Below are positions 1 through 64,000 of a stretch of DNA of 64,000 bases, piece by piece (the first letter of the stretch is position 1; the number at the start of each line of letters is the position of its first letter). Origin of the DNA: Bactericera cockerelli. Lineage: Eukaryota > Arthropoda > Insecta > Hemiptera > Triozidae. The notes under the pieces are model-generated. The model had not been told where the DNA came from and made no database searches. It saw only the letters and a program-made list of their open reading frames with translations. The stretch is from contig CM044963.1 in the NCBI GenBank assembly GCA_024516035.1, forward strand, positions 23,691,049 to 23,755,048, written 5' to 3'. Position numbers and translations under genes: made by a program.

Positions 1-85
1 TAAATTTACGCTGAAACTGTGACTTGAACCACCGACCTCCAGGTTACAAGTCCGCCGCCTTATCCATCAAGCTACTGAGGTCGGT
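1..85 (-). mobile_element. SINE family B, tRNA-like head, cut by window edge
   Basis: On the minus strand this reads as a tRNA-like head with a box-B-like GGTTCAAGTC region, followed by the start of the family B body (CAGCGTAAATTTA). The same unit recurs at least a dozen times in the window. The consensus body continues with a stretch ending near AGTTGTGATATCACGAAAGT. The rest of this copy lies outside the window to the left. Confidence 0.8.
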
Positions 86-229
86 ATACGTATTATAAAT
101 TAAAATTGACACAAACAAATAACGAATATAACACGTTATATTAACTTAACTTTATATCAATAAGGTATGCAAGATTTCTTTTTTTTAAATACCTGCATAA
201 TATTATAATGAGAAAGGTAAACTGAAATC

Positions 230-545
230 AGTAGTCACTGTGGCAGAGCGAGTTAGCGCGCTAGGCATTGCACACATGGTGACCTGGGTTCGATTCCCAG
301 CGGAGGAGGATTTTTTCTGCTCTGTACTTGGATGTTCGGGGTCCACTCATACCTCGTGAGGAAAAATGAGTAGTTACTTGTATGAGTAACGACCAGTGGC
401 GGCATTACCAGAGTAAAAAGAAATTAATGTAATAGAATAATTCGAAATGTAAAGGAGGCTCTTAGTAATGCTGCGCTACCCACAAAAATTGTGAAGAGGC
501 CTTGTGCTTCACCACAAAGAAAATCATACACACTACACACACTAC
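230..545 (+). mobile_element. SINE family A, full length
   Basis: The tRNA-like head has an A-box-like AGCGAGTTAGCGCGC and the B-box GGTTCGATTCC. A body follows with the conserved stretches CTGTACTTGGATGTTCGGGG and CTCATACCTCGTGAGGAAAA and an A-rich 3' end. The 15-bp direct repeat AGGTAAACTGAAATC flanks it at 215-229 and 546-560, which is a target-site duplication typical of LINE-mediated insertion. Confidence 0.85.
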
Positions 546-680
546 AGGTAAACTGAAATCTGATATTAAAAAAAAATTATCCATCATCATTACAGTCACA
601 AGGCGGAGTTTCTTGAATTTGAAGCACGTCACGGCTTTCTGAACATAATATCAGTTGTCAAAAGCAAAAACGAACCCACG

Positions 681-795
681 CCTCGTGACGCAGGCTATTC
701 CCGCCCCACTCAGGCTAGGTGAGGTCGAATGGAAGGTAAAACCTCCGTCGCGATGATGACCATGCAGTTGAGAGCGACGTGAAAACCCCAAATAG
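681..795 (+). mobile_element. SINE family E, 3' part
   Basis: Contains the family E tail: GGCTAGGTGAGGT, GGTAAAACCTCCGTCGCGAT and CCATGCAGTTGAGAGCGACG, ending in an A-rich stretch. The 5S-like head is missing or unrecognisable. Confidence 0.65.
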
Positions 796-944
796 AAAAA
801 AAAGTTCTCGAAAGATCGCTAAAGTGAAGCTGTTGGGCTCTGTCAAGGGTCATTTGAATTTGAACTAGAGCGGTACGCGGTAAGCCTCATCCGAAATTTT
901 CAATATTTCGTAGGTAGCCACAAAATAAGAATGCCTAATTTGAG

Positions 945-1115
945 AGAAAAAGGGAGAGAGAGTAAAACAGAGAGAAAGAGAGAGGGGCGGGAGAGAAAAA
1001 AAAAAAAAAATAGAGAATAAGAGAGAGAGATAGAGAGAAATAAAATAAAGAAAAAGAGAATAAGAGAGAGAGAGAGGAGAGGAGAGAGAGAGGAGAGAGA
1101 GAGAAAGAAAGCAGA
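945..1115. repeat. GA-rich microsatellite
   Basis: Imperfect (GA)n with A-rich interruptions. Open frames here on the minus strand are Ser/Leu/Phe-rich translations of this tract and are not genes. Confidence 0.9.
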
Positions 1116-1303
1116 AAAAGAGCCATCAGCAAGTTCGTTCGCGTGTTGTAGATAATTAACCCCTCCCATTTCCCTTGTCACTCCTCCTCCTCCTACTCCC
1201 CTCCTCCTCTCCTCCCTCTGTACCATGCATTGATGGTAGAGCGGTCAAGGGAGAAGGTAGAGGGAGAGAAGAAAATGCCTCTTGAAATGAAAAATTAAAT
1301 TAA

Positions 1304-1466
1304 ACTTAGTGGTTAAGAGCATTGCTTACTGACCCGGAGGTTGCGGGTTCGAATTCCGGCCGGAGCGGAAAATTCTACCCGAGTTTTTCCGTGTCCGAAA
1401 TGGCATGGATGTAAAGGTAAAGTGCCCTGAAGTAATGCGAAAGCGGGTCCGGGGAACAACTAAAAA
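1304..1466 (+). mobile_element. SINE family C
   Basis: The tRNA-like head has AGTGGTTAAGAGCATT and GGTTCGAATTCC. The body contains GGCATGGATGTAAAGGTAAA and CCCTGAAGTAATGCGAAAGC. It is the same unit as the copies at 15470 and 16322. The 5' end of the head is degraded and the 3' end is A-rich. Confidence 0.8.
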
Positions 1467-2054
1467 AAAATTAAAAAAATAAATACATTTAAAAAATAAA
1501 TTAAATTTTGTATAATATATGTGTACAATGTACATTGTAGTCCTAGAATTCTAGTTATAGTTTATGGGCCAAATTAGGGCACTCGGGGCCAAATAGGGGC
1601 CGTTTTGGTGAAAATTGAAAACGATTTTTCTTTTTTTATTAAATAAAATCTTAGCTATGAATAGCTCATGAAATTTTGTGAAGTTGTTGAGAAAATATAT
1701 TTGAGTCCATTAGTGAAATTTGGTGATCGTAAAAGCTTAGGGGTCTGAACTGTGGTAAAAAATCGAAAAAAGGCCACAAAAAAAAGGGGCCTGTTGATAT
1801 TTTTCAATTGTGGGGTATTGAATGAGAGGTCTCGATGTCCTCAGGCTTGATTGATTGATTTATATTGCAATATAGTTGAATCTGTGTGAGGTTTACAGTT
1901 CACAGAACCACTAGAATGTTTTTTATACCGAGCCGAAGTACACGTAATTTGGTGCACCAAACCATTATTTTGTGGTCAGAGTCTCAAATGAACGAGGAAC
2001 AAGGTAAACAAATCATTTCTCTCACCTTCTTCTAAAATTTAAATTTATATCGTA
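1467..2054. other. AT-rich intergenic stretch, no feature recognised
   Basis: Low-complexity AT-rich DNA. I see no coding signal and no match to the repeat families elsewhere in the window. Confidence 0.6.
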
Positions 2055-2154
2055 TTGTATCTTTCTCTCTCCCCTTCACTTCCCCATTTCTTTCCTTCTC
2101 TCCCTCTCTTGAATTTCTACTTTTCTTATATCCCCTTCCCCCCCCTCCTTCTTA

Positions 2155-2194
<40 letters not shown>

Positions 2195-2265
2195 TCTCTC
2201 TTCTCTCTCTCTCTCTTTCTCTCTCTCTCTTTCTCTCTCTCTCTTCTCTCTCTCTTTCTCTCTCT

Positions 2266-2334
<69 letters not shown>

Positions 2335-2390
2335 GACTTTCTTTCTTTCTTTTATTCTTTCTTTCCCTCTCTCTTTTAATTGGCCTTGAA
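2055..2390. repeat. CT-rich microsatellite
   Basis: Long (CT)n, nearly pure over about 2275-2325. The open frames on either strand (poly Ser-Leu or Arg-Glu) are artefacts. Confidence 0.95.
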
Positions 2391-2434
2391 CAAGTGTACA
2401 TTCTGGGTGTGTTCATTAGGTGATTCCTAGACTG

Positions 2435-2575
2435 AAAGTATAAGGGGAGAGAGTGAGAGTGAGAGAGGGATATAGATAGAGAGAGGGAACATAATAATTA
2501 AGAGAGAAATAAGGGTAGTGAGAGAGATAGGAAATGAGAGAGAGAGAGAGAGAAAGAAAGGAAGTGAAAGAGATA
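2435..2575. repeat. GA-rich microsatellite
   Basis: Imperfect (GA)n, a separate block from the larger GA tract that follows. Confidence 0.85.
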
Positions 2576-2699
2576 GAGAAAAACAATGATACGGATAATG
2601 AGAATGAGAGAGGAAAGGTTTGTATGTTTAACATATTTTTTAACCTTGAAAATTTTGGACCCACCCAAAAACTGCACGATAAGAATACGACAGGAAAAG

Positions 2700-4140
2700 G
2701 AGGAATGAAAAGAAAGGGAGAAGAAAGAAGGGAAGGAGAGCGAAGAGAAAGGACACAGAGAGAGAGAGAGATAAGAAGGGGGAGATGAAGAGAGAATTAG
2801 AGAGAGGATAGTGAGGGAAAGATATATATATAAAGAGAGAGAGAGATAAGAGTGATAAGAAGGTGAGTTGTACTAATAAAGAGCTAAATAATAAAGATAA
2901 AGGGGAGGGAGGAGAGAGAGAAATAGAGAGAGAAAAGAGAGGAGATATAGAAGGGAGAGAGAGAATAGAGAGAGGGGAGGGAGGAGAGAGAGTATAGAGA
3001 GAGAAAGAGAGAGGGAGATATAAAAGGGAGAAGAGATAAGAAGGGGAGGGAGGGAGAGAGAGATATATAAGGGAGGGAGGGAGAGAGAGATAAGAGGAGG
3101 AGAGAAAGAGGAAGAGAGAGAAAGAAGGAGAGGAGAGAGAGAATAAGGGAGGAGGAGAGAGAGAGATAAGAAGGAGGAGGGAGAGAGAGAGATAAGAAGA
3201 GAAGAGAGAGAGAGATATAGAAAGGGAGAGGAGAGAGAGAGATAAGAAGGGGAGGGAGGGAGAGAGAGAGGTATAGAGAGAGGAAAGAGAGAGGGGATAT
3301 AGAAAAGGGAGAGAGAGAGATAAGAAGGGGAGGGAGGGTGAGAGAGAGAGGTATAGAGAGAGAAAGAGAGAGGAGATATAAGAAAGGAGAGAGAGAGATA
3401 AAAGGGGAGGGAGGGAGAGAGAGAGAGATATAGAAGGGGAGGGAGGGAGGGAGAGAGAGAGAATAAGAGAGGGAGAAAGAGAGAGAGAGATATAGAAAGG
3501 AGAGAGAGAAAGAGAGAGAAAGAGTGAGGGAGGGAGAGAGAGAGAGGTATAGAGAGAGAAAAGAGAGAGAGATATAGAAAGGGAGAGAGAGAGAGATAAG
3601 AAGGGGAGGGAGGGAGAGAGAGATGTATAGAGAGAGAAAAGAGAGAGAGATATAGAAAGGGAGAGAGAGATAAGAAGGGAGGGAGGGAGAGAGAGATGTA
3701 TAGAGAGAGAAAAGAGAGAGAGATATAGAAAGGGAGAGAGAGATAAGAAGGGGAGGGAGGGAGAGAGAGATGTATAGAGAGAGAAAAGAGAGAGAGATAT
3801 AGAAAGGGAGAGAGAGATAAGAAGGGGAGGGAGAGAGAGATAAGAAGGGGAGGGAGGGAGAGAGAGATATATAGAGAGAGAAAAGAGAGAGAGATATAGA
3901 AAGGGAGAGAGAGAGATAAGAAGGGGAGGGAGGGAGAGAGAGAGAGAGGTATAGAGAGAGAAAAGAGAGAGAGATATAGAAAGGGAGAGAGAGAGATAAG
4001 AAGGGGAGGGAGGGAGAGAGAGAGAGAGGTATAGAGAGAGAAAAGAGAGAGAGATATAGAAAGGGAGAGAGAGAGATAAGAAGGGGAGGGAGGGAGAGAG
4101 AGAGGTATAGAGAGAGAAAAGAGACAGAGAGAAAAAGAGG
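2700..4140. repeat. Long compound GA-rich satellite tract
   Basis: About 1.4 kb of purine-only sequence on the plus strand. From about 3230 onward it shows a higher-order unit in which (GA)n alternates with GATATAGAAAGGGAG, GATAAGAAGGGGAGGGAGGG and GTATAGAGAGAGAAAAGAG. The 524-residue minus-strand frame across it is Ser/Leu-rich low complexity and is not a gene. Confidence 0.95.
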
Positions 4141-4284
4141 AAATTAAAACGGGGTAAAAATAGATTTTTGTGTATCGTGGGTTTATTTGTATTTACTTTG
4201 CTGAGCTTTGCCACGTTTTATTATTTCAATTTATTCTTTTTTTTTATTTAGTTTCTTTAGAATTTGTTTTGTACTTGTTCTTAT

Positions 4285-4361
4285 GTGATATTTTTTTTTT
4301 TTAAAGAGAAGATTAACTTTATTTTCCAAGGTATCATCTTACAAGCGAGCACACACAGACT

Positions 4362-4404
<43 letters not shown>

Positions 4405-4420
4405 ATACACAAACAAACAA
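4285..4420. repeat. Poly-T stretch and CA microsatellite
   Basis: A T-run followed by AAAGAGAAGATTAACTTTA and then (CA)n at 4360-4400. The T-run followed by unique sequence could be the 3' end of a minus-strand retroelement with its poly(A) tail, but no body is recognisable. Confidence 0.6.
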
Positions 4421-4744
4421 ACACACCACGCAAAAAAACGTAATGACATTAACAGGACAAAATGTTCTCAAAAAAACAGAAAACTGTTCTCATCATGATT
4501 ATTCGTCATTCACTAGTCATGCAGCTAGTTGTAATGCTGACTACGCTGTTTAAATTGAACAAAACATTTTTGAAAACAACTCCCCGCCCTAGCAATCCTG
4601 CTGACTCATCTCTTGAATTGAGAATATAATTCCAGATTCTCCTGACTCAAGATAAAACATAAATTCTCAAGATAATCTTCAGTGCTTCAGCGTAAGCCCC
4701 ACTCGAGTATTGTTTGCGTTTTCCATTAGTATTTCTGAGGAAGA

Positions 4745-4811
4745 TAGTTGGGAAAGTTTCCTCTCTGCCAGAACAGATCTTGATATTTATTTTCCTTCAA
4801 CTTCCATAGTG
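4745..4811. repeat. Tandem repeat unit, left fragment split by a transposon
   Basis: This is the left part of a 103-bp unit (CAGAACAGATCTTGATATTT through CAACTTCCATAGTG) whose remainder and next copy lie at 6780-6960. The element between 4812 and 6779 interrupts it. Confidence 0.8.
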
Positions 4812-6779
4812 CACTGAAAAAAATTTATTGTAGGGCTTACTAAAACTTTAGTAAATTTCACAAGTCTTAGGGTTGATTGAGTGACAGCAAAATGTTTTGT
4901 TAAGATTACAAATCAAATTTCGTAAACTCTATTTAGTAAAGATAATGATATCTTTCGTTCATCCAACAAATTTATGTTTAGTTATTTTTACTGAACTCAT
5001 CATTGTATTTTTGACAAGAAAAAGTTCCATTGTCTTTACTAAAGTATTTAGTAAGATCTCAAGCATGCATTCATAATGCTTACGAATCATCTTGTTATGC
5101 TTATTAAGGTTGTTTCTTTCAATTTGTTGAATTTACAATACTGTTTAGTAAAGTTTACAAAATACTTCATTAGTCCATTCAATCGACTCAGTATGGCTTA
5201 TGATAGTGTTTTTTTTAATTTTAAACATAGTAATAGTTGATTTAACAACCAGACTTGTTATTGCTTACGCCAGAGATTGGTTAAATCTACTGAACTGTTT
5301 AGTAAGTTTAAGCAACACATTTCGTTCACACTATTGACTCGTTTAGTTAACCTCACGAACAATATTAGTAAATTTTACTGATAGTTTCAGTATAAACTTT
5401 ACTGATAGTTTCAATAAACTTCACTGATAACCTCAGTAAACTTCACTGATAATCATAGTGAACTTCAGAAACGCCTGTAGTAAACTTTTACAACAATGTC
5501 AGTTACTAAGTCATTATGAGAAAATAATTCAAAATATAATTGCAATAATTTAAAAATAGGCGTGTATGTAACACTTTTATTGAGAAACACGGATTCATTT
5601 GTTTAAAACATTTAAAATGCAATAAGAGACATTTAAAATACATACAATTAAAGTTTTAAATGATGAAATAACTATGCAAAATAGAGTTTTAAAAATTTAA
5701 ACCTCTTAAACACAAAAATCATTTTTTATTATATAAATAAAAAAGAATCACCAACTTCACACGACTCACTTACACAACACACTAAGTACACATCAACCAC
5801 ATTCACATAACCAACAAACACAGACTTAGACAACACATCAAACAACCAAAATCTCACACCACCTATTAACCAAATCCAGACTTACACAAAACACCCAATA
5901 ACTAAACTTTCACAATACCTATCAACCCAAACCACACAAAACATCTACGAATAAACCCAAACATGACATTATTAATATTAACAGTGTAAATATTAAAATT
6001 AACTGTGTATTTAGAAATTAACATTATCCAGTGGACGTTTATATTTAAATAAATAAATTGATCTGAAATTGATTTCGGTATCTAATAATTAGTGTTGTAG
6101 ATCTTTTGTCTCTCGACACTCGACACGCGTGTTTTAGGAAGAATTTTGCTCAATCTACTATTCTCTCTGGTAAATCGAATGAAAAAGTCTTGTAACCGTC
6201 ATTAATTAGGGGTGATTAACAAAACTTTCGTTGGGACTACAAATGATTTTCATAACGACCGAGTTTTACAAAAAAGTTTAGTAAACTTAGATAAACAAAT
6301 CTGTCAGAAATCTGAAACCGTATGGTTCATTTAACAAACATGTTTTGTAATTTTAGATAAAATCTTGTTAGACCAATGAATACTGTTTTGTGTATTTTAT
6401 CATATATAAATCTGGTAAGAATAACGATTTTTGTTTGTTAATTATCAGACATGTACTAATCAGGTGGTATTTTTAACAGAATAATTTTATTAGATTTAAC
6501 CAAACTTTTTGTAAATCTTACCAATATATTGGTAATAGATCCAGCAAAACAGAACTTGGTAAGCATAACTAATGTTCTGATTGCGGTAATTAACACGTTA
6601 GTTGGTTTTACGATCAGACGATTTACAAGAATTGATTGATTATTCTTACGAACGCCCAAGTAAAATCTCAAATGACTATTAGTGGGATTTATCAATTTCT
6701 TGTTATTTTAACGAAATTTTTGATTAAAAATCCTTTAAAAAACTGTTTAGTAAAAACGAACCTAAAATTTTTTTCAGTG
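4812..6779. mobile_element. CACTA-like non-autonomous DNA transposon
   Basis: The ends are CACTGAAAAAAATTT (4812) and the complement AAATTTTTTTCAGTG (ending 6779). The flanking dinucleotide TG is duplicated (4810-4811 and 6780-6781). Many short motifs of the type TTTAGTAAA/TTTACTAAA lie across both halves, as in the subterminal transposase-binding repeats of CACTA (EnSpm) elements. An empty version of the site exists in the neighbouring tandem unit at 6881-6890, which confirms the boundaries. It contains no transposase frame; open frames at 6456-6854 are translations of the repeats. Superfamily assignment rests on the CACTG ends and the short duplication only. Confidence 0.7.
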
Positions 6780-6985
6780 TGTGCTAACAGTTTGGTTGCT
6801 GATTCTCTTTCTCATCCTATCAGAACTTTTCTCTACTACCAGAACAGATCTTGATATTTTTATTTTCCTTCAACTTCCATAGTGTGTTAACAGTTTGGTT
6901 GCTGATTCTCTTTCTCATCCTATCAGAACTTTTCTCTACTGCCAAAACAGATCTTACCTCTCAGTATAGTTGTTAATATTTACCT
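6780..6985. repeat. Tandem repeat, 103-bp period, about two units
   Basis: TGTGCTAACAGTTTGGTTGC at 6780 recurs as TGTGTTAACAGTTTGGTTGC at 6883. Each is followed by CATCCTATCAGAACTTTTCT. The left flank of the CACTA-like element is part of the same array. Confidence 0.85.
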
Positions 6986-7355
6986 CTTCTATTGATAAAA
7001 TATGTTTGTCTTTCTGTACAGTATTTCTGTTGCCTCATCGCATTGCTTCGCAATTTTTTCAAGTATTTAATGTTTTGTTTTCGTCAACAATATTATTGGA
7101 TTTTCTGTACTATTGAATTTAGTACGCTGATAATAAATTGTATCAATATTTGTCCATAGACTTGCCTCGGGTACATGTCCTCCTATCTCCAGTTTTAGTT
7201 TTTAGAGTAAACAGAAAATTAATAACGCTGAGAAGAAAATTGTAAATATTATTAGTTTTCGACGATTTTTTTCTTTCTCAAAGGTCTTGTTCTGGTCAAG
7301 CGTCTATAACACCTTGTACACATTAGTTCATAGGGATCACTGGACTTTTAAGTAA
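6986..7355. other. Intergenic stretch, no feature recognised
   Basis: AT-rich DNA without a coding frame or a match to the repeat families in this window. Confidence 0.5.
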
Positions 7356-7560
7356 TAATAATAATAATAAGACTCGTTAGTGAAAGGTTAGTGCTCAAAG
7401 CATTTTCTACCACCTAACCCTCAGAATCTTATTATTATGTGGTCACAAAGTCCAATTAATGAGGAAAAATTCTTGCACTGGGTGGGATTCGAAGCAACGG
7501 ATCCCTACGCTACCTGGATTACCAGACTAGCGCGTTAACCACTTGACTACCAGTGCACGG
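7356..7560 (-). mobile_element. SINE family D, full length
   Basis: On the minus strand the tRNA-like head (TAGTCAAGTGGTTAACGCGC, B-box region GCTTCGAATCCC) is followed by GAATTTTTCCTCATTAAT, GACTTTGTGACCACATAATA and GGGTTAGGTGGTAGAAAATG. It ends in (ATT)n, here the plus-strand AATAATAAT at 7358-7370. An internal part near the 3' end is shortened. Confidence 0.85.
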
Positions 7561-7689
7561 TTAAGTAGGTACACCTACACAATACAAATCCACAGGTAAT
7601 ATCCATTTCATAGGAACAAGGTACATTTTAGAATGTCAAGTAAAAGCCTCGTTATTTAATAAATGTAAAAAAAAATCTTCCAATTTTAG

Positions 7690-7742
7690 TATTCTCGGGA
7701 TTCACAGAAGGTAAGAGAAAGAGAGAGTAAGAGAGAAAGAGG

Positions 7743-7780
<38 letters not shown>

Positions 7781-7830
7781 AAGAGAGAGAGGGAGAGAGA
7801 GAAAGAGAGAGATAGGGAGTGAGAGAGAAT
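7690..7830. repeat. GA microsatellite
   Basis: Imperfect (GA)n, purine-only. The minus-strand Ser/Leu frame across it is an artefact. Confidence 0.95.
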
Positions 7831-8255
7831 AAAGTATTTAATAAATAAGAGAAAAGGAGTATCATGCAAAACATTCTCACATCTTATTAAGAAAATAATT
7901 ATAATATTTTATCAAATTTACTGAAAGAATATTATTATCCTTTTGAAATAATAAAATATTGTTAAAAGCAAAGAAGCGAAAAAACATTTGAATAAAAAAT
8001 GAAAAGAGAACTTTGAGTGCTGACTGAGAAATGGCAGGCGAGTCAGCTCTATGCTGACACAGAAATGGTCGCTTCTTTATTAATATTTATACAGGGTAGG
8101 AAAAGAATAGGAGAAATTAAAAGACTTTAGTACTTCTCTGACTGAAAACTTGATTGGAAAGATACAAATTGAGCTCAATGCTGACACAAATATAGTCACT
8201 TCTTAATTATTGTTTATACACTATACACCTATACAGGCTGAAAAATAAATGATAA
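7831..8255. other. Intergenic stretch with a weak internal duplication
   Basis: GCTCTATGCTGACACAGAAATGGTC (8045-8070, quoted in part) resembles GCTCAATGCTGACACAAATA at 8172 and each is followed by CTTCTTTATTAAT or CTTCTTAATTATT. No gene is visible. Confidence 0.5.
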
Positions 8256-8260
8256 TCACT

Positions 8261-8440
8261 ATCAACAGAAAAGTGAGAAGTTGTACTAGATGTACAAGAA
8301 TATCAGAACATGCCTGGACAGCTGTTTCGAGCTTATTTTTGCTCTCATCAGCATGCAGGTAAAAGTTCTGAATATCCACGCCATCAACTAACCTCTCTAT
8401 TTGAATCAGTATAAACAGAAAAGTGAGAAGTTTTACTAGA
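8261..8440 (-). ncRNA. Hammerhead ribozyme unit (type I), retrozyme-like
   Basis: On the minus strand the conserved core CTGATGA is followed by stem II GAGC/GCTC with loop AAAAATAA, then GAAA, the minimal stem III ACAG/CTGT, and TC at the expected cleavage site. The sequences on either side can form stem I (TTCAGAAC before the core, GTTCTGA after it, plus pairs next to the core). Every invariant core base is present. The unit repeats its own end: AACAGAAAAGTGAGAAGTT occurs at 8264 and again at 8414, so the monomer is 150 bp and the locus holds a little over one. With this stem III a dimeric transcript would be the better self-cleaver. Confidence 0.8.
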
Positions 8441-8831
8441 AAAATAATGGGATGAAAAAAAATAATATATAATTAAATATTCTTTATAATTATGTTTTCC
8501 GTTGAAATGTTGTGACACTTCGCGCATGACGTATGGAACTTGTTTGGTTATTTAATGATTTTTCAATTAAAAATGATAACACCCTGTAAATGAAAATAAG
8601 CGGAAATACCCATTCAGTGTCTATTCTCACCCTGCAGCTAACGACTGTGCTGAATGGGAAATGGGAAACTGCAGACTTTTTTACTTCTATTCAAGTCAGA
8701 ATGGTGTGATGTTTATTTTGGCTTTTCCATACGTGATAATACTTGATAATACCATCTCTTTACAAGTATTAAGAGCAGAAAAAACCGTATTATTATTGTT
8801 ACCTAAAATTATGATTTCACTAATTAAAATT

Positions 8832-9012
8832 GCCAGCGTCGATGGCGTGTTGAATGCACCGAATCACCGAAGTTAAGCAACGTCCAGTGAGTTAAAGATT
8901 TCGTGATGCTGGTCAATGTGGGTAGCAGTTTTGTGAGTTTCCTGCGAATGGAGGTAACACACCCCCGTCTCAAGCTGACATAGCTGTGGAAAGGGTCGTA
9001 AAACCCAAAAAA
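8832..9012 (+). mobile_element. SINE family E (5S-like), internally deleted
   Basis: Starts GCCAGCGTCGATGGCGTGTT and continues GATCACC-like ATCACCGAAGTTAAGCAACG, the region resembling the 5S rRNA internal promoter. The tail has GTGAGTTTCCTGCGAATGGA and ACACCCCCGTC. About 10 bases of the head and part of the mid-body are missing compared with the copy at 33137. Confidence 0.8.
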
Positions 9013-9590
9013 CACATTAATTTCAACAACAACAAAAATAAAGAAAGTGATTAGATCTTTATGTTGTGACGTAACTGACTATAACCACAATGCACATTTT
9101 TTGCCACCTAACTGTGAGAGTGCTATTATTATGTGGTCAAATCCAAGCATTGCATGGTTGGGAATTTTTTTCAGCAAAGCTCGTTTGAGATATTGTATAA
9201 TACTATCTATCACTGATGCTCGCCTATTTATCAAAACCTTGAATCGGATATGACATATAACTATAATAATATGTATGATAGTATATATAATTTATTTTCA
9301 TTGTTTCACTTGACATAATAGCAAAGAGGTTCGTTTTCATTGGCCTGCATGATATAATATCAGTTTCATTTGACATAATATCTGTAGAAGGTGTGTCGTC
9401 AGACCTTATTCTGATGATCTGACAATGAGATGTACCATGTAGGTGCTTAGTATTAGTGCATACATTATGTATGTGTGAGAAATACTTGAGATTTTCTATC
9501 TTGAAGGTCTTATACATGACTGAAATTTTAATTACCATGTTAAGTTGAAGTATGATTTCTTTGAGGAACCAAATGACAAACAAGTTAAGT
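9013..9590. other. Intergenic stretch, no gene recognised
   Basis: Contains two copies of TTGACATAATA (9310, 9370) but no coding signal. The 191-residue minus-strand frame that starts further right reads through the antisense of a SINE and is not a gene. Confidence 0.5.
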
Positions 9591-9812
9591 TGAGCCAGCG
9601 TTGATGGCGCGTTGAATGCACTGGTTCTCGGAGGATCACCGAAACTTGTACAGGTTTGTGAGTTTCCTAGCTGCAAATGGAGGGTAACACCCCCGTCGTG
9701 ATAGGCCCATGAAGTTTTTTTTGGCATTGGGGCAAAAATAATATCATACAGCAACTGACTGAATAGGACCATGTAGTTGAAAGTGACGCTAAACCCCAAT
9801 TAAAGAAAAAGG
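9591..9812 (+). mobile_element. SINE family E, with central deletion and an insert
   Basis: Head GCCAGCGTTGATGGCGCGTT and GGATCACCGAAACTTGTACA, then directly GTTTGTGAGTTTCCT and GGGTAACACCCCCGTCGTGA. About 50 bp (9712-9765) interrupts the tail before GACCATGTAGTTGAAAGTGA. An A-rich end follows. Confidence 0.8.
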
Positions 9813-10130
9813 TTAGTGAACTAGCCTCACTTTTTTGTCTCGAATTTTGAAAGGGAACTGTTCCAAGACTTTGCGAAGCCATGTGTTAGTCAGTGAGAGT
9901 AAATCAAATTTGTGTAAACAAATAGCGGAGCATGAAACGTTGGAAGACAAAAGTTGTACTCCAGTGATTCAGTAAGAAATTCGGCCATACAAAGATCAGC
10001 TTTAAGAAAATGACCAATCTTCGCAACAACAACAAAACATCAAGGGACTTACCGTGAGTAATCAATAGGAGAATGTCAAATAATCAATAGGAGAATTAGT
10101 TTCGGAGGAAAATACGATGTATAAGTTATT

Positions 10131-12303
10131 TTTTTTTTTTTTTTTTTTTTTCTTTATTTGTTACATTACTACATACATTCACAAATATAATTATGGCAAA
10201 AAATGTATTTTTAAACAACCCTGTCAGCTGAAAGCTGGTGGCGGGTGTTTATAAAATATATAAAAAGAAATATATTGGTTTCTTTGAAAACTAAAAAAGG
10301 AGGGGAAAGAGGAAAGAAATATTATAATACATATAAAAAAAAACGAGAAAATAGAGAAAAAGAGGTAAAGATGTAAAGTCCAATAAAACGTAAATGGAAG
10401 AAAAAGAAATATCTCGTTATGGTAAAGAAGTGTGGAAAAAAGGAAGAAGAAAGAAGAAATGAAGGAGAAAAGAAAAAAAAAAAAAAGAAAGAAAAAAAAA
10501 TAGTGTTTCTATTTTATATTGATCATAGTAGATATTCGTAATTATGAAATATTAAATAGGTGCATCTCATCATAATTAATAATTAAATATATACAAGTTA
10601 TACATCTCTTGTATAAATAATAATTAAAATTATACAAGTCTCATGGAAAAAAAAGGTTTATAATTTTAAGTGATATATTAAAGTTTTTCAAATTTTTTAT
10701 CTCTATTGGTATTATATTTAATATTTTTTGTCCGAGGTAATAAAAGTGACGTTTGGTAAGTGATTTATGTATTAGTCGAGTTTCTGTCTGTCCGTGTTGT
10801 CTTGTTCGGTACATGTTAGTGTTGGTTGTCCAGTAATGTTCATATTTTAGAGAGTAGATTATTAATTTGTACAGGTATAGGTCTTTTAAAGGAAGTACGT
10901 CTAGGTGTGTGTAAAGGTCATTGGAGTTGTGTTGTCTGTCTTTTCTTAAAATTATTCTCAGTATTATATTTTGTGCTCTTTTAAGTGGTTCAATAACATT
11001 ATTATATGCACCTCCCCAGGATGAAATACAATATTGAATTAGGGATTGCACAAAAGCAAAATATATAAGCCTGAGAATATTTTCATTACAAGTTTTAGTA
11101 AAATTATTAAAAATGTACATTAGATGTCTAAGTTTAGTTTTAATGTTGTTAGTGTGGTATGTCCATTTTAAGTGTTGATCTAGTTCTATTCCCAAGTATC
11201 TAACGGTAGATTGTTTTTGTAGTTGTGTTAGTTGATTTTGTTCTGTTTGTAAGTTAAGTGTTTTTTGTGGTGGAGGTTGTCCTGTTGATGTTATTGAGAA
11301 GGTCATGTAATTTGTTTTTTGTAAATTCAGTTGTAATGACATAGTTGAATACCAGTTGTTAATGTGCGTTAAGTCTTGTCTAGCAATATTGAAAGTTGAG
11401 TCCCAGTCTGTTCCTTCATAGCATATGCATGTGTCATCAGCGTAACAAAATACTTTTCCTTTACTTATTTTAGGGATGTTATTTATATAAATGTTGAATA
11501 GGATACTTCCTACAACAGATCCTTGAGGGATTGAAAATTCGTTTCATGTAATTGTGTCAGACAGGTGGTTATATAATTTAACTTTTTGTTTTCTATTTTT
11601 AAGATATGATTGAAACCATTGTAGAGCTTTTTCTTTGATTCCTATATTTATTAGTTCTTTGATGAGAATTGTATGGTCAACGCTATCATAAGCTTTTTTC
11701 AAGTCTAAAAATGTGGCAATTATTTTTTTATTGTTATCTATTTGTTTGTGTAAATACGTTGTTAATTGCAATAAAGCATCTTCTGTTCCTGTATTTTTTT
11801 TGAACCCGAATTGTTGGTCATTTATAATATTATTTTTTTCTAGATAGTGGTCAAGTCGTTTTTGTACAATTTTTTCTAATATTTTTCCCACATTTGACAA
11901 AACAGCAATGGGACGATAATTTTGTAGGTCTGATTTATTACCTTTTTTGTGTATTGGAGTTACAATAGCTGTTTTATATATTTCTGGAAAAACTCCTTGT
12001 TCAAGACTTAAATTGAAAATATGAATAAGGGGTTCAATTATGTGTGGAAAGATTCTTTTTAAAGTGGTAACAGATATTCCATCATAGCCTGAAGCACAAT
12101 TGTTTCTTAATTTCATCAAAATTTTGTGAATCTCATTTCCATTTGTGTTAGTGAAAATATTTAAACTATCATTTGTGTTGGTAATTAAGTTTTGATTTGT
12201 TAAAATGTTAGTTGTGTAGTCTCTTGTTTTTTCTTTAATTTCATTTGATAGATTTAAACCTACATTGCAGAAATAATTATTGATATGGTTTGCTGCTATG
12301 ACT
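10131..12303 (-). mobile_element. 5'-truncated non-LTR retrotransposon
   Basis: Read on the minus strand the element starts abruptly near 12303, runs through a reverse-transcriptase frame, and has an A/T-rich 3' region of about 490 bp with a poly(A) tail (plus-strand T-run at 10131-10151). Loss of the 5' part (endonuclease domain) and a terminal poly(A) are the normal result of incomplete target-primed reverse transcription. No clear target-site duplication was found. The clade is uncertain; the RT and poly(A) tail would fit a Jockey-like element. Confidence 0.85.
10641..12302 (-). pseudogene. Reverse transcriptase, partial, one in-frame stop
   Basis: One reading frame, open from 12302 down to the stop at 10641 except for a TGA at 11544-11546. 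It has the fingers region (TPIHKKGN..., NYRPIAVLS), motif A with the catalytic Asp in FLDLKKAYDSVDH, the IPQGSVVGSILFNIYINN stretch, and motif C as YADD (11433-11444). A thumb/connection region with YLGIELDQHLKW and SLIQYCISSWGG follows. The first catalytic Asp and the Asp pair are intact. The N-terminal endonuclease and the start of the RT are absent because the copy is truncated just upstream of CNVGLNL. Since frame is kept before and after the single stop, the insertion is fairly young. It does not look able to move by itself. Confidence 0.9.
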
Positions 12304-12493
12304 TAACTAAAACTCATGGGCAACACCAAGGATTCCTACAATGTCGCAATTTAAATATTCCAATAAATATTAGACATTTAAATATTCTAATGTATGCATA
12401 ATAATAATTGCATCGATGCATATTTATTTATTTAAATTACTCGCCACGTTACAGTTCGTGATGTGATTCATGGAATTGCATATCGGAGAAATA

Positions 12494-12727
12494 AGTATGC
12501 AATGATTATTATTATTAAATGGTTTATTAGATACAAAGACATAATATATTACCTATATATTTATATGTACAGTACAAATAATGATTATAAAAAAATAAAT
12601 AAATGGAAACAATATAAACAATAACATGGAAAAAATAGATAAATACATACCTAATGTCCTGACTAAAGGGCGGGGTTATTGCCTATGGCAATCTCTTCCA
12701 CCCAACCCAAATGATCTGTCAAAAGCG
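12494..12727 (-). mobile_element. Dispersed retroelement 3' end (family J)
   Basis: On the minus strand it has GGGTTGGGTGGAAGAGATTG, a short hairpin-like GCCATAGGCAATAACCCCGC and CCTTTAGTCAGGACATTAGG, then an AT-rich stretch ending in (ATT)n-type repeats. The same block is found at 23505 and 54985. The shared 3' terminus with a simple-repeat tail suggests a LINE 3' end. Confidence 0.65.
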
Positions 12728-12809
12728 GCCATGTTCATCATAACTTGTGATTCATAGTGCAGTCTTATCGTCCTGAAAAGTGTTTTTTTTTTACCGTTTC
12801 ACTCTCTAT

Positions 12810-13015
12810 TTGATAGAAACTCACAAATCAGCTACTCAAATTAACCTCACCCAGACTCAGTAAGCCCGAGAACAGCCAACAAGAGGGTTCAAGTTTGAAT
12901 ATTCACCCATCCACTCCATCCAAATGATAGCCTCGCCTGCCTCGCTCGACGTTCTTTAACATCAGTGACTGAATGAGAACTGATACATTCAACGTGCCAT
13001 CGACGCTAGCTTCAC
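12810..13015 (-). mobile_element. SINE family E, long-head variant
   Basis: The minus strand reads GCTAGCGTCGATGGCACGTT at the head and keeps a section (GGATGGGTGAATATTCAAAC) that most E copies have lost. That section resembles the 5S segment after the C-box. The tail has GGGTGAGGTTAATTTGAGTA and a gap before the end. Confidence 0.7.
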
Positions 13016-13071
13016 GTGTGGTTTGGTTTGAAAGTCAAATATCATTTGAAAGTACTGACTGACCTAGCACC

Positions 13072-13172
13072 CAAATGGAAAGTATTGTGTCACTTCTCGC
13101 CCATCAAAGGGAAGGCATACTACGGGATGGGCAAACTACAACACAGACCACAAGTGTCTACTGTTTCATGGC
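13072..13172 (+). repeat. Dispersed repeat H
   Basis: AGTATTGTGTCACTTCTCGC, GGCATACTACGGGATGGGCA and CACAGACCACAAGTGTCTAC recur at 20155 (plus) and 51489 (minus). The origin of the family is unknown. Two overlapping open frames here are not conserved as frames among the copies. Confidence 0.7.
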
Positions 13173-13737
13173 TACCGCAGGGCCGAAAAAATTGGCCGCA
13201 AGGGCCGTACCTTCAGATTGGTTAAATTTACAAAAAAATGTTCAAGAACAACATTATTTTAGAATAAAAAAATAATGGGGGTTTACTACTATCATTTCTT
13301 GATAACTTGAACTTTTTGGAACCTGGCCGCAATACCTGGCCGCTAACTTTTTTATTATACATCGTAGATGGGGTTTGTGACCAATCAAATTCAATGATTT
13401 TGAGATGCTAATTACGAATTTGACATTAATTTTAGGCTAACTGTTACCTTTGAGTCAGTCTCTTCTCTCCCGTTTCTTCGGTCCTGTTCCTATTCCTAAT
13501 ATGATAAGGAAAGTCGTGGGATGTTTACACCAGATTTTTTACTTTCACACGTCTTCTGTTCTTCTTCATGGTGTGCGAATTCTGTTATTCTCACCAATCT
13601 TGTTTGCACTCATGTTGTGGATTTTATTATTTTTTGTTGGTGTTGTATTTTTTTTTTTTTTTCATTCCAACTTGTTCGCAATATTGTCAACCTAACGATT
13701 TACTTGTGTGGGATCAGTTTGACTCTTCTTCATTTTC

Positions 13738-13792
13738 CTCTCTCTCTCTCTCTCTCTTTTTTTTTTTCTCTCTCTCTCTCTCACTTTCGCAC
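13738..13792. repeat. CT microsatellite
   Basis: Two (CT)n blocks separated by a T-run. Confidence 0.95.
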
Positions 13793-14107
13793 TATCTTTT
13801 CTGCCTATCTTCCTTGTTTTGATCTGGTACAAAACATGCATTTATTTTGAATATGAATATTTTTTTTTTTTTTACGAGTGTTGTTAGAACTTGTGTTTTT
13901 GTATAGTTTTCCATATAAACCAAGTCCTGGTGAAACTTGTGGGAAAAAAGTGCAAAAAGGAGAGAGAGAAAGTGTGCATTTAAGTAATAAGTATATTTAT
14001 TAAACGGGAATAACCCTATGTAAGAATACAAACAACAGAAACATGAAATGGTAACACTTTTCAAAATACTAAAAATAAATCACAAGTGAGTTTAAAAAAA
14101 GAGTTGT
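13793..14107. other. Intergenic stretch, no feature recognised
   Basis: AT-rich with a T-run at 13861-13873; no gene. Confidence 0.5.
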
Positions 14108-14192
14108 TTATGTTATTAATCCCTTTCGTGATATCACAACTAGTTCAAACTGGCTTTACTTAATCTACGCTGAAACCGGGACTTGAACCACT
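14108..14192 (-). mobile_element. SINE family B, head truncated
   Basis: Keeps the B tail (TTTCGTGATATCACAACTAG) and body (AATCTACGCTGAAACCGGGA), then stops inside the tRNA-like head after CTTGAACCAC. Confidence 0.8.
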
Positions 14193-14424
14193 AATAACAC
14201 ACTCCGAAAATTTGGCACGGTTTGAGGGTGTTATTTTGATGTATATTTATTCGTAAAATTGGCTTAAATTAAAAATGAATGAGTGAATAGATGATCATAC
14301 CAGTTTATTACTTTATTGCTATAATATATATCTTTCAATAGTAGGTATTGGGATATAATTTTTTTTTCACGATTTCGGAGTATGATCTGAATTTAATATC
14401 CTAATACAGAACACCTAATGCAGA

Positions 14425-14508
14425 AAAAACCGTCGGGAATCGAACCAGGATCACCTGTTTGCTAGCCGTGTGCGCTACTCACTTGACCACGGTGATTGTG
14501 AATATCTT
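14425..14508 (-). mobile_element. tRNA-like SINE head, isolated
   Basis: On the minus strand: CACCGTGGTCAAGTGAGTAG, then GGATCCTGGTTCGATTCC-like sequence with box A and box B spacing of a tRNA. It is related to families A and D but has no recognisable body. It lacks the complete cloverleaf needed to call a tRNA gene. Confidence 0.5.
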
Positions 14509-15469
14509 GGGCAAGTAACTAATAAATATAAATCGCAATTTGTATGAACCTGCGTCCTTAACTAATAGACTGGAACTAATGCCAGTAATAGAACCTGGAG
14601 ATTCGCCATAAACCCATCATGTATGTGAAAAAATGCACATATCATGTATGATGAAGGTATATAGTAGATACATAATAGGTACATATAAGTTCGTCTTATT
14701 TATATTTTATACTATATTAATATAATTTATATTTATATTTGTTTTTAAAACGGGAATAACCCAATATACAGAAATAACAAAATGTTACAAAATAAGACAG
14801 TTCATTAATACAAATATTTATAATTATCGTCTTCTTTATACTATATACAAATATACAGATACTTGTATTAGGTACTAATTATAATTATGATATTTATTAT
14901 AGGTATTATTTGTAAGTCAAGTTCACTTATGCTTTTGTAATTTCTTGGAAATTCTTCAATTTCTTCCATTAACCAAACAAATTTAAAAAAAAAAAATGTT
15001 GATGATAATGATGAATATAATAAGTTATGTAGGTACCTACCTACTTGGTTTTGAACGCTTTGGAAGAGTTAAGACCCTGTTCGGAATCTCTAAGGTGCAG
15101 CTAATAGAATCTCACAGCGTATTTCAGCAGAATTTTTGCAGTTAATCCGGGTGTATAAACATCAAGGTCACACTAAACCTATATCAAATAGCTAAGCCAG
15201 ACTCAGACATAGATTCTGATATCTTATCAGTAATGCAAGGTACCGCTAGGGGCCATTACATAGGTTTTACTTGTAACCATGCAATTTATTCTCATTTAAA
15301 TTTAGTTTAGTTGTTTAGTACCTACACAATTTAGTACCTGCATAGGGGGGAAACTCCCGAATAGTTAGCATATGTAGGTATAGCAGACAGGCATCTTTAA
15401 ATTATGATTTTCATTTAGTGATAAATTTCATTTTATGAAGTTGAGGAAGGAGGGGGAGAAAACACGGTC
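14509..15469. other. Intergenic stretch, no gene
   Basis: Very AT-rich with repeated TAGGTACCTA-type motifs. I see nothing coding. Confidence 0.5.
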
Positions 15470-15555
15470 AGAATTTTCCGCTCCGGCCGAGATTCGAACC
15501 TGCAACCTCCGGGTCAGCAACTAATGCTCTTGACCACTCATCCACGGAGGTCGAA
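15470..15555 (-). mobile_element. SINE family C, head only
   Basis: The minus strand gives CGACCTCCGTGGATGAGTGG, TCAAGAGCATTAGTTGCTGA and GGTTCGAATCTCGGCCGGAG. It stops shortly after the head. Confidence 0.8.
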
Positions 15556-16246
15556 TCAGTGGTTAAGAAACCTACGTAAACATATTTATTATAATATTAA
15601 TGTTAATCATAAAATATGTATAAAAGTCATCGTCATTTTAATGTGAAACAATTTGCAAAATTAAACTTACCGTTGAAGTTTTCAGGATAACTCTAAAATG
15701 CGACACCAACAGCTCTGATAACAGGTCTAGAGGTGGCTTATCAGTAATTCACAGATTAAAATAAAATTCATACACTGCGAACTTGATACACACAAAAAAA
15801 CACTTAAACGTTTTTTGAACTAAAATTTTTAGCTGTAAGTAAGTGTAAAACTATAGTTAATTTGTTTTTTTTTTTTTTTAATAAAAAATACTTAAAAGTT
15901 ATAAGATAAATATTTTTTGTAGTTTTAATGTAAACCCAAAATGGGAAATTCAAAAATTCTCAAAGAAAAAACTCTGTCTATAGTTAGCGAAAATTTTTTA
16001 GGAATCTCGCACCTCAAAAATTTGAAAAGTACGAAAGCAAGAATTTAAATAAAATTTAAAAAGTTTGAATTTTTTAACGTACTTCTTCACGCGATGTGAG
16101 CGTTTCGGAAGAACGCGAGAATGGAAACTGAAGATTACGTTTGAAGTGGATGGAAGTACTGAAGTGTAAGGTCTTAGGATGTCTTACACGCTACGCTCTC
16201 TTGTCGAGTCCGCATGGGTTTCGAACCAGCGACCTACAGCTGACTA
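15556..16246. other. Intergenic stretch with a tRNA-like box B near its end
   Basis: AT-rich, no gene. At 16205-16245 the minus strand has GGTTCGAAACCCATGCGGAC, a B-box-like motif of an old tRNA-derived repeat. Confidence 0.45.
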
Positions 16247-16321
16247 GGGCCCGAATTGTGAAACAGGATTAGAGTAACTAATAATCAATAATAACAAACC
16301 AATAAAATACAACAAAAAAAA

Positions 16322-16466
16322 AGGCAACCTCCGTGGCTCAGTGGTCAAGAGCATTGGTTGCTGACCCGGAGGTTGCAGGTTCGAATCCCTGCCGGAGTGG
16401 AAAATTGTAACCGAGCTTCCCATTTCCGGATGGCATGGATGTAAAGGTAAAGTGCCCTGAAGTAAT
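16322..16466 (+). mobile_element. SINE family C, left part, interrupted
   Basis: A good family C copy: head CTCCGTGGCTCAGTGGTCAA and GGTTCGAATCCCTGCCGG, body GGCATGGATGTAAAGGTAAA. A family A SINE interrupts it after TGCCCTGAAGTAAT (16453-16466), and it resumes at 16748. Confidence 0.9.
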
Positions 16467-16747
16467 TTAATTGTGTTTCTTTGTGTTATTATATCACAGT
16501 TTTAGTGGGTAGCGCAGAATTATAGGACTTTTCCGTATCTTTAATAATTCAATATCTTATTTTGCCTATAATTCCGCCACTGGTCGCTGCTAACATTAAA
16601 GCAGCTACTCATTTTTCCTCACGAGGTATGAGTGGACCCCGATCACCCAAGTACAGAGCAGAAAAAATCCTGCCCCGCTGGGGATCGAACCCAGGTCTCC
16701 GTGCGTGCAATGCCTAGCGCGCTAACTCACTCTGCCACGGTGACTAC
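16467..16747 (-). mobile_element. SINE family A nested in SINE C
   Basis: On the minus strand a near-complete A unit runs from head AGTCACCGTGGCAGAGTGAG to tail GGGTAGCGCAGAATTATAGG and AACACAAAGAAACACAATTA. The 14-bp TGCCCTGAAGTAAT flanks it on both sides (16453-16466 and 16748-16761). Family A was therefore active after this family C copy was in place. Confidence 0.92.
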
Positions 16748-16795
16748 TGCCCTGAAGTAATGCGAAAGCGGTTCCGGAGCACAATTACCTTTTAA
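16748..16795 (+). mobile_element. SINE family C, right part
   Basis: Continues the interrupted copy: TGCCCTGAAGTAATGCGAAA then GCGGTTCCGGAGCACAAT. Confidence 0.85.
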
Positions 16796-16870
16796 TTTTT
16801 TTTTTTTTACTAAAAATATTTTTATTTTTTTTACTAAAAAAAATACCTTAACGCGCCCTCTGGTGGGAAA

Positions 16871-17036
16871 CATTCTCACTTTTCTGTTTATAGTGATTAA
16901 AATAGAGAGGTTAGTTGATGGCATGGATATTCAGAACTATTAGCTGATGAGAGCAAATAAGCTCGAAACAGCTGTCCAGGTATGTTCTGATATTCACGTA
17001 CATCTAGTACAACTTCTCACTTTTCCGTTTATACTA
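16871..17036 (+). ncRNA. Hammerhead ribozyme unit (second copy)
   Basis: CTGATGA (16944-16950), stem II GAGC/GCTC around AAATAA, GAAA (16965-16968), stem III ACAG/CTGT and TC, with cleavage expected after C16976. GATATTCAGAAC before and GTTCTGATATTC after the core can pair as outer stem I. The bases immediately next to the core pair less well than in the 8.3-kb copy. The terminal motif TTCTCACTTTTCTGTTTATA occurs at 16873 and again, slightly changed, at 17014, so the monomer is 141 bp. Confidence 0.75.
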
Positions 17037-17107
17037 ACACTGATTATACATTTTTATCAGCTGTTAAGTGATTATTTGGATTAACAAGTTCTGTTTCATG
17101 AGTCGGC

Positions 17108-17263
17108 CCTAAGGGCCACATTATGAAACAGGATTAAAGTTAAGCTCAGCCAGACACGTTCTCAAGTCGGAGGTTCAAATCACAGCACACTAGAGCCCGA
17201 GTTAAGGGATAGTGTCAACTTAGATTCAATCTAATCCTGTTTTATAATTTGGCCCTAAATGTT
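17108..17263. mobile_element. MITE N, full copy
   Basis: The ends are inverted: AGGGCCACATTATGAAACAG at the left, and at the right the complement of AGGGCCAAATTATAAAACAG, both followed by GATTA. About 150 bp long. Solitary copies of one end occur at 16247, 28855, 34639 and 45632. Confidence 0.7.
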
Positions 17264-17387
17264 CGAGTAGCTACGAGATTCCGTCCACCACATGGGTTCG
17301 AACCACCGACCTCCAGGTGACGAGAGATAATAAGCAGTACTGAGGGCATAATATCTAGACAAAAAAAATGCAAATGATCATATCAGG

Positions 17388-17567
17388 ACGGGGTTGTTAC
17401 CCTCCATTCGCAGGAAACTCACAAACCGTCTACCCATATTAACCTCCTCCAGCTTGGGTTGGGCCAGAATGGCAGCATCACGAAGCCTTCACCTCGCTGG
17501 ACGTTGCTTTACTTGGTTGATCCTACGAGTGCATTCAAAGCGCCATCGACGCTGGCGAAATTTAAGT
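17388..17567 (-). mobile_element. SINE family E
   Basis: The minus strand reads GCCAGCGTCGATGGCGCTTT, then GTAGGATCAACCAAGTAAAG, GCAACGTCCAGCGAGGTGAA and GTGAGTTTCCTGCGAATGGA. It ends just before the distal tail. Confidence 0.85.
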
Positions 17568-17662
17568 GAATACGACTGCATAGGGATCACTCCAGCCATC
17601 AGTTCAAAGGGGTGCTGGATAAACCTAGATAAAATACAGTTATTAAGCATCACAAATGTTCA

Positions 17663-17835
17663 TCTCTAACGACCTCAGTAGCTTGATCGAAAAGTTGTGG
17701 CACTTGTAACCTGGAGGTCGGTGGTTCAAGTCCCGGTTTCAGCGTATCTTTAGTAATGCGAGTTTGAGCAGTTGTAATACCACAAAAGTGATTCACATAA
17801 ATAACTCTTTTTTAAACTCACTTGTGATTTAATTT
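17663..17835 (+). mobile_element. SINE family B
   Basis: Head CGACCTCAGTAGCTTGATCG, B box GGTGGTTCAAGTCCCGGTTT, body CAGCGTATCTTTAGTAATGC and tail. Several substitutions in the anticodon-arm region and tail show that it is an older copy. Confidence 0.88.
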
Positions 17836-18240
17836 TACTAATTTGATAAGTGTTACCATTTCATGTTTCTGTTATTTGTATACTTACCCACAACACAAAA
17901 ATGATAACTCAAAAAATGATCATCTCTAGAGGTAATTTTTACCCATAAGGTCAATCAGATTCCACAACTGCCCTACCAGCTCAGTTAGGACCAAAGACAC
18001 ATTTCTGACCTGATTATGTATCTGGGGTATTGAACGTGCCATGAAAATCTCTACGAAACGTTTACTTGGATCGGTTGGCTGTTGAAGTTGATTACTAAGT
18101 CGGGTTCTACCGTGTAAGGCCCACTTGGACTGAAACGGGTCCTGGATTCAATGAAGCGTCACGCCAAAGCTACTTAAGATGGCTGATCTTGGAACTTGAA
18201 CCCGATCCAACATACCTCACTGCAGAACCATGGGACCCAG
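17836..18240. other. Intergenic stretch, no feature recognised
   Basis: More even base composition than its surroundings, but no open frame of note. Confidence 0.4.
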
Positions 18241-18265
18241 ATGACCAGTCCAGTAACATCAGACC

Positions 18266-18484
18266 AAGTGCATTGGGCTAGGTTGTGATAAGTGCATTGG
18301 TCTAGTGAGAAGTGCATTGGGCTAGCTTCTCAGGAATGCGTTGGGCTAATGAGATTTGCATTGGACTAGGCTGTCAGAAGTGCATTGGTTTAGCGAGAAG
18401 TGCATTAGGGTAGGTTGTAAGAAGTGCATTGGTCCAATTTGTAAGAAGTGCATTGGGCCAGTTTGTGAGAAGTACATTGGACTA
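18266..18484. repeat. Short tandem repeat around GAAGTGCATTGGGCTAG
   Basis: About eight diverged copies of a unit of roughly 25-30 bp with the core AAGTGCATTGG. The minus-strand frame across it (repeated MHF-type motifs) is a consequence of the repeat. Confidence 0.85.
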
Positions 18485-18799
18485 AAGGTCCTTGTGCATG
18501 ATAGGATTTGAAAAACGCAAGTAGTATTTTCTTTGTTATGTTCAATTGGCGTATCTACGTATTGTAGTTTTCTATTCATTCTGTCATTGCTAATGAATGC
18601 TAATAAATAATAAATATTGCATATAGTAATAATCATAATATGTTATTATCACTATTTTCATGTGTGAATTATTATTATTACCTTATACATATTTTATTAT
18701 TCCTTTAGTATATGTACGTATTCTATTAATTAGGTATGTAATTTCTGCTAATTAGTGCATTATTTCAAATTGCATTCATCAGACTTCCCCTAGTTGCAT

Positions 18800-19568
18800 G
18801 GACGACACCTGATTCCGTCCCGCGAGTTTTTTCTCTCAGGTAGTCGATACTCGATTCCGTCCCGAACCTCTCAGATCAATCACTGAATTCCGTCCCGTCA
18901 CTTATCTTATGCACCTATGTACTATGTACATAAGTACCTGATATTATGTATTAGGCTATGTACAAGTTCGGTGCGAAAAATAAAAAAATGTATGAATTCG
19001 GTGCCGCCTAAAAAAGGTCATGTATGAATTCGGTGCCCTGGTACTTGCCCTGATGATCAGGTAATTATAGATTTTTTCCTTATAGGCATGGCCTTCAATT
19101 AATAAATCGAGGCATGGCCTATATTGTATTTTACCTAACCCTACTATAAACCCAAGGCATGGCCGTCATTGTATTTTACCTAACCCTACTATAAACTCAA
19201 GGCATGGCCTTCATTGTATTTTACCTAACCCTACTATAAACCCAAGGCATGGCCGTCATTGTATTTTACCTAACCCTACCATAAACTCAAGGCATGGCCT
19301 TCATTGTATTTTACCTAACCATACTATGAACCCTAGGCATGGCCTTTATTTTTTTATTTTACGTGATTGAAAATAAACTGATGAAAAATGTTGAATTTAT
19401 AATTTATGTATTTATTTATGTATATAGGACGGAACATATGGGACGGAATCGGGTATTGAACCCTTAAGATGACCGGACGGAATTAGGTGTTAAAATATTG
19501 ACCGGACGGAATCGACGGGACGGAATAAGGTGAAAAAAAGGTAAATGGGACGGAAAACGGTGCCTCCC
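18800..19568. mobile_element. TIR element 1 with internal 45-bp minisatellite
   Basis: The 8-bp AGTTGCAT occurs on both sides (18792-18799 and 19569-19576). The termini form an imperfect inverted repeat of about 22 bp (16 matches) ending in TTCCGTCCC/GGGACGGAA. Subterminal regions repeat ATTCCGTCCC on the left and GGGACGGAAT on the right. The middle holds a module with AATTCGGTGCCGCC followed by the minisatellite. No coding capacity. The 8-bp duplication would fit hAT-like or related superfamilies, but no transposase is present to confirm. Confidence 0.65.
19110..19350 (-). repeat. 45-bp minisatellite inside TIR element 1
   Basis: Copies start with GGCATGGCC at 19156, 19201, 19246 and 19291, an exact 45-bp period, with TTTTACCTAACCCTACTATA in each. 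It is the inverse complement of the arrays at 37418 and 39355. Confidence 0.95.
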
Positions 19569-19576
19569 AGTTGCAT

Positions 19577-20148
19577 CTGGCGGGCTCGTTTCCGGACTGG
19601 CCTATTGGTTTTCAAGGATAGATCCCTCCGACTTTGAAGGACAGACCGTCTTTCTTTGCCGGAAATAGGGACCCTTTTTAAACGGCAAACTCCTTTGATG
19701 GATATTGCGTTACTTGAGTTAATTATACCAAGGTAAAATTTTCAATTTGAATAAAATGTTGTCGTAAGTACTTTGCGATGCCAACATAACTACGTATGTG
19801 TGTAGAGTTATAGACAACACGGAAAAAGAAAATAAATTTTTCAAGCGGATGCCCGAGGCATGGCCCTGTATTCAATTTTCTTAACCATACTATGTAGAAT
19901 GAGGTATTGCCGTACATCGTCTCGGGCCGAAATTCGACGCCAGTGTTTCCAGCATTCTTTCTTAAACCGTTTGAGAGTTATTGGTTTCGACTAACTCATG
20001 ACGTTTCATGACGTACGAAGCACCGAACGAGTCGCGTTAGCAGACTAATTTTCCCTATTCAGGGTCCGAACCCACGACCTCTGGAACACATATTCGTAAA
20101 CAGAAAGATTACAGGTTGGAGAATGCACCAAAATGCAACTTTAGTCTG
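19577..20148. other. Intergenic stretch with an isolated GGCATGGCC motif
   Basis: 19852-19905 has CCCGAGGCATGGCC and TTTTCTTAACCATACTATG, a degenerate relative of the 45-bp minisatellite, and GAGGTATTGCCGTACATCG, which resembles 36990-37015. A minus-strand tRNA-like box B (GGTCGTGGGTTCGGACCC) is at 20050. No gene. Confidence 0.5.
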
Positions 20149-20238
20149 AGGACGGAAGTATTGTGTCACTCCTCGCCTATCAGAGGAGAGGTATACAACG
20201 GGATTGGCAAGCTATAACACAAACCAGAGGCGCCTACA
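20149..20238 (+). repeat. Dispersed repeat H, second copy
   Basis: GGAAGTATTGTGTCACTCCT, TCAGAGGAGAGGTATACAAC and GGATTGGCAAGCTATAACAC match 13076-13170. It directly abuts a family D SINE. Confidence 0.7.
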
Positions 20239-20245
20239 CTTTTAC

Positions 20246-20448
20246 ACTAATCTAGTAATCCAGGTAGCGTAACGATCCGTTGCGCGTTGGTTCGAATCTC
20301 ACCCTGAGCAAGGATTTTTCCTCATTAATTTGAGTTGGTGACCACATAATATTAGACTCTGAGGGTTAGGTGGTAGAAAATGTTTTGAGCATTAACGTCG
20401 CCCCATGGTTACCTTAGACTAAAGAGTGTTATGATTATTATTACAGTA
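20246..20448 (+). mobile_element. SINE family D
   Basis: Starts inside the head at CTAATCTAGTAATCCAGGTA, with GTTGGTTCGAATCTCACCCT and the body TTTTTCCTCATTAATTTGAG, GGGTTAGGTGGTAGAAAATG. It ends in a TTATTATT tail. Confidence 0.88.
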
Positions 20449-20839
20449 TAGTTATTAGCTGCTGTTTCATTGCTACGAAATAACAAAATGAAACACTCAT
20501 CTTAATTAAAAAAAACTTCGTAGTTTCTTTGTAAAGTTCGGACCGTTTAGTTAATTATATTGGTGATATCATTAATGTTATTATTATTATTTTGCACACA
20601 GCAGACATCTCAGGATGATGTTTTTGCATTCCCAAATTCGGTGTTCCCATAGCATTCTTGCGTCCTGTTTTTTGGTGAGATTCTGGTTTGGTGTAATCGC
20701 TCGTTTTGCAGTTTGCATTTTTTGCTAATAATTTACCGGGTGACACATTTCAATTTTTTTTGACACCTCGAAATAATTTTTTTTTTTTGATGTGTGTAAG
20801 TAGGCTATTTTTAACCAATACTGTACAGTTCTCATTCTG

Positions 20840-21002
20840 CCACTGAAATTAAGCAACTTCCAGCATAGTTATCACTTGAATGGGTGAATTTAAATTCGAA
20901 TCATCGTGATGCTAGCTCTTCCTGGCCCCACTCAGAATGGGTGAGGTTAATTTACGTAGCTTGTATGTGAGTGTCCAGCGCATTGAAGGTAAAACCCCTA
21001 TG
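20840..21002 (+). mobile_element. SINE family E, long-head variant
   Basis: TTCTCATTCTGCCACTGAAA, TTAAGCAACTTCCAGC and TTGAATGGGTGAATTTAAAT (the segment lost in the shorter type), then ATCGTGATGC and the GGGTGAGGTTAATTTACGTA tail. Confidence 0.7.
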
Positions 21003-21575
21003 ATAACTTTGATTAACTTGAACTACTTCAATTTTTAATGCTTTCTTGCCAACGTCAATGGCGCGTTGAATGCACCGGTTCTCTTAAGATCACCGAAGTT
21101 GAGCAACGTCCAGCGAGGTGAAGACTTCGTGATGCTGCCATTCCGGCCCTCGTCAAGTTGTCTGAGGTAAATGTCGGTATCAGGTTTGTGAATTTCCTGC
21201 GAATGGAGGGTAACACGAAAAAAAAAAAAAAAAAAATGCTGTCTGTCCCTCTTCAGTGTCCATCCTGTATACTTGCAACACAACTACAACCGATTTAGAG
21301 TTATTATCAGTCATCTTGGACGCGGGCAACTAAGTGTCGGAACATACATATATCGGACTTGTCCTGAATTGTCTGCCGTGCTACCACTTAGGAGGTCCTT
21401 TCTGTCAAAACCATTAGTGGCGGATCATCAGGCGATACCCGATGTCTCATCCGCGCCGTCTGAGGCATGAGCATTCAACGCGCCATTGACGTTGACAAGA
21501 AAGCATTAAACATTGAAGTAGTTCTTAAAAGTTTTTCAAAGTTATAATATTAGGGGTTTTACCTTCATGTCTCAT
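20988..21575. repeat. Large inverted repeat around a SINE E
   Basis: The left arm (about 20988-21073) includes AACTACTTCAATTTTTAATG and CGTCAATGGCGCGTTGAATG. The right arm (about 21470-21575) carries the complement: CATTCAACGCGCCATTGACG, AAGAAAGCATTAAACATTGA and AGTAGTTC, then AGGGGTTTTACCTTCA further out. The arms are nearly identical over about 50 bp and weaker outside, with about 400 bp between them. Confidence 0.8.
21052..21232 (+). mobile_element. SINE family E with A tail
   Basis: A good copy: GCCAACGTCAATGGCGCGTT, CACCGGTTCTCTTAAGATCA, CCGAAGTTGAGCAACGTCCA, CGTGATGCTG, GTTTGTGAATTTCCTGCGAA and GGAGGGTAACAC followed by an A-run at 21219-21236. AATGCTTTCTTG before it and AATGCTGTCTGT after it may be a worn target duplication. 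Confidence 0.85.
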
Positions 21576-21589
21576 CCGGGTCATGAAAT

Positions 21590-21838
21590 AATAATGATAA
21601 TATCGCCTTGTTAGACTGCTCTCGATTAGGAATAATGAGTCCCATGATTCCAGCAGTAAGACTGAGACGTAAAATAAAATACATCAATAAAAATTTGTAG
21701 AAAAAAGCCTAAGACGTATTATTATGTGGTTGTATAATTCCGGATGGGACGATATTTTGTTATGTCCCGTCTGGGTTTCGAACCCGTGACCTCTCGACTA
21801 CCAGTCAGACGCCTTGACCACTGAGCAACCGGGACTAA
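21590..21838 (-). mobile_element. SINE family F
   Basis: On the minus strand a tRNA-like head (GTCCCGGTTGCTCAGTGGTC, B box GGGTTCGAAACCCAG) is followed by GGACATAACAAAATATCGTC. After a variable stretch come CTGCTGGAATCATGGGACTC and a tail with GGCGATATTATCATTATTAT. Confidence 0.85.
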
Positions 21839-22018
21839 ATTGGGGTTGGTTAAACTGGTGGACTGATATTTTCCTTATTCCGTACCCAGAAGAACGTTCA
21901 AATAGTCAGACACCTATACCCTATACCTAACTCAAAGTGACGTATGGGCTTGTATGGACACAAGTCTATCGTTTGGGCTGCTTTCATTACGAAAATAATT
22001 TGATTTAAGATGTATTCT

Positions 22019-22255
22019 GTTTGTCCCGCTAGCTCAATGGTAAAGGCGGCACTCTGTGAATCCAGCTATTCCAGAGGTTGCGGGTTCGAAACCCAGCCGG
22101 GACAAGACAAGTTATCTTCCCATTTAGGATTTTTACCATATAATATTACCTCTTGGGCTTACTGCTGGAATAATGGGACTTAATAGTCCTAATCGGGCAT
22201 TATAAATAAGGCGATAGCATTATTATTCGTATTATTATTATTCTTAGTTGTCGCG
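22019..22255 (+). mobile_element. SINE family F
   Basis: Head GTCCCGCTAGCTCAATGGTA and GGTTGCGGGTTCGAAACCCA, then GCCGGGACAAGACAAGTTAT and TTACTGCTGGAATAATGGGA. It continues TAGTCCTAATCGGGCATTAT and ends in ATTATTATT. It is the best-preserved F copy in the window. The head looks like a tRNA but carries extra bases in the variable-arm region, so I call it a SINE and not a functional tRNA gene. Confidence 0.88.
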
Positions 22256-22317
22256 GGTTTGTAATAACACTGTTGTGGTTTCGAAACATAACAACTTATA
22301 CTCCAATTTTGAACTTA

Positions 22318-22388
22318 TTGCAGGAATAATGGGACTTATTAGTCTTAATTGGGCAGTATAAACAAGGTGATAAAAGTACTATGTATTT
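22318..22388 (+). mobile_element. SINE family F, 3' tail
   Basis: GCAGGAATAATGGGACTTAT, TAGTCTTAATTGGGCAGTAT and AAACAAGGTGATAAAAGTAC only. Confidence 0.75.
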
Positions 22389-22591
22389 TTAGTCGAAAAA
22401 GTCATTCGGAATACTCATGGCTTGCTAATCAGAAGCAACAGGAGTCCTGACCACGTGTTAAAATACTTGTAATTTCTAATATTAGAAATTTATCGGAAGT
22501 AAAAAATCAAAAAACCAAGCTAGAAACAAAAGGAAAGCAAAAGATTAAGCATACAAGAATAAGAGAATTAACCACACCACTAATTTCATTC

Positions 22592-22742
22592 GTCTGGCTG
22601 GGGGACTATAAACAGGGAGTAGACCAGCGGTCTGGCTGGGGGACTATAAACAGGGAGTAGACCAGCGGTCTGGCTGGGGGATTATAAACAGGGAGTAGAC
22701 CAGGAGTCTGGCTGGGGGACTATAAACAGGGAGTAGACCAGT
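22592..22742. repeat. 38-bp tandem repeat, four units
   Basis: TCTGGCTGGGGGACTATAAA recurs at 22593, 22631, 22669 and 22707 (once with ATTATAAA), giving an exact 38-bp period. One degenerate unit of the same kind is at 45029 before the second copy of repeat I. Confidence 0.95.
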
Positions 22743-22870
22743 ATTGGCTTGGTGTTGGGGGCCCTTGTAAATTATTAGCCTCCTTGTAAAGGCAGTGGTA
22801 AAAGTGCTGAGTCATTCCTCCACTGTCTGGCTACCATCGTTCACGATGACGCCACCCTATGATGATGATT
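22743..22870 (+). repeat. Dispersed repeat I ending in (GAT)n
   Basis: ATTGGCTTGGTGTTGGGGGC, TATTAGCCTCCTTGTAAAGG, TGTCTGGCTACCATCGTTCA and CGATGACGCCACCCTATGAT end in GATGATGAT. The same block at 45045-45182 has the same end. The first 38-bp motif plus this block looks like the 3' end of a retroelement with a simple-repeat tail. Confidence 0.7.
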
Positions 22871-22989
22871 CATTTCATTTCATACAGGTGATACAGGTAA
22901 CAGGTATAGCCAAATCTTCTCATAGGGTTGGGTTGCCTATACGCCTCGGCCACATTGGGCCCTATGTGTGTGGAAGAGTTACCACACCA

Positions 22990-23247
22990 CTGATGGTTCA
23001 TAACAATTGTTGGTTTATAACAATTTTCTCTCCCTTTGCCGTCGAAACTTTCGGATCTTTTGGACCAGATGCCTTGGAACTATTCAATTCTATTTCCAAG
23101 TCTCTGGTACTTGAAACGAAAGAGAGACGTGCAGGGGATTACTTCCGTCAAAGAGTGAGTTTCGCGATACAAAGAGGAAATGTGGCATCAGTAATGAGCA
23201 CACTGAAGAAAGAAGACGTATTGAATGAAGTATATTATATCGTTTGA
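22990..23247 (+). pseudogene. C-terminal fragment of a LINE reverse transcriptase
   Basis: The frame ends with PFAVETFGSFGPDALELF, then KERRAGDYFRQRVSFAIQRG and NVASVMSTLKK. Its last 45 or so residues align by eye with the frame at 45718-45897 (RAKSYLMQRISLAVQVGNVA). The QR[IV]S-A-Q-GN-ASV pattern is, as I recall, a common C-terminal end of RT-bearing open frames in animal LINEs. The catalytic part is absent. A stop is followed by a short 3' region and a poly(A) run (23271-23295), consistent with a 5'-truncated retrotransposon. The frame further upstream (22795-22990) crosses repeat I and is probably not coding. Confidence 0.6.
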
Positions 23248-23297
23248 AAAAAAAGTATCTAGATATGTAAAAAAAAAAAAAAAAAAAAAAAAAAATT
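23248..23297 (+). mobile_element. LINE 3' end with poly(A)
   Basis: The stop at 23247 is followed by a short A/T-rich 3' region and an A-run of about 25 bases. This marks the 3' boundary of the retroelement fragment above. Confidence 0.65.
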
Positions 23298-23502
23298 GGA
23301 AGCTAAGCAGCTTCCAAAAGTCACATACTGAAAAAAAAAAACAAACAAACCAAGAAACAAAAAGTGTTTTGTCATAATATTATTTGCACTAAAGGTTATT
23401 AATCAGTTATACGTATTATGGTAATGAAATAGGATCAATGGACATGAAAGGAGTCTAGACTAGATTTGGAAGATTAAATTTGGGCGTCAAAACAACCCAA
23501 CA

Positions 23503-23718
23503 AAGGGTTGGGTGGAAGAGATTGCCAAAGGCAATAACCCTGCCCTTTAGTTAGGACATGTGCAATGTTTATATTTATTTATTTTTTCCTTTTTTTTTTT
23601 GGATTTTACTTCTTCTTATATTGTATAATTATAATTATTATTAATTTGTAATCAACTGTTTGTATATACTACCTATGTCCTTATATAATAAAGTGTTAAA
23701 TAATAATAATAATAAGCA
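23503..23718 (+). mobile_element. Retroelement 3' end, family J
   Basis: AGGGTTGGGTGGAAGAGATT, GCCAAAGGCAATAACCCTGC and CCTTTAGTTAGGACATGTGC, then an AT-rich part ending in (AAT)n at 23698-23716. Same family as 12494 and 54985. Confidence 0.7.
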
Positions 23719-24265
23719 GGAAAATATTACCGGTACCTTGAAATCCTGTATAGAAGATATTTGCTTAAAAAAAGAGAGAGAAAAAGAAACAAAAAAGCAA
23801 TTTATTGTATAAACAGGAAAATATTGCCGGTATTTTGAGATCCTGTTTACCCAGGTTTTACTGTAGACTGTTGGTATATTAAGATATTGCAGCGTGCATA
23901 TAATATATATATGTATAAATAGGTATGTATATCTGGTTACAAGAGGTGGTACAAAAACAAAGAACAATGCTGACAATAGCGTCTGGAAGGGACAATGAAT
24001 AATTTGAATAATTCACAGGCTAATTAATTGAGTTTTGTGTTTGCAAGGAAGAAACTGAAGAACTGTTGGGGCAGAAAATATAATAATCAATATTATTAGC
24101 AGCATCACGTCATCATAATTTTATCATTAATATTCGCCTCTCTCAGTGACGTAGAGTTAGAAAAAGAATTCAAGGAGAAAGAAAAAAATCAAGAAAAAAG
24201 AAAAAAAATCAACCTCATAAGAAACCATATTTCTCGGAAGTAAAATAAGGGAGTTTCAACTAGCT
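23719..24265. other. Intergenic stretch with a short duplicate
   Basis: AGGAAAATATTACCGGTACC and AGGAAAATATTGCCGGTATT (23718 and 23816) begin similar stretches of about 100 bp ending near ATCCTGT. No gene is visible. Confidence 0.5.
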
Positions 24266-24274
24266 AAAAAATGA

Positions 24275-24425
24275 AAGTCAGCCTCAATCACTGAAAGCAA
24301 CGTCCAGCGAGAGAAGGACTTTAATCGGTGACCATTCAAATTGGAAGCCTCGTGATGCTGTCTATTCCCAGCCCCACTCAGGCTGGGTGAGGTTAATTCA
24401 AGTAGCTGGTTTGTGAGTTTGAGTT
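24275..24425 (+). mobile_element. SINE family E, long-head variant
   Basis: AATCACTGAAAGCAACGTCC, CGGTGACCATTCAAATTGGA, CCTCGTGATGC and GGCTGGGTGAGGTTAATTCA. The segment around GGTGACC is the part closest to 5S rRNA beyond the promoter. A G-run (24429-24442) follows. Confidence 0.7.
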
Positions 24426-24539
24426 TAAAGGGGGGGGGGGGGGCTTGTGAGTTTAAAGGAGGGGGAGTTTCAATTTGCCTCAGATCTATGAAAAAATACA
24501 CACGATGTTCTAGCAATCTAGCCAGTTGCCAGCCTCGAA

Positions 24540-24658
24540 GAGAAGTTGAATACACCATACACCAGTTCTTGTTCTATCATTGAAGTTGAGTTACATTCAG
24601 GAAGGTCTCATAGATGGGTGACCATTTAAATTCAAATCCTGGCTACAAAAAAAAAAAA
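24540..24658 (+). mobile_element. SINE family E, long-head variant, head only
   Basis: ACCAGTTCTTGTTCTATCAT, TGAAGTTGAGTTACATTCAG, GAAGGTCTCATAGATGGGTG and ACCATTTAAATTCAAATCCT, then an A-run. Retains the GGGTGACC segment. Confidence 0.65.
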
Positions 24659-24659
24659 T

Positions 24660-25735
24660 ACCTAAGGGAGTTTCAATTTGCCACAGGCCATAAGATAAAA
24701 AACCAACTCAATACTTCCGTATTCTGATATTAGTAAATTATCGGAAGTAATACCTATACCTACATGATGTTCTATGTTTCAGTTGCAACACGGAACATCT
24801 TGTATAAAATTTCTGCCCCTCAGGCTAAATAGAAGAGAACAGCAAAGCAAAGAAAAACCTCTTGCGTAAGAGTTGCATCTTTTCAATGAGTCCTATAGTC
24901 AAGTGCACTTGAGAAAAATTGCATCCCCCCTCTGACAGGCTGCAGCCCACTGCACACATATTTTTAATCTTTATAAATGCGTACACATTTTCTCTGCTGT
25001 GCTGCGTAGTGTTTTTTTAATTTATATTTTCATTCGTATTTCTCTAGACTCTATAGACTAGAGGGTCTGAGTGCTGATGCGTATTTCTTAGCTCCATTTC
25101 ACTTTTTGGGGGAGCTATTGATCTAAACGCAAAATCACAACTTTTTGAGTGAAAGAGCTCACATGTGAGAACCCTGCCACTTTAATAAACAGTCAAAAAT
25201 TAAGGTTGGGGTGTGTTTTTTTTAGGTATTACCTAGTCTCTTTTGCTTTGTGATTTATCTGAAAGATCATGCGGTCTTTCAAATTAGTTTTCACCGTGAC
25301 CGAGTTCTCGAATCCCGACATCACAGCTGAAAGTCACCACGAAAACTATTCAGCCGGTATAAGTCGTATAAGATGCTCTCGAATGGGGGGTGGGAGGTTT
25401 TAGTGTTTTGTGGTCGGTTGTAGGGAAGGCTAGGGAACCATGGGATCCGGGGCTCTCCTCTCTTACAGGGGACAGACCCGGTTCTCATGGAATGGCCTTC
25501 CATTTTCACATAACCAGGCTTCCGACATGGCGGCAGTATCCATAAGTATGCTGCCGTCTTGGGCCTGGTATCTCTATTAAAGAGATTTTTCCTCCTTCCT
25601 GTCCACAGGCCTGAAGCCCATTCTGTGTAAAAAAAAAAGTGCTCTCGAATACCGACTTCAGGAGAGTGATCTTTAAGGCGGTGCGCAGCGGTCTTGTTTT
25701 ACACTGCGCAATTAATATGATCAATCCGTGATTTT
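24660..25735. other. Intergenic stretch, no gene
   Basis: Contains a short GATATTAG...CGGAAGTAAT palindrome-like motif at 24725 and an ordinary mix of sequence up to 25735. Short minus-strand frames (25321-25724) have no recognisable domain. Confidence 0.45.
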
Positions 25736-25736
25736 T

Positions 25737-25948
25737 GCCAGCGTCGACGGCCCGCTGAATGGACCGGTTCTTGTAGTATAGCCGAACTTAAGCAACGTCC
25801 AGCAAGGTGATAACTACGTTATGCTGGCATTAGGGCCCAACCAAGCTGTGTGATGTTAATGTGGGTAGCAGGTTTGTCAGTTTCCTGCGAATGGATGGTA
25901 ACACCCCCGTCGTGATATGACTATTAAAAGTGACGTTAAACCCAAATT
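25737..25948 (+). mobile_element. SINE family E
   Basis: GCCAGCGTCGACGGCCCGCT, GGACCGGTTCTTGTAGTATA, CTTAAGCAACGTCCAGCAAG, GTTTGTCAGTTTCCTGCGAA, GTAACACCCCCGTCGTGATA and AAAGTGACGTTAAACCCAAA. A near-complete copy. Confidence 0.9.
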
Positions 25949-26029
25949 AAAAAAAATCCGTCACCTAACGTGGTTCAGATTCAACCCAATGTTTGGATTT
26001 TTACTCATTTGAGTATATTCCCACGGAAT

Positions 26030-26096
26030 TAATAAGACTCCGAGGGTTAGGTGGTACAATTATATTGAGCACTAACTTAAAGAGTATCAGTAGCCC
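26030..26096 (+). mobile_element. SINE family D, tail fragment
   Basis: AATAAGACTCCGAGGGTTAG, GTGGTACAATTATATTGAGC and ACTTAAAGAGTATCA only. Confidence 0.6.
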
Positions 26097-26342
26097 ATTC
26101 CAGAAACACTTTTCACTCTCCAAATCCTTGAATCTCCGCTTCAACCGTCACACAACGCACTCTGAATTGTTATTGCGTTCAAATTAACCAATCAGAGTGT
26201 TTTGTGTGACAGTTGAAAGGGGGATTTGGAGAGTAGAAATTGTTTCTGGAACGGGCCACAGGTCTATTATTATATGTCACACGAAACTGGCTTAACCAAA
26301 TTTCCCCGCCCTCGGTACTCGAACCATCGACCTCTCGGTCAC

Positions 26343-26377
26343 AATTATCTTGCACCTCCAAGAGGTGCAAGATAATT
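26343..26377. repeat. Perfect 16-bp inverted repeat, 3-base loop
   Basis: AATTATCTTGCACCTC (26343-26358), loop CAA, then the exact complement GAGGTGCAAGATAATT (26362-26377). It lies between an isolated minus-strand tRNA-like box (ending 26340) and a family B SINE. It is not followed by a T-run. Confidence 0.95.
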
Positions 26378-26389
26378 CCAACTCTCACG

Positions 26390-26543
26390 AAAAATGTGAT
26401 CATACTTGTGTTAATCACTCTCGTAATGTCACAACTACTCAAACTCACGCTGTTAAATTTTCATCAAAATTGGAACTCGAACCACCGACCTTTAGGTTAC
26501 AAGTCCACCGCCTTATCGATTAAGCTACTGAGGTCGGCTCCAA
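26390..26543 (-). mobile_element. SINE family B
   Basis: The minus strand runs GCCGACCTCAGTAGCTTAAT, GGTGGTTCGAGTTCCAATTT and GAGTAGTTGTGACATTACGA, ending CACAAGTATGATCACA. The body is extended by about 8 bases (AAAATTT) relative to other copies. Confidence 0.85.
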
Positions 26544-26885
26544 CTCTAATGAACGTCTTAATTTCCTTTCCAGCGCATTATTTTATAAAAGGTATATTAT
26601 TTATCAAGGTATTATAAGAAATTAGTAGTGTATAAAGTTACAATACAATTATTAGGTATTTAGTGAGTTATGTATTTAAGAATTATACAGAGGAATAATT
26701 TTCTACCTTGAGACCATGGAGGTAAAAATCAATGGCTCTGCGGCAGAATTGAAGATTGTACCTCGCCGTGACGGCATTGTTATGACCTTAACAGGCTCGA
26801 TTTTGAAAGGGGGCAAATGGGGGAGATTTTTTTGTGAATATTACGCCAGGTATGTTTTGACTTGGTTACCTAAAAATTGATTATT

Positions 26886-27010
26886 TTTTTTTTTTTCAGG
26901 ATAATTTTATTAATTACATTTTCACAACTTAAGTTGTAGTTTTATTTCACAAACACTAAGATATAACACAGGACAGATTGATGTAACATAAGTAGGTAAT
27001 AAATTTAAAC
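26886..27010 (-). mobile_element. Possible LINE 3' end with poly(A)
   Basis: The plus-strand T-run at 26884-26899 is followed by AATTTTATTAATTACATTTT and a T/A-rich stretch, like the 3' ends at 10131 and 46323. No coding remnant. Confidence 0.4.
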
Positions 27011-27086
27011 GATCGGGGATTGAGGCTAATGCCAGGAAGCGCCCAACAGAGGTGGATGGAGGGATTTTATACAAAGAAAAGGATAA

Positions 27087-27191
27087 GTAGGCGGCCACAT
27101 CGAGGACCCTAGACCTAAACTCGACCCTAGACCCTGGTACCTACAGCTTGATATAGACAATATTTGGGACTCCGTTCTGGCCGCTTACATT
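27087..27191. mobile_element. Short TIR repeat M
   Basis: GTAGGCGGCCACA at the left and TGGCCGCTTAC at the right are inverted. The interior has GAGGACCCTAGACCTAAACT and GACTCCGTTC. A second copy is at 41107-41191; both continue CATTTAATAAC on the right. Confidence 0.6.
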
Positions 27192-27949
27192 TAATAACGT
27201 GGTTAAATTATTTTACGTGGTACTGGCTCTACCCCAGGGTCCAGGGTATAGGCCTCCGTTGTGTTGGCAGAAGCAAAACGTTGTTATTTCCTTTAACATC
27301 AGATTCTAATGAACAGAATGAGTGCAAGACAAGATTTAACCGTCTGTTGGAATCACTTTCTGCTGGAAACTGACAAACCTCACCCAGCCTGGGTTGGGTG
27401 GATGAGGTGCATGTATTGTATGTACTTACGAAGGTTAAAAGGTATCTCTCACCAATAATTCCTAAATTTCCTGAACGTAACGTCTGTATTTCTTAACTTC
27501 AGAAAAAAAAGTTACCTAAAATAGATATTATACTTCCTGAAATAGATAAAGAGCTAGCATTTTTTTCTAATGTTAGAAACTAGATGTATGTATTGTAATA
27601 AAAAATTCTAATATTAGAAACCGGAAGTATGTATTGTGTTCGTTTTTGTTTAAAATAATTACTAAAATAATTTTGAAATAATTTTGCTCCGATTTTTTTT
27701 TACATTTTTTTTTTTTCAACTCTAATTATTGCCATTAAGAAATAAAAATGAAAATTCTAATTTGGCTGGGCCAAATTAACGGACCTATCCAGGGGATCTC
27801 TCCTGGACACCCTTGTTGGGGCCGCCCCTGGTCGCCCAAGGTAAAGTCCAGTCAGGCATAGTCATCAACGACCACCGCGGTGGCACTGAGCTGCCCCGGT
27901 AATGTGCATGTGCCACGCTATGACTCTGCCGGCGGCACCCATCGGCTGG

Positions 27950-28378
27950 GGTGGGGGAAGGAAACCCCGCCCCCTCTCATCGTAGTGAGAGTGAGAGGAG
28001 GGAACCGCTCCCCTCTAATCTTATTGAAGGGGGTGGGAGGAAAACCCCTCCCCCTCTCATCGTAGTGAGAGTGAGAAGAGGGCACCGCTCCCTTCTAATC
28101 TTATTGAAGGGGGTGGTAGGGAAACCCCTCCCCCCCTCTCATCGTAGTGAGAGTGAGAGGAGGGCACCGCTCCCCTCTAATCTTAGTGCAGGGGGTGGGA
28201 GGGAAACCCCTCCCCCTCTCATCGTAGTGAGAGTGAGGGGAGGGCACCGCTCCCCTCTAATCTCAGTGAAGGGGGTGGGAGGAAAACACCATCCCCCTCT
28301 TCTTAGTGGTGAGAGGGAAAACCTTACCCCCTCTCATTGTAGTGAGAGTGAGAGGAAGATACCGCTACCTCTATTTTT
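27950..28378. repeat. 80-bp minisatellite
   Basis: The unit begins near CCCCTCTCATCGTAGTGAGA at 27971, 28051, 28133 and 28213, with GCACCGCTCCCCTCTAATCT and GAAGGGGGTGGGAGGGAAAC in each. Four clear and one or two worn units. It stays open in two plus-strand frames because the period is near a multiple of 3, so those frames are not evidence of a protein. Confidence 0.95.
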
Positions 28379-28383
28379 TTTAA

Positions 28384-28600
28384 TGCACTGGAAGTCAAGT
28401 GGTTAATGCGCTAGTCTGGTAATCCAGGTAGCGTAGGTATCCGTTGGTTCGAATCTCACACAGTGCATGAATTTTTCCTCATTAATTTGAGTTTTTGACC
28501 ACATAATAATAAGACTCTGTAGATTAGGTGGTAAAAAATTCTTTGAACATTAACCTCGCCTGGTGGTTACCTTCCACTAAAGAGTATTATTATTATGAAG
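28384..28600 (+). mobile_element. SINE family D, full length, inside the minisatellite
   Basis: Head CACTGGAAGTCAAGTGGTTA, CGTTGGTTCGAATCTCACAC, then GACCACATAATAATAAGACT, CTCGCCTGGTGGTTACCTTC and ATTATTATTAT. Sequence like that of the 80-bp minisatellite resumes on the far side (GAAGGGGTGGGAGATAGAAC). Confidence 0.9.
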
Positions 28601-28720
28601 GGGTGGGAGATAGAACTCATAGTAAAGAGAGGAGGGATAACTACCCAACCCCTCTCACCTTAGTGAAGGAGAGAGGAGGATACATCAACCCCCTCTCTCA
28701 TAGTGACTACCTTAGGAAAG
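28598..28720. repeat. Diverged continuation of the 80-bp minisatellite
   Basis: GAAGGGGTGGGAG, AACCCCTCTCACCTTAGTGA and AACCCCCTCTCTCATAGTGA keep the motif order of the array at 27950. Confidence 0.6.
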
Positions 28721-29039
28721 GATACCTTATACTCTTACATCAGCAATTGGATTAAATGATGGTATTCCCTGCTACAATGAGAGAATGTTGGGGTTTAGCC
28801 CTCCCTCTCATCATAGTGAGGAAAGCAAACCCAAATCTTCCGTCATCTTAGCGTCAAATTATGAAACAGGATTGATTATAGTTTCCCTCCCTCCACTCCT
28901 TTCATAATTTGCTTTGTATCTCCTCCCTCTTTTCATAGTCACTCTCTTCACACTCCCTCTACTCTCTTTTTTTTGTATTCCTCTCTGCTGTGTTTTCCCG
29001 ACCTCCTCCATTTTATATCCCTTTCAACTCTCCTCCTAT

Positions 29040-30004
29040 AGGGTCCTCCCCCTCTAGAAAGTTATCCCCCTCCATTTAGTATCGCATTTATTTCCCCTCC
29101 TCTAGAAAGTTACCCCGCTCCATTTAGTATCCCATTTATTTCTCCTTCTCTAGGGTCCTCCCCCTCTAGAAAGTTACCCCGCTCCATTTAGTATCCCATT
29201 TATTTCTCCTTCTCTAGGCTCCTCCCCCTCTAGAAAGTTACCCCGCTCCATTTAGTATCCCATTTATTTCTCCTTCTCTAGGCTCCTCCCCCTCTAGAAA
29301 GTTACCCCGCTCCATTTAGTATCCCATTTATATCTCCTTCTCTAGGGTCCTCCCCCTCTAGAAAGTTACCCCGCTCCATTTAGTAACCCATTAATTTCTC
29401 CTTCTCTAGGGTCCTCCCCCTCTAGAAAGTTACCCCGCTCCATTTAGTATCGCATTTATTTCCCCTTCTCTAGGCTCCTCCCCCTTTAGAAAGTTATCAC
29501 TCTTTATTTAGTATCCCATTTATTTCTCCTTCTCTAGGCTCCTCCCCCTCTAGAAAGTTATCCCCCTCCATTTAGTATCGCATTTATTTCCCCTCCTCTA
29601 GAAAGTTACCCCGCTCCATTTAGTATCCCATTTATATCTCCTCTTCTAGACTCCTCCCCCTCTAGAAAGTTACCCCGCTCCATTTAGTATCCCATTTATT
29701 TCTCCTTCTCTAGGCTCCTCCCCCTCTAGAAAGTTACCCCGCTCCATTTAGTATCCCATTTATATCTCCTCTTCTAGACTCCTCCCCCTCTAGAAAGTTA
29801 CCCCGCTCCATTTAGTATCCCATTTATTTCTCCTTCTTTAGGCTCCTCCCCCTCTAGAAAGTTATCCCCCTTCATTTAGTATCCCATTTATTTCTCCTTC
29901 TCTATTAGGCTCCTCCCCCTCTAGAAAGTTACCCCGCTCCATTTAGTATCCCATTTATTTCCCCTCCTCTAGGCTCCTCCCCCTCTGAAAAGTTATCCCG
30001 CTCC
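29040..30004. repeat. Minisatellite of about 63 bp, roughly 15 units
   Basis: The unit includes CCTCTAGAAAGTTACCCCGC, TCCATTTAGTATCCCATTTA and TTTCTCCTTCTCTAGGCTCC. A 64-bp spacing is seen at 29117 and 29181. Some units lack the TAGGCTCCTCCCC part and are shorter. Confidence 0.95.
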
Positions 30005-30224
30005 TTTCAGAATTTCCTTCGTGTGACTGCCTCCTCTCCTCAAACACTACAAAATTCGAGAGTTTCCTCGAATGATGGAAAAAGTTTCCTCCCGTCTCCT
30101 TATATAGTTTCCCCGCCCTCTTCTCCGCCATTTTCTTTTCAAGGTCGAACAAAGTTTCGCCACTTCCTGTTTGAGTAACACGTCCACTCTTCCGGCAGTT
30201 CTGCTCAAATTACATGTTTCCAGA

Positions 30225-30300
30225 CCTTCTTCTTCTCCTCCTCCTCCTCCTTCTGTTCTTCTTCTTCTTCTTCTTCTTTTTCTTCTCCTATTTCCTCTCC
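30225..30300. repeat. CTT/CTC-rich stretch
   Basis: TTCTTCTTCTCCTCCTCCTC and similar. Leu/Phe frames over it are artefacts. Confidence 0.85.
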
Positions 30301-30603
30301 TCCCATCTCTTCTTCCTGGTCTTGTGTTCCGGTGGATTTTCTCGAAACAAGCTTTTAGACCTTGATACCAAAGGCGAATTTCTCTTCCCTCGCTTTTCCA
30401 TTCGCCTTTGCCTGCCTTTTCTCCTATACGAACTTAATGAGTCAATATACTGCAGTTCTCATTAGAGCGCTCAGTGTTTCGATCATGGAGAAATAAGCAG
30501 TGGAGAACTCGTAAGGCCTCAAACCTGTCCCGTAAAATCGGCCATTTTTGTTAGTTTCAAAACAGAGGAAATCACAACAGTAACAAAATATTTTTTCTTC
30601 TTT

Positions 30604-30668
30604 TAGATTTAGTAAAGCGAGTTTGAGTAGTTGTGATATCACGAAAGTGATCAACACAAATATAATAA
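30604..30668 (+). mobile_element. SINE family B, body and tail only
   Basis: TAGATTTAGTAAAGCGAGTT, TGAGTAGTTGTGATATCACG and AAAGTGATCAACACAAATAT. Confidence 0.85.
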
Positions 30669-31440
30669 CTTTTTTTTAATATTTTTTTTTACATTTTTTT
30701 GTATACCTTCAAAAGAATAGTCATATTGGATAGTTTGTTATGTGACAGATTTATTAGCCAGAAGATATACGTTATGACGACTCCATTACATATTTCTCTA
30801 AGATACTCGCTTACCTTGCAAAAGACTCGGGGTTTGGACTATAAATGGATGCTTTTTTAAATATCTTTTTCAATGCATTCTAATCCAATTTTTTTTCTTC
30901 ATTTTCACAACTTCTTCTATCATTGCTCTTGTAAGTGGAACTAACAAAATCGCTTCGTTAGAATACTAAAAAAAAAAAAAAAAAAAAACAATTCTAAAAG
31001 AAAAAAAATAGGTTAATTTTATTTTATTTTTTTCGCAAACATTTTGGCTTTCATCTTTCATGAGTTTTTATTAAAATTGTGATTCGACGGCAAGAAAGTT
31101 ATGTACTGCGACATTAAAAAAAAAAATCTTAAAGGACGCCGCACCTCTGAGTGCCTCGGGTGTTTGGGTCCTTTTAGAAAGTTAATTCGGCCCTGTGGAT
31201 AACTTGCAATCTTTGCTGCTACTACCACCACACCGACAGACGGTAGAAAGTTTTGGGAAAACATTCTCTGATTTATGTGCGACAGAGGAATGACCTTTCA
31301 CGGGTTTGCATGCTATGACCTTTGACTTTGAATAATATTTTATATCAGCATAAACAGAAAAGTGAGAACTTGTATCGGAGGTTTTTACTTCTTTTATATC
31401 GTCGCCTAAGAAGCATCTCCGCCTATCTCCACTGATTTCA
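30669..31440. other. Intergenic stretch with a hammerhead-unit end fragment
   Basis: At 31347-31371 AGCATAAACAGAAAAGTGAG matches the terminal motif of the hammerhead units. GAGATAGGCGGAGATGCTTC-type sequence (minus strand at 31405-31425) is echoed on the plus strand at 32372-32398. No gene. Confidence 0.5.
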
Positions 31441-31455
31441 AAAATGGGATTTTGG

Positions 31456-31733
31456 GTAGTCACTGTGGCAGAGCGAGTTAGCGCGCTAGGCATTGCACAC
31501 ATGGTGACCTGGGTTCGATTCCCAGCGGGGGAGGATTTTTTCTGCTCTGTACTTGGATGTTCGGGGTCCACTCATACCTCGTGAGGAAAAATGAGTAGCT
31601 GCTTTAATATGAAGCAGCGACCAGTGGCAGAATCTTAGGCAAAAATAATACAAGATATTGTAAATTAAAGTGGTAAAGTCCTATGATTCTGCGCTACCCA
31701 CTAAAATTGTGACATAATAACACAAAGAAAACG

Positions 31734-31762
<29 letters not shown>
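31456..31762 (+). mobile_element. SINE family A, young copy with poly(A)
   Basis: Complete: AGTCACTGTGGCAGAGCGAG, GACCTGGGTTCGATTCCCAG, CTGTACTTGGATGTTCGGGG, GTGAGGAAAAATGAGTAGCT, CCTATGATTCTGCGCTACCC and AACACAAAGAAAACG, then an A-run of about 25. The 15-bp AAAATGGGATTTTGG flanks it exactly (31441-31455 and 31759-31773), so the boundaries are certain. Confidence 0.95.
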
Positions 31763-31765
<3 letters not shown>

Positions 31766-31773
31766 GATTTTGG

Positions 31774-32454
31774 TATTTTCGGACTCGTGTGAATTGTGCT
31801 TTTATCGTGGTGAAATGATAACATTGATATTCTAAACAGTGTTGCGTCTACCTAGGGTTTTTTTTATCAATGCCTATCTGTTTTCATCTTATAATCACCG
31901 CATATGTCCAATTGTCCATCATATAATACAGGAAGTCCATGAAGTAACATCAGCTCTCCAGTTTTTCTTGTTATAAAGTAAGTAGGTAGTAAGTAGAAAA
32001 GTAAGAAAGTTTTTTTTTTTAATTTTACACTTTTCAACTGATTCTTAGCCGTCTTATGATTGAATGTTTTTTCCTTTATTTGAAGTTTTTTTCCCCCTAT
32101 AATTGAGTGTTGGAAAATACTAGGTATGCCCATGTGTGGAGATAGGGGGTGATTGTTTTGACACAATATTGGAGATTGGCGGTGGTTTTAGCATTATTTT
32201 AATGTAATAAGCCTATCTCCCGAAAAACCTTGAAAAGAGTTTAACCTATTATGAGAGATTATATTTTATGTGTAAAATGACACCAAAAATGTATAGAAAC
32301 AAATTCTCCATTTTTTAATTTTTAACTGAAATGGAAAATGTTTACCCTCTCCTGAAACAATTGAAAAATGGAGATAGGCGAAGATGCTTCTTAGGCGACG
32401 ATATATTTTTCCCTTTAAACTGCTAACGTGTCATAGAACAGACGTTTAATTTTC
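31774..32454. other. Intergenic stretch, no gene
   Basis: CCTATCTCC motifs recur at 32211 and on the other strand at 32105 and 32375. Nothing coding. Confidence 0.45.
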
Positions 32455-32524
32455 TGGAAACTCACCGTCTAGCCTACCCGTATCAACCTCACCCTGTAGG
32501 TACCCAGCTGGATTGGGCCGGGAA
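32455..32524 (-). mobile_element. SINE family E, tail fragment
   Basis: GGAAACTCACCGTCTAGCCT, ACCCGTATCAACCTCACC and TGGATTGGGCCGGGA match the antisense E body. Confidence 0.65.
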
Positions 32525-33090
32525 ATTTTTTAATAAAAAAGAAAAAAATATATACAAAAATTAAAAAAAAAAACGATATAGAGCTGCTTCGTTTACATTT
32601 AAGTTTAGTGCCTCAGTTATATCGACTACCAATTTACCGATTGTCTTTTCTGATGTCCGACACTAATTTTGAATTTGTCGACCTTTAGTGAATTTTCTAC
32701 ACTGGAATTTTCAATGACCGTCAAGTCATTTCCTTACTCCTTGCATACAGACAGGCTTATCTTGAGTTCTAATTAGGTATCCTAAGCAAATACACACATA
32801 CATAATGCCACTATACATACATGCCATTACTATACACATATATGCCATTATGTACGAGTATAGTATTGTAAATACTGGCGGATTAGATCTTATTAATATG
32901 TCTTGTGTTTCAAGATCAGCAGGAATTGAAACCCATTTATCAGATTCTCGAAACCCAATACCTACCATTACAGCTGTCAGAAGCGAAACTTAAGGACAGA
33001 GGTAGGTCTCTCTCAATACCAGTGGAGGATGTTACAGAAATGAGCAAGATGGGACATTGATTCATTTTCAGAAGATGGGCGTCACTCAAT
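32525..33090. other. Intergenic stretch, no gene
   Basis: Only ATACATACATGCC/ATACACATATATGCC-type short repeats near 32795-32850. Confidence 0.45.
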
Positions 33091-33136
33091 AATAAGACAA
33101 CTCTTTAGTGGAAGGTAACCACCAGGCGACGTTAGT
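33091..33136 (-). mobile_element. SINE family D, tail fragment
   Basis: The plus strand reads AATAATAAGACAACTCTTTA then GTGGAAGGTAACCACCAGGC, the antisense of the D terminus. A family E copy starts immediately after. Confidence 0.7.
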
Positions 33137-33354
33137 AGCCAGCGTCGATGGCTCGTTGAATGCACCGGTTCTCGTAGTATCACCGAAGTTCAGCAACGAG
33201 GTGAAGACTTCGTGATGCTGGCATTCCGGCCCAACCCAGGATGGGTGAGGTTAATGTGGGTAGCGGGTTTTTGAGTTTCTTGCGAATGAAGGTTAACATC
33301 ACCCCCGTCGTGATATGACCAGTATGAGCAGTTGAAAGTGACGTTAAATCAAAA
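33137..33354 (+). mobile_element. SINE family E, near complete
   Basis: GCCAGCGTCGATGGCTCGTT, GAATGCACCGGTTCTCGTAG, TATCACCGAAGTTCAGCAAC, GAGGTGAAGACTTCGTGATG, CCAGGATGGGTGAGGTTAAT, CCCCCGTCGTGATATGACCA and GTTGAAAGTGACGTTAAAT, then an A-run. The 5' half resembles eukaryotic 5S rRNA around GGTTCTCGT...GATCACCGAAGTTAAGCAAC. Confidence 0.92.
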
Positions 33355-33362
33355 AAAAAGTT

Positions 33363-33512
33363 GGCTATTATATTTGTGTTTATCACAATCTGTGACGTCA
33401 CAATTACTCAAACTTGACGTACTAAATTTTTGCCTTACTTGGGACTCGAACCACCGACAACCAGATTACATGCCCAATGCCTTATTCAATGATCTACTAA
33501 CGTAGTTGGCAA
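33363..33512 (-). mobile_element. SINE family B, old copy
   Basis: Minus strand CTACGTTAGTAGATCATTGA, GTCGGTGGTTCGAGTCCCAA and GAGTAATTGTGACGTCACAG with many substitutions. Confidence 0.75.
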
Positions 33513-34007
33513 AAATAATATTTTTTTTTTATATACTAATATTATTATTTTAATAATAGGTAATATAATAATAATAATGCCAAGGCCTTTCAAAGAGATT
33601 TTTCACTCATAGGGGAATTAGAACTATATGACTGTATGGTTAAAGGAATATACATTTAAAAATATTCCTTTATATTATTGCAGTAAAATGTGTTAGTATT
33701 GAAAACTATCACATGTGCGCCACTGAATGGATCAAGATAAATAGAGATCTTTAAATCCGGCATGTTAACTCATTTGTTTCAATGCTGAAATTATTACACG
33801 ATCTGATAACCAAGATGTTAAATGGTTGTACCACTGGAACCAACTAAATGGTTTTACCAATAAGGTTGGACCAATGACATAGATGTTTATGTACACCAGT
33901 TGAGAACTGGGATAGTAATTGTCCATAGTTACCTCGTTACCTGTCGGCAGACTATCAGTGCTTATGATTACGGAAATAAATAAAAGGAAGGTAGGTATGT
34001 GTAAACA
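33513..34007. other. Intergenic stretch, no gene
   Basis: AT-rich, with short AATAATAAT tracts. Nothing recognised. Confidence 0.45.
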
Positions 34008-34192
34008 ATAAAATATAATACTCTGTTGATCCTGCAAGAATGAGACTAAAGAGTCTATTTGTATAAATATATACAGTAAAATACAGTACTCTGTGTATAC
34101 TGCAAGAATGAGACTAAAGAGTCTATTTGTATAAACGTATACAATAAAATACAATACTCTGTTTATCCTGCAAGAATGAGGCTAAAGAGTCC
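34008..34192. repeat. Tandem repeat of about 67 bp, three units
   Basis: CAAGAATGAGACTAAAGAGT recurs at about 34033, 34101 and 34169 (last with GAGGCTAAAG), with CTATTTGTATAAA and TACAATAAAATACA between. The minus-strand frame of 129 residues reads these repeats and is not a gene. Confidence 0.9.
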
Positions 34193-34331
34193 CTTTTCTC
34201 TCATAGTCTAAAAACAAAGTCTCATTTATTGGTGAAATGGTGACGGCTACAGTTATGATATTTACAAAAAACTTTGTTTAAAGAAAAGAAGAAAAAAAAA
34301 TACAGTACAATTTATTACATAAGTATAAGTA

Positions 34332-34425
34332 ATCATATCGCCTTATGTATACTGTCCGATCAGGACTAATGACTCTAATGGGTCCCATTACTTCAGCAGT
34401 AAATCCCATGGGTAGAAGAGATAAC
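34332..34425 (-). mobile_element. SINE family F, tail half
   Basis: Antisense of the F tail: ATCATATCGCCTTATGTATA, CTGTCCGATCAGGACTAATG and CCATTACTTCAGCAGTAAAT. Confidence 0.75.
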
Positions 34426-34636
34426 CCCGACCTTCATGTTAACACTCAGGTAGCGATACACACTGCCTGGTACCACCTGCGCCGTGTGTATATCCCAAGC
34501 GATACACACAACACCCTTCTAGACAGCAGTGTATCTCTTACACTTGACACTACATTCAAATTACATGTTCAGTGTTAAGACATCTGTGATTGGTTGAAAT
34601 TCCCATTAGAGGGCGTCGGGAAAGCGTTCACCTAGG

Positions 34637-34674
34637 TTAATCTAATCCTGTTTCATAATTCGGCCCTCAAATTG
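34637..34674. mobile_element. MITE N, solitary end
   Basis: TTAATCTAATCCTGTTTCAT then AATTCGGCCCTCAAAT, as at the right end of the copy at 17108. Confidence 0.6.
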
Positions 34675-34877
34675 TAAAATATGATAATCTGAATCTAGAA
34701 TGCTAAGAGTCCCTACCCTGAAATATGTAAAACTGCCTTGCTTAGGTGACTCACTATTGTCACCTTCGTTTTGGAAAAAGTATACAATGGTTGTAATGTT
34801 ATCAATAAATCCTTGAATAAGATATACTTAAATACTATGAAAGTTTGTATACAGGGTGTCCATAAAGACGTATATTA

Positions 34878-34994
34878 TTATATTATGTCAAAATCCCATG
34901 TTAGAGGATAATGTATTTCCCGGCTGGGTTTTGAACCCACGACCTCTGAATGACCACACCGACGCGACGCCTTGACCACTCAGCTACCGGGACA
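34878..34994 (-). mobile_element. SINE family F, head half
   Basis: Minus strand TGTCCCGGTAGCTGAGTGGT, CAAGGCGTCGCGTCGGTGTG, GGTCGTGGGTTCAAAACCCA and GCCGGGAAATACATTATCCT. The tRNA-like head is intact; the distal tail is missing. Confidence 0.85.
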
Positions 34995-35404
34995 GAGAAC
35001 ATTGAACTTTCGAGCTGTTCAATAGTTATATAGGACCTTTGCTGAAACTTAAGGGACATACTCTGTATACTTTCATGTTGAATAATTACAACTTTTAATG
35101 TAGAATTATATTATAGTGTAAAAAAAAGCTATCAATAGAGAAAGGCCAGTATGTCATTGAAGAGTAAATTCTATTCTTCATTATTCAAAATTCTCTTCCG
35201 CGATCTTGATACGAACCTATGTAAGTACTTGTGCTTTGGGTGACAGACTATTGTGTAGTCCGCATACTTATCATCCAATATATAAAAAATTTGGTACATG
35301 AAATATTATTTCTTGAACAGTACAAAAAGTGAGTATTTCAACATGAATTCAATACATTATAATTTATTGTTACACGAAAATTTTCATGCACAAAAAAGAA
35401 GGAA

Positions 35405-35582
35405 TAATAATAATAATGTGGCCTTTTTTATACTGCCCGATCAGGACAGTTAAAGTCCCATTATTTCAGCAGTAAGCCCAAGATATATTATTATGTGGTA
35501 AAAATCCCAAATGGGAGGATAACTTGTCATGTCTTGGCTGGGTTTCGAAGCCACGACCTCTGGAACTTCTGTGGATTCACAT
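35405..35582 (-). mobile_element. SINE family F, head truncated
   Basis: Plus strand (antisense) TATACTGCCCGATCAGGACA, GTCCCATTATTTCAGCAGTA, AAATGGGAGGATAACTTGTC and GGCTGGGTTTCGAAGCCACG, stopping after GTGGATTCAC. Confidence 0.85.
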
Positions 35583-36560
<978 letters not shown>

Positions 36561-37126
36561 CACACAAAAACTTCTTTTTTAAACTCTTAAATTTTATTGT
36601 ATATTATAAATGAGGTACAACACAACCCACAACAAATAGGGTAATAGTACCTCATAAACTCACTATATTTAATGTATATTATGTAAAATTAAAATAAATA
36701 AAGAGTATTATGTTAAAAAAAAAAAAAAAAAGAAAGTTGCCTAAACGGCCTCACGAGAGAATTATTGTATACCCTCCACCTATTGCAAGCAGGTTGGTTT
36801 GCAATGCCTACTTAAATATAAACATACGAACGTTTTGGATAAGTCCACACTTTTGTTGATACAGAATTTGTTTACCATTTTTGTGATTTTTGCCCTATTA
36901 GGTAAAAAGTGAATGATAAAAAAGGGAGTGATGAATAAGGGAGGACCTAAATTTTAATTTTCTTAACCCTACTCTACAATACTCCACACTCGAGGCATTG
37001 CCGTTCATCGCGGAATACGCCGTAGTGAACGCCGCATAGAAAGTATGAGTATTTTGGTTAATAGACGACAAAACTAGAAGTTGCATAACTGATATTACGT
37101 AACGACAATGAGGTCCCAGAGTATAT
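36561..37126. other. Intergenic stretch, no gene
   Basis: A-run at 36715-36732. At 36958-37015 TTTTCTTAACCCTACTCTAC and CGAGGCATTGCCGTTCATCG resemble 19868-19920. Confidence 0.45.
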
Positions 37127-37134
37127 GCCCTGAG

Positions 37135-37983
37135 GGGAACTTCACGATTCGGCCCAAATTACCTGAGGAGACCTTTTCCATAGCATGATTCGTCCCAAAA
37201 CACACTATCAAGTTTTGATCCCACACAAAAAGTCCCACTTTCATTCTAAGAAAAAGTCCCACTTTCATTCCACCAAAAAATCCCTATAAAATAGTATGGA
37301 AACGTTGCCCTGAAAGAACTGAGAACAATGGCGATGTTCACGATGTTATTGTTTTGAACTATAGTAACAGTCATCTTTGTTATCAGTGTTTATTTGAGTG
37401 TTTGACAGTAGGGTTAGATAGAAGGCCATGCCTCAAGAATATAGTAGGGTTAGGTAAAATACATAGAAGGCCATGCCTCAAGAATATAGTAGGGTTAGGT
37501 AAAATACATAGAAGGCCATGCCTCAAGAATATAGTAGGGTTAGGTAAAATACATAGAAGGCAATGCCTTAGGTTTATAGTAGGGTTAGGTAAAATACATA
37601 GAAGGCCATGCCTCAAGAATATAGTAGGGTTAGGGTTAATACATAATATAAGGCAATGCCTCAGGTTTATAGAGGGTTAGTTAAAATGCATAGAAGGCCA
37701 TGCCTTAAGAATATAGTTGGGTTATGTAAAATACATAGAAGGCCATGCCTCAAGAATATAGTAGGATTAGGTAAAATACATAGTAGGCCATGCCTAATAC
37801 ATAGAAAGCCAAAGCCTGATATACATAGAAGGTAATTCCGAAATTTAATGTTGAATAATAAAAAATCCCTCAATATGTACGGTACTTAGAATGTTGCACT
37901 GGGCCGAATCGTTCGGTGACCTTTTTTACCTGAAATCGAAAACCTTTTTCATAAACCTTTTTGGGCCGAATCGTAATGCGCCC
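37135..37983. mobile_element. TIR element 2 with internal 45-bp minisatellite
   Basis: The 8-bp GCCCTGAG flanks it at 37127-37134 and 37984-37991. The ends GGGAACTTCACGATTCGGCC (37135) and the complement GGGCGCATTACGATTCGGCC match at 17 of 21 positions. A second CGATTCGGCCC-type motif lies inside the right end (37903). No coding capacity. The terminal sequences differ from TIR element 1, although the duplicated target has the same length and the internal array is the same. Confidence 0.75.
37418..37800 (+). repeat. 45-bp minisatellite inside TIR element 2
   Basis: GGCCATGCC at 37469 and 37514 shows the 45-bp period; each unit has ATAGTAGGGTTAGGTAAAAT and ACATAGAA. About eight units, the last ones diverged. 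Frames on both strands are a by-product because 45 is a multiple of 3. Confidence 0.95.
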
Positions 37984-38208
37984 GCCCTGAGAGCATGTAT
38001 TTCTATGTTGTTATTTGATGATTTTCCAATGAACTCGTGCTGTTGTTACATAAGTTTTGAAACAAACGATTTTCAGGTAGTTTCCTGTTTTGCCAAGATT
38101 AACAACACGAGTGTGCTATACTCAGAGATACGCTAAACAACAGTTTATTTTTTAGATATTGGGTAGTTCTAGATTCTTATTATTTTTTTTATTTTCAAAT
38201 GGATAATT

Positions 38209-38275
38209 TTATTTATTATTACGAGTTCATAATTGTATCTTTATAATTATGTACTTTGTACCTACTTAGTTTTTG
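38209..38275. repeat. Left copy of a 67-bp direct repeat flanking a SINE A
   Basis: TTTATTTATTATTACGAGTT, CATAATTGTATCTTTATAAT and TATGTACTTTGTACCTACTT; the counterpart with a few differences is at 38570-38640. Confidence 0.85.
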
Positions 38276-38278
38276 TTA

Positions 38279-38569
38279 GAAGTCACCGTGGCCGAGTGAG
38301 TTAGCGCGCTAGGCATTGCACGCACGGTGACCTGGGTTCGACCCCCAGCGGGGTAGGAATTCTTCTGCTCTGTACTTGGATGTTCGGGGTCCACTCATAC
38401 CTCGTGAGGAAAAATGATTAGCTGCTTTGATGTGAACAGCGACCAGTGGCAGAATCATAGGCAAAATATAATACAAGATATTGTAAATTAAAGAGGTAAA
38501 GTCCTATGATTCTGCGCAACCCATTAAATGTTTGAAATAATAACACAAAGAAAAAGCTTTATTATTATT
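38279..38569 (+). mobile_element. SINE family A
   Basis: AGTCACCGTGGCCGAGTGAG, TTAGCGCGCTAGGCATTGCA, GACCTGGGTTCGACCCCCAG, CTGTACTTGGATGTTCGGGG, CAGCGACCAGTGGCAGAATC and AACACAAAGAAAAAG. Complete. Confidence 0.92.
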
Positions 38570-38640
38570 ATTATTTATTATTACGTGTTTATAATATTGT
38601 ATCTTTATAATTATGTACTTTGGTACCTACTTAGTTTTTT
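38570..38640. repeat. Right copy of the 67-bp direct repeat
   Basis: TTTATTATTACGTGTTTATA, TTGTATCTTTATAATTATGT and ACTTTGGTACCTACTTAGTT. It differs from the left copy at several positions. Confidence 0.85.
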
Positions 38641-39130
38641 TATCAGCTTCATTTTTTACACAATCCCCAACAATGGGCAAAGCTTTCCATTCTGGACCGA
38701 TTTGGCGTTTTGCGGCACGGTGGTCCCAAGGAGGACCACATAAAATGGGACCCTTACTGCACGGGCCCTCCTGACTTGTTGTGCCCTGTGAAAGCTACGA
38801 CATTGTCCGACTACAGCCGAAAACTTTTATCCAATAGGAAGAAGCTTGAGTGGTCCCTGATGGCTGAGTGAAGCGTGCTGAGACGATACTAAAGACTGTT
38901 CTCATATGGACCACCGTGCAGTAAGGTACATTTAAGCGCAATTCGACACTTGCGGAAATTTTTTGTTTAAAACCGATCATTTGCGACAGTGAAAAAAGGT
39001 TTCAAACCATACATTTGCGACAATATATTGCAGGTATAGATTTCAATGTTTCATACAGTGTGAATCAAATTTTAGTTCGTACTGGTAGGTGTTTTTTTGT
39101 TAGAGGAATTTTGTTGTTAGATAGGGCAAT

Positions 39131-39825
39131 AGGTGAGTTCGGTGCGAAGATTACCCGCACCTTTTTCGCATGTATAAATTCGGTGCCGCCTAAAAAAGGT
39201 GATGTATGAGTTCGGTGCGGTCCTAATGACTTATAAATTGATTGTTTTTTTATAATGTACTCTGTTGCTTGTTAACAGTCATCCTGCTGTTATTAAGTTA
39301 GTAGATTATGTTGTAGACAGTTACATTCAGCAAGGCTGTCCATTTCCTCCTTGAAGGCCATGCCTAGGGTTAATAGTAGGGTTAGGTAAAATACAATGAA
39401 GGCCATGCCTTGGGTTTATAGTAGGGTTAGGTAAAATACAATGAAGGCCATGCCTTGGGTTTATAGTAGGGTTAGGTAAAATACAATGAAGGCCATGCCT
39501 TGGGTTTATAGTATAGGGTTAGGTAAAATACAATGAAGGCCATGCCTTGGGTTTATAGTAGGGTTAGGTAAAATATAATGAAGGCCATGCCTTGGGTTTA
39601 AAGTAGGGTTAGGTAAAATACAATGAAGGCCATGCCTTGGGTTTATAGTAGGGTTAGGTAAAATATAATGAAGGCCATGCCTCGGTTTATTAATTGAAGG
39701 TCATGCCTATAAGGAAAAAATACTATAATTACCTGATGATCAGGGCAAGTACCAGGGCACCGAATTCATACATGACCTTTTTTAGGCGGCACCGAATTCA
39801 TACATGACCTTTTTTACAAGGTGAG
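39131..39825. mobile_element. Inner module shared with TIR element 1
   Basis: GTTCGGTGCG and AAATTCGGTGCCGCCTAAAA at the left face GGCACCGAATTCATACATGA (twice) at the right. The stretch 39690-39815 is the inverse complement of 18985-19100 in element 1, including GATGATCAGGGCAAGTACCA. Confidence 0.7.
39355..39690 (+). repeat. 45-bp minisatellite inside element 3
   Basis: GGCCATGCC at 39401 and 39446 (45-bp period), then six or so further copies; GGGTTTATAGTAGGGTTAGG and TAAAATACAATGAA in each. More uniform than the array at 37418. Confidence 0.95.
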
Positions 39826-40667
39826 ATGCACGATAGATCACTGACTTCAGTTTGTCGGGTAGGATAGTTAGACCGGGTCGCTACGCAACCCGGCCTAACC
39901 GCCTGCGCTAATTTCAACCTAACCTAAGCCCCTCACCCAAGCTATCCTAGCCGGCTAACGAAACACAACATTTAGTCTGACAACCGTTTGTCTGACAAGG
40001 AGTCTCCTCAAATAAAATAAATTTATCTATGATGAGAGAAGGAATTCATTAAATCGGATAAATTCACATACGTCCATATTTTAGTCGACCCGGTATTTAT
40101 TTGGAAATTCCGAAATGAACAAAGGAGTTAACCTGTTCCTTTGTCTGTCTGATATTGTCGCAAACGTTACAGTGAATACCTTTTTCTGTTGTCGCAAATG
40201 TCGGGTTTTTTCAGGTAAATTGTCGCAAGTGATCGGTAGCCCATTTTCCAAGTGGTCTTTCTGGGGACCACCGTGCCGGAAAGGTTATTAAAAAAAATCC
40301 GAGCTGTGCCGCAAAGAGTTAAAGATAAAGTATAGAAATTTTATTTTGAGCCAATCAATGTTATCTAACTATAAAATAGTATAGTTTCTTAGAAGCTTTA
40401 GCTTAGGAAAAATACCTTTGTATATGTTATCCTGTTATTAAATAAATAAATAAATGAAAAAATATATAAATATTACAGCAAAGATAGCCTGACTGTCCCT
40501 CAGGTCGGACTATAGTGGGCTGTGATTGGTCAAGTGGTCCACTTTAGGGACGGCCTGACTCATCCTTTTTCTAGTCCAGTAATGCTGATTTATTTAGAGA
40601 ATCATACACATTAATGCTATCGTTTTATTTTACTAAACAAAAGCATTATTAACACTTGGACGACCGG

Positions 40668-40731
40668 GTGTACCACCGGTGGTACACGCGTGTCTGTACG
40701 GAATGGACCGAGTGTACCACCGGTGGTACAC
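40668..40731. repeat. Two copies of a perfect 20-bp palindrome
   Basis: GTGTACCACCGGTGGTACAC at 40668-40687 and again at 40712-40731, each inside a 44-bp tandem unit. GACGACCGG-type sequence precedes the first copy and recurs at 40926. Confidence 0.98.
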
Positions 40732-41106
40732 GCATGTACTACGCCTGTGAATAGCCTAAACATCGCCGGTCCCACAGGAGACCTGACTAAGAGGTAATGC
40801 CGTGATCGGTTGTCTCCAGTTACACGGGTCAGCAGGGTTCCTATCTAAAACAGCAATATCTGTTTTAGATTAATATTGCTGCGAGCGTTTTGAGTTGTCA
40901 TACCAATGATGATGTTCTTAACACATAGACGACCGGCATATTGCAGAGAGGTAATGCGGAACTCTTCCAACCTCTGAAAAAATGGAAGGAATCTTTTATT
41001 TGTAAAATGTTCGTTATGTTGTTTTGTTTTATTATAAACTATGCTGTTTTAGCTTTCAGATTTCCCAATATTTTTATCTTCAAAGCCTTTACTTTCATCC
41101 ATATGT

Positions 41107-41191
41107 AGGCGGCCACAGCGAGGACCTAAGGCTCTACACCTAGATATAGACGATCTTCTACACTCCGTTGAGGCCGCTTACATTTAATAAC
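41107..41191. mobile_element. Short TIR repeat M, second copy
   Basis: TAGGCGGCCACAGCGAGGAC, CTAGATATAGACGATCTTCT and CCGTTGAGGCCGCTTACATT align with 27087-27191. This copy is shorter inside. Confidence 0.6.
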
Positions 41192-42455
41192 AGGGTTAGA
41201 CAATGCGTGGTACTGGTCAAGGGCTCCGTTCGCGAACTAAGTCAGTCATTAGGTCAATCAGTCAGTCAGTTTCCTACCTAGTCTGGACCGATCTTATCAG
41301 ATAAGATGGTTTCACAAGTATCATCACTATAGCAATAACATGACGGTCAATAGATTTTATTTGTATACTTATATTTATGTAGGTATATGTATTATATACA
41401 TAGCAATAACATTAAATTTATGTTTCCTAATATATTACCTATCTCCCTAGCTCCAGGCATATTCTGAGATCATCGCGAGAACTTGTGATAGGGGAACGAA
41501 GGCCTTATGATGGGGAAACAAGGCTAATGGGGATTATAATGTCTTGACTGGAACCGCACCCCGAATTTAATTTAAAGCTTGAAGAAAATCTAGCAAAACT
41601 AATCAGAAGTCTAAATTAGGGGATAAATCTGATTGTAATAAAATTGAATAAACTAAAAAGTCCATAAAAATGTGTTGAAAATGTTATTTAAAATATGTAG
41701 GTATATTTCCTTAATATTAATCTAAAAAAAAAAGAAAAAAATAATATCAATAAACTTATAAAATTTGTACTTTTGAAAAGCAGAAAGTTTATGAGGCACC
41801 CTAGCTCAACACGCCTAATTAAAATTTGCCGTGCTTCCCAAGCAAAAAAAAAAAACACAAACGACATTACAGCACCGACCTTCAGGTGCTGTATCAAGGT
41901 GTCAAAGCAAAATATGCTGGGTTCGAAACCGCATGTCCAATTTTTTTTTTCAAAGGGAAACCATATGAATGTCATAACTTTAACGGCGGCAGGAAAGGAA
42001 ATCCTCATTGATAAGTTTCTGTGACAGATGTACAGAGATGGTAGACTTTTCATAGCAAATTCATGACCGAGACCTGCCAACATTTTATTTTATTTATTTT
42101 TATTTTATTCGACAATTGATCTTGACATAATATGAATGACACGTCAAAAAAAAAGGATTAAAGAATTAATTCTGGACTCCTACCAAATGGAAACAACCGA
42201 AACCACGTGAATATGTTTTCAGTCCAAAAAATCTCACTTTTACTTAGGATACCCATTCTCCCCGCGTTCCCCTATTACAAATCCTTCAAGGAAAAACAAC
42301 CAACCAGAAATCCTTGGCTAGAAGTAATATTATTTTAATTATTTTATTTTTTATGACTAAAGTTGCTCAGTTCATCTTTGACATTAGTTCGCTTCACATT
42401 AGGATCTGCGGAAAATTGCTGTTTTTCATAGGTGAGTAATAACCATTGTTGATTT
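41192..42455. other. Intergenic stretch, no gene
   Basis: At 41862-41925 a tRNA-like antisense/sense pair (GCACCGACCTTCAGGTGC, GGGTTCGAAACCGC) suggests a worn SINE. Small frames of 60-130 residues on both strands have no recognisable domain. GTCTTGACATAA near 42119 recurs at 47293. Confidence 0.45.
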
Positions 42456-42590
42456 TTTTTTTTTTTTTTTTTTCAAGGAGAGATTTTCTTTTATTTTACC
42501 AAAAGGTTTGTAGATAAGTTATTCATAAAATAAAGTTACAAAGTTCACAAAAAATGTACATAAAAAAAGAAAAACCTATGTACTTTTTTT
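42453..42590 (-). mobile_element. Possible LINE 3' end with poly(A)
   Basis: A plus-strand T-run (42452-42473) is followed by CAAGGAGAGATTTTCTTTTA and A/T-rich sequence, in the manner of the other LINE ends here. No coding part. Confidence 0.4.
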
Positions 42591-42769
42591 TAACCCTAGA
42601 CTCTACCAATCTCTACCATTGTACGGTTAAAATTTGCTGAAATTTAAAATTTGACTTATTGCAGATATTGTAGTCTTGATGTTGACCAGAAACGTCCTTG
42701 GTAATTTTTCATTTTAGATTTTCAGTGCGTTAATTTTTTTCTTTCAAATTTGCATTTAACATTGCTTTC

Positions 42770-42957
42770 AACTGGACGGTCATATCAAGACGGGGGTGTT
42801 ACCCTCCATTCGCATGAAACTCACACACCTGCTACCCAAATTAACCTCACTCCGCCTAGGTTGGGCAGGAATGCCAGCATCACGAAGTCTTCACCTCGCT
42901 GGACGTTACTTAACTCTGAGAAACGGTGCATTCAACGCGCCATCGACACTGCCTGAA
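42770..42957 (-). mobile_element. SINE family E
   Basis: Minus strand GGCAGTGTCGATGGCGCGTT, GAATGCACCGTTTCTCAGAG, TTAAGTAACGTCCAGCGAGG, CTTCGTGATGCTGGCATTCC and GGTAACACCCCCGTCTTGAT. Near complete. Confidence 0.88.
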
Positions 42958-43207
42958 AAAAATTATTAGGTAATATAAGAATACCTTAAAATTTCTCGAA
43001 TAGTGAAATAATAATTAGGTATAAAATAATTATTTAGGTCTGTTATCGAACATTGAAAACAAATATTTGGAAGCTCCTTATGAATTGGAATTTAAACTGA
43101 ATACGGCCATGCCTCGGCGTAACGCAGCTGGTTTCCTTTGCAGTACACAAAGATCGGTTACCAGATCGGCTAAATTTTAAAAGGGCAAAACAAATAGACA
43201 AAATATG

Positions 43208-43376
43208 TTTTCTGTTTAAAGTTTAATTAAAATAGAGAGGTTAGTTTATGGCATGGATAATCAGATCTATTACCTGCCGATGAGAGCAAAAATAAGCTCG
43301 AAACAGTTTGTCCTGGTATATTCTGATATTCATGTATATCAAGTACAACTTCTCACTTTTCTGTTAGTACTAAACT
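43208..43376 (+). ncRNA. Hammerhead ribozyme unit, decayed copy
   Basis: GATGAGAGC, AAAAATAA, GCTCGAAACAG and TGTC at 43278-43312 keep most of the layout. The first core base pair position is changed (CCGATGA in place of CTGATGA) and stem III is ACAG/TTTGT, so this copy should be inactive. The TTTCTGTT end motif recurs at 43209 and 43358 (149 bp). Confidence 0.6.
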
Positions 43377-44025
43377 AATGATAAAAGACAAAATCGAGAT
43401 AATCAAGTTCGATTAAGAACTTCATTAAATTTGTCTCCATCAATATGTAAAATCTAGACTTAATAATTTTTCAAAGATATCAAAAGAATGTCTATTTATT
43501 TATTTCGCTCTAAATCTCCATCATACCTAGTATAACTTAGAAATTTATTAATAAAAATGACACACCTTCTTGGGTACCAAAATGGTAACTGTACCATTTA
43601 TTTTACATAGATTCAAATTCAATTTTTTATGTACCTAACTCGTTATGTTTAATCTGAAGTACTTTTTAGAAACTCCCCAAGGGACGCCATAGACCGAAAA
43701 AAAAACATTGCAGTAGCGAAGTTCTGATATTCCGCTAGATTTTATTAAATTAAGCCATGGTCACAGCACAGCTGACTTTATAAAATTCATCTTTACTTGA
43801 AACTTTAACATACATACTTCACGTGCCCTTCAAGGATGCAGTTTTTGGTTCTGTATAAATTATTTTACATAATCATAACATGTTTTATGTATGATTATGT
43901 ATGATTGTATACCTATGTATTATTATTATTATTATTAAACAATAATAATTATGTAATATGTTTCCTTATGTAATATGTTTCCTTCAATTTATAAGCGACT
44001 TAAACGCGTAATAATCTATACATTA
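43377..44025. other. Intergenic stretch, no gene
   Basis: AT-rich with (ATT)n at 43919-43934. Nothing coding. Confidence 0.45.
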
Positions 44026-44027
44026 TA

Positions 44028-44280
44028 CAGGGTGATCGAAACCAGTCAGCCACTATCTTTTTCTCGAGAACGGCTTGAGTAAAATATACATTCCATTTAA
44101 AATTCGGGAGAAAGGGACATGTGCCCCATTGAAAACGCCCTTAGAGGGGGTGGGTGGAGGTTCAAAATATTTTCCCAGAAAACTTCAGACATTATATTGG
44201 GGACTATTTTTTGTTTCAAGATCCTAACTCAAACCGTTCTCGATAAAAATATAGTGGCTGGGTGGGTTTTGATCACCCTG
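44028..44280. mobile_element. MITE with CAGGGTGATC ends
   Basis: The left end CAGGGTGATCGAAACCAGTC continues AGCCACTAT. The right end is the complement of CAGGGTGATCAAAACCCACC continuing CAGCCACTAT. TA precedes the left end and CA follows the right, compatible with a worn TA duplication of a mariner-type element. A further inverted pair (CTCGAGAACGG, CCGTTCTCGA) lies just inside. The 79-residue plus-strand frame across it has no meaning. Confidence 0.75.
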
Positions 44281-44407
44281 CATGTATACTGTCGTCCATC
44301 CAAGATATCTCAAGACCTCCGAAGGCTCAATTTAATATATGTTGCTAGTTCAGGCTAAAACTAAATTTGATCTAAAAATGTGTAATAATAAGAGATACCT
44401 ACCTGAG

Positions 44408-44598
44408 CAGCCATGGCGATGGCGCGTTACATGCCCCGGTTCTCGTAGGATCACCGAAGTTAAGCAACATCCAGCGAGGTGAAAACTTCGTTATGCTGGC
44501 ATTCCGACCCATCCCAGACTGGGTGAGGTTAATGTGGGTGGCAGGTATGTGAGTTTCCTGCGAATGTAGGGTAACACCCCCCTCGTGTATGGTCATAA
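44408..44598 (+). mobile_element. SINE family E, left part, interrupted
   Basis: GCCATGGCGATGGCGCGTTA, GCCCCGGTTCTCGTAGGATC, ACCGAAGTTAAGCAACATCC, CCAGACTGGGTGAGGTTAAT and GGGTAACACCCCCCTCGTGT, then GGTCAT, where a family D SINE begins. The end of the E tail is at 44770. Confidence 0.9.
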
Positions 44599-44766
44599 TA
44601 ATAATAATACTCTTTAGTGGAAGGCATCCACCAGGCGAGGTTAATGCTCAAAGCATTTTCTACCACCTGTGGTCACAAACTGAAATTAATGAGGAAAAAT
44701 TCGTGTACTAGGTGGGATTCGAAACAACGGATCCCTACGCTACCTGGATTACCAGACTATGCAGTA
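44599..44766 (-). mobile_element. SINE family D nested in SINE E
   Basis: Antisense D: AATAATAATACTCTTTAGTG, GGCATCCACCAGGCGAGGTT, TTCTACCACCTGTGGTCACA, GGTGGGATTCGAAACAACGG and CTACCTGGATTACCAGACTA. The end of the head is missing and an internal 30 bp is deleted. Confidence 0.88.
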
Positions 44767-44810
44767 CCAGGTCATGCAGTTGAAAAACGAGGTGAAACCC
44801 TGATATAACT
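44767..44810 (+). mobile_element. SINE family E, right part
   Basis: GGTCATGCAGTTGAAAAACG and AGGTGAAACCCTGAT continue the E tail. Confidence 0.75.
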
Positions 44811-45019
44811 AACTGAAATATCTAAGCAAAACAAAAAAAAAAAAATATCTTTTGACGTTATTAATTTAGGTATTGCTATAATCACTTGATCTGAGCCTTG
44901 CAATATGAAGTCTATTTTGAAAAAAAATAACATACGTTGATTATATTAATGTATGGAATTAAAAAAAAAAAAAAAAAAAAAAATTAAACTATAAACAGGG
45001 TATATGAGACAAGCAGTCT

Positions 45020-45182
45020 GGCTGGGGGACTAAAAACAATGAGAAGACCAGCATTGGCTTGGTTCTGGGGGACCTTGTCAATTATTAGCCTCCTTGTAAA
45101 GACAGTGGTAGAAGTACTGAGTTATTCCTCCACTGTCTGGCTACCATCGTTCACGATGACGCCACCCTATGATGATGATGAA
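45020..45182 (+). repeat. Repeat I with one 38-bp unit, second copy
   Basis: GTCTGGCTGGGGGACTAAAA, GACCAGCATTGGCTTGGTTC, TATTAGCCTCCTTGTAAAGA, CTGTCTGGCTACCATCGTTC and (GAT)n. Matches 22707-22870. Confidence 0.8.
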
Positions 45183-45715
45183 AGTTAAAAGGACTTATAT
45201 GTAACTAACTTATATGTATATTTAATACCGGTTTCAGCAAAATGACGATGTTATGATATACATAATTATGACTAAGATAATAGGTACTTATATCAGATAA
45301 GTTATTAATGAACACTTAACACGTTACACTTAATAGTATTTTAAAGTTAAAAATGCAAGTAGGTATTTTCATATTTTTCATAAGATCTTTTTAGAACATT
45401 AAATTTTATCTATAGGTACCAACTTCGAGGTAGGTAACAAATTCCGACCTTCATATTATTTGATTTTAAAAACAAGATCAAATCAATCCATTTTTTCTAA
45501 AATTGAATGTCTTGATTATATGCAAGTGCAATATATTATTATTGTTGCTCAACTTTGTTAGCGGTAGGCTGTCGGCTTAATTAGAAGATTTTTGAAATTT
45601 CGACTTGAGGACGTGTTGTGGGCTCTTCATTTAATCCTGTTTCATAATTTGGCCCTAAGGATCAAATATGAAACATAATTATCTATCTAGGATTTCTTAA
45701 TCCAACTTCTAATCT
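45183..45715. other. Intergenic stretch with a MITE N end
   Basis: Mostly AT-rich, no gene. TTAATCCTGTTTCATAATTT and GGCCCTAAGG at 45633-45660 are a solitary MITE N end. Confidence 0.5.
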
Positions 45716-45717
45716 AT

Positions 45718-45897
45718 GCTGATGGAATGAAGTTTTTAAAGGAGTTGGGAGAGCGGATAGCATGTGTGACAGGAGAGAAGAGAGCAAAATCATACCTAAT
45801 GCAAAGAATAAGTTTGGCTGTTCAGGTTGGAAATGTGGCGAGTGTGTTGGGGACAATGAAGAGGACAGCAGATATGCGGGAGGTGTTTTACCTATGA
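45718..45897 (+). pseudogene. C-terminal fragment of a LINE reverse transcriptase
   Basis: Sixty codons ending in TGA. They read FLKELGERIACVTGEKRAKS then YLMQRISLAVQVGNVASVLG and TMKRTADMREVFYL. The shared pattern with the frame at 22990-23247 (QR-S-A-Q-GNVASV) shows that they are paralogous ends of the same type of LINE. The 5' part is lost. It lies about 140 bp upstream of the SOD start, so the promoter region of SOD sits next to retroelement sequence. Confidence 0.6.
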
Positions 45898-45947
45898 GTT
45901 AATGAATTTGTATTTTAAATAAAAATATAATATGTATTGCATAATAT

Positions 45948-45994
45948 AATCTACGCTGAACTAAATGTATCGATCAAGCTCCTGAGGTCGGCTG
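45948..45994 (-). mobile_element. SINE family B, internally deleted remnant
   Basis: ATAATCTACGCTGAACTAAA then ATCGATCAAGCTCCTGAGGT and CGGC: the antisense body and head of a family B SINE with about 60 bp missing between. It ends 43 bp before the SOD start codon. Confidence 0.75.
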
Positions 45995-46036
45995 AATACA
46001 CCAACTATTCCCCCATCCTTCCAGCACTCCACCAGA

Positions 46037-46234
46037 ATGATCCAACACCTTCTTCTGGTCACTACGGCCTCACTGGCCGCCGCCCAGTTTGGTTTCCCCT
46101 CTCATCATGGGCGTGGCTTCCCCTCACACGAAGCTCACTTCCCCTCTGACGAGGCCAGCTTCCCCTCCCATCACACTTTTGCCGTCAACGAGGAGTTCCA
46201 AGGATATCCTGGCCCGGGCGTCCCGCAACATCTG
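46037..46234 (+). CDS. SOD exon 1: signal peptide and linker
   Basis: Encodes 66 residues beginning [17 protein letters not shown] and ending GVPQHL; donor CTG|GTGAGA at 46235. Its assignment rests on the secretion signal, the phase and the codon usage; no homology to the linker is known to me. A further small exon in intron 1 cannot be excluded. Confidence 0.78.
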
Positions 46235-48472
46235 GTGAGATACTGGTGGTCAAGTGGTTAACGCGCTACTCTGGTAATCCAGGTAGCGAAGGGATCCGTT
46301 GGTTCGAATCCCAGCCAGTGCATTTTTTTTTTTTTTTTAATACTTTTTCGTCATTTACTTTTTACAAACATATAACAATATTTAACAAGCACAAAATCAC
46401 AAATAAAATAATATTATATACATTGATAAAATGCTTAAAATTGTTTTTTTTTTTTTTTTTTTTTTAATACTTTTTCGTCATTTACTTTTTACAAACATAT
46501 AACAATATTTAACAAGCACAAAATCACAAATAAAATAATATTATATACATTGATAAAATGCTTAAAATTGTTTTTTTTTTTTTTTTTAAATTGTAGTAGA
46601 AGAGACCCGAAGTGCGCAAGCATGTGTTGGGTCTCTTATGGATATTAAAAATAAAATGTATAATATAATTTGAGTTTAAAAATATTTATAGTTAAAAATT
46701 TAATTTCCTTATTACATAATATTTCTAACACTGTTTTATTCTTTTTGCTTTTTCCTTATAATTAGTAATTTGATAGTATTTATTATTTTGTTTTTGACGT
46801 TTGAGCATTTTAACTATTCCCTTATTCTTAATCTAACAACTTTAGGGTCAAATGTTTTGGTAGTCAAATGGTTAACGTCAAATGTTGTCAAATATTGGTA
46901 GTCAAATGTCAAATATTGGTAGTCAAAAGGTTAACGCGCTACTCTGGTAATCCAGGTAGCGGAGGGATCCGTTGGTTCGAATCCCAGCCAGTGCATGAAT
47001 TTTTCTTCTTTAATTTCAGTATGTGACCACATAATAATACCTAAGACTCTGAGTGTTAGGTGGTATAAAATGCTTTAACAATATTAATCTCGCTTGGTGG
47101 TTACCTTCTACCAAAGAGTATTATTTTTATTGAAAAAGTACAATTGGGAGCCAAAAAAGAAATAAAATACACGAAGTCACAATACCTACCTACCTTTGAT
47201 ATCTATTGATATGATTGAAGTAAAATAGGTATTAGTTGTGATTTCATGGGCTAGGGGCATATTTAATACATTTTTATTTTATTTGACAAATGGTCTTGAC
47301 ATAAATAATTATGAGTGATCCGTCAGTAAAATAAATTTAAAAAAATGATTAAAATTCAGATATCAAGGGAAAATGAGTAAATGAGTTATCCATCTTATTG
47401 TGTCATTGTAAAGAAAATATATGTATGTTACTGAGCTGTTGCATACATGTAAAAAAATGAGTTACCTACTTCATCTGAGACTATGATATTGACTATGACA
47501 AATAAATATGATAAGAAATAAGAAAACATAGAGGAAACCTAGTTATGATTTAGATTATTAAAAATCACCAATCTTTCCCCAACTTGATGTTTCTTAACTT
47601 ATATGTGATCTGACGAGAGCTACTTTTTCAATACGAAATATCTAAAGTCTACTATTTAAGAACAGTCGTAGGTATGCGTATAAAACGCCCGCACCACGCC
47701 AGATGAACACATTATCTACTTAATTTCTTGCACATTGCATACCTAAAGTGTAAACAGGCGTTCATGAAAAATGTCAGATTGCAACAATTTTATGTTTCCG
47801 AAATGTATAAAATATATATGAATTGTATATAAAGTGATCACAAATAGAATATTAAAAAACAATACTTCCTATATACAATAGGTAACAGAAAGTAAAAATA
47901 TATAAATCAGTTGATAATGTTTTTCCCTATTCCTTTCCCTCAGGTGAATGGTCCAATCATGGCGGTGGCGGTTCTCAACGGTAAGACTGTCAAGGGAACG
48001 GTCCTCTTCCTCCAACCCCAACCCCAGGGACCCGTCCTGATCAGTGGAAACATCACTGGTCTCACCCCTGGAGACCACGGGTTCCATATTCACGAGAAGG
48101 GCGACATCAGCCAGGGCTGTGCGTCCATGGGCGGCCACTACAACCCCTTCAATGTGAGTATCTTGCCCCTTCATTGTTATTATCTTCCCTCTTCAATCTG
48201 AGTAAGTCGGTATTTTTCTCCTTGAATGTGATCATAGAAAATCCATATTATACTACTTGTAGGTACCCTAGTTCCTATTTCTTTCAAAGAAATAGGTGAG
48301 TTTTCTAAAATAAGACGAAATGATAAATTTTATGTTTTGTCATCTTATTGCTTGAACACCCCGTATCCTGTTAGAATAACTAATAACATGGCGGGTTTCA
48401 AATAGCTATTAATTGGCGATTGACTGTCTTTTTATTGCCAATTCTCAACTTGATAGCCATTATTTTCACCTA

Positions 48473-48507
<35 letters not shown>

Positions 48508-51500
48508 TCTCTCTTTCACACACACACACGCTTTTTCTTTCTCTCATTTTGTTCTTCCTCAATAATTTTCAATGTGTTTTCTTATGCAATATTAATCATT
48601 GTTCTTCAAATTCAAATATGCGCCCTTGAACATAATAGCTATTTTATACAGGGTCTTTAAAGCACAATCTTATGTACCTTCGAACTAGTTATACTATTAG
48701 TAAAGTGGTTAACGCGCTAGTCTGGTAATCCAAGTATCGCAGAAATCCGTTGGTTCAAATCCCACCCAGTGTATGATTTTTTCCTCATTAATCTGAGTTT
48801 GTGACCACATAATAATAAGACTCTGAGGGTTAGGTGGTAAAAAATGCTTTGAGCGTTACCTCCAACTCGCTTTATTAAATCTACGCTGAAACCGGGACTT
48901 GAACCACCGACCTCCAGGTTTCAAGTCCGCCGCCTTATCGATCAAGCTACTGAGGTCGGTTGGCCCTAAAACTATTTTATTCTTTTTCCCCAATATAACC
49001 TGGTAATATGTATGTCGTTTGCACTGATATGTTCTTCTTTAAAAAAAAAAAAAAAAAACAGTTTAACCTTAACCAGGCTATGATAAATGGCCAAACCAAT
49101 ATATCACTACAACTCAAGCTCTCTTAGACACCTATCTATTACGACTAAAGTATTGGTCGTAAAAACAAACATTGTTACCTGGCTTATCTATTCAAATTAG
49201 CGAATTATACAGGGAGGAACTAGAAATGTTATTATTATTTAATGCTTTATCGGTAAACTACATGATACATTCTGCAACACAGGACATGAAATGAAAAGAA
49301 CTCAATAGAATATGTAGTGAAAGGGGCGAGGGGCGAAGAGAAAGCCACCTTCGCCAAGAACAGACAAAATAATATATTAAACGTTAAAGTTAAAGTTAAG
49401 CAACGACCAGCGACGCCAAAGCGCGACGTAAGGTCTTGGTGGTTAAACACCTAGACCACAAACACTTTGGTGGATAAACAGTTTCATCACTTATATTCGG
49501 AATCGCATGTGATAGAACATGTTGGAAAAAGGTGAAGAAAAGAGGAAACAACTCTTTCAATTTCTGTGTTACATCCGGTATGAAACTGTCAGGTTCAGGA
49601 CTATAACAAAGTGGGTATTGTCTTACTAATCACGTATTGGGAATTTCTTATGTATCTATCACTTCAAAGCAAAGTCTATCACTTCAAAGCAGGCACTGAT
49701 TTAAGGGGAGTGGCCTATCTAGGGTACCAGTAAAAAAACAGAAACTAGGAGGCCAAGTAAAGGGAGCTAGGGGGCCAAATAACAGTAACAAAGGTAGTGG
49801 ATAACGGTAAGGGGAGGCAAATATCTGTAATTTGGGGGCCAAATAACAGTAAAAAATTGAACTAAATAACAGTAACTAGAGGGCCAAATAACGGTAACCC
49901 GCGGCGCCAGTCAAAAAACAGTAACTAAGGGGCCAAGTTAAGGTATAGCTAGGGCGTCAGATAACAGTAACAAAAGGAGTGGATAACGGTAAGGGGTGGC
50001 AAATAGCAGTAACTTGGGGGCCAAATTATAGTAAAATTTGGGCTAAATAACAGTAACTAGAGGGCCAAATAACAGTAACAAAAGGAGTGGATAACGGTAA
50101 GGGGTGGCAAATAACTGTAACTTGGGGGCCAAATAATAGTAAAAATTGGGCCAAATAACGGTAACTAGAGGGCCAAATAACGGTAACTAAGGGGCCAAAT
50201 AACGGTAACTAAGGGGCCAAATAATAGTAACTAGGAGGCGCCGCCGGGCCGGCAGTGCCCCGTACTGCCTGTTTTTCAGCTTTTGTCCGCCTCTCTAAAA
50301 TCGATCCTGTTTATACATACACATTTCAAACTTGATGAAGCTCAGGATAAGTCATTAGGAGAAAAATGTTTGCTCGTAACCTGAGAATCTAAATTTGTAA
50401 ATCCGTACCTGTTTGAATGTGAAAAGTGTGTTCAATGTGCACAACATGTTGTTTACAACAGCAATAAGATGTAATGATAATAATAATAATGATTAATGAC
50501 AGTTCCTGTATAATGATAACAATAGCATAAAATAGAGGTAAGTAGGTAGGTAATATATTACAATTTATCAGGACAAATAGAAGTGTCCTGACTTACTGAC
50601 GCGTCACCTTGAACAAATTGTCATTAGGAGAAGAGAGAGAGAGAGAGAGAGAAATATAAACATGCCTTCTTACGTCAGCTCATTTCAATATCAATCTACT
50701 GGTAATACACAAAATAACACCAGTTCTCGTTCAGTCACTGAAGTTAAGCAACGTCTAGCAAGTTTAAGACTTGCATTTGGTGACCACAAAACTCGAACTC
50801 TCATGATGAAAGAAGCTATGTTTGGCTGCCCCACGCTGGGATGGTTGGGTGAAGTTACTGAGTGTCGCTGGTTGGTGAGTGAATGAAGGGTAAAACCCCC
50901 TTCTTATTCTGACCTTAGATAAAGACGTTAAACGCCCAGACATAAAAGTAATAATGGTGATGCACTACTTTAACTTACTATGCCTTGCTTTAATATCTTA
51001 TATATAAAACAGAAAAAAAGACTACCTATGTTTGTTTGTTTGTCCGGAGTTGTTTAGCCAATACGGTAAGAGATAGCGAAAAATGTCTCAGAATTGACCC
51101 CCCCAAAACCATTATCGCTTTGTCCAGAAAAATTATAAAAAGTTCAAAAAGGCATTGCTGTCCAGCAGTACGGCCATGCCTTAGTAAATTTGAAATTTAG
51201 TCCTGTTGCAAAGCACGGGCAAACAGCTAGTATCTTATAAAGTTCAAAAGAGGAAAAAATCCTGGATGAAAGAGAAATTTTCCAGGTCAAATTTACCATA
51301 GTCAATTTCAACTGTATTAATGTTATTAATCATCATCATTTCCTACACCTTCTCCCGTTCAGACGGGGTCGGCGTTTTAGGATAGAGTCCCTTCCCTTCT
51401 CTCTTATATCACTATTCACATTTTTTTTTTAGATGAGTGTTTCACAGTCTTTTTTTATTTCGTAGCTATGGAACAGGAGCTACTGTAGACGCTTGTGGTC

Positions 51501-52215
51501 TGTGTTGTAGCCTGCCCATCCCGTAGTATGCCTCCCCTCTGATGGGCGAGAAGTGACACAATACTTCCCATTTAAAGGCTTGGTCAACACGAGCGCACCA
51601 GAAGGTATCTCTTACAAACAACAGTTGTTGTTTGTAAGAGTTATGTTAATCTTCAATACAATTTTTTGTCAGTACGGGGAATCGAGCCCGGGACCTTCAG
51701 CATGGCAAGCGAGTGCTTAACCACTGACCTACTCGCGCATTCCAGGTATTAATAGTATTAATACTATTCAAATATTCAATGTAGTAATAATAATAAACCG
51801 AATTAGTTCTCAAATATTCACTGAATTGATTCTTTCTCTGCTCTCCTAAACTAAATTAGTTCTCAAATATTCTCTGAATTGATTCCCTCTCTGCTCCCTT
51901 AAACTAAATTAGTTCTCAACTATTCACTGAATCGATTCTCTCTCTGCCCCCCCCCCCCAGTTCCCCCACGGCGCCCCCACTGACCCCGACCGCCACGCGG
52001 GGGACCTCGGCAGCATTACGGCCGACAAAGACGGCCTCGTCAGCCTGAAGATCTCCGACCATGTCCTCACACTGGGCGGCCCACTGACCATCCTCGGGCG
52101 AGGCGTGGTGGTGCACGAGAAGGCGGATGATTTGGGTCGCGGCAACAACGCGGACAGTGTGAAGACGGGCAATGCGGGCGGCCGCGTCGCGTGTGGTATC
52201 ATCGGACGCTATTGA
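46037..52215 (+). CDS. Extracellular-type Cu/Zn superoxide dismutase, three exons
   Basis: Converts superoxide to oxygen and hydrogen peroxide with a Cu/Zn centre. Joined exons 46037-46234, 47944-48153 and 51961-52215 give 220 residues; both introns are phase 0 with GT-AG ends. Residues 1-17 look like a signal peptide, followed by a His/Pro/Ser-rich linker with FPSHH/FPSHE/FPSDE repeats (18-66). The SOD domain starts at 67. Copper ligands are His114, His116, His131 (bridging) and His188. Zinc ligands are His131, His139, His148 and Asp151. The disulphide pair is Cys125 and Cys214, and the active-site Arg is 211. All key residues are present, so the gene should be functional. GC content is well above that of the surroundings, and exon codons are GC-ending. 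The signal peptide makes the secreted (SOD3-like) class more likely than the cytosolic one. The start was chosen for the signal peptide and the phase-0 donor at 46235. Confidence 0.9.
46246..46322 (+). mobile_element. SINE family D, head only, next to the SOD donor site
   Basis: ACTGGTGGTCAAGTGGTTAA, CGCGCTACTCTGGTAATCCA, GATCCGTTGGTTCGAATCCC and AGCCAGTGCA, then a T-run begins. The same variant bases occur in the full copy at 46920. Confidence 0.9.
46323..46588 (-). repeat. Tandem duplication of a LINE 3' end, poly(A)-led
   Basis: On the plus strand a T-run, AATACTTTTTCGTCATTTAC, CACAAAATCACAAATAAAAT, TGATAAAATGCTTAAAATTG and a T-run; the 127-bp block is repeated at 46450 and a third T-run ends at 46587. 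Read on the minus strand these are two 3' ends with poly(A) tails in a row. Confidence 0.85.
46589..46858 (-). mobile_element. Body of the same LINE fragment
   Basis: GAAGAGACCCGAAGTGCGCA and TGTTGGGTCTCTTATGGATA form a GAGACCC/GGGTCTC hairpin-like pair of the sort seen in LINE 3' regions. No coding sequence remains. Confidence 0.45.
46915..47135 (+). mobile_element. SINE family D, full length
   Basis: GGTAGTCAAAAGGTTAACGC, GCTACTCTGGTAATCCAGGT, GGTTCGAATCCCAGCCAGTG, GTATGTGACCACATAATAAT and CTTGGTGGTTACCTTCTACC, tail ATTATTTTTATT. Preceded by two short partial repeats of TCAAATATTGGTAGTCAAA. Confidence 0.9.
47944..48153 (+). CDS. SOD exon 2: first half of the SOD domain
   Basis: Seventy codons from [13 protein letters not shown] to GGHYNPFN. 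Carries [12 protein letters not shown] with two copper His, the first Cys of the disulphide (QGC) and the bridging His. Acceptor CAG|GTG, donor AAT|GTGAGT. Confidence 0.95.
48478..48530. repeat. CT then CA microsatellite
   Basis: (CT)n to 48515, then CACACACACAC. Confidence 0.95.
48702..48866 (+). mobile_element. SINE family D, end missing
   Basis: AAGTGGTTAACGCGCTAGTC, CGTTGGTTCAAATCCCACCC, GAGTTTGTGACCACATAATA and GGGTTAGGTGGTAAAAAATG; the end is replaced at 48867 by the antisense body of a B SINE. Confidence 0.9.
48867..48961 (-). mobile_element. SINE family B, tail missing
   Basis: Antisense: AAATCTACGCTGAAACCGGG, CTTGAACCACCGACCTCCAG and CTTATCGATCAAGCTACTGA; head complete. Confidence 0.92.
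49735..50240. repeat. Minisatellite of GGGCCAAATAACGGTAACTA type
   Basis: About 20 bases per basic unit, with a higher-order arrangement that alternates with AAGGAGTGGATAACGGTAAG and GGGTGGCAAATAACTGTAAC. Over 20 basic units are recognisable. It stands in SOD intron 2. Confidence 0.93.
50720..50945 (+). mobile_element. SINE family E, long-head variant, 5S-like
   Basis: ACCAGTTCTCGTTCAGTCAC, TGAAGTTAAGCAACGTCTAG, GCATTTGGTGACCACAAAAC, GGGATGGTTGGGTGAAGTTA and AAGACGTTAAACGCCCAG. It keeps the 5S-like GGTGACC part. The 74-residue frame across it is not a gene. A GA run precedes it. Confidence 0.82.
51010..51235 (+). mobile_element. Degenerate mobile element with GGCCATGCC motif
   Basis: TTTGTTTGTTTGTCCGGAGT, AAAGGCATTGCTG, CGGCCATGCCTTAGT and GCACGGGCAAACAGCTAGTA. 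The terminal ACGGGCAAACAGCTAG resembles 3' ends of Helitron-like insect repeats (CTAG end), but I see no conclusive hairpin. Confidence 0.4.
51486..51578 (-). repeat. Dispersed repeat H, third copy
   Basis: Antisense of 13076-13170: TAGACGCTTGTGGTCTGTGT, GCCTGCCCATCCCGTAGTAT and GAAGTGACACAATACTTCCC. Confidence 0.7.
51660..51748 (-). mobile_element. tRNA-like SINE head
   Basis: Minus strand GCGCGAGTAGGTCAGTGGTT, AAGCACTCGCTTGCCATGCT and GGTCCCGGGCTCGATTCCCC. Box A and B are well formed; the acceptor stem is not complementary over 7 bp, so it is not called a tRNA gene. Confidence 0.6.
51801..51950. repeat. 53-bp tandem triplication upstream of the exon 3 acceptor
   Basis: AATTAGTTCTCAAATATTCA begins units at 51801, 51854 and 51907; each carries CTGAATTGATTC and a CT-rich part CTCTCTGCTC. 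The last unit runs directly into the C-run and AG of the acceptor. Confidence 0.95.
51961..52215 (+). CDS. SOD exon 3: second half of the SOD domain
   Basis: Eighty-four codons and TGA. Has [18 protein letters not shown] (zinc His, His, Asp), [13 protein letters not shown] (copper His) and [12 protein letters not shown] (Arg, second Cys). Ends RY. Acceptor CCCCAG|TTC. Confidence 0.95.
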
Positions 52216-52283
52216 AGGGGTTTTATGTGTGTGTATTGAAGGAGTTTTGAACTAGAGAGTCATGTTGAACTAGAGTGGCATTT

Positions 52284-52368
52284 CGGGCGGCCGTGTGGCG
52301 TGTGGTATCATCGGACGCTATTGAAGGGGTCTTATGTGTGTGTCATTGTGTATTGAAGGAGTTTTATG
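52284..52368 (+). pseudogene. Duplicate of the SOD C-terminal codons in the 3' region
   Basis: Repeats exon 3 from GGC GGC CGT to TGA (52322-52324), 109 bp downstream of the original. The encoded [12 protein letters not shown] is unchanged; the two differing codons (CGC/CGT, GTC/GTG) are synonymous. The following 3' sequence (GAAGGGG...TATGTGTGTG) is also duplicated. No start or splice site is seen, so it should be untranslated. Confidence 0.9.
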
Positions 52369-52594
52369 AAGAATGTGAATTTTGTCTACCAGAGCAGCGG
52401 TTCCCAACCAGTGGTGCAAAATAAAATCGGGGTGGGCCGCAAATTTGTTTTAAAAATATTATTGGGCCCCCAAGCTAAAAAGGTTGGGAACCGCTGTACT
52501 AGAGAACTAGAGTGTGACATAAACCCCATTAGAGAACTAGATCTCATAAACCCTCTGCAATACCGTGCAAGGCATACCCCATGCAATGGTTTTT

Positions 52595-52668
52595 GAAGGG
52601 GTTTTATGGAGTATCCGAATTTTCTCTAGTAGTGTATAGCGTGTGGTATTATCCGTCGATTATGAGAA
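52595..52668 (+). pseudogene. Third, degenerate copy of the SOD end
   Basis: GAAGGGGTTTTATGGAGTAT and ATAGCGTGTGGTATTATCCG then TCGATTATGA. Reads IACGIIRRL and a stop in the matching frame. Confidence 0.65.
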
Positions 52669-52754
52669 GGAAAATTAATTTGAGGAATTGAGAGAAGGAG
52701 AGTTTGTGGTTAAAGTGTTGAAGTGAGACGTCATGTCCTCTTTACAGTAGGTCC

Positions 52755-52760
52755 AATAAA
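52755..52760 (+). terminator. Probable SOD polyadenylation signal
   Basis: AATAAA, the first canonical hexamer followed by gene-poor sequence about 540 bp after the stop. TTTATT-rich stretches follow. Another AATAAA in AAAATAAAATCGG at 52419 could also be used. Confidence 0.5.
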
Positions 52761-53024
52761 TGAGAATAAGAGAAAGAGAACAGGTTAATTTAGGCATTTA
52801 TTTATTTGTATTTATGTACTTATTTATTTATTAATTATTTGGAAACATTCATTTTATTTATTACATAATCTACATTATTATGTACGCTCATTTTTTATAC
52901 TCAAAGCTTTGGTATAAAATATCAAGGTTATGGGAGATCCAACATTTTTCATAATAAAACATGAATTCATTTATCTGAAAGTGTTAGTTTTTTACTTATC
53001 ATTAGATATATATTTATCTTTATT

Positions 53025-53277
53025 ATACAAGCGGGCTGTCGCCCCCTTTGCGGGCCGAGGCATGGCCGTGAAGCAAAAAATCCTTTTTCGCCAATGGCAG
53101 GTGTTGTAGTGGGAATTTCAAAAAATCTCGTCTTATTGCACATCTAGACTATAAGACAAAGCTACCTACCAAATTTCAGCTTCCTAGGACTTACGGTTTG
53201 GGCTGTAGAGCGATGATCAGTCAGTGGTCAGTCAGTGACTTTGACATTTATATGTATATTTATAAGTATAGATTAAG
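53025..53277 (+). mobile_element. Widespread insect-type non-autonomous element
   Basis: CAAGCGGGCTGTCGCCCCCT, CGGGCCGAGGCATGGCCGTG, CTACCAAATTTCAGCTTCCT, TCAGTCAGTGACTTTGACAT and ATGTATATTTATAAGTATAG. Repeats of this build, ending in TTTATAAGTATAGATT, are familiar from arthropod genomes; class uncertain (Helitron-like or LINE-derived). Confidence 0.5.
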
Positions 53278-53484
53278 ATTCTGATAGTTGTTCTTCTTTT
53301 TTTTTATCACAATTACTTCAATACAGATATTATATACGGTATATACCTCTTATTTATGTTCTCTTCTTGATATAGGTAAATTGGTGCCTCCTCTACCTAC
53401 CTCTATAGGTATTATTGGTATACTTAAAGTACAATAATTATTTGGCTATCTAATCTATACATCAGATACCTTTTAAATTAAATC

Positions 53485-53650
53485 ATCGTGCCCCAGCGGG
53501 TAGCACTGAATGCACTGGGCTTGTCCCCACATTGAGCAGGGTTTGAATCCCAGCTGGGTAAAAAAAAAATTCAATGATCTAGGTAGGTACTTAGCTACTT
53601 AGTTTGGATGTCTGGAGTGCACTCATATCTCGAGGAGAAATGTTCTTTTA
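53485..53650 (+). mobile_element. SINE-like unit related to family A
   Basis: tRNA-like CCCCAGCGGGTAGCACTGAA, GAGCAGGGTTTGAATCCCAG, then AGTTTGGATGTCTGGAGTGC and ACTCATATCTCGAGGAGAAA, which follow the order of the A body. Confidence 0.65.
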
Positions 53651-54088
53651 CTCTCATTTCATTCATATTTAAAAAGCCAATACCTAGATAATATTAATTA
53701 CCTATATCCTATATATACCTATTTTAAAAATACCATGTCCTACGTGCCTTTAAAAATTGCTTGGAGAATCGAGATCACATTACTATGAAGGTCATTAAAT
53801 AATAATTTTACGATCGATAGATAAAAAGTATCTGAATCTATCATCTTTAATCTGTACTTCTCATCTCATTCAGGAACACGGAGTTCCCTAGGAGGTTCTC
53901 AAAACTCGTCTTATTTCCATTGAACAAAAATCGCAGACGGATGTTATATGTTTCACGCTCTACTCACAGGAAATAAATTACAAAATGGCGGCAATAGACC
54001 TCACTAAGTCCGAATGGGGTCGAAAATATCCATCACCATCACAGATATTCGAACATAAACCTTCCATTAAGAATATGAGCTCTACAAT
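53651..54088. other. Intergenic stretch, no gene
   Basis: No recognisable repeat or frame. Confidence 0.45.
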
Positions 54089-54091
54089 GTT

Positions 54092-54296
54092 TCTCCCGGT
54101 AGCTCAGTGGTAAAGGTGGCAATCCTAAGATTCCAGAGTTCGTGGGTTTGAAACCCAGCCGGGACATGACAAGATATCCTCCCATATAATAATTTTACCA
54201 AGTAATAATATCTATTGGACTAACTGCTGGAATAATAGGACTTTAATTGTCCTAATCGGGCAGTATAAAAAGGCGATATTATTATTATTTATAAGA
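54092..54296 (+). mobile_element. SINE family F
   Basis: CTCCCGGTAGCTCAGTGGTA, GTTCGTGGGTTTGAAACCCA, GCCGGGACATGACAAGATAT, TAACTGCTGGAATAATAGGA, TTGTCCTAATCGGGCAGTAT and AAAAAGGCGATATTATTATT. Confidence 0.9.
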
Positions 54297-54434
54297 AAAA
54301 CCTGGGTGTAAGAGAAAATAGTTCTGGTTAGTTGAGTTCTCTTATACATATACAAGTTCACATGGAAGTATCATGTAAAATTGTGCATACGTAACTTTTT
54401 ATTTTCTGGAAACCTGTAACACCACAAAAAAATA

Positions 54435-54472
54435 CTTCCAATTTCTAATATTAGAAATTTCTCGGAAGTAAT
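54435..54472. repeat. Palindromic element with TTTCTAATATTAGAAA
   Basis: ACTTCC, then the perfect 16-bp palindrome TTTCTAATATTAGAAA and GGAAGT, so the outer six bases are inverted too. Related motifs at 22470-22500, 24725-24750 and 27600-27625. Confidence 0.8.
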
Positions 54473-54773
54473 ATTGAAAATATTGAAGTGTTGTTACAGA
54501 ATTGAATCAACACAAAAAAATTCTCCTCTATAGATTTGCTCCGGCCTACTTCACAATGTCCACAGTTTGAGAACGTATTTTCCCATTCCGGGAGGGTTAA
54601 GGATTAAGGAGCTGCGAGTGACAGAAGATTGGGTCCATGACATTGAGAAGATGGGGAGGGGACACTGCACTTTCTAGTCCAGGAGTCACCCGTTCGTATC
54701 CTACTTTGTCCTTGAAATTCTACCCGCATTCTCACGGGAGTCTGGGTAGAATTCACCCACATACATCATTTGT

Positions 54774-54919
54774 AAAGTTATCATATTTGTGTTAATCACT
54801 TTCGTGATATCACAACTACTCAAACTCGCTTTACTAAATCTACGCTGAAACCGGGACTTGAACCACCGACCTCCAGGTTACAAGTCCGCTGCCTTATCGA
54901 TCAAGCTACCGAGGTCGGT
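54774..54919 (-). mobile_element. SINE family B, full length with target duplication
   Basis: The minus strand runs ACCGACCTCGGTAGCTTGAT, GGTGGTTCAAGTCCCGGTTT, CAGCGTAGATTTAGTAAAGC, GAGTAGTTGTGATATCACGA and ACACAAATATGATAACTTT. CACATACATCATTTGT flanks it exactly (54758-54773 and 54920-54935). This copy fixes both ends of family B at about 146 bp. Confidence 0.95.
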
Positions 54920-54984
54920 CACATACATCATTTGTTTACCCACATATACATAAGTCAGAGGTATTAAGACTATTACCGTCATTA

Positions 54985-55172
54985 CCAACCTAAGGGTTGG
55001 GTGGAAGAGATTGCCATTGGCAATAACCCCGCCCTTTAGTTAGGACATCTTTGTATATTATGTTACTCATCTTTTTTCTTGTTTATATTTTTCGAAATTT
55101 TTATCATTACTTGTTTGATATTTTTTGTCCTATATTCGTAAAGTTTAGTATTCAATGTAATAATAATAGATT
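54985..55172 (+). mobile_element. Retroelement 3' end, family J
   Basis: AAGGGTTGGGTGGAAGAGAT, TGCCATTGGCAATAACCCCG, CCCTTTAGTTAGGACATCTT and an end in AATAATAATAG. Confidence 0.7.
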
Positions 55173-55189
55173 GATAGGTGGTTTAGATT

Positions 55190-55258
55190 GAACCACAGTA
55201 GATTGAAAGACACGGACTTCTAATCTGGAGCTCAATGGTTTGAGTCGGGAGAATCGTA
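55190..55258 (+). mobile_element. Degenerate family B-like SINE head
   Basis: AGACACGGACTTCTAATCTG, GAGCTCAATGGTTTGAGTCG; heavily changed. Confidence 0.4.
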
Positions 55259-55492
55259 TTTTTTTAAAGTAAGGTATTAGGTAATAAAAATACAATCTGA
55301 CCTAAATATAAGAGAACTTAAGGGACCGGAATTTTTTTTTCTTTTATTCAGGTTCGAGGGTCCAGGTTTCTCTTATAAAGAGGTTATTTTCCCTTATAGA
55401 CAGTTAAATTGGACCTGGAAATTGTTCTCTCTAATCGAGCTTGCATCCAGGTTTGAAGATTCTCTTTCATCCAGCTTGCTCGATATAAAACG

Positions 55493-55592
55493 CGGACTTG
55501 TAATCTGGAGGTCGGTGGTTCGGTTACCGCGAGCATCGGATTTTTTTATGAAGTTAGGTGGATGAGTAACACAAATATAATATAACTTCAAT
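55493..55592 (+). mobile_element. Diverged family B-like SINE
   Basis: CGCGGACTTGTAATCTGGAG, GTCGGTGGTTCGGTTACCGC and GAGTAACACAAATATAATAT. Confidence 0.55.
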
Positions 55593-56036
55593 ACCGAGTG
55601 CAATGCTGTACAAGCACCCACTTATCCTCACCCAGCCTGGGTTGAGTCAGAGATGGGTCCGCACATATTTACTTGGATCAGAAAAGAATTTCTCTGTGGG
55701 AAAAATTGCCCAATCCGTATTTATAGCATAAGCCTACTCTTTACCTACATGTAGGTAGGTTTAATAACTATTATATTTTAATTTTAAGAACTAATTGTGT
55801 CATTTTAAGGGTTGACAAAGTTGAAAAAAGTATTGTTTTGTTTCAACATTTCCTTTTAATCTCTCAATGTACTTACCTCCTTCCTACCTTTAGACCTTTT
55901 AGAGGTTAAGAATCCCTCTGATAATCCTTGATGGAAATATTAATTACTATCCACACCTCAAAATGTGCTAACCATATATTATTTTACATGTATACCTATA
56001 GACATAATACATGATGTATATCTAAATCAATGTACA
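55593..56036. other. Intergenic stretch, no gene
   Basis: CCTCACCCAGCCTGGGTTGA at 55626 is a small family E fragment on the minus strand. Nothing else recognised. Confidence 0.45.
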
Positions 56037-56038
56037 TA

Positions 56039-56305
56039 CCGGGTGTTCAAATCTTAAAAATAGAATCGTTTCTAGAAATTTTAATGAAAATTCATTAAAA
56101 TTGCTAGAAATAATGGTCAACACTAAATTCGCAACCAAAAAAAAATCTGTTTGACATTTCAAACTAATTTTTTTTTAATTTTTTTTTTCTAAAGAACATT
56201 TTCAAAATATTGTTGATTTTTTTTTGAAATTTTAGGGTTCTACCTTAAAAGGTTTTCTAGTAATTGAAAAAAGCAATAGTGTGCGGTTTTTTTCTGAACA
56301 CCCGG
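56039..56305. mobile_element. MITE with CCGGGTGTTCA ends and TA duplication
   Basis: CCGGGTGTTCA at the left and TGAACACCCGG at the right (exact 11-bp inverted repeat), with TA on both sides (56037-56038 and 56306-56307). 267 bp, AT-rich inside. Fits a Tc1/mariner-mobilised MITE. Confidence 0.8.
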
Positions 56306-56436
56306 TAGGTATATTATTTTTATCGTTCGAATGCAGTTTAGTTGTTTATTTGTTCTCGAACCCCCGTCCCGCGAGCTCTGTGACGTTTCCGGTTAGGGTG
56401 ATGCAGGTGACAAGGTGAAGGAACTGAGGGTAAAGA

Positions 56437-56510
56437 ATGCTACGTGGTGTAGTTGTTGTAGATACTCTGGGTCAGGGGACGTGGGTTCGAATCCGCCATG
56501 GAGTAATTTT
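56437..56510 (+). mobile_element. tRNA-like SINE head
   Basis: GCTACGTGGTGTAGTTGTTG and GGGACGTGGGTTCGAATCCG, then a T-run. A related B box is at 56618 (GGTTGTGGGTTCGAATCCGC). Confidence 0.55.
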
Positions 56511-56669
56511 TTTTTTTTAAGAAAAAAAAAAATATAGGTATATAATATACTATATACATATACTATTCATTATTCATGAACCATTAATTATTGTTATAAA
56601 TACCTACTGCTCTGAACCAGGGGTTGTGGGTTCGAATCCGCAATAGATATTTTTTCAACCGACAAGATC

Positions 56670-56773
56670 GACAAGGACTTGTAACCTTGAGGTCGGTGGA
56701 ATAAAAATTTTGCAGCAGCAGTTTGAGTTGTTGTGACGGTCATCACGAAAGTGGTCACACAATAATATGATAT
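56670..56773 (+). mobile_element. SINE family B, degraded
   Basis: AAGGACTTGTAACCTTGAGG, TCGGTGGAATAAAAATTTTG, GTTTGAGTTGTTGTGACGGT and CATCACGAAAGTGGTCACAC. Part of the head is lost. Confidence 0.8.
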
Positions 56774-56802
56774 TTTTTTTATAGAGCAAATAATTCTTCG
56801 AG

Positions 56803-56996
56803 GAAAAAATGTATATGCTCCCTAATATCCAAAAGCCCGCACAGGAATTTTTTGCAACATACAATGCAAAAAATAAGAAAATAATAAGTATGTTCTCTGA
56901 AAAAAAAAGACAAAAAAAATGTATGCTCTCTAATATCCAAAAGCCCGCACAGGAAGTTTTTGCAACATACAATGCAAAAAATAAGAAACTTTAAAA
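56803..56996. repeat. Tandem duplication of about 112 bp
   Basis: CTAATATCCAAAAGCCCGCA, CAGGAATTTTTTGCAACATA and CAATGCAAAAAATAAGAAAA at 56821, repeated at 56930 with few changes. Confidence 0.9.
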
Positions 56997-57014
56997 AGAT
57001 ATTTAAAAAAAATG

Positions 57015-57108
57015 TCCCGCAAAATTATTTGCTGTCAGGGAAATCGAACCCACAACCTCGAGATTCAAAAGCAAGATCGTAACCTGTCTACCACCAGGGA
57101 TGTTACAA
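57015..57108 (-). mobile_element. tRNA-like SINE head
   Basis: Minus strand CATCCCTGGTGGTAGACAGG, TTACGATCTTGCTTTTGAAT and GAGGTTGTGGGTTCGATTTC. Confidence 0.55.
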
Positions 57109-57334
57109 TTATAGTTTTACAGAATTATTCATAGAATTGATAGAATGATTGATTGATTTTTCAGCATTGAATTAATTCTTCATGGTCAATAATACCTACC
57201 TACAGCTTTATCAGAGGTCTTACTCAGATGATTTGCAGAATTGCAAAACCTTAATACAGGTAATACCTATATGTGTCGACTTGTGTAGGTAACTTTTTAT
57301 CATTCATTTCATGTGTTAAAATGTACCCACTGAC

Positions 57335-57431
57335 CGACCTCAGTAGCTTGATCGATAAGGCAGCGGACTTGTAACCTGGAGGTCGGTGGTTCAAGTCCCG
57401 GTTTCAGCGTAGATTTACTGGTTTAGTATTT
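57335..57431 (+). mobile_element. SINE family B, left part, interrupted by a LINE
   Basis: GACCGACCTCAGTAGCTTGA, TCGATAAGGCAGCGGACTTG, GGTGGTTCAAGTCCCGGTTT and CAGCGTAGATTTA. The LINE fragment follows after TTTAGTA. Confidence 0.92.
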
Positions 57432-58136
57432 GAATATTTTGAATATTTTATTTATTTATTTGAAAAGGTATAATTAACATGTGGGTACACTATTACAAAT
57501 TACACCTTATTGTACAAAATCTTAAAAAATATAGATATTATGAAAAAGTAATACAATATAAGAATTGTTATGACAATGTAAGAAGAGGATTCAGGTTTGA
57601 TTCAAGTTATCTAAGCATTTTCTAAATGTTTTTGCGTTGAAAAAATCAATGTCCTGTGACAGCAATACATTTCCTAGAGTAAAGATATGATTCCAAGGAT
57701 TTGTTTTGTGCCTTGGTGGTATAAAAATTTCTTTTTGGTTCCGTGAGGAGGACACTCGAACTTTAATTTTGAAGTTCTCTAAGAATGATGTACATAGAGC
57801 TAGATTGTGTATATTATTAAACAAGAAAATATATATGTTCATATCTCGTCTACAACTAAGTGAAGTAATATTAAAATATTTGCATATTCTAGGATATGAG
57901 TAAAATATTCTATGTGTTAGAAAACGATCATACAATGTCCCTACAAATGTTTTTTGCACTCTTTCAAGTTTATTTACATTCGTTTTATGAAGTTTACCAA
58001 ATATAGGGGACCCATATTCAATTCTACTTCTAATGAAGACATTAAATAAATGTATCATAATTACAGGTGAGTTAAACTGACCACAAAGTTTTAGTAACAT
58101 GCCAAACCTGGAGAAACATTGATAGGAGAAACATAG
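57432..58136 (-). mobile_element. LINE fragment nested in SINE B
   Basis: 3' part of a non-LTR retrotransposon on the minus strand, about 700 bp. The short AGTA occurs on both sides (57426-57429 and 58137-58140); a longer duplication is not visible. The plus-strand left border is AT-rich and lacks a long T-run. Confidence 0.75.
57591..58136 (-). pseudogene. LINE reverse transcriptase, C-terminal part
   Basis: Frame with HLFNVFIRSRIEYGSPIFGK, LHKTNVNKLERVQKTFVGTL and later PWNHIFTLGNVLLSQDIDFF. The order of R-IEYGSP-W/F-like, then NKLERVQ, is typical of the region after the RT palm in Jockey-like LINEs. The palm motifs are missing. The annotated start at 58181 lies in SINE sequence; the true LINE part begins near 58136. 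Confidence 0.75.
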
Positions 58137-58194
58137 TAGAGTGAGTTTGAGAAGTTGTGGTATCACGAAAGTGATGAACACAAATATGATAGTT
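58137..58194 (+). mobile_element. SINE family B, right part
   Basis: AGTAGAGTGAGTTTGAGAAG, TTGTGGTATCACGAAAGTGA and TGAACACAAATATGATAG complete the B copy that starts at 57335. Confidence 0.92.
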
Positions 58195-58638
58195 AAAAAC
58201 TAAAACTAATCACAATCTAAATATCCACAGTTAATTCAATAATATTCATACATCTTAGAATCTTTTTATGTGTAAGGACTATGTGTGACGTGTGTACTAG
58301 TTTTTTGTTTTGTTTACCCAATATTCAATATGATAAAATAAATACCCATATTTCATTCAATAATATATTTCTACTAAGAACCTGTCTATGTTTACCTATG
58401 AAATGTATTACAATTAACTCTTTTTCAACAATTTTCTCCATCACTTCTTATCTATTCAATCATAAATCTCGATATTGGTTTCCCTTATCTCTTCATCTAA
58501 TCTCTTGTGAGAGATGCTAATCAATTCTGCAAATTCTATCAATCAATTCGCATCCTCATCAATATAACTCATCATCTATAACTTGGAAATCAGAAAGTTC
58601 AAGGCTGATTTTTTTATTTATTTTTTTATTTTTTATTA
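58195..58638. other. Intergenic stretch, no gene
   Basis: No recognisable repeat or coding frame. Confidence 0.45.
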
Positions 58639-58644
58639 ACCTTG

Positions 58645-58848
58645 CTTTTAACTGCATGGTCATGGTCATATTATCACGACGGCGGTGTGACCCTCCATTC
58701 GCAGGAAACTCACAAACAAGTTACCCACATTAACCTCACCCAACCTGGGTTGGGACCGAATGCTAGCAACACGAAGTGTTCACTTCGCTAGACATTGCTT
58801 AACTTCGGTGATCCTTCGAGATTTGGTGCATTTAATGAAGGCTGAAAT
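58645..58848 (-). mobile_element. SINE family E
   Basis: Antisense: TTTTAACTGCATGGTCATGG, CTCCATTCGCAGGAAACTCA, CAACCTGGGTTGGGACCGAA, CACTTCGCTAGACATTGCTT and AACTTCGGTGATCCTTCGAG. The head end is worn. Confidence 0.88.
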
Positions 58849-59017
58849 ATCATGAAAATTCCCCACATTTAACTTTTAATCCAAAGTTTGGGTGTTCGAT
58901 TACCGGCGGGGGTTGGAAAATTCGAGACATTATGTTGCGAAACGTTTTGAAACAAAAAGTTGGGCTCAGTAAGAAACTATTAGGGTTTCTTGGAGCTACC
59001 AGCTCATTTTAACCTTA

Positions 59018-59090
59018 AGTGAATCGATTCAGTTCCTTAGGTGAATTGATACAATTCCTCAGGTGAATCGATTCAGTTCCTCACGGTTGT
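59018..59090. repeat. Short repeat of about 24 bp, three copies
   Basis: GTGAATCGATTCAGTTCCTT, GTGAATTGATACAATTCCTC and GTGAATCGATTCAGTTCCTC. Confidence 0.85.
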
Positions 59091-59945
59091 CGTTCAATGC
59101 AATGATTCATATGAGTTGATTCTCACGATTCAGGACTCAGGATTTCGGTTTACGTTTATTTTTTATTCAGTTGATAGTGATTTGTGTTAAGAGCAGGACC
59201 TCACGCCTCTCTTATTCGTAATAACATCGTATTTTATTATTTCACTATTTTATTAATAATTTTTTCTATTAATAAACGTACAGTATTTTTGTGCTATTTT
59301 AATTTTTTCAAAAGTTTTTACGTGTATATTTCTGATTCGGTCGTTAAATTTTCGTCACCTGGTTGTAAATTTTATGTAGTGTACTTAAAAATAAACAAGA
59401 AAATTCGTTTCATACCGTTGTGTGAGTTCTCAAGGATTTTTACCCTCAATTTTATTGTTTATTTTTAATACCCATATTATTTATTTTTTGCTTTATTTAA
59501 TAATAATAAATCATTATTTTGTTTTATATTTCATTTCTTTTTCTATACAGAGGAACCATCCTAAGCCATTTTTCTTTGGCTCCTAAGATCTTTTTATTTG
59601 GCTTCTGTTATTCAAGTGTTCCATTCTTTTTAGATAACTTATAGTTTCAACAAATTTGTAATTTAATCCTTTTTTTATTTTGAAGCGATTTGATTTGACT
59701 CCGTGAAACCAACAGTCATTGTGTCGAAAAAGCCTTTGTATTTATGTATTTAATTTTATTTTTTTTACACAAAAATCATTTAATAAAATCCCATTAAAAG
59801 TTTTTCCTTAGCCCCAAGCTTGATGTAAAAAAAAACAAATTATATTTAACCAAACGAACTAAACCTATAAAACTAATAAAATAAAGCATGTTAAAATTTG
59901 TTCCTATTGTTGGCAAATTTCGTAATCACCCGGTAATATATGCCA
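59091..59945. other. Intergenic stretch, no gene
   Basis: Very AT-rich. The 94-residue plus-strand frame at 59184 has no recognisable domain and low complexity. Confidence 0.45.
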
Positions 59946-59954
59946 CTTTAGTAT

Positions 59955-60050
59955 AGCGGGAAACTTAATAACCATCTACTGAAATTAAACTCACTCAGCC
60001 TGAGTGGGGCCGGGAAAAACGAGCATCACGAGAGTTCAAATTTGAATTAT
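59955..60050 (-). mobile_element. SINE family E, fragment of the long-head type
   Basis: Antisense AACTCACTCAGCCTGAGTGG, GGCCGGGAAAAACGAGCATC and ACGAGAGTTCAAATTTGAAT. Confidence 0.65.
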
Positions 60051-60071
60051 TAATAATAATAGGAAGTTATC

Positions 60072-60195
60072 TTATTTGTGTTAATCACAACTACTCAAAA
60101 TTGCTTTAAAAAGTCTACGCTGAATTCGGGATTTGAACCACCAAACTTCAGGTACAAGTCCACCGCCTTATCGATGAAGCTACAGAGGTCGGCTA
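60072..60195 (-). mobile_element. SINE family B
   Basis: Antisense TTATTTGTGTTAATCACAAC, AAGTCTACGCTGAATTCGGG, CCACCGCCTTATCGATGAAG and CTACAGAGGTCGGC. Part of the tail (the TTTCGTGATATC segment) is deleted. Confidence 0.88.
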
Positions 60196-60221
60196 ATTTG
60201 AATTAGTAATGATTGTAATTA

Positions 60222-60358
60222 ATAATGTCTTTTCTTTGTGTTATTAGGTATGTCACAATTTCAGTGGGTAGCGCAGAATCATAGGACTTTATCTTTAATA
60301 TACATATAATATCTTGTACAATTTTGTATGTGTATAATGCCACCACTGGTCCGCAATT
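60222..60358 (-). mobile_element. SINE family A, tail half
   Basis: Antisense TCTTTTCTTTGTGTTATTAG, AGTGGGTAGCGCAGAATCAT, AATATCTTGTACAATTTTGT and AATGCCACCACTGGTCCGC. Ends abruptly before the region near the head. Confidence 0.85.
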
Positions 60359-60462
60359 ATTCTGTGTCCGCAATTCCGCATAGTTTGACGAACGGTATAT
60401 TTGTCCTTGTACTCCCGGAAACAATTCCTGGACTTCTTCCATGTCCTTTGTACTTTGAACTT

Positions 60463-60548
60463 TCACCGAACCTCAGTAGTTGCATCGATAAGGTGGCGGG
60501 CTCATAATCTGGAGGTCTATGATTCGTGTGCTTAAACTTGGCGTATTT
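60463..60548 (+). mobile_element. SINE family B, diverged
   Basis: CACCGAACCTCAGTAGTTGC, ATCGATAAGGTGGCGGGCTC, ATAATCTGGAGGTCTATGAT; body not recognisable after TTGGCGTATTTAAG. Confidence 0.7.
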
Positions 60549-60659
60549 AAGTCGGGTTTTACGTACTGGTAAATTATTATTATTTTTAAACAAATTTAAT
60601 GAAAAAATGTGCCTTTCGTTGATCTTGTAGTGTACTCAATTAATATAAAATGAAAATAA

Positions 60660-60842
60660 CCGACCTCAGTAGCTTGATCGATAAGGCGGCAGACTTGTAA
60701 CCTGGAGGTCGGGTCGGTGGTTCAAGTCCCGGCTTCAGCGTAGATTTAGTAAAGCGAGTTTGAATAGTTGTGACATCACGTCTTTGAGGGAAAATAACCT
60801 GTAGTTGTGATATCACGAAAGTGATTTACACGAATATGAAAA
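60660..60842 (+). mobile_element. SINE family B with an internal tail duplication
   Basis: ACCGACCTCAGTAGCTTGAT, GGTTCAAGTCCCGGCTTCAG and CGTAGATTTAGTAAAGCGAG; then TAGTTGTGACATCACG, a 21-base insert and a second GTAGTTGTGATATCACGAAA. GGTCG is doubled at 60707. Confidence 0.9.
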
Positions 60843-60874
60843 CTAAAACTACCCACTATCCAAATGAAAATGAG

Positions 60875-61172
60875 TACAGTGAAAATTTAGTAAGCTTGAC
60901 GAGTTTGAGTTCTTACTCATAATAATATTAGGTAGGCATGAATTTTTTGTGTGTATGTTTTGTACGGTCCATACAAAAAGAACGGTTTATACGGAGATTG
61001 AAAGTGGTTCGAATCACAAGTACAGTGAAAATTTAGTAAGACGAGTTTGAGTTCTTACTCATAATCATACTTTTAAGTTAAAATTAGGTATTGTTAACTT
61101 ATTAGCATGAATTTTTTGTGTGTATGTTTTGTGTGGTCCAAAATGAACGGTTTATACGGAGATTGAAATGAT
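60875..61172. repeat. Tandem duplication of about 150 bp
   Basis: AGTGAAAATTTAGTAA, GACGAGTTTGAGTTCTTACT, CATGAATTTTTTGTGTGTAT, GAACGGTTTATACGGAGATT occur in this order twice (from 60877 and 61025). A piece of the start resembles the B body. Confidence 0.92.
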
Positions 61173-61780
61173 TATATTTTTTTAAAGTCAAATAACAATA
61201 GTATACCTCAAATTACCTTCTGAAAAAGGCCATCAGTTTATTCCATCTCACTGGCTAATAAGAATCACCTGTTTACCATTCAGAAAATTCAAATGAAGAA
61301 CTATAAAACTTACTTTTCTACGGACGTGCTCAAGTGAAAATTTGGTAATTTGAATTATGTTCTTATTCGAAACTATAATTTTTGTAAATAACAAAAGTAA
61401 AAAATAAAGAAAGAATAATCATAATTCCTTTTGTTATCTATCTGCTTACAATATTGAATCCAACCTAACCTCATTAAATGAAGTCCCCATTTTAAGAATG
61501 GGGATTTTAGTAAATTAATGTATTCTTAACGACTTTATTTTTATTTGAACGTCCTCAATAACATTGATCTTTTTGAAGAATTTTAATTTGATCATCTCAT
61601 TACTTCCTGAATACTGACAACAACAAGTAGGTAGGCAATAGGTATATTATTATCGTAATAAAATTCTATTGTTACAAATCTGATAGGGGTTGTTTTTTTC
61701 TCAAACATTTCTTCAAGTAACTCAATAGAACTTTTTTAATAACTGAATCCTATTTAAAATATAATAATAATAATGTGTTT
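61173..61780. other. Intergenic stretch, no gene
   Basis: AT-rich, nothing recognised. Confidence 0.45.
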
Positions 61781-61782
61781 CT

Positions 61783-61975
61783 TTGTGTTATCACAATTTT
61801 AGTGGGTAGCCCAGAATTATAGAACTTTTTCGTATTTTTCCCAATATCTTATTTTTACCTATAATTCCGCCACTGGTCGCTATTAACATTACAGCAGCTA
61901 CTCATTTTTCCTCACGAGGTATGAGTGGACCTCAAACACCCAAGTACCTACAGAGCAGAAAAAATATTTTGTGAT
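61783..61975 (-). mobile_element. SINE family A, head missing
   Basis: Antisense GTGTTTCTTTGTGTTATCAC, TAGTGGGTAGCCCAGAATTA, CCGCCACTGGTCGCTATTAA, CTCACGAGGTATGAGTGGAC and CAGAGCAGAAAAAATA. Cut where the head should begin; a D SINE follows. Confidence 0.9.
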
Positions 61976-61994
61976 CACAAACAAAATTTAATGA

Positions 61995-62097
61995 TCAAAA
62001 ATTCATGCACTGGGTGGAATTCGAACCAACGGATCCCAACGCTATACTTGATGGATTACTAGACTAGCGCATGAAACACTTGACTACCTGTGCACTC
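61995..62097 (-). mobile_element. SINE family D, head
   Basis: Antisense ATTCATGCACTGGGTGGAAT, TCGAACCAACGGATCCCAAC and CTAGCGCATGAAACACTTGA. Confidence 0.88.
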
Positions 62098-62145
62098 TTT
62101 AAGAGTCCTTTTGTTGATAAAAACATGTATAATAATAATAATATT

Positions 62146-62292
62146 TTATCATAATTGTGTTGATCACTTCCGTGATGTCAGTAACTATACTCAAACTCGC
62201 TTTACAAAATCTTTGCTGAACTGGGGACTTGAACCACCGACCTCCAGGTTACGAGTCCGCCGCCTTACCGATCAAGCTACTGAGGTCGGTGT
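62146..62292 (-). mobile_element. SINE family B, full length
   Basis: Antisense TTTTATCATAATTGTGTTGA, TCACTTCCGTGATGTCAGTA, ACTTGAACCACCGACCTCCA and GATCAAGCTACTGAGGTCGG, flanked by AATAATAATAAT on both sides. Confidence 0.92.
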
Positions 62293-62349
62293 AAATAATA
62301 ATAATTAATATATTCACAGTTTAAACGGAGAGATATTTGAGTAATATCG

Positions 62350-62607
62350 TTACAAAGATACGATAGAGTTAAACCGATTCATGTTATTTAAAAAAAAAAA
62401 AAAAATCAAAGATCTTTTGAATTGCATAAGTGCACTCAGCATCTTGAATTTATTCAAGACAGCTTAGACTGGGAATAATCTGATAGAATTAAATCAATTC
62501 ATCTTATCAAAAAAACAAAAAACAATACTTTCTATTGGTGATAGAAAGTAAAATAAAAAACTTTTGAATTGCAAGTGCACTCAGCATCTTCAATGTATTC
62601 AAAGTCA
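62350..62607. repeat. Tandem duplication of about 125 bp
   Basis: GATAGAGTTAAACCGATTCA and GATAGAATTAAATCAATTCA, each followed by CTTTTGAATTGCA and GTGCACTCAGCATCTT with TTATTCAA or GTATTCAA. Confidence 0.85.
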
Positions 62608-63040
62608 ATGCAGTTCAATGCACTTGTTAATGAATGCACTTTTGAAAATGAATAAATCAATGACTTTTTGAAAAGGTTTGTTGAGACATAATCGCTGCAA
62701 GGGGTCACATGCTCGCCCCTTTAATATTAAGCTTTACGAACTTTTGTCACACAAGAAGCTTATTTGTTTGGAAACAAATTATGTATTTTTTACTCTCGAA
62801 AATTATGCACATGAGTAATGAGTTATTTATATTACGAACACATACATAGTTTTACCGGTTATGCACTTTTGTGTGAGATTATTTTTTGTCAGCAGTTGTG
62901 GATGGAATTTAATAAGTTCATCCAAACAAATTCAGCACAAGATTTTTATCTTTTGAAGGAGCGTATACCCTCATTATTAATTTGTTGAAGATGTTTATTT
63001 GTGAAATATAAATACATGGAAACTTAAAAAAAGAGGTTTT
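62608..63040. other. Intergenic stretch, no gene
   Basis: AT-rich, nothing recognised. Confidence 0.45.
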
Positions 63041-63056
63041 GTCTTACTTGCTAGTT

Positions 63057-63205
63057 GCACCGACCTCAGTAGCTTGATCGATAAGGCGGCGGACTTGTAA
63101 CCTGGAGGTCTGTGGTTCAAGTCCCGGTTTCAGCGTAGATTTAGTAAAGCAAGTTTGAGTAGTTGTGATAACACGAAAGTAATTAATGAACACTTTTTTA
63201 ATATT
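63057..63205 (+). mobile_element. SINE family B, full length with target duplication
   Basis: CACCGACCTCAGTAGCTTGA, GGCGGACTTGTAACCTGGAG, GGTTCAAGTCCCGGTTTCAG, CGTAGATTTAGTAAAGCAAG and TTGTGATAACACGAAAGTAA. TTACTTGCTAGT flanks it at 63044-63055 and 63206-63217. Confidence 0.93.
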
Positions 63206-63264
63206 TTACTTGCTAGTAGCTATCCATGAAGGACTCTTTAGTCCTTCGACGGCAGTATACCTTT

Positions 63265-63335
63265 ATGTATAATATAAAAAATGGGACTTTCATAGTCCTA
63301 ATTCGGCAGTATAAATAAGGCGATATTATTTTTAT
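63265..63335 (+). mobile_element. SINE family F, 3' tail
   Basis: AAAATGGGACTTTCATAGTC, CTAATTCGGCAGTATAAATA and AGGCGATATTATTTTTAT. Confidence 0.8.
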
Positions 63336-64000
63336 ACCTAAATAAAGTCTCTTAATATTTATTAGGTAGGTATTTAACATGCTAACGGGATGAGCCCATG
63401 TTAATTGTTTGAAAATTATTACAAACAAAAGATTTTTAATAAGATATGACATAAATACTTAAAACAATACACATAATATATAAAAAGGATATATTTATAT
63501 AATTGTAAAAAAAGTGAACAAAAAATCTAAAATTAAAAGGATGTTTTTCAAATTAATTTTGTAATTTACATAAAATATGCATAGAGGTAGGTACTCTATG
63601 TGTAAATGACTGGAAATCTGATATATAAGTTATGTACATTATAATTTCATAATTTAAAGAAATTACCAATATATTTTCAATCATTTTCAGAATACCTTAC
63701 CAATAGGTATACCTATTGAAAAAAATCAAAACCAAATTGATCTGAAATTTTATATTCAGAATCATATATAAATAGTCAAACCACTTCAATCTTTGCATCT
63801 GTTCCTGAGTTATTGTCAACAACCGCCATTTTGACCAGAAATGACTGTTACCTGTTAAAAAGAGTCGGGGTTGACGGAATTTTGGATCAACAATAGCCCT
63901 AGATAGCTTCTTTGAAACTGTCCTAGAATTGGTAAGTCAAAATCTTTCTCCTTTAGGTATCTAAGAATCTAATACCAGAATCAATAAACCTTTTGGGTAA
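63336..64000. other. Intergenic stretch, no gene
   Basis: AT-rich; the short frame at 63213-63452 on the minus strand reads across a SINE tail and is not supported. Confidence 0.45.

Follow-up and report, generated by a model that had tools for sequence, protein, structure and literature searches.

A hammerhead-bearing repeat and its neighbours

The window, by which we mean the whole 64,000-nucleotide stretch that was analysed, contains three full copies of a ~150-bp repeat, each with a single hammerhead (3/3 copies), together with a fragment that consists of the terminal-repeat block alone (Table 1). Pairwise identity among the full copies is 85-89% (blastn, MAFFT and nhmmer), and no similarity extends past the unit into their flanks (blastn). 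The original prediction, made from copy 1, had called the unit dispersed, which the two further full copies and the fragment confirm; its broader view, that a 150-bp repeated unit holds a type I hammerhead, extends slightly beyond one copy and belongs broadly with metazoan retrozymes or hammerhead satellites, is also supported. The fragment could have arisen by 5' truncation of a copy or through recombination, and it sits inside a 129-aa open frame (31182-31571, minus strand) that has no Pfam match.

Around the copies, the window appears to be animal DNA, rich in repeats and carrying ordinary genes. Pfam matches were sought at E 0.01 in 77 open reading frames of at least 75 aa, with low-complexity frames omitted, a scan that decayed or shorter pieces may escape. 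RVT_1 was found in two frames, Cu/Zn superoxide dismutase in two and a lipase region in one, besides three weak single matches. The two RVT_1 frames adjoin each other and form a LINE-like reverse transcriptase, one piece of which has 37 homologs, and one of the superoxide dismutase frames (Sod_Cu, 47896-48198, plus strand) matches its domain at E 1.6e-18.

Table 1. Positions of the repeat copies, their parts and the neighbouring reverse transcriptase in the window
Feature	Positions	Strand	Extent or partner	Basis
Copy 1	8253..8440	-	150 nt unit + about 37 nt; 1.22-1.27 laps of sister units	local alignment to circular sister units; direct repeat; nhmmer (8428-8255, E 2.3e-58, copy 1 itself being part of the profile)
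Type I hammerhead core of copy 1	8317..8351	-		direct reading; descriptor match; RF00163 22.3 bits over 8311-8357
5' terminal repeat, copy 1	8404..8440	-	37 nt	direct-repeat search, 92% over 37 nt
3' terminal repeat, copy 1	8254..8290	-	partner of 8404..8440, spacing 150 nt	direct-repeat search
Candidate target-site duplication, 5' side of copy 1	8439..8449	-	partner 8240-8251	register picked by eye
LINE-like reverse transcriptase, two adjoining ORFs	10641-12302	-		RVT_1 E 1e-13 and 3.5e-22
Copy 2	16868..17042	+	141 nt unit + about 22-27 nt	blastn 89% to copy 1; circular alignment 16868-17035; nhmmer 16874-17040; last 7 nt placed by eye
Hammerhead core of copy 2	16944..16976	+		descriptor match; HH9 25.0 bits of 52; alignment
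End fragment, terminal-repeat block alone	31336..31374	-	unit positions 6-43, 39 nt	nhmmer E 5e-4 at 31380-31344; alignment
Candidate target-site duplication, 5' side of copy 3	43192..43204	+	partner 43383-43394	12 matches, 1 gap
Copy 3	43204..43378	+	149 nt unit + about 9-15 nt	blastn 85% to copies 1 and 2; circular alignment 43208-43371; nhmmer 43206-43375; outermost bases placed by eye
Hammerhead core of copy 3, altered	43277..43312	+		alignment; HH9 23.5 bits of 52

The hammerhead core and its conservation

Read on the minus strand from 8351 to 8317, copy 1 presents CTGATGA, GAGC-AAAAATAA-GCTC as stem II, GAA, ACAGCTGT and C, in agreement with the invariant core that had been predicted there in this order (CTGATGA, a 4-bp stem II, GAAA, ACAGCTGT and TC). 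From the hammerhead consensus, cleavage is predicted between 8317 and 8316. Stem I was also expected to pair and does so in part: its outer arms are CAGAAC and GTTCTG, whereas an A-G mismatch lies beside the core. RF00163 (Hammerhead_1) aligns to copy 1 along its full 45 positions, a single stem I pair being mismatched, and scores 22.3 bits (E 0.0065, 500-base search), a match that nevertheless falls below the gathering score of 34. Given this score and the mismatch, the earlier description of the hammerhead as complete is too strong.

Copy 2 has all core bases intact and, compared with copy 1, is 7 nt short in the 5' strand of stem I. Copy 3 reads CCGATGA instead of CTGATGA and has one additional base in stem III (alignment). 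The stem I 5' strand of copy 1 carries 4 nt more than that of copy 3 (alignment) and its stem I spacing resembles the Rfam HH9 layout, while in copy 3 the motif CCTG could reach the stem I 3' strand by a shorter pairing route. With stem I, the core or stem III affected in each copy, all three ribozymes look damaged.

A search of the whole window against Rfam returned no ribozyme family at its gathering score. In a permissive search of the window, the hammerhead rows were exactly the three copies, each matched by RF02275 (Hammerhead_HH9, gathering 52) with 25.0 bits for copy 2 (16936-16995, E 0.071), 23.5 bits for copy 3 (43260-43333, E 0.21) and 21.3 bits for copy 1 (8297-8371, E 1.2). HH9 is the best-scoring model at copies 2 and 3 and shares with them UUAC upstream of stem I; the copies reach about half of the gathering score or less, and we claim no membership. 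On the covariance model alone, the hammerhead call is marginal.

A full descriptor, which asked for the core, a 4-pair stem II, GAA, two or more pairs in stem III, a base 17 other than G and five or more of six pairs in stem I, found two matches in the window as against two in 150 first-order Markov windows of 64 kb each; relieved of its stem I condition, it found two as against eight in 150 simulated windows. The two matches are copies 1 and 2, copy 3 being lost through its one core change, and since they are homologous they amount to one event and its duplication. This conserved duplication is a stronger argument against chance than the descriptor count. Both matching copies carry the elements of a type I hammerhead core, namely CUGANGA, stem II, GAAA, stem III, UH and an open stem I. 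The half-motif CTGANGA..GAAA was discarded as evidence: it occurs nine times where 4.48 are expected, and 10 of 100 shuffles reach nine, which is not significant.

Identical gap-free columns in the alignment of the three copies number 31/33 in the core, 56/68 to its left and 49/63 to its right, gapped columns (3, 26 and 3, respectively) being excluded. The core thus compares with the remainder as 31/33 to 105/131 (one-sided Fisher p 0.044, three copies). Freely varying core bases, which would have spoken against the original prediction, are not what these columns indicate, although the core change and the stem III insertion of copy 3 do lean that way. Outside the window, a pattern of stem II and core matched four viral contigs, 0/4 of which had a match that reached an Rfam gathering score, and a pattern of the left flank of the unit matched 0 viral contigs; a longer core pattern matched 0 contigs in a bacterial and archaeal collection, where an animal repeat is not expected.

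Predicted folds of the ribozyme, its dimer and a circular unit

In the energy model, adopting the hammerhead fold costs copies 1, 2 and 3 an extra 14.7, 12.4 and 3.9 kcal/mol, respectively, over the minimum, compared with 0.1 kcal/mol for the Rfam HH9 consensus and 5.0 kcal/mol for a type I consensus that includes two assumed bases. In the rival fold predicted for copies 1 and 2, the core CUG and the stem III CAG are paired. Because nearest-neighbour energies omit the core's own contacts, such values allow comparison and give no forecast of activity. The hammerhead region also has a low linear folding energy (z -4.07), but we do not count this as evidence, as the minimum is not the hammerhead fold.

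It had further been proposed that the tiny stem III would favour cleavage as a dimer. Modelled as a tandem dimer with an 8-bp stem III, the double hammerhead is indeed predicted to be better than two single ones by 6.0 kcal/mol in copy 1 and 7.2 kcal/mol in copy 2; yet it remains 14.4 and 13.0 kcal/mol, respectively, above the unconstrained minimum. According to PMC7229834, axolotl motifs whose helix III has one or two pairs cleave poorly as monomers and well as dimers, and a monomer with a 2-bp helix III and a tetraloop was weak (22% after one hour). The same text likens the two-pair form to invertebrate hammerheads, which it reports to be efficient monomers, and the dimer preference may therefore be put forward only loosely.

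When closed into circles, the units (141, 149 and 150 nt, with GC of 0.362, 0.322 and 0.373) are predicted to be more stable than their shuffles, with z of -3.7, -3.8 and -2.6 and with 0, 0 and 3 of 200 shuffles as stable. The predicted circles of copies 1 and 2 form a hairpin, CUUUUCUGUUU / AAAUAGAGAGG, opposite the hammerhead arm, and they block the ribozyme core, an arrangement that is unusual outside plants and some mussel circles according to PMC7229834. The predicted fold of copy 3 is without this hairpin.

Shared ends and candidate flanking duplications

Circular mutual alignment shows that the full copies span 1.06-1.27 laps of the unit, so that each has a short terminal direct repeat and overshoots one unit by about 9-38 nt. 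For copy 1, the repetition of the unit end after 150 bp had been predicted and is borne out by the two terminal repeats in Table 1. A different direct repeat, of 49 nt and 84% identity (8045-8093 / 8172-8220, plus strand), adjoins copy 1.

In the register of copy 1, the three copies start at 1, 8-9 and 19 (within 18 nt) and, over six pairwise alignments, end at 38/33 (copy 1), 33/29 (copy 2) and 33/27 (copy 3). The ends thus occupy an 11-nt arc (27-38), or a 5-nt arc by a narrower choice of alignment, and most of them fall within the 10-nt loop of the predicted hairpin (positions 29-38 of copy 1). When points were placed at random on a circle of 150 nt, they fell within an 18-nt start arc in 4.6% of trials, within an 11-nt end arc in 1.8% and within both in 0.07%, or within both in 0.014-0.017% with the 5-nt end arc, figures that refer to three copies and to arcs chosen after the data had been seen.

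Candidate target-site duplications flank copies 1 and 3. At copy 1, whose flank is T-rich, the best-scoring alignment uses a register more distant from the copy than the one in Table 1 and is equalled by 325/20000 random flanks; for copy 3 the corresponding number is 370/20000 (1.6-1.9% for the two candidates). No duplication was found at copy 2, where 13213/20000 random flanks score equally. Target-site duplications of metazoan retrozymes, when present, are expected to exceed 4 bp. We also considered a DNA transposon and rejected it, finding no inverted repeat of at least 12 nt at the ends of copy 1.

These ends bear on the proposal that the unit is a piece of a tandem array. No array of the ~150-bp unit is present in the window (nhmmer), and the three copies share their start and end rather than being random pieces. 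One could still imagine fragments of a satellite array elsewhere, ejected by DNA-level recombination or as eccDNA and inserted with no retrotransposition, given that hammerheads are known in satellite DNAs, that copy 2 has no target duplication and that circular DNA has been raised for schistosome repeats (PMC8490949). Such fragments would be expected in random permutation, however, and not with common ends, and the candidate duplications at copies 1 and 3 also speak against this origin, which we regard as very improbable.

Relation to known hammerhead elements

The nearest counterparts are the metazoan non-LTR retrozymes of coral, mussel and axolotl, for which PMC7229834 gives a unit of 150-450 bp, a type I hammerhead and GC below 50%. 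Such retrozymes are also expressed as linear and circular RNA. The repeat resembles them in its type I hammerhead, unit size and low GC (141-150 nt, GC 32-37%) and, furthermore, in having no visible LTRs, a weak helix III and a self-paired circular fold. A clear difference lies in copy structure: whereas these retrozymes occur as dimers to large multimers in that account, the copies here comprise 1.06-1.27 units with one hammerhead, and two or more tandem hammerheads are found in 0/3 copies in the window. As this trait was sought in the window and not found, we do not file the repeat as a full retrozyme.

Hammerheads are also carried by Penelope-like elements, whose minimal hammerheads share with the repeat the type I layout, a very short stem III and occurrence as dispersed motifs (PMC7761336). 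The copies might accordingly be remnants of a larger Penelope-like element, that is, pieces of its hammerhead-bearing pseudo-terminal repeats, since such elements carry tandem minimal type I hammerheads and dispersed motifs are common in the same account. The original prediction had likewise pointed to Penelope terminal repeats. Nevertheless, the three copies share no sequence beyond the unit (blastn), and 0/77 scanned frames carry a GIY-YIG or other Penelope-like domain in Pfam, the only reverse transcriptase among them being the LINE-like RVT_1 pair. We consider this origin improbable.

A third comparison concerns SMalpha and other hammerhead W-elements of Schistosoma, small dispersed hammerhead repeats described as SINE-like in PMC8490949. 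By analogy, the copies could derive from a linear transcript with fixed ends and the same short sequence at both, mobilised by a LINE without any circle. The common starts and ends of the three copies and the single hammerhead in each would fit such an element, and SMalpha itself, SINE-like and bearing a type I hammerhead, offers a precedent. Unlike SMalpha, a 335-bp element in that source, the unit here measures ~150 bp and has no convincing Pol III box on an uncalibrated comparison. The best sense B box has 3/9 mismatches in each of the three copies and the best sense A box 2-3 mismatches, one antisense A box having 1, all on this same uncalibrated comparison with the box consensus sequences. 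Moreover, a linear SINE has no need of the same sequence repeated at both ends of each copy. This explanation seems to us rather unlikely.

Instead, we favour, with some confidence, the view that a single small, non-autonomous retroelement of the metazoan retrozyme kind left the three copies as old insertions at dispersed sites, reverse-transcribed from an RNA circle or multimer. Counted for this retrozyme-like reading are the homology of the three copies, the fitting unit size and GC, the conserved core columns, the descriptor excess, the shared ends, the candidate target duplications at two of three copies and the stable circular folds. Against it count the single hammerhead per copy, the Rfam scores below gathering, the unfavourable hammerhead folds, the missing target duplication of copy 2, the missing hairpin of copy 3, the choice of arcs with the data in view and the small number of copies, only three. 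The element probably works like a metazoan retrozyme and descends from one.

Minimal type I hammerheads often occur as dispersed motifs in animal genomes (PMC7761336), so that a hammerhead standing alone is no novelty as such. In the consulted passages of PMC7229834, PMC7761336 and PMC8490949 there is no mention of a single hammerhead between shared ends. What the three copies represent, a family in which each copy has one hammerhead, short terminal repeats and ends that are shared instead of permuted, may be new.

A possible route of insertion

Under the retrozyme-like reading, an ancestral transcript that carried at least two hammerheads would have cut itself, and a host ligase would have closed the ~150-nt monomer into a circle. 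A reverse transcriptase acting in trans (LINE or Penelope-like) would then always have started in the same place, namely the hairpin loop that faces the ribozyme, completed one lap and gone slightly beyond before stopping early in the second. Insertion of the cDNA with a short target duplication would have followed. The start in the hairpin loop, the single lap and the early stop are suggested by the position of most 3' ends within the 10-nt loop. As a single-hammerhead copy could not release a monomer circle by itself, such insertions would be dead ends unless transcribed beside another copy.

The narrower idea that the copies record where the enzyme began and halted on a hammerhead RNA circle, with initiation at the apical loop, a full lap and arrest about 10-40 nt into the second lap at its own cDNA, is offered tentatively, and we hold it to be doubtful. 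For the return of hammerhead circles to the genome, a circular template has been proposed and Penelope-like elements are named as no more than a strong candidate for the enzyme in PMC7229834. If the idea were true, the copies would support, at the level of DNA, the circular template on which the retrozyme model relies, and copying of one lap and a little more would explain why a ~150-bp family consists of single-ribozyme copies. Insertions that share start and stop would mark the points at which the reverse transcriptase enters and stops.

Other repeats in the window

Five 5S-rRNA-like stretches, at 8832-8914 (+), 12925-13010 (-), 21048-21140 (+), 33138-33223 (+) and 44409-44499 (+), score 23.5-37.4 bits, under the Rfam gathering score of 38, with a mean column identity of 69%; they probably constitute a 5S-derived SINE family. 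Two tRNA-like stretches, 16329-16397 (+) and 7474-7556 (-), lie just over the gathering score of 29 with 34.5 and 29.2 bits and may be tRNA-derived SINEs. Three arrays, at 19110-19350, 37418-37795 and 39352-39690, appear by eye to be one 45-bp satellite present in both orientations.
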